From contig JAGCXV010000082.1 in NCBI GenBank assembly GCA_017961175.1, forward strand, positions 1 to 34,042: a stretch of DNA of 34,042 nt, in the 5' to 3' direction. A program made the position numbers and the translations under genes. The notes under the pieces were generated by a model, which saw nothing but the letters and a program-made list of their open reading frames with translations, searched no databases and was not told the DNA's origin. Every line of letters begins with the position of its first letter. Position 1 is the stretch's first letter. This document shows, piece by piece, positions 1 to 34,042 of the stretch. The stretch comes from Bacteroidales bacterium (GTDB taxonomy: Bacteria; Bacteroidota; Bacteroidia; Bacteroidales; UBA932).

Positions 1-774
1 AATTTTGTTTCAGCTAATCATTATCACGATGGCCTCTATGAACAGCGCAAATTATTTTCAGCTGATTCCATAAGACGAATATATGGAACCGGAAAAGATT
101 TGCTCTGTAGGGGGATAACATTTATCTTCTCCCAAAATGCTATAACTAAGGGTGGGGGCGGTGCCACTTCTGGAGAATCTACAAATTGTCCTTCATGCGG
201 AACAGCAATAGATGTAACTAGGATAAAAGACGGCATTTATACTTGTTTTTGTGGAGAACAGTTCATAGTCCTTATAGATCCGGAAAGCAATATTTGGGAT
301 TATGAAACATGTACGCAATGCGGTTTCCCTCTTCCAATTTGCATCTGCATTTGTCAACAATGTGGTTATTATAAGAGTGAGTGTATTTGTAATACTGGTG
401 CGACCTATTGTCCTCATTGTCATGACCCAAGTTGCGATGGATCTTGTCAATCAGGGAACGGAGGAAGTAGTGGAAACAATGGGAATGGCAATAATGGAGA
501 GTCAGGTGGGCTTCCATCTGGCTATTATCAAGTTTTAGTTCAAGTTCATTTTGATGCCTATTTAGAACAACCACATGGAGCGGTATCTATTACTCCAGAT
601 GCAACTTCATTTGAGGCCGGTTCCACTGTTACTATATCAGCGACACCTTTTTCAGGTTATCAGTTTGTAGGTTGGAGGTTAAACGGAGTTATGATAACAT
701 CTGACAATCCTTATTCTTTCACAGTCAGTGAACACCAGACTTATTATGCGGTTTTTAATAATGTAGAAGATTAA
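1..774 (+). CDS. Exported 16-cysteine / InlB B-repeat protein (5' partial)
   Basis: The frame is open from the first base, so the gene begins left of the window; the first internal start codon should not be taken as its start. What remains aligns with the C-terminal half of the gene at 4759-6009: a Gly-rich hinge (TKGGGGATSGE), then 16 cysteines in CxxC/CxC knuckles, then a low-complexity Gly/Asn linker, then a beta-rich domain ending in the pattern GYQFVGW...NPYSFTV, typical of the divergent InlB B-repeat family. The cysteine spacing CxxC-x6-CxCxCxxC-x6-CxC followed by CxxC-x4-CxxxC is identical in both paralogues, which points to metal binding or a fixed disulphide pattern. Export is inferred from the paralogue, which has a lipoprotein signal. 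Role unknown. Only 4 bases separate it from the next gene, so co-transcription is likely. Confidence 0.8.
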   Translation, partial: NFVSANHYHDGLYEQRKLFSADSIRRIYGTGKDLLCRGITFIFSQNAITKGGGGATSGESTNCPSCGTAIDVTRIKDGIYTCFCGEQFIVLIDPESNIWDYETCTQCGFPLPICICICQQCGYYKSECICNTGATYCPHCHDPSCDGSCQSGNGGSSGNNGNGNNGESGGLPSGYYQVLVQVHFDAYLEQPHGAVSITPDATSFEAGSTVTISATPFSGYQFVGWRLNGVMITSDNPYSFTVSEHQTYYAVFNNVED

Positions 775-778
775 GTTT

Positions 779-1534
779 ATGAAAAGATTATATGTAATAC
801 TGTTTTTGATAGGCATCCTAGTTTCCTTTCAGGTAAATAGTTTTTCTTACCCGAAGAAGTTGAAGAAGGTAGAGGTTTTGATTCGCTCTGAAAAAGAAGT
901 TTCCCTTTTAGGGAAAAAAGTTTTTGTCGCCAGCTCGCTAAACTCTAACGAACTCTCTGAACGTGACAAGGAGTTGAGAGATAATACATTTAAATCTGTA
1001 TTGAGCAAATGCGGTGCTGAGATTGTCTATAAGGAAAAAGAGGCAGACTATATACTATTTTATCTTTATGAAGATTCCGATTTGAGTTTTTCTACAGAAA
1101 CCGCAGAGACTACTCATCATTCATTTTCCAATCCATTGTATAGTTCCTTGTTTTGGAATTCTTTTTACAGATTTAATCCTGATAACAACAGTCAAAAAAG
1201 ATATGACACTTCCATTCCTGAAATGGTTTACCAGTATCAGGAGGAACCGTCATCAATTCAAAAGCAATACAGGAAAACACCCGCAACCAAAAGGGTCTAT
1301 ACAGACAAATGGCTGCGCTATTCCCTGATGATTAGTATAACTTCAGCAGAGGACAATTCTACCTCTTTGTGGAATTTCCAATCTGTAATTTTGAGCAGTT
1401 CCAAATATAGATTTATTGAAGTTCTTCCATATATGATTTTAGCTGCAGAAGATTATTTTGGCAGACAAATTGGCAGTAAGTTTAAAAAAGTGACTATAAG
1501 GTCTTCAAGTGAAGGCTTGCAAATTGAAAGATAA
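779..1534 (+). CDS. Secreted protein of unknown function
   Basis: The product is 251 residues with an N-terminal signal peptide (MKRLYVILFLIGILVSFQV), then a mature part of about 230 residues. I do not recognise the family. The segment from about residue 22 to 105 (VEVLIRSEKEVSLLGKKVFV... EADYILFYLYEDSD) alternates beta strands and helix, like small periplasmic proteins that begin with a conserved strand and a helical DNNTFKSVL-type segment. The middle is rich in Ser, Asn and Tyr. There is no lipobox cysteine, so it is probably periplasmic or secreted. It starts 4 bases after the cysteine-rich gene and probably belongs to the same transcript. Codon use is AT-rich, as in the rest of the first 8.6 kb. 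Confidence 0.65.
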   Translation: MKRLYVILFLIGILVSFQVNSFSYPKKLKKVEVLIRSEKEVSLLGKKVFVASSLNSNELSERDKELRDNTFKSVLSKCGAEIVYKEKEADYILFYLYEDSDLSFSTETAETTHHSFSNPLYSSLFWNSFYRFNPDNNSQKRYDTSIPEMVYQYQEEPSSIQKQYRKTPATKRVYTDKWLRYSLMISITSAEDNSTSLWNFQSVILSSSKYRFIEVLPYMILAAEDYFGRQIGSKFKKVTIRSSSEGLQIER

Positions 1535-1544
1535 CATTTTTTAA

Positions 1545-1694
1545 TATGAAAGTTATTTTTATAAACAAGTGGATTGTTCCGGCTATTATTTTGTAGGTTG
1601 GTATGAGAATAACGCATTATTGTCAGTCACTAATCAGTATTCATTCAATGTTACTGCTTCAAGGGTCATATATGCATTTTTTGAAGAACAATAA
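1545..1694 (+). pseudogene. 3' remnant of a third InlB B-repeat paralogue
   Basis: Between two intact genes, the third forward frame reads without interruption from a stop at 1542-1544 to a stop at 1692-1694. From about 1575 it gives CSGYYFVGWYENNALL, followed by the NQYSFNV strand and a FFEEQ end. This matches the last 40 residues of the cysteine-rich proteins on both sides (GYVFAGWYESGSLVS...NPYTFSV in the copy ending at 6009; GYQFVGWRLNG in the copy ending at 774). No start codon, signal peptide or cysteine region precedes it, so I read it as the tail left after deletion or recombination of a third copy. Too little is left for it to fold alone as more than a fragment. Confidence 0.7.
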
Positions 1695-1706
1695 AAATGT
1701 ACAAGT

Positions 1707-2234
1707 ATGAGAAGGTTTTATTTTATATCAATTTTATTATTGTTGTTTTCTGTGACTTTTTCGGATGCTCAGACTATTAAGGCCGGAAAAGGTAGTGGAG
1801 AAGCAACGATAGTAAGTCAGCCTTTGTATAAAGGAACTTTATTTCAAGAGGCTGTAAAAAACTATGTTGATAACGTTGCTATTAATGTTTATCCATCTGT
1901 GTTTCCTCTTTCAAAATATTATTCGGAAGTGCAGTTTCAATTAAAGAAGAACGGATCTTTAAAAACTGTAATAATGACGAAATCTACAGGATTTCCAGAA
2001 TTGGACCATGAAATTATTGTTGCCTGTAAGAATTTTGTAAAAAAGAAGCATGTTACTCCAGCTTATTCCAGTGAAGGTCCTGTAGATTATTCCTTCACAG
2101 TTCCATTTGAAGTAGAGTACTATGATGTTCCTAAAAACAGTGCTCAGTCGTTACGGTATCAGAAAGCGGCCCCTGTTAGGGGTATGACTCCAAACGCTGC
2201 CGTCCACAATAAAGAATACGGTACTTTGCATTAA
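1707..2234 (+). CDS. Exported TonB C-terminal-domain-like protein
   Basis: The product has 175 residues. It starts with a cleavable signal peptide (residues 1 to about 21, ending FSDAQ). Residues about 55-140 have the TonB_C layout: a YP-type opening, a strand VQFQLKKNGS, then VIMTKSTGFPELDHEI, then a helix and a final FTVPFEVEYY strand. TonB-C domains normally contact plugs of outer-membrane receptors, but a classical TonB keeps an uncleaved inner-membrane anchor and a Pro-rich spacer. Both are absent here, so this is probably a free periplasmic or secreted domain rather than an energy transducer. The last 30 residues are extra and lack a recognisable motif. A second protein of the same design follows at 2364. 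Confidence 0.65.
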   Translation: MRRFYFISILLLLFSVTFSDAQTIKAGKGSGEATIVSQPLYKGTLFQEAVKNYVDNVAINVYPSVFPLSKYYSEVQFQLKKNGSLKTVIMTKSTGFPELDHEIIVACKNFVKKKHVTPAYSSEGPVDYSFTVPFEVEYYDVPKNSAQSLRYQKAAPVRGMTPNAAVHNKEYGTLH

Positions 2235-2363
2235 AGAAGAAACTCACCAAAGATATTATGGCAATGTCTGTGTCTCCTACCAGAGTGAGTACCTTCATTA
2301 TTTATTAAAATCGCTCCGTACACATGATTTGAATTGAACTATCATTTACTTAAAAAATCAATT

Positions 2364-2948
2364 ATGAATAGCAAACGTATTACCTCTTTTTTCAGGATGG
2401 TCATACTAGCAGCATTCTTGTGTTTGCCTATATGTGCAATGGGGCAAGATTCAGAGTCTCTTCTTTCGAATGACAAAGTCATAGAGACCCCACCGATGTA
2501 CAGCAAAAAGCACTTTGCTTTAGGAATGTACGAAGCTCTTTATAATGCTACATCACAGAGTATGTCAAGCGATTTTGACGAGTTCTATGTTGAGCTGTTG
2601 TTTTATGTCGATGCCAACGGAAAGGTTGATTCTGTTAATCTTCATAAGTCCTCCGGGTACGATTATATAGACAATAAAATGCTTCAGCTTTCCAAAAGGC
2701 TGGTAAAACGTCATAAGCTGGTATCCCCTGCAGTCAGTAAGAATGGTGAATCAATTTCTTCTACCGTTTTGCTTCCAATGTATTTTCACATGTTTCTTCC
2801 TCCTGGGGAGAAAACAAACGGCGAAAGCATAGAAGTTCAAAATAGAGAACTCTATGTGCCCTCTAGCCAATGGTACTGGACCATTAAAAATGGTACCGAT
2901 GAAAACCAAAAAGGTTTATATTGGCCTGGAAAATACAGGGGAAATTAA
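2364..2948 (+). CDS. Exported TonB C-terminal-domain-like protein, second copy
   Basis: I place the start at the ATG at 2364 because it puts the signal peptide (MNSKRITSFFRMVILAAFL, cleavage near AMGQ) at the N terminus; an in-frame start 30 bases upstream would add a charged leader. The product has 194 residues. The region around residues 70-150 carries the TonB_C pattern: YVELLFYVDANGKVDSV, NLHKSSGYDYID, a Lys/Arg-rich helix, then a hydrophobic TVLLPMYFHMF strand. Like the gene at 1707 it has no anchor or Pro-rich spacer. The two are only distantly similar in sequence, so any duplication is old. The stop lies 2 bases before the next start, so it is probably translated from the same message as the O-antigen-ligase-like gene. 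Confidence 0.65.
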   Translation: MNSKRITSFFRMVILAAFLCLPICAMGQDSESLLSNDKVIETPPMYSKKHFALGMYEALYNATSQSMSSDFDEFYVELLFYVDANGKVDSVNLHKSSGYDYIDNKMLQLSKRLVKRHKLVSPAVSKNGESISSTVLLPMYFHMFLPPGEKTNGESIEVQNRELYVPSSQWYWTIKNGTDENQKGLYWPGKYRGN

Positions 2949-2950
2949 AG

Positions 2951-4657
2951 ATGAAACATCGTGAGACTATAATGCATTTTGGAGGACTTCTAACAGGAGT
3001 CCTCTTTGTTATATTGCTCTTGGGTTCTTTGTTGCTTTGCCGATATACAAACAGCTTCGGTTCTTGGTTCCCGTATAATGTGCTGGCAGGCATCTCTGCG
3101 ATTGTGGTTTGTGTACAATTTTGCCCTTCAAGAAAATTCAGGATAAACACTGCTGATATTCTGCTGCTTTCGTACGGTTTGTATGCCATTGTCAGAATGT
3201 TGCTGGAAAAAGAAAGCTACATAGAACCTCTTACAATAGTAAAATGGCTGCTTCTTGGTTTACTGTATATTACAGGAAGACTGTCTGATAAAAGATATAT
3301 TCCTCTAATGTTGATAACACTCGGTTTGTGTGGCGTTCTTTCATATCTTTTCGGCTTTTTCTACAACCCGGGGCACTTGGGAGCGTATGTTTCCATAGGC
3401 TTATCCGGTGTAATCTCTCTTCTGTTTGAAAAAGACAGCAGCCGGTACAAAAAGGTTCTTCTTGCTTCGCTGAGCATATTACTGTTTGTCATTCTGGTTC
3501 TCTCTAAATCAAGGGGTGCTTTGCTGGCTCTTGCGTTGGCGTTAGCATATCTGTGGTTCAGTTCTGACAAATACAAACTTCTAAAGCCTAACAGAAAACG
3601 ATTGATTTGTGTGTGTTCGTCTGTGGCGGTTTTAGCCGGTGTCTTTATTCTGTACAGAATACGTGCCGGATCCGCTGATGTACGGCTTCTGATCTGGTTA
3701 TCAAGCGGCGACGCATTCCTGAAAGCTCCACTTTTCGGTTATTCATCCGGGGCTGTCCAGTCTTTGTATATGCCGTGGCAGGCGGAATTCTTTCAGACAC
3801 ATGAACTTTCCTCTTTTGCCCCTTTAGCAACCAACCATTACCAGACATTCAACGAGTATCTCCATATCCTCTGCGAACAGGGACTTGTAGGTTTTATCCT
3901 TTTCGCCTTGTTTGCAGTATGTGCCTTCAGGAAATGCATCAACAGAGGACTTGTTGCTGCATCCATTTCTTTGGGAACATCTTCTTTCTTCCTTTACACA
4001 TACGACATTAATCCAATAATCATACTGGCCCCGCTGTTCTTGGGACTTGCAAGCAGTTGCGGTATTAACGATAGTTGCAATGAAATCAATAAGAAACAAC
4101 AGCCTGCCAGATTACTTTTCTGTGCGGTTGTGTTGATATTGACCTTCGTAGTTTGCTGGAATGTGGGTAAGAGTTATTCTTCTGCAGAAAAGGACTTGAA
4201 AGAATTCATTCGCCTTCCTGAAGATTCAATTGCAGATAGAATTTGTCCGTCAAGTGAATCAGTCATTTTAAGAAACAAGGATATGACTCTACTCTATGCA
4301 ACCCATTCTTTCCGGTTGTCCCCTCAAGACCACATTGCCGTTCTTGAACAATGTTCAAAAAGAATAACCGTGGTGGAAATGATGTCTGCCTTGGGCAACC
4401 TGTATCTTGACAGTTCATTAAACGACAAAGCAGAAAGATGTTTTATTTTGGCTCATTATATGGCTCCCGACAGAATGGTTCCAAAATATGATTTGTTCAA
4501 ATTTTATCGAGACAAAGGAGACTCAAAAAAAGCAAAAGAATGGGCAGATATCATTCTCTCTTCTTCCCCTCGAACATATAATGCCGTTACAATAGAGATA
4601 AAGGCTGCCGCAAGAGAGTTTGTGAAGAGTCAAACTACGATAATTAACGGCAGATGA
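2951..4657 (+). CDS. O-antigen ligase / Wzy_C-type polytopic membrane protein with TPR-like tail
   Basis: The start at 2951 is chosen over a TTG at 2921 because it avoids overlapping the previous gene. The product has 568 residues with about ten to eleven membrane helices up to roughly residue 400, including a long extracytoplasmic loop. That loop holds the Wzy_C-family pattern: R-L-L-I-W ... FGYSSG ... NHYQTFNEYL ... EQGLVG. The C-terminal 150 residues are soluble and helical, with repeats of the type LGNLYLDSSLNDKAERCF and KFYRDKGDSKKAKEW that look like TPRs. The family includes O-antigen ligases and protein O-oligosaccharyltransferases, which move lipid-linked glycans in the periplasm. No LPS sugar genes are near, while secreted proteins surround it, so protein glycosylation is worth considering; substrate unknown. 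Confidence 0.75.
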   Translation: MKHRETIMHFGGLLTGVLFVILLLGSLLLCRYTNSFGSWFPYNVLAGISAIVVCVQFCPSRKFRINTADILLLSYGLYAIVRMLLEKESYIEPLTIVKWLLLGLLYITGRLSDKRYIPLMLITLGLCGVLSYLFGFFYNPGHLGAYVSIGLSGVISLLFEKDSSRYKKVLLASLSILLFVILVLSKSRGALLALALALAYLWFSSDKYKLLKPNRKRLICVCSSVAVLAGVFILYRIRAGSADVRLLIWLSSGDAFLKAPLFGYSSGAVQSLYMPWQAEFFQTHELSSFAPLATNHYQTFNEYLHILCEQGLVGFILFALFAVCAFRKCINRGLVAASISLGTSSFFLYTYDINPIIILAPLFLGLASSCGINDSCNEINKKQQPARLLFCAVVLILTFVVCWNVGKSYSSAEKDLKEFIRLPEDSIADRICPSSESVILRNKDMTLLYATHSFRLSPQDHIAVLEQCSKRITVVEMMSALGNLYLDSSLNDKAERCFILAHYMAPDRMVPKYDLFKFYRDKGDSKKAKEWADIILSSSPRTYNAVTIEIKAAAREFVKSQTTIINGR

Positions 4658-4664
4658 TTAATAT

Positions 4665-4696
4665 TTTGTTATTATAGAGTTTTTCCATTATCTTTG
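4665..4696 (+). promoter_or_regulatory. Bacteroidota-type promoter for the cysteine-rich lipoprotein gene
   Basis: A TTTG (4665-4668), 20 bases, then TATCTTTG (4689-4696) matches the Bacteroidota -33/-7 consensus TTTG and TAnnTTTG with the usual spacing. It lies 62 bases upstream of the ATG at 4759 and separates this gene from the upstream ligase-like gene. Confidence 0.65.
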
Positions 4697-4758
4697 AATA
4701 GAATACGATGAGCACTTATAATAGTATGACTATTTATTAACTTTAAATATTGTCATTT

Positions 4759-6009
4759 ATGGTCAGAAATCGAGTTATCTCTTTCCCCAGGCAGATTGCG
4801 GTTTGCCTGTCCTTTTGTCTAATCGCGATTCTTTTTGTTTTGTCCTGTCAGAAAGATGAAGGTTTAAAACAAAAAGATCCGAACGCTCTCACAAAATCTC
4901 AAGCCAAGGAGTACTTTGAAAATAATGCTGAAACTCTTCAGTTCCTTAAATTCTTGCCTTGTTCTCCATCAACCAAATCGCCGGATTCTTTGAGTTCATC
5001 ATCGATCCTTATTTCCAATATGGTAATAGATTGGGACAATACTTTCATCGGCGAAACTTCGGACCAATACTATGCCGAGGTTCCTATCAAGATGATATCA
5101 CCACTTAGTGCCATAATATATGATGGAATAGGTCATTTTAACAAGAATATTCATACAGTGGGTGTTAATGTTTCAATGCTCATTACTCAGAACAAGGAAA
5201 CTGGTTCTTTTGAGCACCGCGAGATAATTGGGGTGGGAACATATAGTGAGAGTAACTCTTATTCAAATTACCCATATAGCTGTGACAAGTCCGGTTTTAC
5301 TGGGTATCTGATATTCTGTAATGAAAAAGGCGAGTATTTGAGTTCTAATGTGTTTAGCCAAGGTCGAAGCAGGTCCTCAGAAGTATTTAGTGGCAATTTT
5401 GCCAAAGTAGACAGCACCGGCAAAGACATTCGCTTCCGTGGTATCTCTTTTCTTATAAACCGAGGTGCACTGACAAAAGGAGGAGGCGGGGCTTCTTCAG
5501 GAGAAGACAATATTTGTCCGATATGTAATGCTCATAATACAATTAGCTACATCAATGGTATGTATTATTGTTCAGCCTGCATGTCCAGTTTTGTATCGGG
5601 CGTTGATTTCATTTGCCCAGACTGTTCATATCCTTTTACAAATTGCCAGTGTATATGTTTGAAATGCGGTTTTGTCAAGTCTCAGTGCAAATGCTCGCCT
5701 GAGGGAGAAGATCTTTGTCCTTATTGCTATACACCTGGATGCACGGGCCAATGTCAAAATGGTAACGGCAATATACACGATAATTTTAGTATATCTGTTT
5801 CTTGTAATAACTTAATGGGGTATATAAGTGTAAGTCCTTTAAGGGATTTATATCAGTATAACACCACTGTAACTTTAACAGCACACCCTTATTCAGGATA
5901 TGTCTTTGCCGGCTGGTATGAATCAGGGTCACTTGTTTCAACAAATAATCCCTATACTTTTAGCGTACAAAGAAACTATTCTTTGACAGGTGTGTTTAGC
6001 GGCAATTGA
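4759..6009 (+). CDS. Lipoprotein with 16-cysteine knuckles and InlB B-repeat domain
   Basis: The ATG at 4759 is preferred to a TTG at 4750. The product has 416 residues. A signal peptide ends in the lipobox LFVLSC, so it is probably a lipoprotein. Residues about 40-230 form an unrecognised beta-rich domain. A Gly-rich hinge (LTKGGGGASSGED) follows near residue 236. Residues about 253-333 hold 16 cysteines: a CPIC...CSAC zinc-ribbon-like pair, then CxxC-x6-CxCxCxxC-x6-CxC, then CxxC-x4-CxxxC. Residues about 348-416 are a divergent InlB B-repeat (YSGYVFAGWYESG). Zinc-ribbon-like knuckles are usual in the cytoplasm and odd on an exported lipoprotein. It shares the whole C-terminal half with the partial gene at 1-774. 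Function unknown; metal binding or surface adhesion are guesses. Confidence 0.8.
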   Translation: MVRNRVISFPRQIAVCLSFCLIAILFVLSCQKDEGLKQKDPNALTKSQAKEYFENNAETLQFLKFLPCSPSTKSPDSLSSSSILISNMVIDWDNTFIGETSDQYYAEVPIKMISPLSAIIYDGIGHFNKNIHTVGVNVSMLITQNKETGSFEHREIIGVGTYSESNSYSNYPYSCDKSGFTGYLIFCNEKGEYLSSNVFSQGRSRSSEVFSGNFAKVDSTGKDIRFRGISFLINRGALTKGGGGASSGEDNICPICNAHNTISYINGMYYCSACMSSFVSGVDFICPDCSYPFTNCQCICLKCGFVKSQCKCSPEGEDLCPYCYTPGCTGQCQNGNGNIHDNFSISVSCNNLMGYISVSPLRDLYQYNTTVTLTAHPYSGYVFAGWYESGSLVSTNNPYTFSVQRNYSLTGVFSGN

Positions 6010-6021
6010 TAATTAACAGAT

Positions 6022-8601
6022 GTGTGTCGTATTGTGATAAGCAAATTATATCTTTTCATACTTTTCCTGCTTTATCCGGCCTTTCTAATTGGTCAGCACT
6101 CTGATTCCCTGAAGGTTCCCCAGACTTTTGAGGAGAGGTATGACGCTTATGTTAATTATCTTTCACCGGAGAAGGTGTATCTGCATACAGACAAGGATGT
6201 ATATGCCATTGGTGATACTATTTGGTTCAAGGGCTATGTGATTAACGCCTCTGTCTTGTCCTCTGATCCAGAGAGCCGTTATATCTATGTTGAGCTGACA
6301 AGAATGATAGTTTCAAAGAACTTGATTTCAGGAAGATATGAAGAGATTCCATATATGGAGAAGCGTGTCAAGATCAAGCAGGTGGGAGGTGTATTCCAGG
6401 GTTATCTTCCCATTTCTGATGAATCCAACTCCGGCTATGCCAAGATACGTGCATTTACTTACTGGAATCTTAACAAGGAGCCTGAATATCTTTTCAGCAA
6501 GACTGTCTCCATAATTAACCCAGTGAAGGATGACTATTTAAAGGCACTGGAAAAGAAGAAGATAAGAAACGATTCTTTTTATGAAGATATAGGAACCGAG
6601 AACCCGTTCCACAAGATAAGGAGAGTTGAAACGCTAGATTGTCAGTTCCTTCCTGAAAGCGGGCGAATCCTTTTAGGCATAAACAACAGGGTAGGCGTCA
6701 AGGTGATAGACAACGAAGGGCTCGGCAGGCAGACAAAAGGTATTATCTATAACCAGAACAATGAGGAGGTTACTTCATTCTCAACTGATGAATACGGGTT
6801 TGGAAGTTTCTTGCTTAAACCTCAAAGCTCAGGGAGAATCTATCGTGCCGTTGTTGAAGATCTTCGGGGAGTGAAGAAAAAGATAGACCTTCCTGAAGTT
6901 GAGTCTGAGGGTGTGGTCATCTCACTTCTTCCAAAGGAAAGAATGATAGAGGCAAGGATGTCTGTTTGCGGCAGCATAAATGCAGACTCATTGCGGTTCC
7001 TGCTTGCAGACAGGAATGAAATCTATTATAACGAGCCATTGTCAAAGGTAATGCGTGTCAATCTTCCCGTTTCAGGCATGGCTGCCGGTATCAATAATGC
7101 GGTTGTCTGCGACAGAAAAGGCAACATACTGGCCAAGCGTACTTTCTTTGTAATGCCGGATACCACTGTCACAGTAGATGCACTGTCAAGTTATAAGTTA
7201 TCCGGCTCTTCACAAGACAAGTTAGCCCAGCGCAGTCCTGTCCGATGTAGTTTCAAGGTAGGAACAAAAGAAGGCGGTAATTTCTCAGCCTCGGTTTCAG
7301 ACAATCTGCTCTCGCCTTGCAATAACCTGGGAGATAACATCATATCTCACATCCTCCTGTCGTCTGAGATTCGCGGAAATATAGAAAACCCGCAACGTTT
7401 CTTCACTGACAGTATCCCTTTGGAGAAAAGGATATCTGACATAGACCTTCTGATGCTGACTCAAGGATGGGAGTACTATGATCTTCCTACCATTCTCTCC
7501 GGACAGTACCCTATGCCAAAATATGGGAGAGAATATATCCAGAGTATCTCCGGACAAGTAAAGAGGGGCTTCCTCAGAAAGAAGAAAGCCTCAATTGTAG
7601 GTTTTGTGGCTCCAAAGATCAATTTTGCTGCCATGGGCATGATAGACAAGGACGGTTATTTTGAGCTTAAAGATGTAAATTTCCCTGATAGCACTACCTT
7701 CCTTGTAAGCGCATCCAATGTTGCAGGCACCCGTCATCTTCGTCCTGAAATCTTCGAGGACAACTTTGCTCCTCTTACAAAAATGATTTTCAACAAAGAG
7801 AAATTTACATACAGCCCAAAAGTTGCTGAGATAGTCACCAACAATTATTATGATGCAGGAGGAGATTTGTCCTACCAGCTTAATGCTATTACGGTTTATG
7901 GTAACAAGCGGTCCTTGCCGGGACTTTCCCCTCTACCGCTATATGAATTCCGTAGCGATCAAATCAGACAGGGAAAACGCCTGGAACCTTATAAGAGCTA
8001 CGACGTGATAAGCTATCTTGCCGAGAGTTGCCCGGGCTTGAGAATTCGTCAGACGCAATCAGCAAGACTGCTTGTATCCAGAACACACAGTGCGGTTTTG
8101 AACCTTTTCAACATGGAGAATCAAGAATCTATTGTCTGGCAACCTATTATAGTTTATGTAAATGGAATCCGGGAACGGGATTGGGCTTTTATCGAGTCTA
8201 TTATGATGGATGATGTAGAAGCCGTTGTATATTTGCGAGGAATGGAAGCTGCACCTTTTGCCGCCATGTTTGGGGGCTCCTCCACGGACGTTAGCGTTGT
8301 CTTGTTGAAGGTTAAGAATATTGTCAGACAACTTTGGCATGTAAGCCAAGGCAAGCCACTTGGATGGCAAAAGCCAAAGAAGTATTACATGCCACAATAT
8401 GCCACTCAAGGGAAAGCAATCACGAGAAAGGGAGCAGACAGACGTTCTTCTTTGTACTGGAATCCATCTCTCAAGGCAGACAAGGACGGCAACATTGATT
8501 TCACGTTCTACACGTCTGATCTTCTCAATGGGTATACAGTTACTCTTGAAGGAATTACCTCCGACGGCAAGCTGGTATCCAGCAAACTCAAAATAGAGTA
8601 A
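6022..8601 (+). CDS. MG2-domain and TonB-plug-domain envelope protein (no barrel)
   Basis: The product has 859 residues. No ATG fits; the start is GTG at 6022 or GTG at 6034, the latter giving a cleaner signal peptide (ISKLYLFILFLLYPAFLIGQ). Residues about 47-140 are an MG2-like alpha-2-macroglobulin domain (VYLHTDKDVYAIGDTIWF). Further beta-sandwich modules follow to about residue 600. A TonB-receptor plug-like domain spans about 620-760 (LNAITVYGNK ... YDVISYLAESCPGLRIR). The C terminus has the usual ending of this family (RRSSLYWNPSLKADKDGNI ... YTVTLEGITSDGK). There is no outer-membrane beta barrel, so it cannot be a complete receptor. Such MG2-plug proteins are common in Bacteroidota but their role is not settled. 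It starts 12 bases after the cysteine-rich lipoprotein gene. Confidence 0.8.
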   Translation: MCRIVISKLYLFILFLLYPAFLIGQHSDSLKVPQTFEERYDAYVNYLSPEKVYLHTDKDVYAIGDTIWFKGYVINASVLSSDPESRYIYVELTRMIVSKNLISGRYEEIPYMEKRVKIKQVGGVFQGYLPISDESNSGYAKIRAFTYWNLNKEPEYLFSKTVSIINPVKDDYLKALEKKKIRNDSFYEDIGTENPFHKIRRVETLDCQFLPESGRILLGINNRVGVKVIDNEGLGRQTKGIIYNQNNEEVTSFSTDEYGFGSFLLKPQSSGRIYRAVVEDLRGVKKKIDLPEVESEGVVISLLPKERMIEARMSVCGSINADSLRFLLADRNEIYYNEPLSKVMRVNLPVSGMAAGINNAVVCDRKGNILAKRTFFVMPDTTVTVDALSSYKLSGSSQDKLAQRSPVRCSFKVGTKEGGNFSASVSDNLLSPCNNLGDNIISHILLSSEIRGNIENPQRFFTDSIPLEKRISDIDLLMLTQGWEYYDLPTILSGQYPMPKYGREYIQSISGQVKRGFLRKKKASIVGFVAPKINFAAMGMIDKDGYFELKDVNFPDSTTFLVSASNVAGTRHLRPEIFEDNFAPLTKMIFNKEKFTYSPKVAEIVTNNYYDAGGDLSYQLNAITVYGNKRSLPGLSPLPLYEFRSDQIRQGKRLEPYKSYDVISYLAESCPGLRIRQTQSARLLVSRTHSAVLNLFNMENQESIVWQPIIVYVNGIRERDWAFIESIMMDDVEAVVYLRGMEAAPFAAMFGGSSTDVSVVLLKVKNIVRQLWHVSQGKPLGWQKPKKYYMPQYATQGKAITRKGADRRSSLYWNPSLKADKDGNIDFTFYTSDLLNGYTVTLEGITSDGKLVSSKLKIE

Positions 8602-8619
8602 AGGAAAAACAGTTGAGCC

Positions 8620-10191
8620 TTACTTTATCAGGTTGCCAAGGATGTCTCTTGTGAGGGTTCTGGTAGCGGCAGTCGTTGCGTTCTTGACAATGGACTTGCC
8701 GGCGCTGGTCTTGCTCTTCTTTCCGGTAATCTTGTTGCCCAGGAAAGTTGCAAGGGTTGCGGTAACAGCAGTTACCACGGCCTTCCAGATCTTGCTCCAG
8801 ACGCTCTTGCCTTTCTTCTTTGCCTTCTCTTTCTCGGCTTTTTCCTTTTCCTTCTGTTTTTCAGCCTCTTCCTTGGCTTTCTTCTTTTCCTCTTCCTCCT
8901 TCAGGGTCTGTGCCAGGAGAGCCTCGAAAGCACTCTCGCGGTCGGTAATCTTGTCGTATTTTCCGAAGAGTCTTGAAGACTTGATAATCTGGCTTCTCTG
9001 GCTCTCGTCGATAGGACCGATCTGGCTGAGAGGGAAGAGGATCTTGGAATTTTCAACGATGCGAGGGGCACCCTTTTCGTCCAGGAAGGAAACCAGCGCC
9101 TCTCCGGTTCCGAGGTTCATGATCGCGTCCTCTGTCTTGAAGGTAGGGTTGGCGCGGAAGGTCTCTGCGGCAACCTTTACAGCCTTCTGGTCCTTAGGGG
9201 TATAGGCCCTCAGGGCGTGCTGGATACGGTTACCCAGCTGGCCCAGGATAACTTCAGGAATGTCCGTCGGGAGCTGGGAGATGAAATAAACTCCAACACC
9301 CTTTGAACGGATGAGGCGGATAACCTGCTCGATCTTGTCTGTCAGGCTTTTGGTAGTTCCCTCGAACAGCATGTGGGCCTCGTCGAAGAAGAACACCAGC
9401 TTAGGGAAGTCAAGGTCTCCGACTTCCGGAAGGGTGGTGTAAAGCTCGCTCAGCAGCCACAGCAGGAAGGTTGAGTAGAGCTTAGGGTTGTGCATCAGCT
9501 TGTCGGCTGCCAGCACGTTCATAATACCCTTGCCTGTAGCCATATCCACCTGCAGCAGGTCCATGATGTCAAATGCAGGCTCTGCGAAGAAGTTGTTGCC
9601 GCCCTGGTTCTCAAGGGTCAGCAGAGAACGCTGGATGGCTCCGATGCTCTGGGTTGCAATGTTGCCGTACATCGTGGTGTACTCTGCGGCATGCTGGCCC
9701 AGATAGTTGAGCATGGAGCGAAGGTCCTTGATATCATCCAGAAGCAGGCCTTTTTCATCGGCGATGCGGAACAGAATGTTCAGCACTCCCTCCTGGGTAT
9801 CGTTGAGCTCAAGGATTCTGGAAAGAAGCTGAGGGCCCATCCTGGAGATGGTGGATCTCATAGGATGGCCCTGCTCTCCGAATACGTCAAAGAACCTTAC
9901 AGGACAGGCCTGGTACTGAGGATCAGGAATTCCGAACTCGTCCTTGCGCTTCTCGATGAAGCTGCTGGACTTGCCGGCCTGGCTGATTCCGGAAAGGTCG
10001 CCTTTCATATCCGCCATAAAGCAAGGTACTCCCACCTGGCAGAAACTCTCTGCCATAACTTGCAGGGAAACAGTCTTTCCGGTACCTGTAGCACCGGCGA
10101 TAAGGCCGTGGCGGTTGGCCATCTTTCCAACCAGACTAATAGGGCCGTTGTCGCAGTGGGCTATGTACAGCCCGCGTTCTTTGTCGTACAT
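8620..10191 (-). CDS. HerA-like ATPase, DUF853 (YjgR) family
   Basis: The product has 523 residues. It shows a Walker A motif GATGTGKT at residues 33-40, a MADMKGDLSG segment typical of the YjgR/DUF853 group, and a Walker B strand LVFFFDEAHMLF near residue 267. A sensor/arginine region follows (FISQLPTDIPEVILGQLGNR). HerA-like proteins are hexameric DNA-pumping ATPases; the DUF853 branch is widespread but its task is poorly known. The region from about residue 425 to 465 is a charged Glu/Lys coiled coil, followed by a hydrophobic and basic tail (TAVTATLATFLGNKI). No NurA nuclease gene is adjacent. It lies 24 bases downstream of the CoA-transferase gene on the same strand and probably shares its transcript. 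Confidence 0.88.
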   Translation of the reverse strand: MYDKERGLYIAHCDNGPISLVGKMANRHGLIAGATGTGKTVSLQVMAESFCQVGVPCFMADMKGDLSGISQAGKSSSFIEKRKDEFGIPDPQYQACPVRFFDVFGEQGHPMRSTISRMGPQLLSRILELNDTQEGVLNILFRIADEKGLLLDDIKDLRSMLNYLGQHAAEYTTMYGNIATQSIGAIQRSLLTLENQGGNNFFAEPAFDIMDLLQVDMATGKGIMNVLAADKLMHNPKLYSTFLLWLLSELYTTLPEVGDLDFPKLVFFFDEAHMLFEGTTKSLTDKIEQVIRLIRSKGVGVYFISQLPTDIPEVILGQLGNRIQHALRAYTPKDQKAVKVAAETFRANPTFKTEDAIMNLGTGEALVSFLDEKGAPRIVENSKILFPLSQIGPIDESQRSQIIKSSRLFGKYDKITDRESAFEALLAQTLKEEEEKKKAKEEAEKQKEKEKAEKEKAKKKGKSVWSKIWKAVVTAVTATLATFLGNKITGKKSKTSAGKSIVKNATTAATRTLTRDILGNLIK

Positions 10192-10215
10192 TCTATGTTT
10201 GTTTAATTGTTCAGA

Positions 10216-11553
10216 CTAATAGGTAAACTCCGTTGTTCCTTCCCAAGGCTTGTATGGGGTGCGAGGGAATCTTCTCTCGAACTCTTTGATAAGGTCGTCG
10301 CGGAACTTAGGATGAGCCAGTCCGATGAGCATTCTTGCCCTGTCTCTGAGGCTTGCACCCTTAAGGTGAGCTATACCGTACTCGGTGATAACATAATCTA
10401 TGTCGTCTCTTGGAGTGGTGATTCCGGCGCCCTCCGTCAGGAAGGCCTTGATACGTGAGAGTTCTCCGTGCTTTGCGGTGGAAGGGAACGCAAGGATAGC
10501 CTTGCTGGTCCTGTTCCAAGATGCTCCGCGGATGAAGTCAACCTGTCCGCCGGTTCCGCTGAATACCTTCAGGCCGATTGTCTCTGCTGTGCTCTGTCCC
10601 TGGAGGTCCATCTCAAGAGCCGAATTGATGGATACGAAGTGGTCCATCTGGCAGATGGTCCTAGGGTCGTTGCAATAGTTTACAGGGAACATCAGCACGT
10701 CAGGATTGTGGTCCACGAAGTCGTACAGCATCTGGCTTCCCATAAGGAATCCGGTAACGAGTTTGCCAGGATGGAGTTTCTTCTTTGCATTTGTTACAAC
10801 TCCCTTCTTTACAAGCTCTACCACGCCGTCAGAGAACATCTCGGTATGGATTCCGAGGTCCTTCTTGTTTGTCATGTAATGGAGGGCTGCGTCTGGAATA
10901 GCGCCGATTCCGAGCTGCAGTGTTGCACCGTCCTCAACAAGTGAAGCGCAGTACTCTCCGATCTTCTCCTCAACAGGTCCTATGGTTGGCTTGGCAAGCT
11001 GGAACATAGGCTTTGAGGTCTTTACTATGTAATCGAGCTTAGAAATGTGGATCAGACAGTCTCCGTAGCCCAGGAAAGGCATCTGGTCGTTCATTTCGCA
11101 GATAATCATCTTTGCGCGGTCAACAGCCAGCTTGGTGTAGTCTACGCTGATACCGAGGCTGCAGTATCCGTCCTCGTTAGGAGGTGTAACCGTAATCATA
11201 GCCACGTCAATCGGATAGCGGGTGTCGAACCAGTCTCCGATCTGGTGATAGTAGTAAGGGAAGAAGTCTCCGCGGTCGTCGTTGAGGCCTTCCCTGGTGT
11301 TTCCGTGAGCAAAGTTTGTGATGTGGCGGAAATGGCCGTATCCCTCAGGCAGCATGTAGGTTGCCGGGTGAAGGGTAACCATGTGGTAAATGTTCACATC
11401 CTTCAGCCTCTCTCTCTGGTCCATCATTGCCAGAGGAATCTCCTGAGGAGCTGCGGCAGAGTGGCCCAAGACGATGTTCATTCCGCTCTGGATTGCTTTT
11501 GCCGCATCTTGCGCGCTTACGATGCGGTCGCTGTATTTTTCTAACCAGTCCAT
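10216..11553 (-). CDS. Acetyl-CoA hydrolase/transferase family CoA-transferase (4-hydroxybutyrate or butyrate type)
   Basis: The product has 445 residues, the usual length of the 4-hydroxybutyrate/butyryl-CoA:acetate CoA-transferase group. It moves CoA between an acyl-CoA and acetate or another acid in the cytoplasm. The motif IHTEMFSDG places a glutamate at residue 238, where the catalytic glutamate is reported for the clostridial 4-hydroxybutyrate enzyme. The CoA-binding loop GTGGQVDFIRGA is at 333-344, and EYGIAHLKG and RARMLIGLAHPKFR lie near the end. Which acid it uses cannot be told from sequence; acetate, succinate, butyrate or 4-hydroxybutyrate are all possible. It is first in a minus-strand unit with the HerA-like gene and has a good promoter upstream. 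Confidence 0.88.
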   Translation of the reverse strand: MDWLEKYSDRIVSAQDAAKAIQSGMNIVLGHSAAAPQEIPLAMMDQRERLKDVNIYHMVTLHPATYMLPEGYGHFRHITNFAHGNTREGLNDDRGDFFPYYYHQIGDWFDTRYPIDVAMITVTPPNEDGYCSLGISVDYTKLAVDRAKMIICEMNDQMPFLGYGDCLIHISKLDYIVKTSKPMFQLAKPTIGPVEEKIGEYCASLVEDGATLQLGIGAIPDAALHYMTNKKDLGIHTEMFSDGVVELVKKGVVTNAKKKLHPGKLVTGFLMGSQMLYDFVDHNPDVLMFPVNYCNDPRTICQMDHFVSINSALEMDLQGQSTAETIGLKVFSGTGGQVDFIRGASWNRTSKAILAFPSTAKHGELSRIKAFLTEGAGITTPRDDIDYVITEYGIAHLKGASLRDRARMLIGLAHPKFRDDLIKEFERRFPRTPYKPWEGTTEFTY

Positions 11554-11601
11554 ATAAGTAGTTTTTTATATCAATCTGAAAAATTCGTTTTTTCAAGTTT
11601 C

Positions 11602-11634
11602 CAAAGTTAAGGAAAAATCATCAAAAAGAGCAAA
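11602..11634 (-). promoter_or_regulatory. Bacteroidota-type promoter for the CoA-transferase gene
   Basis: On the minus strand a TTTG (11631-11634), a 21-base gap and TAACTTTG (11602-11609) match the TTTG / TAnnTTTG consensus. The box lies 48 bases upstream of the CoA-transferase start. Confidence 0.65.
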
Positions 11635-11684
11635 AACAATTAACAATTTTCAGCGATGTTGATAAATCATTGAGAAATTAACAT

Positions 11685-11718
11685 AAAAAAGGCGTGCTTC
11701 CGTAGAAACACGCCTTTT
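11685..11718 (-). terminator. Intrinsic terminator of dnaK
   Basis: Read on the minus strand, GGCGTG and CACGCC form a 6-bp GC-rich stem (11691-11696 with 11709-11714) around a 12-base loop, followed by six T residues. It begins 18 bases after the dnaK stop. The plus-strand side also has TTTT, but nothing on that strand needs it. Confidence 0.8.
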
Positions 11719-11736
11719 CATTTTGGAGAAGGATGA

Positions 11737-13677
11737 TTACTTCACTTCCTCAAAGTCCACGTCGGTTACCTCTCCGTCATCCTTGCTACCGTTGGATTGT
11801 CCGTCGGCAGAGCCGGTGTTCTGGCCGTAGCCGCCCTGGGTTCCTGCACCCGGGTTAGGGCCTGCCTGTGCTCCGGCTGCGCGGTTCATCTCCTCGCTGG
11901 CAGCATGCCAAGCCTCGTTCAGCTGGTTCATCAGGTTATCCAGCTCTGCGATGTTCTTGTTCTGGTGAGCCTCCTTGAGTTTCCTGGTGGCTTCCTCGAT
12001 CCTGGACTTCTTGTCTGCAGGAATCTTGTCGCCATAGTCCTTGAGATTCTTCTCGCTGGCGAATACCTGGGCGTCTGCGTTGTTGAGCTTGTCGGCTTCT
12101 GCCCTTGCAGCCTTGTCGGCCTGCTCGTTTGCCTTGGCCTCGTCTCTCATCCTCTTGATTTCTGCATCGCTGAGGCCGCTGGATGCCTCGATACGAATCT
12201 GCTGCTCCTTGCCGGTTCCCTTGTCCTTTGCGGATACGTTAAGGATACCGTTGGCATCGATATCGAAGGTTACCTCGATCTGAGGAACGCCTCTTGGAGC
12301 CGGCATGATTCCGTCCAGATGGAATTTGCCGATAGTCTTGTTTCCGGAAGCCATCGGACGTTCGCCCTGGAGAACGTGAACCTCTACAGACGGCTGGTTG
12401 TCAGAAGCCGTTGAGAAGATCTGGCTCTTGCGGGTAGGGATGGTGGTGTTGGACTCGATCAGCTTGGTGAATACTCCGCCGTAGGTCTCGATACCGAGGC
12501 TCAGAGGAGTTACATCGAGCAGAAGCACGTCCTTCACGTCGCCTGCCAGAACGCCTCCCTGGATGGATGCGCCGATTGCCACAACCTCGTCAGGGTTTAC
12601 GCTCTTGTTAGGCTCTTTTCCGAAGAAGTCCTTGACCAGCTGCTGAACCCTTGGGATACGGGTAGAACCTCCTACGAGCAATACCTCGTTGATGTCGCTT
12701 GCGCTCAGGTGAGCATCTGCGAGGGCCTTGCGGCAAGGCTCGATGCACTTCTGGAACAGGTTGTCTGCCAAAGCCTCGAACTTAGCCCTGGTGAGGGTCT
12801 TTACAAAGTGCTGAGGAACGCCGTCTATAGGCATGATGTAAGGCAGGTTGATCTCGGTTGTGGTCTGGCTTGAAAGCTCGATCTTTGCTTTCTCTGCAGC
12901 TTCCTTCAGTCTCTGAAGGGCCATAGGGTCCTTGCTGAGGTCTGCGCCGGAGTGTTCGTTCTTGAATTCCTCAACCATCCAGTCGATGATCACGTGGTCA
13001 AAGTCATCTCCTCCAAGGTGGGTGTCACCGTTGGTGGACTTAACCTCGAATACGCCGTCGCCGAGCTCAAGGATTGAGATATCGAAGGTACCTCCACCCA
13101 GGTCAAACACTGCAACCTTGGCATCCTTTTCCTTCTTGTCCAGACCGTATGCCAGTGCGGCTGCAGTAGGCTCGTTGATGATTCTCTTTACGTGAAGTCC
13201 TGCAATCTCTCCGGCTTCCTTGGTAGCCTGCCTCTGAGAGTCTGAGAAGTATGCAGGAACTGTGATGACAGCTTCTGTAATTGTCTGTCCCAGATGGTCT
13301 TCTGCAGTCTTCTTCATCTTCTGCAGAACCATTGCTGATATCTCCTGAGGAGAATACAGCTTTCCGTCGATGTCAATTCTCGGGGTGTTGTTGTCGCCGC
13401 GCACTACTTTATATGGTACCCTGGCGATTTCTGTCTGCACCCTGTCATAAGTCTCGCCCATAAACCTCTTGATAGAGTATATGGTCTTGGTAGGGTTGGT
13501 GATGGCCTGTCTCTTTGCAGGGTCACCGATCTTTCTCTCACCGTTTCCGGTGAATGCAACTACTGAAGGGGTGGTTCTCTTTCCTTCGCTGTTGATGATT
13601 ACGGTAGGCTCAGAGCCTTCCATTACTGAGACACAACTGTTGGTTGTTCCCAAGTCGATTCCGATAATTTTTCCCAT
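11737..13677 (-). CDS. dnaK: Chaperone DnaK (Hsp70)
   Basis: The product has 646 residues and is a full-length Hsp70. The first ATPase signature IDLGTTNS is at residues 7-14, the second ([10 protein letters not shown]) near 194 and the third ([15 protein letters not shown]) near 334. The substrate-binding domain and helical lid follow, with a Gly/Ala/Gln-rich linker and the typical acidic end ([11 protein letters not shown]). It folds and refolds proteins in the cytoplasm with GrpE and DnaJ, whose genes lie 9 kb away at 22771-24568 on the opposite strand. An AGGAG sequence sits about 9 bases before the ATG, unusual here because most neighbours lack a Shine-Dalgarno. It is a single-gene unit: its own terminator lies downstream, and a palindrome and GATGGCA box shared with grpE lie upstream. 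Confidence 0.98.
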
Positions 13678-13755
13678 GATTTTATCTCCTATTTTTAATA
13701 TTCAACTTAATCCGGAGGCCATTTGTCTCCGCGAAGGTGTATATCTCTATAATTG

Positions 13756-13795
13756 TGCCATCGCCGAGAAACGCCAAAAATCTGCCAAAATGACA
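13756..13795 (-). promoter_or_regulatory. Candidate heat-shock control region of dnaK
   Basis: On the minus strand TGTCATTTTGGCAG (13782-13795) is followed after 19 bases by GATGGCA (13756-13762), 79 bases before the dnaK ATG. The grpE upstream region has the imperfect palindrome CTGACAAAATGTCC and GATGGCA in the same order with 20 bases between. No TAnnTTTG box is found upstream of dnaK, so a special sigma factor or operator is possible. A shorter inverted repeat CGGAG/CTCCG lies in the leader. Confidence 0.45.
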
Positions 13796-13822
13796 AAAAA
13801 AGGATGGCCGAAGCCATCCCTT
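13795..13822 (-). terminator. Intrinsic terminator of the lipoprotein gene
   Basis: On the minus strand GGATGGC-TTCG-GCCATCC (13802-13819) is a perfect 7-bp stem with the stable UUCG loop, followed by seven T residues. It begins 23 bases after the stop of the gene at 13845-14624 and insulates dnaK from it. Confidence 0.9.
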
Positions 13823-13844
13823 TGCCCATAATAGCAGTTTGGGG

Positions 13845-14624
13845 CTACTTGAGTCCGGCCCACTCTCCCTTTATGTTCTTGCACTGGGTGTAGCAGGAAG
13901 GGCAGTTGTAAACCTTGTACATGTCGCTTCCTTCTGCCTGGAAGATCTCCACGCCTCTTTGGCGGGTATCCCAGCCGTCTGCGATAATGTAGATGAACGT
14001 GTCTGTTCCGCCCGTTACATTATGCACTCCGTTAGGAGAGGCTGCCATTTCCACTACATACGGATATTCCGGTGTGTAGGCATTGTCTGCCTTTGCTCCC
14101 TTCAGCAGGGCGGCTGCCATATATCTCTGGATGTAAGGATCGTTGGTTGGGGCATGCTGTGAAGGAACCAGCTTTGTCTTCAGGATGCGGGTAATGCTGC
14201 TTACCGTGGATGAACTGTTGCACAGCAGGTTAAAGCACTTTTCTCCCTCTGCTGCATCCTTGGCGTACATTTCGATTGCCATTGGAATCATTGCCGCAGT
14301 GCCCTGGATGCTCTTCCCCAGCAGTCCGTTGTAAACTGCTTCAAATTCAGCAAAGTCTGCCGGGAAGTTTGTAAATGTCACAAATGCAGTAGGAACTTTG
14401 TAGGAATTGTTGAACTCTCCCGAAACCGTGTAGGTGTGGTCTCCGTAAGTCAGCGTGTTCCCGTCCACTACGGCAGCCGGGGCAGCAACCTCATCTGCCT
14501 GGATTTCAGGATTGTCCAGATTTTCAGTGTTCTGTCCGCCGCCATTACCGGTGTTGTTGCAGGCAACAATGAAAGATGCCGCGCTAAAAAGCATAAAGGT
14601 TGAAATTTGAGTTAAGCTTCTCAT
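13845..14624 (-). CDS. Lipoprotein of unknown function (possibly DUF6935-like)
   Basis: The product has 259 residues. A signal peptide ends in the lipobox FIVAC, followed by a Gly/Asn-rich spacer, so this is a lipoprotein. The body from about residue 55 begins with a strand pair (LTYGDHTYTVSGEF), then a helical part with EFEAVYNGLLGKS and PMAIEMYAKDAAEGEKCF, and ends in beta strands (YPYVVEMAASPNGVHNV, FIYIIADGWDTRQRGVEIF). From memory this resembles the family called DUF6935, which I cannot check here. A short C-terminal cysteine cluster (NCPSCYTQC) could bind metal or form disulphides. It is transcribed alone, diverging from the secreted paralogues at 14766, with a palindrome between them. 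Confidence 0.7.
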   Translation of the reverse strand: MRSLTQISTFMLFSAASFIVACNNTGNGGGQNTENLDNPEIQADEVAAPAAVVDGNTLTYGDHTYTVSGEFNNSYKVPTAFVTFTNFPADFAEFEAVYNGLLGKSIQGTAAMIPMAIEMYAKDAAEGEKCFNLLCNSSSTVSSITRILKTKLVPSQHAPTNDPYIQRYMAAALLKGAKADNAYTPEYPYVVEMAASPNGVHNVTGGTDTFIYIIADGWDTRQRGVEIFQAEGSDMYKVYNCPSCYTQCKNIKGEWAGLK

Positions 14625-14693
14625 AGTACTATGTTTTACGTGTTAAAAATTCAAGTCGCGGAACTTAGGCACAAGTTAGCATTTTATTTTGAC

Positions 14694-14707
14694 ATATCGG
14701 CCGATAT
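14694..14707. promoter_or_regulatory. Perfect 14-bp palindrome between divergent genes
   Basis: ATATCGGCCGATAT is a perfect inverted repeat in the 141-base gap between the lipoprotein gene (minus) and the secreted paralogue (plus). Its position fits an operator for a dimeric regulator acting on one or both promoters. No exact TAnnTTTG box is visible nearby; TCTATTTG at 14743-14750 is the closest on the plus strand. Confidence 0.4.
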
Positions 14708-14765
14708 AAGTAACTTTACCAGACAAGACCACTCAATAATTGTCTATTTGCAAATAAACAATATT

Positions 14766-16013
14766 ATGAAAACAAGATTTATCTTCAGTGCATTGCTTGC
14801 CTCGGCTCTCATGTTCGTGGTATGCACCCCAGCAGACGCTCAGCTCAAGGGCGTTCTCAACAAGGCCAAGAAGGCCGTGGAAAAGAAAGTTGAACAGAAG
14901 GTAGATGAGGTTCTGGATGGCGATTCAAACCAGTCCAGCACCACAACAACCAATTCTTCCAAGAAAACAACTTCTACAACCCGGAGCACTACATCCCAGA
15001 CGGCAGATCAGCCTGCCGGCAAGTCTTATGGTCAGGGTCCTGAGATTCCCAAGCTTATGTCTATGGAACCTTCATACAGCGACTATGACGAATCCGGCAA
15101 GTATCTGAACAGTGTGGCTTGGGGCCTGAGAAAGACTTCCCAGGCAGAAGCAAAAGCTCTTGCAGAAAAGCTTACAGCCCGCTTCAAGTGGGATAGGAAG
15201 ACTCTTCAGGAAATGGAAGCAGGAGAAAACTACGAGCTCGAAATGCAGCTGAAGAATGAATTGAGCAACTGGCAGTCTTTCTATGTCAAAATCGGTGAAA
15301 TAATGAACCTCATAAACAACGGGGATTACAAAAAAGACAATACCGGGGCTTTCTATCTGGATAAAGCTCCACTTATGCATGTCGGCATGCACGTTGCTGG
15401 CAACACTGCTAGTGAAGAAGGAGTTATGGGCATTGGTTCACTGCTGTTTACAAGAAACAAAGGAAAGGCATATTTCTGCAATTACATGCTGGATCCTGTT
15501 TTCGCCGAGGAAGACGGCATAAGAGTGGCCAAGCTGGATTTGAACATGGCAACCAATATCGCCATTTTGTTCGAAGGCTATCCTGTAGAGTGGTGCCGCG
15601 AAACGCAGCAGGGTGTTATGAAAGACCAGTTTGCCATTTACCACCAGAAAGCTGTGGCCTATGTTTCCGCTCTGAAAGAAGCTATTAAGGGCAATTCTCT
15701 GGATAATCTTGAATACAAGCCCGTTCCTAAGGCCGGCGGCATGAACGCCTCAATGAATGCAAAGGCTCTTGCAGCTGAGAAGCAGAAGGGAAAGGATGTG
15801 GTTAAGGTTGTAATCACCAGCAATTCCTGGGAGATTCAGAAAAACGCCATGGGACAGCCAGTCCGCAGGGTTATCTACGGATATTCAATCGGAAACACCA
15901 AGCACGGCAAGATGGCCTCAAGAGTTTCCTGGGCAGAAGACTACCAGGGCGGCGGCAAATACGGATCCCTGCATTGCTACGGTGTCGGAACCGAGTACTT
16001 CTATGTTAAATAG
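14766..16013 (+). CDS. Secreted protein of unknown function, tandem paralogue 1
   Basis: I place the start at the ATG at 14766, which begins the signal peptide (MKTRFIFSALLASALMFVV, cleavage near PADAQ); the frame is open further upstream but without a signal. The product has 415 residues. Right after the cleavage site comes a Lys-rich amphipathic segment (LKGVLNKAKKAVEKKVEQ), then a Ser/Thr linker to about residue 80, then a mainly helical and mixed domain of about 330 residues. The C-terminal part (WEIQKNAMGQPVRRVIYGYS ... RVSWAEDYQGGGKYG) is nearly the same in the next gene. I do not recognise the family. It heads a tight four-gene run with paralogue 2, a pseudouridine synthase and an SDR enzyme. 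Confidence 0.75.
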   Translation: MKTRFIFSALLASALMFVVCTPADAQLKGVLNKAKKAVEKKVEQKVDEVLDGDSNQSSTTTTNSSKKTTSTTRSTTSQTADQPAGKSYGQGPEIPKLMSMEPSYSDYDESGKYLNSVAWGLRKTSQAEAKALAEKLTARFKWDRKTLQEMEAGENYELEMQLKNELSNWQSFYVKIGEIMNLINNGDYKKDNTGAFYLDKAPLMHVGMHVAGNTASEEGVMGIGSLLFTRNKGKAYFCNYMLDPVFAEEDGIRVAKLDLNMATNIAILFEGYPVEWCRETQQGVMKDQFAIYHQKAVAYVSALKEAIKGNSLDNLEYKPVPKAGGMNASMNAKALAAEKQKGKDVVKVVITSNSWEIQKNAMGQPVRRVIYGYSIGNTKHGKMASRVSWAEDYQGGGKYGSLHCYGVGTEYFYVK

Positions 16014-16028
16014 TAAAAACATATTATT

Positions 16029-17246
16029 ATGAAAACGAAATTTTTTTTCAGATCGCTCCTCATCGCGATTCTAGCACTTGGCATCTGCGCTTCCGCAGAC
16101 GCCCAGCTCAAGGGAGTTCTCAACAAGGCCAAGAAGGCCGTAAAGGAAGCAACTTCGGATAACTCCAGCAAGTCTTCTTCTTCAGCGACAACCACGTCTT
16201 CCAACTCAAACAGTCAGGTTAAATCAAAGATTACCGATAACGGTCCTGAATGTCCGGAAGTCTTGAAATTGGAACCATCTTATAGACCGGGTGATCCTAC
16301 AGACACATATATGGAAGAGCTTACCTGGGGGCTTAGGACTATGTCTCATCCCGAAGCAAAGGCACTTGCCGCAAAATTAAATGCTCGTATCAAGTGGGAC
16401 CTTGAACAGATTAAAAAACTGGAGAGCAAAGATAGAACAATAGAAGAGGGAGACTTTTATCACGCACTTAGGCAGGAAGTTAACAACTGGGATAAATTTG
16501 TAGGAAAAGCAGGAACTTATGTAGCGCAGATGACATCTATCAATTGGGAAAAAGACGCTCAAGGGAAGTTCTTTTACCGCGATAAATTTCCGTTGTTTCA
16601 TACAGGCCATTGGATTTCTGGTGTCCCTGCCAGTCTGGAAGGAGACATAAAGGGGAATAACTCTATGGTTTCCAAAGTGGACGGCAAATTTGTCTTTTGT
16701 TATTCCAATGGTGAAAAGTTAATTCCTATAGTAGCAAAGCCAGGTGAGATTAGGGTTGCGAAATTGGATGCCAACATGGCATTGAATGTTGGCTATCTGT
16801 TAGACGGCTTCCCTCTTGAATGGTGGAGGGCTGACAATAAGGGGACTGCCATGGAAGATACTTGGGACAAGTGTTATTGGAGTGCACTGATGTTTGTTCA
16901 GGCTATTGCGGAAGCAGTCCAGAATAATTCACCATCCAATATCAAGTATGAGGCAATGCCTAAACCAGGAGCCATGAACGCTTCCATGAAGTCAAAGATT
17001 CTGGCACTGGAGAAGAGCGCGTTCCCTGATGTAGTGGATGTCGTAATCACCAGCAACAACTGGGAAATCCAGAAGAATGCCGCAGGCCAGCCTGTACGCA
17101 GGGTTATTTACGGATATTCCATTGTAAAGACAGAGAACGGCAAGATGGCCACCAGGGTTTCCTGGGCTGAGGACCATCAGGGTGGCGGAAAATACGGAGC
17201 CGTACACGGCTACGGAAACGGAATGGAGACATTCTATGTGAAGTAG
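16029..17246 (+). CDS. Secreted protein of unknown function, tandem paralogue 2
   Basis: The product has 405 residues with a signal peptide (MKTKFFFRSLLIAILALGI, cleavage near SADAQ). It shares with paralogue 1 the segment QLKGVLNKAKKAV just after cleavage, a Ser-rich linker, the LEPSY motif, the WGLR...EAKALA(A/E)KL helix, and the whole C-terminal block ending GKYG...FYVK. The middle (about residues 80-300) is more divergent and its codons are AT-richer than those of the two ends. It starts 15 bases after paralogue 1 and ends one base before the pseudouridine synthase start, so all are probably on one transcript. Family and role not recognised. Confidence 0.75.
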   Translation: MKTKFFFRSLLIAILALGICASADAQLKGVLNKAKKAVKEATSDNSSKSSSSATTTSSNSNSQVKSKITDNGPECPEVLKLEPSYRPGDPTDTYMEELTWGLRTMSHPEAKALAAKLNARIKWDLEQIKKLESKDRTIEEGDFYHALRQEVNNWDKFVGKAGTYVAQMTSINWEKDAQGKFFYRDKFPLFHTGHWISGVPASLEGDIKGNNSMVSKVDGKFVFCYSNGEKLIPIVAKPGEIRVAKLDANMALNVGYLLDGFPLEWWRADNKGTAMEDTWDKCYWSALMFVQAIAEAVQNNSPSNIKYEAMPKPGAMNASMKSKILALEKSAFPDVVDVVITSNNWEIQKNAAGQPVRRVIYGYSIVKTENGKMATRVSWAEDHQGGGKYGAVHGYGNGMETFYVK

Positions 17247-17247
17247 A

Positions 17248-18039
17248 GTGGAACAATCTGAAGTATATAGGGTACTTTCTCCGGAAGAGTTTGAAGACAT
17301 CTCTTCCAGGATCTTGTTTGAAGACAATCATTTCCTGATTTTCAACAAGAGAAGCGGGGAGATTGTCCAGGGAGACAAGACCGGAGACGAGCCGCTGAGC
17401 GAAACTCTCAAGGCTTTTATCGCGCAGAGAGACAATAAGGCGGGCCAGGTGTTTATGGGAGTTGCCCATCGTCTGGACCGCCCAGTCAGTGGCGCAGTCC
17501 TCTTTGCCAAGACCGGCAAGGGGCTGGAAAGGATCAACGAGATGCTCCGCGACGGAGATGTCCACAAGACCTATTGGGCTCTGGTACAGACACCTCTGGA
17601 CGGAGTGCCGGACGGCGTGGCCATAGAGGAAGGCTGGGTGGAGCTCCGCGATTATCTCTATCGCGATGAAAAAAGCAACAAATCCTATCCTTTCAAGGGC
17701 AAGGGAACTCCTCCCGCAGGATACAAGGAAGCCCGTCTGCTTTACAGGATTATAAAGGAACTGGACCGTTACACTCTTCTGGAAGTTATGCTTCTTACGG
17801 GCCGGCACCACCAGATACGATGCCAGCTGTCATCTATCGGATGTCCGATCAAGGGAGATCTCAAATATGGAGCCAACCGCTCTAACAGGGATGGTTCCAT
17901 CTGCCTGCACGCCAGAAGGATAGAATTCATCCATCCGATCGGAAGGAAGGATGCCAAGGGGCAGGCCACGGGTAACGACCGTCTGATCAGCGTGGAGGCT
18001 CCGCTTTCAGGAGAAATCGGAAGGATTATCGGAGAATAA
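17248..18039 (+). CDS. RluA-family RNA pseudouridine synthase
   Basis: The product has 263 residues. It isomerises uridine to pseudouridine in rRNA or tRNA. The family signature HRLDRPVSG, with the catalytic aspartate, lies near residues 75-83; RHHQIRCQLSSIGCPIKGD, the second conserved block, is near 190. There is no N-terminal S4 domain, so it is the short form of the family; the exact RNA target cannot be assigned. The GTG at 17248 is the only start possible before the conserved region, because a stop lies three codons upstream in this frame. It follows the previous gene by one base and precedes the SDR gene by one base. Confidence 0.9.
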   Translation: MEQSEVYRVLSPEEFEDISSRILFEDNHFLIFNKRSGEIVQGDKTGDEPLSETLKAFIAQRDNKAGQVFMGVAHRLDRPVSGAVLFAKTGKGLERINEMLRDGDVHKTYWALVQTPLDGVPDGVAIEEGWVELRDYLYRDEKSNKSYPFKGKGTPPAGYKEARLLYRIIKELDRYTLLEVMLLTGRHHQIRCQLSSIGCPIKGDLKYGANRSNRDGSICLHARRIEFIHPIGRKDAKGQATGNDRLISVEAPLSGEIGRIIGE

Positions 18040-18040
18040 A

Positions 18041-18766
18041 ATGAAACGTGCGGTGATTATGGGCGCAACCTCCGGAATGGGCCGGGAGGTTGCAAGTATT
18101 CTGGCGGAAAAGGGCTGGAAGCTTGGCATTGCGGCAAGGAGGGAGGAAAAGCTTAAGGAACTCCAGGCACTTTATCCTCAAAGTATTGAATACCAGGTTA
18201 TAGACATAGAGCAGGAAAATGCTCCCGAACTTCTTTTGGCTCTCATAGAGAAGATAGGGGGAATGGACCTTTACTTCCACGGGTCAGGTGTTGGCTGGCA
18301 CAACGAAGAACTGGATCCTGCTGTTGAACTCAAGACCTGTGCGGTAAATACCGTTGGCTTCACCCGGATGGTAACCGCAGCCTGGAACTTTTTCAGGGAA
18401 AAGGGCGGGGGACATATTGCAGTCATCAGTTCCATCGCAGGAACGAAAGGCCTCGGGCCGGCACCTGCCTATTCAGCGACAAAAAGCTTCGACAATACTT
18501 ACATCCAGGCACTTGCACAATTGTCCAGAAAGTCGGATGCAGGCATCCGGTTCACAGACATAAGGCCGGGCTTTGTGGACACTCCGCTTCTGGATACAAC
18601 AAAGCATCACTACCCGATGCTGATGAAGCCGGATAAGGTTGCAAAGAAGATTGTAAGGGCTATTGAAAAGAAAAAGAGGGTAGCAATAATCGACTGGCGC
18701 TACAAGATCTTGGTGTTCTTCTGGCGCCTGATTCCAAATTGTATCTGGGAAAGGATAAGACTATAA
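18041..18766 (+). CDS. Short-chain dehydrogenase/reductase (SDR)
   Basis: The product has 241 residues. The NAD(P)-binding Gly motif GATSGMG is at residues 8-14, a strand with AVISSIAG supplies the catalytic serine, and YSATKSFDN near residue 147 supplies the catalytic Tyr and Lys. The arginines in the second strand (AARREEKL) suggest NADP(H) preference. The C-terminal tail is basic and hydrophobic (AIIDWRYKILVFFWRLIPNC), possibly touching the membrane. The substrate is not predictable. It is last in the run starting at 14766; its final 6 bases overlap the end of nadD on the other strand. Confidence 0.88.
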   Translation: MKRAVIMGATSGMGREVASILAEKGWKLGIAARREEKLKELQALYPQSIEYQVIDIEQENAPELLLALIEKIGGMDLYFHGSGVGWHNEELDPAVELKTCAVNTVGFTRMVTAAWNFFREKGGGHIAVISSIAGTKGLGPAPAYSATKSFDNTYIQALAQLSRKSDAGIRFTDIRPGFVDTPLLDTTKHHYPMLMKPDKVAKKIVRAIEKKKRVAIIDWRYKILVFFWRLIPNCIWERIRL

Positions 18767-19318
18767 TTCTCCGTTGCGGATCTGGGTTGAGGATATGTCG
18801 TTCAGAGGAGCATCTTCAAGGTAGAGGGCCTTGTATTTGCGGCACATCGTCTTGACCCTGTAACCTTTTCTCGGATAGACTATTACCTTGAATTCTTTAA
18901 GGATGTCCTCTCCAAGATACCACTTCGGCATTATCTTGAAAGAGTCCGCTCCGACCACGATTACATATTCTGTATCCGGATTCCTTTTCTGGAGTTCCTT
19001 CATCGTGTTGAAGGTGTAGAGCGGTTCGCTCAGGTGGAATTCAATGTCGTTGACAGTTACCTTGCTGCACTTTGGCTTCGCTCCCAGGGCCTGGATCTTT
19101 TCCTTAAGGGCTTTGTTGAATTTCGAGAGGGCCTTTTTCAGGTCTATCAGCCTTTGCTGGGGATCCTGGAGCATCTGCTTGTCCTTGAATGGGTTGTGCG
19201 GACTGAGGACCATCTCGAAGCGGTCTATGTCACAGTTGAGTATGACATATTCCGCAACGCCCAGATGCCCGTAGTGGAGTGGGTTGAATGAGCCGAAGTA
19301 CAAGGCTACGCGTTTCAT
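18761..19318 (-). CDS. nadD: Nicotinate-nucleotide adenylyltransferase
   Basis: The product has 185 residues. It joins nicotinate mononucleotide to AMP from ATP, giving deamido-NAD in NAD synthesis, in the cytoplasm. The nucleotidyltransferase motif GSFNPLHYGHL is at residues 9-19, and the closing motif SSTQIRN is near the C terminus. A VIVVGADSF strand carries the conserved aspartate. It lies 8 bases after the gmk stop and is probably co-transcribed with it. Its last 6 bases overlap the convergent SDR gene, so no separate terminator fits between them. Confidence 0.94.
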   Translation of the reverse strand: MKRVALYFGSFNPLHYGHLGVAEYVILNCDIDRFEMVLSPHNPFKDKQMLQDPQQRLIDLKKALSKFNKALKEKIQALGAKPKCSKVTVNDIEFHLSEPLYTFNTMKELQKRNPDTEYVIVVGADSFKIMPKWYLGEDILKEFKVIVYPRKGYRVKTMCRKYKALYLEDAPLNDISSTQIRNGEL

Positions 19319-19326
19319 CGCTGAGG

Positions 19327-19917
19327 CTATTTCTTTGCCTTCTTTCTAGGCTTCAGGCGGGTAAACAGGGTTACAAGCCTTTCTGCCTTGGCGAAGGATT
19401 CTTCCAGGACATCATTAACCAGAACCGTATCGAACTTGGCGGCGTATGTCATTTCTTCAGCGGCCTTTGCAATCCTGGTCTTTATGGCTTCATCTGAGTC
19501 TGTGCCCCTTGCCCTGAGCCTCTGTTCCATAACCTCCAGGGAAGGCGGCATGATGAACACGGTGAAGGCTTTCTCCCCGAAGATTTTCTTGATGTTCACT
19601 CCACCCTTGACATCCACGTCAAACATAATGACGTTGCCCTTGGCCCAGATTCTCTCAACCTCGCTCTTGAGGGTTCCGTAGAAAGAGCCCGGATAAACCT
19701 CCTCGTATTCCACAAACTCGTTGTTCTTTACCCTTTTCTTGAACTCTTTGGCTGAGAGGAAGTAGTAGTCCTTTCCGTCGACCTCCTTGCCTCTAGGGGC
19801 GCGGGATGTGGCGGAAACGGAAAATTCCAGCTTGTTGAATGTCTCGAGAAGATGAGTGACTATTGTTGTCTTTCCGGCACCGCTCGGGGCGGAGAAAACC
19901 ATAACCTTGTTGTCCAT
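19327..19917 (-). CDS. gmk: Guanylate kinase
   Basis: The product has 196 residues, the usual length. It phosphorylates GMP to GDP. The P-loop SAPSGAGKTT is at residues 9-18, followed by the GMP-binding region SVSATSRAPRGKEVDGKDYYF and the EYEEVYPGSFYGT block. The C-terminal basic tail (LKPRKKAKK) is slightly longer than usual. It is first in a two-gene unit with nadD, a pairing common in Bacteroidota, and its promoter overlaps that of the divergent aldolase gene. Confidence 0.96.
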   Translation of the reverse strand: MDNKVMVFSAPSGAGKTTIVTHLLETFNKLEFSVSATSRAPRGKEVDGKDYYFLSAKEFKKRVKNNEFVEYEEVYPGSFYGTLKSEVERIWAKGNVIMFDVDVKGGVNIKKIFGEKAFTVFIMPPSLEVMEQRLRARGTDSDEAIKTRIAKAAEEMTYAAKFDTVLVNDVLEESFAKAERLVTLFTRLKPRKKAKK

Positions 19918-19938
19918 GATCTTTATTTCTTGTTATTA

Positions 19939-19971
19939 CAAAGATAGTGGTATTTTTTACTATTTTTGCAA
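19939..19971 (-). promoter_or_regulatory. Bacteroidota-type promoter for gmk-nadD, facing the aldolase promoter
   Basis: On the minus strand TTG (19969-19971), a 22-base gap and TATCTTTG (19939-19946) fit the consensus, 22 bases before the gmk start. On the plus strand TATTTTTG (19961-19968) lies 28 bases upstream of the aldolase ATG and can serve as its -7 box, though I see no good -33 box. The two promoters would overlap. Confidence 0.55.
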
Positions 19972-19996
19972 CGGTTTTTAAAGCATTCAATAGATT

Positions 19997-20995
19997 ATGG
20001 TATCTTACAAAGAGTTAGGCCTTGTAAACACAAGAGAGATGTTTGCAAAGGCAGTAGCAGGCGGATATGCCATTCCTGCATTCAACTTCAACAATATGGA
20101 GCAGCTCCAGGCCATTATCAAGGCTGCGGCTACAAAGAGGTCTCCGGTTATTCTCCAGGTTTCAAAGGGTGCGCGTTCATACGCTAACCAGACACTCCTC
20201 AGATATATGGCACAGGGTGCTGTAGAATATGCTAAGGAACTCGGATGGGAGAATCCTCAGATCGTGCTCCATCTTGATCACGGAGATACTTTCGAGACTT
20301 GCAAGAGCTGCGTGGATATGGGCTTCTCTTCAGTGATGATAGACGGAAGCGCTCTCCCTTATGACGAGAACGTTGCCCTGACAAAGAAGGTTGTGGAATA
20401 TGCTCATCAGTTTGACGTAACCGTCGAGGCTGAGCTCGGCGTACTGGCAGGAGTTGAGGACGAGGTTGCTGCAGAGGAATCTCACTACACCCGTCCTGAG
20501 GAGGTTATAGACTTCACCAGCAAGACAGGATGCGACTCCCTGGCAATTTCCATCGGAACTTCCCACGGAGCATACAAGTTCAAGCCTGAGCAGTGCACAA
20601 GGGACCCTAAGACCGGAATCCTCATTCCGCCGCCATTGGCATTTGACGTTCTGGCAGAAATCGAGAAGAAGCTTCCTGGATTCCCGATCGTGCTTCACGG
20701 ATCATCTTCAGTTCCACAGGAATATGTCAAGATAATCAACGAGAACGGTGGCAAGCTTCCTGACGCAGTTGGTATTCCTGAGGAGCAGCTCCGCAAGGCT
20801 GCAAAGAGCGCTGTCTGCAAGATCAACATCGATTCAGACTCACGCCTGGCCATGACAGCAATAGTACGCAAGGTATTCAACGAGAAACCTGGCGAGTTTG
20901 ACCCTAGGAAGTACCTCGGCCCTGCAAGAGACGAGATGCAGAAGCTCTACGAGCACAAGATCGTCAACGTTCTCGGTTCTGACGGCAAGGCATAG
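19997..20995 (+). CDS. fba: Fructose-bisphosphate aldolase, class II
   Basis: The product has 332 residues. It cleaves fructose 1,6-bisphosphate to dihydroxyacetone phosphate and glyceraldehyde 3-phosphate in glycolysis, or the reverse in gluconeogenesis. The zinc-binding and catalytic motif HLDHGD is near residue 92, the EAELGVLAGVED block carries the glutamates, SIGTSHGAYKF supplies a further histidine, and LHGSSSVP near 234 the last metal ligand and phosphate loop. Length and insertions fit the longer class II type found in many anaerobes. Bases 20996-21001 alone separate it from the HAD gene, suggesting one transcript. Confidence 0.95.
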   Translation: MVSYKELGLVNTREMFAKAVAGGYAIPAFNFNNMEQLQAIIKAAATKRSPVILQVSKGARSYANQTLLRYMAQGAVEYAKELGWENPQIVLHLDHGDTFETCKSCVDMGFSSVMIDGSALPYDENVALTKKVVEYAHQFDVTVEAELGVLAGVEDEVAAEESHYTRPEEVIDFTSKTGCDSLAISIGTSHGAYKFKPEQCTRDPKTGILIPPPLAFDVLAEIEKKLPGFPIVLHGSSSVPQEYVKIINENGGKLPDAVGIPEEQLRKAAKSAVCKINIDSDSRLAMTAIVRKVFNEKPGEFDPRKYLGPARDEMQKLYEHKIVNVLGSDGKA

Positions 20996-21001
20996 CCGTT
21001 T

Positions 21002-21790
21002 ATGGACGTCAAGGCGATTTTCTTTGACATAGACGGGACCCTGGTTTCTTTCAAGACACACAGGGTAACCCAAAGCAATCTGGAAGTCCTTGATGCTCTC
21101 CGACGGAAGGGCATCAAGGTTTTCATTTCTACCGGCAGGATGCTGGGAATGACCAGCGTGCTGGACGGGATAGAATTCGACGGCTACATAGCAAACAACG
21201 GTGCTGCCGTCTACGATTCTTCCAAGAAAATGGTCCACGGCCGGCTAATTCCCAGGAAAGAACTCTATTCCCTGCGGGAAAGGCTTAAAACTGAGAATCT
21301 TCCCCCTTTTGCGGTCTCCTTCATGACGGCGGACAATTACTATCTGAACTGTCCGTCAGAGAGAGCTGAGGAAGTTGCCCGGATTGTCGGAGTCGCTCCT
21401 CCGGTTCTCAGCAACATAGACGACATAGTGGAGATGGATGTCTACCAGATGTGCGTTTATCTTAAAGGCAAACCTCTGGACGATGTGATGGAGGGCTGGC
21501 TGACAGGCTGCACCGCAAGTGTGTGGAATCCTGTCTTCGCCGATGTCAACGAAAAGGGTATTACCAAGGCCTACGGCATAGACAGGATGCTGGAAATCTT
21601 CGGGATAGACTTATCCCAGACACTTTCCTTCGGCGATGGAGGAAATGATATACCGATGCTGGAGCACACGGCAATAAGTGTCTGCATGGGCAATGCCGAT
21701 GACTCGGTAAGGGCCGCTTCTGACTATGTGACGGAAACAGTGGATGAAGACGGCGTAGCAAAGGCCCTGGCACGCCTTGGTATTCTCTAA
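21002..21790 (+). CDS. Cof-type HAD-IIB sugar-phosphate phosphatase
   Basis: The product has 262 residues. The HAD motif I, FFDIDGTLVS, is at residues 7-16 with the nucleophile aspartate; motif II is IKVFISTGR; motif IV is LSFGDGGNDIPMLEH, with the typical Cof-family GDxxND. Between them lies a C2B cap domain. Enzymes of this group dephosphorylate sugar phosphates or flavin-related phosphates; the position after the aldolase gene hints at a sugar phosphate but does not prove it. The last 4 bases overlap the convergent TauE/SafE gene. Confidence 0.92.
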   Translation: MDVKAIFFDIDGTLVSFKTHRVTQSNLEVLDALRRKGIKVFISTGRMLGMTSVLDGIEFDGYIANNGAAVYDSSKKMVHGRLIPRKELYSLRERLKTENLPPFAVSFMTADNYYLNCPSERAEEVARIVGVAPPVLSNIDDIVEMDVYQMCVYLKGKPLDDVMEGWLTGCTASVWNPVFADVNEKGITKAYGIDRMLEIFGIDLSQTLSFGDGGNDIPMLEHTAISVCMGNADDSVRAASDYVTETVDEDGVAKALARLGIL

Positions 21791-22602
21791 CTTCTGATTT
21801 GCTTGATTATTAGCAGGGTGCACATCGTGATGATTATTACCGTCACGAATATTTTTATGAACTTTTCTCCGCCTTTTATTGATGCGTATGAGCCGGCTAT
21901 TCCGCCGATTATGTTTCCTGCAGCGTAAATCAGGGCTATCCCCCAGTGAACCTGCCCGTAGATAATGAATATCGTAAGTGCCAGCGGAGTGTAGACTGTT
22001 ACGGCAAACTGCTTGACGGCGTTGGATCTTATCATATCCAGCCCCAGGAAGAAATAGCTGCCGAAGATAATCAGGAGACCAACACCGGAGTGGGTGAATC
22101 CGCCGTAAACTCCGATAGCTGTGAAGATCAGGAAAATCCAGAAATCGCTGAGCCTGGATTCCGTTATACCCTGAGCCTCCTGCCTTTTGGCGGCCACCTT
22201 CTTGCGGTCAATGAAAAGCAGTATTGACATAATCGGAAGCAGTATCGCCATCACGATTTCTATGACCTTGACGTGCAGGACAGCTGCAAGCAGTGCACCG
22301 AAAATGGCTCCGCAGCCAACCGGTATTCCAACCTTCCACCCGGTTTTCATGTCCAGGTAGCCTTTCTTCTTGAAAATCACGGATGTGGTGATGAACTGGA
22401 GCAGCACGCCAACGCGGGTTGTTCCGTTTGCCACGTTGATCGGGAGGCCCATCATCATGAACAGGCCGTAGGATATGGCCGTGGCCATTCCGGCTATGGT
22501 GTTGATAAAGCCCACAATGGCGCCGACGCCCACAAGCAGGAGTATAATCCTGTAGTCTGTGAACGGGGTTGTGCTCAAAAAGTTATGGAGCTGCTCAAAC
22601 AT
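21787..22602 (-). CDS. TauE/SafE-family membrane permease
   Basis: The product has 271 residues with about eight membrane helices arranged as two related halves. The first half has VGVGAIVGFINTIAGM...GLPINVANGTTRVGVLLQF, and the second GVYGGFTHSGVGLLIIFGSYFFLG...RSNAVKQF, which are the paired family signatures. These proteins export or take up small sulphur-containing anions such as sulphite or sulphonates, though many remain unassigned. No sulphur genes are nearby, so the substrate is unknown. It stands alone on the minus strand, with a -7 box TATCTTTG at 22630-22637. Confidence 0.9.
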   Translation of the reverse strand: MFEQLHNFLSTTPFTDYRIILLLVGVGAIVGFINTIAGMATAISYGLFMMMGLPINVANGTTRVGVLLQFITTSVIFKKKGYLDMKTGWKVGIPVGCGAIFGALLAAVLHVKVIEIVMAILLPIMSILLFIDRKKVAAKRQEAQGITESRLSDFWIFLIFTAIGVYGGFTHSGVGLLIIFGSYFFLGLDMIRSNAVKQFAVTVYTPLALTIFIIYGQVHWGIALIYAAGNIIGGIAGSYASIKGGEKFIKIFVTVIIITMCTLLIIKQIRS

Positions 22603-22629
22603 CCGGCGGTTTCTTTTTTGCCCTTATGA

Positions 22630-22637
22630 CAAAGATA
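22630..22637 (-). promoter_or_regulatory. Likely -7 box of the TauE/SafE gene
   Basis: TATCTTTG on the minus strand matches TAnnTTTG exactly and lies 27 bases before the start at 22602. No clear TTTG appears about 20 bases further up; only TTTTCC is present. The region is shared with the divergent grpE control region. Confidence 0.45.
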
Positions 22638-22668
22638 ATGCAAAATGGCAGTATGGCGGAAAATGTTA

Positions 22669-22709
22669 CTGACAAAATGTCCACACTTCTTTTAAAAAAG
22701 AAGATGGCA
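22669..22709 (+). promoter_or_regulatory. Candidate heat-shock control region of grpE-dnaJ
   Basis: CTGACAAAATGTCC (22669-22682), an imperfect palindrome, is followed after 20 bases by GATGGCA (22703-22709), 61 bases before the grpE ATG. The same pair, in the same order and with 19 bases between, lies upstream of dnaK. A related TGCAAAATGGCA is found at 22639-22650. The spacer contains CTTCTTTT/AAAAGAAG, a short AT-rich inverted repeat. Confidence 0.45.
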
Positions 22710-22770
22710 AAGAAATTGTCATACTTAGTACCGGTTTTCAGACATCGGAATATTCAAAAAATCAAATATT

Positions 22771-24568
<1,798 letters not shown>

Positions 24569-24595
24569 TTCAGTAAATTTGCCATATCGTCGAAA

Positions 24596-26353
24596 ATGAT
24601 TATGGCAAATTCCAGATTAATACAAAAGAAAGCAGTGCAGATATTGTTCTGCGCTGCTTTCTTGTTGCTTTGCCGTGCGGCAGGGGCTCAGGACAAGGGA
24701 GTGGACTATGAGCGCCAGAAAGAGGTTACGGGCAGGTTCATAGTGCCTATAGAAACCTACAACGGCTTTGCCGGAACTTACGGGGAGCTAAGGGGCAATC
24801 ATTTCCACTGTGGCCTGGATATGAGGACCAGCGGTGTTGTAGGCAGGAAAATCTATGCTGCAGATGACGGCTATATCTCCAGGATCACCATAAGCCCATG
24901 GGGCTATGGCAATATGGTTGAGGTAACCCATCCTTCTGGCTACAGGACAATCTATGGCCATCTTCTGGGATTTGCTCCCAAATACAAGAAACTTGTCGCA
25001 CAGAAGCAATATGCCGAGGAGAGCTGGGGACAGTATCTGGACTTCCCTGCAGACAGCCTTCCTGTCAAAAGGGGAGACCTGATAGCATATTCCGGCAATA
25101 CGGGTTCTTCCGGAGGGCCACACCTGCATTTTGAGGTCCTGGACGAGAACGGCGTTCCGGTAAATCTTCAGATAACCAGGATCTTCGACCTCAAGGACAA
25201 TGAAAAACCGATACTCCGCGATATCAGGATCGTAGGCTGCACTCCGTTTTACGGAACACTGTACACTTTCCCTGTAAAGACTGAAGGGGATACGGTAAAG
25301 GTTCCAAAGTCCTTCTACCTTGCTGTGGATTCATACGACGTGATGGCCGGAACTCCCGGAAAACTTGCCGTTTACAAATATGAAACCTTCCTGGACGGGG
25401 AGAGTTTCTTCTCCTTCACGGAGGGCAACATCCCCTATTCCGACGGAAGATATATCGCGAGCCTTCTGGACCATCCTCTGAGAAGGGCTACGGGCCGTTA
25501 TTTCGTAAAGACGCAGTTAGATCCGAACAACACTCTCTCAGACCGCATAACTGCAGAAAACGGGGGAGTGGTTACTATCAGTGACTCTCTTATACATATA
25601 ATAAAGGTTGAAGTCACCGATGTTTACGGCAACAGGACCGTGAAGGAACTGAGCGTTGTCCGCTGCGATTCCCTTTTTGCCGGCAGCGTTCCGTTTGCTC
25701 CGGAAGGGGAGTTTGCCGCCTGGGACAAGGAGAGCAAGTTTTTCCATGACGGCCTGAGCATTACCATCCCTGAAGGGGCTCTATACCGCAACGCGTTTAT
25801 AAATGCCCGCAAGATTAATGATTCTTACACTTCCCAGAAGAATGTTCCGGCAATGAGTGCCCTTTGGAGCATCGGGGATGAGAATATTCCTCTGCACAAG
25901 TCATTTACCATGACTCTCAAGTGCAATATCCCTGCAATGTACCTTTCACAGGCCGTTGTGGCAAGGGTTGGCCGCGGAGGTTCCCTTTCCTCCATAGGCG
26001 GCACCGTGAACGCCCTAACCGGAGAAATTACCGCCACCGCCGGTTCCTTCGGCTCTTTCTGCGTTACGGCAGACGTTACTTCTCCTGAAATCTCCTTCAA
26101 GTTCAAGGAAGGTGCGGTTATAAAGGCTTCTTCCATAAAAATAGAGATCAAAGACCGCCTTTCCGGAATCAAGGAGTTCCGCTGCGAGATAGACGGGCAC
26201 TGGGTTGTGGCTCCCCTGGACGGCAAGACGGCCACCGTTGAGATACCCCTGGCAGATGCAAGGATTACAAAGGGCAAGAAGCACCGGCTGAAGGTTGCGG
26301 TAGAGGACAATGTGGGCAACAAGGCGGTAGAATACAGAAATTTCACCTGGTAA
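24596..26353 (+). CDS. M23 (LytM) family zinc metallopeptidase, exported
   Basis: The product has 585 residues. The start is ATG at 24596 or the second ATG two codons later; either gives a signal peptide ending near GAAGAQ. The M23 peptidase domain is at about residues 40-195: the first zinc motif is HFHCGLD, and the second is SSGGPHLHFEVLDENG. Such enzymes cut peptide cross-links of peptidoglycan in the periplasm. The 390-residue C-terminal region has Ig-like or beta-sandwich segments (TAENGGVVTISDS, EVTDVYGNRTVKEL, FKEGAVIKASSIKIEIKDR) that probably bind the envelope. It is followed 4 bases later by anmK, so wall cutting and recycling are linked in one transcript. Confidence 0.9.
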   Translation: MIMANSRLIQKKAVQILFCAAFLLLCRAAGAQDKGVDYERQKEVTGRFIVPIETYNGFAGTYGELRGNHFHCGLDMRTSGVVGRKIYAADDGYISRITISPWGYGNMVEVTHPSGYRTIYGHLLGFAPKYKKLVAQKQYAEESWGQYLDFPADSLPVKRGDLIAYSGNTGSSGGPHLHFEVLDENGVPVNLQITRIFDLKDNEKPILRDIRIVGCTPFYGTLYTFPVKTEGDTVKVPKSFYLAVDSYDVMAGTPGKLAVYKYETFLDGESFFSFTEGNIPYSDGRYIASLLDHPLRRATGRYFVKTQLDPNNTLSDRITAENGGVVTISDSLIHIIKVEVTDVYGNRTVKELSVVRCDSLFAGSVPFAPEGEFAAWDKESKFFHDGLSITIPEGALYRNAFINARKINDSYTSQKNVPAMSALWSIGDENIPLHKSFTMTLKCNIPAMYLSQAVVARVGRGGSLSSIGGTVNALTGEITATAGSFGSFCVTADVTSPEISFKFKEGAVIKASSIKIEIKDRLSGIKEFRCEIDGHWVVAPLDGKTATVEIPLADARITKGKKHRLKVAVEDNVGNKAVEYRNFTW

Positions 26354-26357
26354 CGAT

Positions 26358-27485
26358 ATGAAAAAGTTATATGACTTTGAAAACGGAGTGGACATCATAG
26401 GCCTTATGAGCGGAACGTCCCTGGACGGACTGGATATATGCTACGCCCGTTTTTTCCTGCGTGAGGGCAAATGGACTTACAAGACTCTCCTGGCAGAAGA
26501 CGAAAGCTATCCGGCAGAGCTTAAGGCAAGGCTTTCCCGTGCCCAGACAATGACTGCCGAGGAATATGCCCTTCTGCATTCCGATTACGGCCTTTATCTG
26601 GGAGCCAGGGTAAGGGCGTTTATGGAAAGGCATGCCATAAGGGATGTTGCCGCCGTTGCTTCCCACGGCCAGACGGTATTCCACCAGCCTCACCTGAGGT
26701 TTACGGGCCAGATAGGAAGCGGTGCCGGCATCGCAGCCGTCAGCGGAGTTGATACAATCTGTGATTTCCGCACCACGGACGTGGCTCTGGGCGGCCAGGG
26801 AGCTCCTCTGGTTCCGGTCGGGGACAGAAATCTCTTCGGAGAATACGATTATTGCCTGAATATCGGCGGTTTTTCCAATATTTCCTCAGAAGGCATTAAA
26901 GACGGCAAAGCCATCAGGGTTGCCCACGATATTTCTCCGGTAAACTATGTCTTGAATCATTATACACGCAGCATAGGTCTGGAATACGACAAGGACGGGG
27001 AGATTGCCCGCAGCGGAAACATCCATCGCGATCTTCTTAAAAAACTCAACGGCCTGCCGTTCTACTCAATGGAAGGTCCAAAGTCTCTGGGCCGAGAATG
27101 GGTGGAAAATGAGGTTATACCTCTGATTGAGGCGGCAAGATGGGATGATGGCAGCCCGATCAGCCTTGCCGACAAGCTGGCAACTTTCACCGAGCACGCT
27201 GCCTATCAGATATCGCTGAACGTAAGGCAGACCACAGCGGAAGCGGCCAAGGTGCTTACAACCGGCGGAGGGGCTTACAACAAATATCTCCTTGAAAGGA
27301 TGCGTTTCAACGCTCCTCAGGCTCAGTTCATAGTTCCTGACAGTATTACCGTAAAATTCAAGGAAGCCTTGATTTTCGCCTTCCTTGGAGCTCTTTATCT
27401 GGCGGATATGCCAAACTGCATGAGCAGCGTTACAGGTGCCGAATATGACTGCATAGGCGGCGCTTTATACAAAGCAGGGCATTAG
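26358..27485 (+). CDS. anmK: Anhydro-N-acetylmuramic acid kinase
   Basis: The product has 375 residues, the usual length. It uses ATP to open the anhydro ring of anhydro-N-acetylmuramic acid and phosphorylates it to MurNAc-6-phosphate, part of cell-wall recycling in the cytoplasm. The family motif GLMSGTSLDGLD is at residues 15-26; SHGQTVFHQP, DFRTTDVALGGQGAPLVP, GGFSN and TTGGGAYN follow in order. It lies directly after the M23 peptidase gene. A MurQ etherase gene, the next pathway step, is not in this window. Confidence 0.95.
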   Translation: MKKLYDFENGVDIIGLMSGTSLDGLDICYARFFLREGKWTYKTLLAEDESYPAELKARLSRAQTMTAEEYALLHSDYGLYLGARVRAFMERHAIRDVAAVASHGQTVFHQPHLRFTGQIGSGAGIAAVSGVDTICDFRTTDVALGGQGAPLVPVGDRNLFGEYDYCLNIGGFSNISSEGIKDGKAIRVAHDISPVNYVLNHYTRSIGLEYDKDGEIARSGNIHRDLLKKLNGLPFYSMEGPKSLGREWVENEVIPLIEAARWDDGSPISLADKLATFTEHAAYQISLNVRQTTAEAAKVLTTGGGAYNKYLLERMRFNAPQAQFIVPDSITVKFKEALIFAFLGALYLADMPNCMSSVTGAEYDCIGGALYKAGH

Positions 27486-27507
27486 AAATGCTTTTTCCTC
27501 AGATATT

Positions 27508-27538
27508 TTTGGAAGTTTGCAAATAAGTTGTATTTTTG
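27508..27538 (+). promoter_or_regulatory. Bacteroidota-type promoter of rplS
   Basis: TTTG (27508-27511), a 19-base gap and TATTTTTG (27531-27538) match the consensus well. Transcription would start about 110 bases before the rplS ATG, leaving a long leader. Confidence 0.7.
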
Positions 27539-27544
27539 CAGTCC

Positions 27545-27649
27545 CAAAACCGAAGGCAACCTCTTGCATAGGCCAAGGCGGCCGTAAGACACTGTAAAAA
27601 TGGTTGATAGTGCTTTTGGTGCAATGTTGCCGTTAAAAATTTAAAGAAA
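27545..27649 (+). promoter_or_regulatory. Structured mRNA leader of rplS (possible L19 autoregulatory element)
   Basis: The leader folds on paper into a closed multi-branch structure. The outer stem pairs GGCAAC (27555-27560) with GTTGCC (27626-27631) and continues, after a small internal loop, as TTGCA (27564-27568) with TGCAA (27620-27624). Inside are a GGCC/GGCC hairpin (27571-27574 with 27580-27583) and a CACT/AGTG hairpin (27590-27593 with 27609-27612). An A/T-rich stretch separates the structure from the ATG. Ribosomal-protein leaders of this kind often bind their own product; that L19 does so here is inference. Confidence 0.55.
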
Positions 27650-28024
27650 ATGGACTTAATTAAAGTAGCTCAGGAGGCATTTGCCAGCGAGAAAAAAGAG
27701 TTCCCTGCTTTCAAGGCAGGAGATACCGTAACCGTTACCTACAAGATCAAGGAGGGTGACAAGGAGAGACTTCAGAACTTCAAGGGCGTATGCCTGCAGA
27801 GAAGGGGAGCCGGCCAGACCCAGACCTTTACGGTAAGAAAGATATCCAACGGTGTAGGCGTAGAGAGGATTTTCCCTCTGAATTCACCTTTCATCGAGAA
27901 GATCACCGTAGACAAGGTAGGTAAGGTAAGAAGGGCAAGAATCTTCTATCTGCGCGACCTGACCGGTAAGAAAGCTCGTATCAAGGAGAAGAGCTTTGCA
28001 CGTAAGGAAGCTAAGGAGGAGTAA
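27650..28024 (+). CDS. rplS: 50S ribosomal protein L19
   Basis: The product has 124 residues. L19 sits at the interface of the two ribosomal subunits. Recognisable conserved segments are [53 protein letters not shown] and [13 protein letters not shown], with a basic Lys-rich C terminus. It has its own promoter and structured leader. It is followed by tRNA-Arg and then a strong terminator, so the tRNA may be cut from the same transcript. Confidence 0.97.
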
Positions 28025-28038
28025 AATCCCCCTAATCT

Positions 28039-28112
28039 GGCTCCGTAGCTCAATTGAATAGAGCATCTGACTACGGATCAGAAGGTTGCAGGTTTGAGCC
28101 CTGCCGGAGTCA
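28039..28112 (+). tRNA. tRNA-Arg (anticodon ACG)
   Basis: A 74-base cloverleaf. The acceptor stem pairs GGCTCCG with CGGAGTC (one G-T pair); the anticodon stem TCTGA/TCAGA encloses the loop CTACGGA with anticodon ACG; the T stem GCAGG/CCTGC encloses TTTGAGC. The discriminator base is A. The 3' CCA is not encoded. The first anticodon base A is expected to be edited to inosine. It lies 14 bases after rplS. Confidence 0.95.
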
Positions 28113-28117
28113 CTTAG

Positions 28118-28154
28118 AAACCCCGTTTGACAAACATCAAACGGGGTTTTCTTA
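28118..28154 (+). terminator. Strong intrinsic terminator after rplS and tRNA-Arg
   Basis: CCCCGTTTG (28121-28129) pairs perfectly with CAAACGGGG (28137-28145) around a 7-base loop, followed by TTTTCTT. It can also stop transcription arriving from the minus-strand XRE gene, since the stem is flanked by AAA on the left. Confidence 0.92.
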
Positions 28155-28160
28155 TTCCTG

Positions 28161-28361
28161 CTAATCGCTTTCTTCCAGCTCAAATATGGATTCGGCAGGT
28201 TTCCCGAAGTATCTGGCAATCTTGAATGCCAGGACTGCGGAGGGAACATACCCTCCCGCTTCAATGGAATTGATGGTTTGCCGGCTCACGCCTACAGCGG
28301 CGGCCAGATCCTGCTGGGTGATGTCTTTGATTGCCCGTTCAACTTTGACAGTATTCTTCAT
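28161..28361 (-). CDS. XRE-family helix-turn-helix transcriptional regulator
   Basis: The product has 66 residues and is almost entirely one HTH domain. The motif runs TQQDLAAAVGVSRQTINSIE at about residues 15-34, then YVPSAVLAFKIARYFGKPAES. This short form is common in operons with a small membrane protein. Its ATG overlaps the stop of the membrane protein gene by 4 bases, so translation is probably coupled. It probably regulates its own operon. Ligand and targets are unknown. Confidence 0.92.
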   Translation of the reverse strand: MKNTVKVERAIKDITQQDLAAAVGVSRQTINSIEAGGYVPSAVLAFKIARYFGKPAESIFELEESD

Positions 28362-28804
28362 CGTGCTTCCCTCCTGATGTGACGCATCGTGAAATTAAAC
28401 TTAAGGATATACACCAAATAGAAAAGATAGAGCGCAATCAATGCAAAACTCAGGAAATTGAGCCCTTGTATGAAAAGGATTCCGAATGCCAGGATGGCTG
28501 AAGTGAACCAAAGGCTCCAGACAAAAGACTGCATCCGGATGTGTGCGGTCATTTCATCTTCGTCCTTTTCGCGGGACAAGGCAATGAAGCATAGGGATAC
28601 AAGCAGGCCCATCATACCTGCCTCAGTCAACAGGTTCGCTTTACCGGTGTAGAAGATTTCGTCTCCAAAAGCTATCCAAGGAACCATAATCTCCGGAAGA
28701 TTAACGTCAAACAGAAGACAGAGACATAAAGCGGCAAAAGGCAGAAACATCCACATGCCTACTTTCTTGTAGGTGTAGGGAAGAAGATAATTTCGTGTTT
28801 TCAT
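28358..28804 (-). CDS. Small membrane protein paired with XRE regulator
   Basis: I place the start at the ATG at 28804, giving 148 residues; the frame is open for 19 codons more, but that would overlap the promoter box. Four membrane helices are visible: WMFLPFAALCLCLLF, AGMMGLLVSLCFIAL, SFVWSLWFTSAILAFGILF and FLSFALIALYLFYLVYI. A charged loop (SREKDEDEMTAHIRMQS) sits between the second and third. The family resembles small membrane proteins found next to short XRE regulators in many gut bacteria; function unknown. It is first in the two-gene minus-strand unit. Confidence 0.75.
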   Translation of the reverse strand: MKTRNYLLPYTYKKVGMWMFLPFAALCLCLLFDVNLPEIMVPWIAFGDEIFYTGKANLLTEAGMMGLLVSLCFIALSREKDEDEMTAHIRMQSFVWSLWFTSAILAFGILFIQGLNFLSFALIALYLFYLVYILKFNFTMRHIRREAR

Positions 28805-28830
28805 AAAGCGTACTTTTTCGTTCAACAGCA

Positions 28831-28861
28831 CAAAAGTAAAAATAACTTTCCAAAATGTCAA
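28831..28861 (-). promoter_or_regulatory. Promoter of the membrane protein / XRE pair
   Basis: On the minus strand TTG (28859-28861), a 20-base gap and TACTTTTG (28831-28838) match the consensus; the -33 region reads TTGACA. The start codon is 27 bases further on. This supports the ATG at 28804 as the true start. Confidence 0.65.
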
Positions 28862-28918
28862 GTAAATTTTACATTATTTTTCAAATAGATAAATTCCTTT
28901 GTATTTAGATTTCTCTGC

Positions 28919-28996
28919 TAAAACTCTACAATCAATATTTCAAAACCCTACAAATTGGGCTTACAACATATTTATGTGGGGTTTAAAACTCTACAA
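28919..28996 (+). repeat. Direct repeats upstream of the phosphate-type operon (possible Pho box)
   Basis: The 12-base element AAAACTCTACAA occurs at 28920-28931 and 28985-28996, and AAAACCCTACAA at 28942-28953. Weaker TTTCAA (28938-28943) and CTTACAA (28960-28966) lie between. CTACAA-type cores therefore recur at roughly 10-13 base steps, like the tandem half-sites used by PhoB/PhoP-type regulators. The cluster ends 26 bases before the -7 box of the operon, a place suited to an activator. Confidence 0.55.
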
Positions 28997-29022
28997 GGTG
29001 TATTTTGTTTGTTCTATTTGCA

Positions 29023-29030
29023 TATATTTG
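29023..29030 (+). promoter_or_regulatory. -7 box of the phosphate-type operon
   Basis: TATATTTG matches TAnnTTTG exactly, 28 bases before the DUF47 start. The best upstream TTTG (29004-29007) is only 15 bases away, too close for a standard -33 box. A weak -33 region with repeats just upstream is typical of an activator-dependent promoter. Confidence 0.6.
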
Positions 29031-29058
29031 TACTGCAAAAACCAAAATATAAATAGGT

Positions 29059-29718
29059 ATGGGTTTGGCAGAAATATTTTCAAGGAAATCGGCAAGGCTG
29101 GAAAAGAGCATAGGAGGGTTGATGGAAACAGTGGACCAGTCTCTGCTGGTATTCAAGGAAGGTGTCAAGAATTATCTGTACGGGGACGAGGAAAGTTTTG
29201 CCGAGAATCTTGCCAAGATGGCGTCTCTGGAAACGGAGGCCTCCTCCAGAATCAAGGAAATCGAGAATATCCTGTACTCAAGGGGATATCTGATCCGTTC
29301 CAGGGGAGACATCATGAGGCTTCTGGAGAGGTTCGACCACATTTTCATCATAATCAGCACGGACCTGATCCAGTTTGAGATAGAGTCTCCTAAGATTCCT
29401 TCAGAACTCAAGAGGGAGTTTGTAAAGCTCAGCGAACTGGCTGCAATGGCCGCCGAGAGCACTATTCCCGGAACCAACGCATACTTCACCTCTCCTAAAA
29501 ACGTAGCGGAAACCACAGCTCAGGTTTATTTCTATGAGAAGGAGGCAGTGAAACTGTCCCAGTCCATAAAGAGAACCGTTTTCCACGATATGGATAATCT
29601 CAAGCTCAGCGAAAAGTTCCACCTTCGTTATTTTGCCCTTCATATCGAGGATCTTTCCAAGGCTGCCGTAAAGGTGGCCGAGCAGCTTTCCGTAATGACA
29701 ATCAAGCGTGCACTATAA
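29059..29718 (+). CDS. DUF47 (PhoU-like) phosphate transport regulator
   Basis: The product has 219 residues, all helical. It starts MGLAEIFSRKSARLEK and has the DUF47/PhoU-like helical bundle with two acidic metal-binding segments: ASLETEASSRIKEIENILYSRGY and MRLLERFDHIF, later HIEDLSKAAVKVAEQL. Proteins of this group are usually encoded next to PiT phosphate transporters and are thought to control them. Here the next gene starts immediately after the stop (TAAATG), so the two are translationally linked. That next gene encodes a PiT-like membrane domain fused to a DNA-binding domain, which suits a DUF47 partner role. Confidence 0.9.
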   Translation: MGLAEIFSRKSARLEKSIGGLMETVDQSLLVFKEGVKNYLYGDEESFAENLAKMASLETEASSRIKEIENILYSRGYLIRSRGDIMRLLERFDHIFIIISTDLIQFEIESPKIPSELKREFVKLSELAAMAAESTIPGTNAYFTSPKNVAETTAQVYFYEKEAVKLSQSIKRTVFHDMDNLKLSEKFHLRYFALHIEDLSKAAVKVAEQLSVMTIKRAL

Positions 29719-31323
29719 ATGGATAGTCTCCTGTACATAATCCTTTCCGTCGTTTTTGCCGGCACGATGCTGATGCTGCTGGACCTGCCTTATGTCAGTG
29801 GCAGCATACTGGCTTCCGGCGCTGGGGAGAGGATAGCTGTCAGGATTCTGATTCCGGTTCTTTTGCTTGGCGGCATTGTACTGCCGGTTCTCTCTCCGGA
29901 GCATTTTACCCAGATGACGCAGGGGCTTATGAAGCCGGAGGCTGTCTGCAATGTACTCCCGGTTGGTATAGCTACTGCCGTTACGGCGGTAATCATCCTG
30001 GGATTCAGCCGTTATGCTGCAGTTCCGTTCGCCTTTGTGGCGGCTGTGGCCGGAATGGGGCTTGCCTGCGGAGGCTCTCTGGATTTTGCAGATGTGCTGC
30101 CTTATGTTTCCTCCTGGATTGCGGCCCCGCTGATTTGCGCATTGGTGGCAGCCGGCATTTACAGCATTTTTGCGGCTACGGGGAGGAGGCGTGAGTCTCA
30201 TTTTGCAGTTACGGAGGGACGGTTCCTTTCCGCGGCGACAATAGTGGCTTTCTTACTGGCCATTGCCGCGGCTGTGAACAATTCCATTGTGTTTACCTTC
30301 CTGCCTTCAGGCCTGGGGGAAAATGCAATTTGGGTGGTTGCCGGTTCGGCTCTGGCTATTCTGCCTTTCGTTTTCCGTCACGTGACCATGAGCAAATGGT
30401 ACATCGCGGATTATGAACTGGATACTAATCCACAGGCCATCATCAGCCTTATGCTGAGCATGTTGGTCTGCTTTGTCCTTTTCACCAGCCCGGCCCCGCT
30501 CCGCCTCGGGCTTGCAGCAACCCCGCTTCCTGCCGGAACGCTTTATCTGGCCGCCTTGGCTGGGATAAGCCTGCGCAGCAAACGTACCCTGGTGGACGGG
30601 CCGATTCTTCTGAAAGGAATCATATCTTCTTACATATCACCTCTTCTGGCCTTCCTCCTGGCCTTTTCTCTGGGAAGGATAATGGACGGAGAGCTGACCG
30701 GGACATTCATCGTCTTGGGTATCATAATACTGATAGCCGGGGTGATTGTCTACATGAGGGTCCAGAGCCAGAGGATAATCAATCAGCAGATTGCCAGGGC
30801 TCACGAGCAGCAGGTGTATTCCACCAGGAAATCCCTCTCAGCTCTGGAGGTCAGGGCCGAGATGACCGAGAAAGACCTTCTGAACAAGCTGGATCTCAAG
30901 CGCAAGGAGCTTGTGGACTTTGCGGTTGGCATCAGCGACCAGAAAGATTTTATGGAAAGCGTGTATGAGCAGCTTAAAGAAGTCAGGGCAACCAGGGAAG
31001 GTGCGGAAAAGGATGCCAGGACAGATGCCCTCCTGCGGTCACTTCGGGAGAGAATGTACTTCACAAGGGAGATGAATGACTTCTACACCCGAAGCGAAGA
31101 GCTCCACAAGGACTTCAACGAGAGATTGGCTGAGAGTTTCCCTAAACTTACGGAAAATGAGCGTAAGCTGGCCAACCTTCTCAGGCAGGGCTTTTCCAGC
31201 AAATATATCGCATCGCTGATGAACATAACCCCTAAAAGCGTGGAAATAAACCGCTACCGCCTAAGGTCCAAACTTGGACTGGCGCGCAGCGAAAACCTTA
31301 TAAATTTCATTAAATCAATTTAA
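29719..31323 (+). CDS. PiT-like polytopic membrane protein fused to coiled coil and LuxR-type HTH
   Basis: The product has 534 residues. Residues 1 to about 350 hold about ten to eleven membrane helices that read like a degenerate PiT phosphate permease. After the first helix comes a GLMKPE segment where PiT proteins have GIxxPE-type text, then AAVPFAFVAAVAGMGLACGG where they have a PVSTTHA-type motif, then a SWIAAPLICAL helix. The second half has AFLLAIAAAVNNSIVF in place of the GANDVANA signature, and ISSYISPLLAFLLAF. The Asn-Asp pair needed for phosphate is missing. Residues about 355-470 are a coiled coil. Residues 476-534 are a LuxR/GerE HTH (LTENERKLANLLRQGFSSKY ... EINRYRLRSKLGL). I infer a membrane-bound transcription factor that senses phosphate or DUF47 state. 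The PiT relation is by eye. Confidence 0.72.
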   Translation: MDSLLYIILSVVFAGTMLMLLDLPYVSGSILASGAGERIAVRILIPVLLLGGIVLPVLSPEHFTQMTQGLMKPEAVCNVLPVGIATAVTAVIILGFSRYAAVPFAFVAAVAGMGLACGGSLDFADVLPYVSSWIAAPLICALVAAGIYSIFAATGRRRESHFAVTEGRFLSAATIVAFLLAIAAAVNNSIVFTFLPSGLGENAIWVVAGSALAILPFVFRHVTMSKWYIADYELDTNPQAIISLMLSMLVCFVLFTSPAPLRLGLAATPLPAGTLYLAALAGISLRSKRTLVDGPILLKGIISSYISPLLAFLLAFSLGRIMDGELTGTFIVLGIIILIAGVIVYMRVQSQRIINQQIARAHEQQVYSTRKSLSALEVRAEMTEKDLLNKLDLKRKELVDFAVGISDQKDFMESVYEQLKEVRATREGAEKDARTDALLRSLRERMYFTREMNDFYTRSEELHKDFNERLAESFPKLTENERKLANLLRQGFSSKYIASLMNITPKSVEINRYRLRSKLGLARSENLINFIKSI

Positions 31324-31352
31324 TTTTATTAACACACCTTTAATTAACTACT

Positions 31353-32720
31353 ATGCGTAAAACATTATTATTACTGGCGATTTCCCTTCTGGCAGTCCAG
31401 ACAGTATTCGCCCAGGAGAAAGTAAAGCGCAACCAGTACGGAGTAGCCGTTCAGTCAGACAGACTCGACGTTGAGGCTCAGGACGGTATTCTGGTTTTTG
31501 AATCCCCTAACAGTGCCTACAAGCTCTGGTTCGACACCCGTATCCAGGCTGATGGAGCAGTTTTCTTCGGCCAGGACAAAGACTATGACAACATCGGAAA
31601 CGGCACCAGCATCCGTCGTGCCCGTTTTGCCATCAAAGGCCAGATCAACGAAAGTTGGTACGGTGAGTTCGATATGGACCTTGCAGATGGTCTGATCGAG
31701 CTTAAAGACGCTCTCGTACGTTACACCGGCGTTCCTAACCTGGAACTTCAGGCAGGTAACTTCAAGGAGAATTTCTCCCTGAACCGTAACACCACCTCCC
31801 GTTACCTTCAGTTCATGGAAAGGCCTATGGTTACTTCCGCTCTGGCTCCAAGCCGTCATCTTGGTATCAACGCCAAGTATGCAAAGGACTGGTTCTGGGG
31901 ATCTCTGGGTGCTTTCACCCAGGAAGTTGCCGGTTCTGAGGAGCTCACCTATGTCCAGGACAACAACAAGGACTATGGCCGCAACACCGGTTACTCTATC
32001 ACCGCTAAGGTTATCTTCCGCCCTCTGTACAAGATGCAGAACGGAAGCCTCCACATCGGTCTGGCAGGATCTTACCGCAGGGCTCTTACCAGCGTAGATC
32101 CTAAGGAGTATGGAGCTTACAGGGCAAGTGCACGTAACTCCACCAGCATCAACCGCAAGAAGTATCTGGATACCGACCTCCTTCCTGGCTACGACCACAA
32201 CTTCCTGTGGACAGTAGAGCTTGCAGGTCACTATGAGGGACTCCGTTACGAGGCTGCATACATCGGCGACAACGTTCACTTCAAGAAGACCGCTGCCGAT
32301 CCTGCTACCAAGAACTTCGGCGGATGGTATGCTCAGGCTGGTTACCTTCTGTTCGGCGGAAGCCAGAACTATGACGCAAACGGTGGCAAGTACACCAAGG
32401 TTACCCGCGGCCGCAAGTGGGGCGATATCGAGCTCTGCGCACGCTACGAGTACTGCGACCTCAACTACAAGAACGTTTACGGCGGTTCAGCCGAGGCTTA
32501 TACCGTAGGTCTTAACTGGCAGGTAAACAACAACGTGAAGATAGTTCTCAACTATCAGTACAACAACAACGACCGTTATGCAAACGGTAAGAACAAGCTC
32601 TTCGTAGGCCACGATGCAAGCGGCAACCCTACAAAGGATTACACAAAGGTTGTTGAAGGCAAGAACAAGGCCGGTGTAGACTACCATATGCTTGGAATTC
32701 GTTTTGAGATTGACTTCTAA
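31353..32720 (+). CDS. Porin O/P family outer-membrane porin
   Basis: The product has 455 residues with a signal peptide (cleavage near VFAQ). It shows the porin O/P layout: LWFDTRIQADGAVFFGQ, SIRRARFAIKGQINESWYGE, LELQAGNFKENFSLNR and APSRHLGINAKYAKDWFWG, then alternating beta strands and a C-terminal phenylalanine (RFEIDF) that marks an outer-membrane barrel. The family founders, OprP and OprO, are anion channels for phosphate and pyrophosphate; other members are less specific. Its codons are strongly biased, which suggests high expression. It follows the PiT-HTH gene by 29 bases, in a locus that looks devoted to phosphate. Confidence 0.92.
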   Translation: MRKTLLLLAISLLAVQTVFAQEKVKRNQYGVAVQSDRLDVEAQDGILVFESPNSAYKLWFDTRIQADGAVFFGQDKDYDNIGNGTSIRRARFAIKGQINESWYGEFDMDLADGLIELKDALVRYTGVPNLELQAGNFKENFSLNRNTTSRYLQFMERPMVTSALAPSRHLGINAKYAKDWFWGSLGAFTQEVAGSEELTYVQDNNKDYGRNTGYSITAKVIFRPLYKMQNGSLHIGLAGSYRRALTSVDPKEYGAYRASARNSTSINRKKYLDTDLLPGYDHNFLWTVELAGHYEGLRYEAAYIGDNVHFKKTAADPATKNFGGWYAQAGYLLFGGSQNYDANGGKYTKVTRGRKWGDIELCARYEYCDLNYKNVYGGSAEAYTVGLNWQVNNNVKIVLNYQYNNNDRYANGKNKLFVGHDASGNPTKDYTKVVEGKNKAGVDYHMLGIRFEIDF

Positions 32721-32734
32721 AATTGACACAGATT

Positions 32735-33550
32735 ATGAAAAAGATATTTATAGCAGCATTTGCAATGCTTTTCGTATTCAGTTCTTGCGTTAAGGACAAG
32801 GTTTATTCAGTCCCTACCATTACTGGAGTTACCAATACCATAGCCTACGATGAGACAGAAGATGTAACCGTAACGGCTATAGTTTCTGCACTCGTTCCTG
32901 TATCTGAGGTTAATCTTATTTACAAGGCCGGAAGCTCCGCTGCCGCCACTGTCAAGATGGAAGGACTCGGAGAGAGCTTCAAGGGAATCATCCCTGCCCA
33001 GCCGATGGGAACCGAGGTTGTTTATTACATTGAGGCCTTTACCGATGGAGGAAATGCTATTTCAAAGGAAGCTTCCTATACCGTCGGAGTTATTCCTATC
33101 GACTTTACTGTTCTCAAGCTCAACGAGCTTAACGGAAACGACAAGTTCATCGAGATAGTTAACACCGGTAGAGAAAATGTCAATCTCAAGGGTCTGAAGA
33201 TCCTCAAGGACACCAAGGATGTATGGACCGGTCCTAACCGCGAGCTTGCTGCAGGCGCATTCCTGCTTCTGTACAGCGAAGACGTAGTTGTTTCCGGCGG
33301 CGCTCAGGAAGGCTATGATCCAGAACTGGTATTCACATCAGGTCTGTCCGCAAAGAAGGCCGTCAGGGTTCAGCTCAACGACCCTGTAGGCAATCCTCTC
33401 GATGACTTCAACCTGGTAACAGTTTCCAAGACCGCTCCGGCTTCCTACAGCCGCGTTCCAGACGGAACAGGAAATTGGTTCTTCACTCCTGCCACCCCTG
33501 GTGTAAAGAACTCTACAGACAATTCAGATCCTGTAACCGGACTTATGTAA
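32735..33550 (+). CDS. Lipoprotein with lamin-tail-like domain
   Basis: I start it at the ATG at 32735 rather than a TTG at 32723, giving 271 residues. A signal peptide ends in the lipobox FSSC, so this is a lipoprotein. Residues about 30-125 look like an Ig-type beta sandwich (SEVNLIYKAGSS, VVYYIEAFTDGGNAIS). Residues about 130-255 are lamin-tail-like: LKLNELNGNDKFIEIVNTG, VNLKGLKILKDTKDVW, ending with the VPDGTGNWFF...TPGVKN motif usual in this family. Such domains occur on secreted nucleases and surface proteins and often mediate binding. It follows the porin by 14 bases, so it may work with it at the outer membrane; role not established. Confidence 0.82.
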   Translation: MKKIFIAAFAMLFVFSSCVKDKVYSVPTITGVTNTIAYDETEDVTVTAIVSALVPVSEVNLIYKAGSSAAATVKMEGLGESFKGIIPAQPMGTEVVYYIEAFTDGGNAISKEASYTVGVIPIDFTVLKLNELNGNDKFIEIVNTGRENVNLKGLKILKDTKDVWTGPNRELAAGAFLLLYSEDVVVSGGAQEGYDPELVFTSGLSAKKAVRVQLNDPVGNPLDDFNLVTVSKTAPASYSRVPDGTGNWFFTPATPGVKNSTDNSDPVTGLM

Positions 33551-33569
33551 TAATTTAAATTTCAACGAT

Positions 33570-34042
33570 ATGGCAGAATTGAAAATCGGTGAAATAAGCA
33601 AGCCTAGATTTGAATTCCGCAGCTTCGGCCAGTGCTTCTGCAAGGCTCATCAGAGAATGGCACGTCTTTCAGTTCCTGTTCCTGAGAAAGTTTGGGAAAG
33701 GTCAAGCGACGAGATTTACATCATCTCCGCAAAGAACGATATCAACAACACCAAGATCCGAGACGGAAAGATGGACATAAAGACATTTGTCCAGTGTGTT
33801 GACGGACTTGAGCAGTGGAACCCACTGATGAAGGGCGAATTCCCGATCAGCCGCGAGGTTCTGGAGAAGGAAGTTTTCCCTGCATTTATGGTTGAGATGC
33901 CAGCCCTTACAAAAGACACCTATACTTTTGATGAGTTTATTGCGATGGTTAAGGCCAATCCAGACCTTGCTGCGGTGAGAGTTCACAAGCAGAGGTTCGG
34001 ATATATGGTCAACAACACCATCTGCGAGGTGGGCAACGTGCT
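33570..34042 (+). CDS. CYTH-like protein (3' partial)
   Basis: The frame starts at ATG 33570 and is open to the window edge (157 codons), so the gene is incomplete. No signal peptide is present, so it is cytoplasmic. Patterns typical of CYTH / triphosphate-tunnel proteins can be read: RFEFRSFG near the start, then EIYIISAKNDINNTKIRDGK and MDIKTF in the middle, and VRVHKQRFGYMVNNTICEVG near the edge, with alternating Lys, Arg and Glu. CYTH proteins act on triphosphates, including polyphosphate and thiamin triphosphate. The placement in a phosphate-type locus fits, but the assignment is from a partial sequence by eye. Confidence 0.45.
   Translation, partial: MAELKIGEISKPRFEFRSFGQCFCKAHQRMARLSVPVPEKVWERSSDEIYIISAKNDINNTKIRDGKMDIKTFVQCVDGLEQWNPLMKGEFPISREVLEKEVFPAFMVEMPALTKDTYTFDEFIAMVKANPDLAAVRVHKQRFGYMVNNTICEVGNV

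Follow-up and report, generated by a model that had tools for sequence, protein, structure and literature searches.

A PiT-derived membrane protein with a LuxR-type DNA-binding end is a candidate one-component regulator of its own DUF47/porin operon in Bacteroidales

The locus studied here raises the question of whether a protein that joins a transporter-like membrane domain to a DNA-binding end still carries a solute, controls genes or does both. Its gene occupies positions 29719..31323 on the forward strand of the window (by which we mean the whole stretch of 34,042 nucleotides that was analysed) and encodes 534 amino acids from an ATG start. We divide the protein into a degenerate PiT membrane domain (residues 1–346, positions 29719..30756; assigned by hhalign, tree and motif columns), a linker and coiled coil (residues 347–470, 30757..31128; from alignment and conservation) and a GerE/LuxR HTH match (residues 476–527, 31144..31299; from a profile match and conservation), all on the forward strand. 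The membrane domain has 10 hydrophobic segments at a Kyte–Doolittle threshold of 1.6 and 11 at 1.4, the last of which ends at residue 344. The HTH exceeds the Pfam cut-off for GerE (PF00196; E = 5.3 × 10−7, 29.6 bits against a cut-off of 23.5). These 10–11 predicted helices, the coiled coil and the HTH bear out the architecture that a first-pass annotation, made from the letters of the window alone, had described for one 534-residue protein. With this single protein as the query, Pfam and NCBIfam return nothing beyond the HTH.

Orthologues with 41–98% identity are encoded at 31 loci in genome contigs, the titles of which name Bacteroidales or Bacteroidia, with rumen samples as the source of many. 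Because these 31 loci encode the protein and keep its DUF47 and porin O/P neighbours, it is more than a chance open reading frame. For the comparisons below we aligned 23 orthologues (alignment A1), comprising the window protein and 22 of the 29 full-length loci; near-identical copies (L031–L034 and L038–L040) and incomplete ones (L056 and L061) were left out.

In the window, the gene starts directly 3′ of a gene for a 219-amino-acid DUF47 protein (PhoU-like, PF01865; 29059..29718, forward strand; 26.8 bits against a Pfam cut-off of 24.4). It is followed on the same strand by genes for a Porin_O_P outer-membrane protein of 455 amino acids (31353..32720; Pfam E = 1.3 × 10−41) and a putative lipoprotein with a lamin-tail domain (LTD; 32723..33550; Pfam E = 5.8 × 10−9). 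The association with DUF47 and porin O/P that had been claimed from this one sequence recurs across the orthologue loci: DUF47 lies directly upstream in 29 of the 31, the remaining two loci starting inside the gene, and the porin lies downstream in 31 of 31. The opposite pattern, in which homologues never sit beside DUF47 or phosphate genes and which the first-pass annotation had named as evidence against its reading, is not what these loci contain. The LTD lipoprotein is 3′ of the porin in 29 of 31, and the gene order of DUF47, orthologue, porin, LTD lipoprotein and a 212-amino-acid protein holds at every locus that extends far enough to show it.

The first-pass annotation had derived the membrane domain from the PiT family, in which a DUF47 neighbour is typical, and had proposed a search with the PHO4 profile (PF01384). 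That search gives a divided answer: the window protein itself has no match in Pfam even at an E value of 10, whereas the orthologues of four genomes (G019, G026, G029 and G061) match below the cut-off with E values of 2 × 10−5 to 9 × 10−5. A profile of A1 compared with 177,635 PDB sequences finds the PiT transporter TmPiT (6l85) at E = 1.5 × 10−4; chance-level rows aside, no other transporter appears among the 16 PDB matches listed up to an E value of 10. The best alignment pairs the first half of A1 with the second half of TmPiT. We also compared residues 1–350, using hhalign, with 149 multi-helix open reading frames from the loci, a set that includes 53 orthologues of the query and two frames of the L079 gene. 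Scores are 65–110 against 33 frames (30 genes) of DUF47-type PiT or PiT–LuxR proteins, mostly over about 300 collinear columns, compared with 15.5–27.9 against 26 canonical PHO4 frames, which overlaps the background in part, and at most 19.6 against 35 frames outside PHO4. These scores indicate that the link to PiT runs through one DUF47-linked subfamily and is weak to canonical PiTs. The order of the PiT landmarks, and the lack of the Asn–Asp pair, both of which had been noted from the single sequence, are found on the alignment. The missing PHO4 match of the single protein could be taken to mean that the likeness to PiT is fortuitous and that the membrane domain has another origin. This idea is hardly credible and we reject it, as it is contradicted by the sub-cut-off PHO4 matches of the orthologues, the TmPiT match, the alignment landmarks, the hhalign scores and the tree described below. 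On this profile and tree evidence, the membrane domain is PiT-derived, as had been proposed, and homologous over its length to the DUF47-linked PiT branch. We dropped one further candidate: the protein of G055 at L078:2575-4116 has the matching operon order and a LuxR tail, and its membrane part has an hhalign score of 14.4, which falls inside the background; this domain would be either a case of extreme decay or a swapped input domain.

Intact counterparts of the protein exist. In a genome from another genus of the same family (G073, locus L080), a 583-amino-acid protein matches both PHO4 (E = 3.8 × 10−55) and GerE (E = 2.4 × 10−10), and its operon runs from DUF47 through this fusion to porin O/P and the LTD lipoprotein. 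The first-pass annotation had suggested a survey of DUF47 neighbours for similar fusions, and in such a survey of 393 genomes of the order Bacteroidales, at least 21, from 14 families, encode an intact PiT–LuxR fusion between DUF47 and porin, end to end and with no stop (a lower bound, with three candidates scored per genome); two further genomes of the order have the LuxR tail after a longer linker. At the loci L114–L136, DUF47 lies in front of the fusion in 22 of 23 cases and porin O/P behind it in 21 of 23. A draw of 395 genomes from the phylum gave 12 matches at E = 1 × 10−50 or better, none of which extends beyond the PiT part; in these samples, the fusion therefore looks confined to the order. 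Three fusions with a stop codon inside the match (L119, L135 and L138) were excluded from the trees and element counts. In NCBIfam, the intact form comes nearest to a model for a sulfate permease (PiT superfamily), scoring 77 bits against a cut-off of 400. In four cases (L132, L134, L137 and L139), the LuxR tails stand apart from those of the other fusions and nearer to unrelated coiled-coil LuxR regulators, and this separate grouping means that the fusion may have arisen twice.

A tree of the membrane domain places the 24 degenerate rows in one clade (support 100/100) nested inside the fusions, with L131 next outward (96/96) and then L080 (89/94). Long branches and unusual composition were flagged for this tree, in which the degenerate clade sits on a stem of 2.39 changes per column. 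L131 has GAQG where GAND is expected. When rooted among other regulators, a tree of the tails only recovers the same succession of neighbours, but with the degenerate forms in three changes rather than one clade. As reconstructed from these trees, the window protein descends from intact PiT–LuxR fusions on a very long branch. The PiT–LuxR reading of the first-pass annotation is upheld, but it had missed both the intact fusions and this descent from them.

The motif columns of A1 record what was lost along this branch. The GAND of repeat 1 is kept in 0 of 23 orthologues, and only the Asn is left of the GANDxxN signature of repeat 2 (N in 23 of 23, NN in 18 of 23). The full P-x-S-[ST] motif is kept in 0 of 23 in both repeats, although all 23 retain the Pro of repeat 2. 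This decay is not neutral, given dN/dS values for the membrane domain of 0.045–0.19 against seven relatives (dS being saturated in three of the seven pairs). Five residues that are invariant in the membrane domain of A1 (G34, A35, E37, N187 and D235) suggest a rebuilt site. Overall, the membrane domain is the least conserved part of the protein, with 12 of 346 positions invariant, compared with 41 of 124 in the linker and coiled coil and 39 of 64 in residues 471–534. By these counts, the rumen lineage to which the window belongs lost the transport signatures, with strong conservation emerging in the tail. One reading of this imbalance is that the membrane part is only an anchor or scaffold, that DUF47 or some other partner supplies the signal and that the operon is regulated by the HTH. 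The fast divergence of the membrane domain beside a strongly conserved coiled coil and HTH fits such a role, as does a DUF47 gene that always adjoins where the locus reaches it; however, purifying selection and several invariant polar residues in the membrane domain speak against it, and keeping 10–11 helices for this purpose is costly, so that we consider this reading decidedly unlikely.

If the tail binds DNA, its sites might be sought in front of the operon, and region 28919–29030, to which the first-pass annotation had pointed, contains CTCTACA repeats whose occurrence follows that of the LuxR tail from genome to genome. On the forward strand, an exact distal copy lies at 28924..28930 (−135 from the DUF47 start), a variant copy, CCCTACA, at 28946..28952 (22 bp, or two helical turns, after the distal site) and a proximal CTCTACA at 28989..28995, which is 34 bp (start to start) before a candidate −7 box, TATATTTG, at 29023..29030. 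The consensus of the Bacteroidota −7 box is TAnnTTTG, and a match to T[AT]NNTTT[GA] is present in 25 of 25 orthologous promoters. The same 25 promoters all have CTCTA[CT]A upstream of DUF47, with 68 sites in total; 300 Markov samples give an expectation of 1.4 and a maximum of 5. Spacings of 11, 22, 43–44 and 55 bp recur between the sites, and the distance from the proximal site to the −7-like box is 34 bp in 19 of the 25 promoters, 35 bp in one, 55–61 bp in four and 21 bp in one.

The element extends beyond the orthologues. An unbiased count of 7-mers upstream of 27 LuxR-tailed relatives outside the group ranks CTCTACA first (12 regions compared with 0.32 expected) and CACTACA second (11 regions compared with 0.62 expected), and C[TA]CTACA occurs upstream in 21 of the 27 (in L078 on the reverse strand only); the set includes L142, which runs off its contig before the HTH, and L129, with 96 bp of upstream sequence only. 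The six relatives without the exact element are L120, L126, L128, L080 (one-mismatch forms), L129 and L130. By comparison, it is found in none of 11 DUF47–PiT operons without a tail within the order and in 1 of 12 outside it. The difference between 21 of 27 and 0 of 11 is significant if kinship is ignored (Fisher P = 1 × 10−5). Because the tree offers only two independent pairs, of which both or one of two agree (sign test P = 0.5), kinship may explain the link between tail and element. With this reservation, the CTCTACA cis-element goes with the LuxR tail in the genomes compared. The fusion at L130:1501-3237 has a degenerate-looking HTH and no CTCTACA upstream, possibly through a joint loss of HTH and element.

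At the genome scale, CTCTACA-N35-65-CTCTACA occurs once in the genome of the window, at the operon promoter, and a spaced CTCTACA pair is present at this promoter in 12 of 12 same-genus carriers of the protein. The loose pair pattern is matched in 21 of 26 genomes, including 9 of 14 chosen without the protein. Of 61 genomes, two have the strict 11-bp CTCTACA pair, in each case at the DUF47/porin operon. The genome G055 has the reversed control pattern of the pair 26 + 9 times, probably as a repeat family of that genome. We rejected the Na/Pi cotransporter gene as a further target of control through the element, as no CTCTACA is found within 250 bp upstream of such genes in the 9 of 12 carriers that are readable, plus one second copy. 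The sites could instead belong to another regulator, such as PhoB, with the LuxR tail acting elsewhere. The Pho box of Escherichia coli has an 11-bp direct-repeat period, and the 11-bp direct repeats CTCTACA-4-CTCTACA of many of the promoters resemble this geometry. However, such a regulator would be expected to leave its sites in front of tail-less DUF47–PiT operons and Na/Pi cotransporter genes too, and the strict pair should not be confined to two genomes and this one operon; we find the alternative quite unlikely, and judge a general Pho box to be the less likely identity of the element on the same grounds.

The setting for phosphate uptake bears on whether the protein still transports. 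Twelve genomes of the same genus carry the protein (eleven detected directly, and the twelfth, G061, via its DUF47 and a 547-amino-acid frame). None of the 12 has a PHO4 protein over the cut-off, compared with 14 of 27 same-genus genomes without the protein (Fisher P = 0.0026, kinship ignored), and PstA is found in 0 of 12; as the genomes are 73–92% complete, these absences are soft. The Na/Pi cotransporter domain (PF02690) is present in 12 of 12. A cell that uses a Na/Pi cotransporter could spare PiT transport and keep the signal function. In G071, the degenerate form and a canonical PiT occur together.

The protein might still be a carrier of the PiT superfamily, to which sulfate permeases belong, with a remodelled site for phosphate, sulfate or another anion and a LuxR tail that couples flux to transcription. 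Purifying selection on the membrane domain fits this, the new invariant residues suggest a site that was rebuilt, not abandoned, and the 12 carriers yielded neither a PiT over the cut-off nor PstA. Against it, GAND and the full P-x-S-[ST] motif are gone from all 23 orthologues, the membrane domain is the part that varies most, and every carrier has the Na/Pi cotransporter. Continued transport is unlikely on this evidence, and the window protein, judged by its motifs, is probably no longer a transporter.

Given the descent from PiT, the lost signature residues and the DNA-binding end, the protein probably acts as a single-polypeptide nutrient sensor with control over its own operon. We assign a probability of roughly 0.6 to the reading that it is a PiT-derived, membrane-bound one-component regulator of the DUF47/porin operon in which it lies, and the one-component PiT–LuxR regulator of the first-pass annotation gains support from the PiT-derived domain, the DUF47/porin setting and the promoter elements. 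The ancestor-like form would combine an intact PiT, a coiled coil and a LuxR HTH, as carrier and transcription factor in one molecule; in the rumen lineage, the carrier would have turned receptor after the loss of its signatures. The membrane domain, perhaps together with the PhoU-like DUF47 protein, would read the supply of an anion, and the coiled coil would relay its state to the HTH. As a dimer or higher oligomer, the HTH would bind the CTCTACA repeats a short way upstream of the −7 box, where activators typically sit, and would thereby activate the genes for DUF47, the regulator itself and the porin. We infer the binding of the HTH to these elements, the direction of control and the part of DUF47 as a signalling partner from this arrangement. 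The ligand is most likely phosphate, which is favoured by the presence of DUF47 and the porin in the operon; sulfate would be the less likely alternative, suggested by the NCBIfam model nearest to the intact form (far below its cut-off) and by the downstream DASS anion symporter.

In the textbook view of bacterial phosphate sensing, separate proteins form a chain, Pst–PhoU–PhoR–PhoB. In the present case, a single polypeptide beside a DUF47/PhoU-like neighbour would combine sensor, carrier ancestry and transcription factor. Relative to the PiT family (PF01384; TC 2.A.20; TmPiT 6l85), to which its membrane domain is homologous over its length, the window protein lacks the signature motifs, stays below the Pfam cut-off and adds a coiled coil and a LuxR HTH. 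One-component regulators of the CadC/ToxR type are likewise membrane-bound and bind DNA themselves, as the window protein is predicted to do; they possess a single helix, and their winged HTH is N-terminal, whereas the window protein has 10–11 transporter-derived helices and a C-terminal LuxR HTH. In yeast, Snf3/Rgt2 and Ssy1 are relatives of carriers that gave up transport and are now receptors; unlike the window protein, they are eukaryotic, come from other families and lack a DNA-binding domain. The LuxR-tailed coiled-coil regulators of Bacteroidales (approximately 950–1,000 amino acids) have a similar coiled coil and HTH tail (28–38% identity), but different input parts and no PiT domain. 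CbrA and MxtR/CrbS are SSS-domain sensor kinases that use a secondary-transporter domain as input (PMC7918813); in these, an SLC5-type domain is combined with a histidine kinase that acts via a response regulator, whereas in the protein studied here PiT is joined directly to a DNA-binding domain. A literature search of open-licence papers (titles and abstract openings) found no description of a PiT–LuxR fusion. Transporter-derived sensors are already known, and what appears to be new is the direct joining of PiT to a DNA-binding domain.

On balance, we lean towards a wider picture in which one-molecule transporter/transcription factors form a family within Bacteroidales. In this family, a PiT carrier with a LuxR domain of its own would signal its state straight to the promoter of the DUF47–carrier–porin operon via CTCTACA repeats; one rumen lineage would then have lost transport and become a pure membrane receptor, leaving the transporter, transceptor and receptor stages of a single evolutionary path in existence together. 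The series from an intact carrier, through an intact carrier with an HTH and a partly decayed one with an HTH, to a receptor-like form makes the path from transporter to receptor testable, and the CTCTACA element offers an immediate target for tests of promoter activity and binding. If the reading of a one-component regulator is true, the protein would be a candidate for controlling phosphate or anion uptake in gut and rumen Bacteroidales, including 12 carriers in which neither Pst nor a canonical PiT was found.

Several other genes deserve mention. Elsewhere in the window (14631-17246), two adjacent open reading frames of 460 and 405 amino acids have no Pfam match at an E value of 0.001. The 212-amino-acid protein encoded after the LTD lipoprotein (33570-34040 in the window, running past its end; L034:8852-9490) has no Pfam or NCBIfam match, and its complete copies share 91–99% identity, making it far more conserved than the adjoining regulator. 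Farther 3′ of the operon (L034:9493-11537 and equivalents), a CYTH-domain protein is encoded at 26 of the 31 loci and the DASS anion symporter at 25. The CYTH gene also lies 3′ of tail-less PiT operons, and DASS is found just upstream of the DUF47–PiT operon at 9 of 12 loci outside the order.
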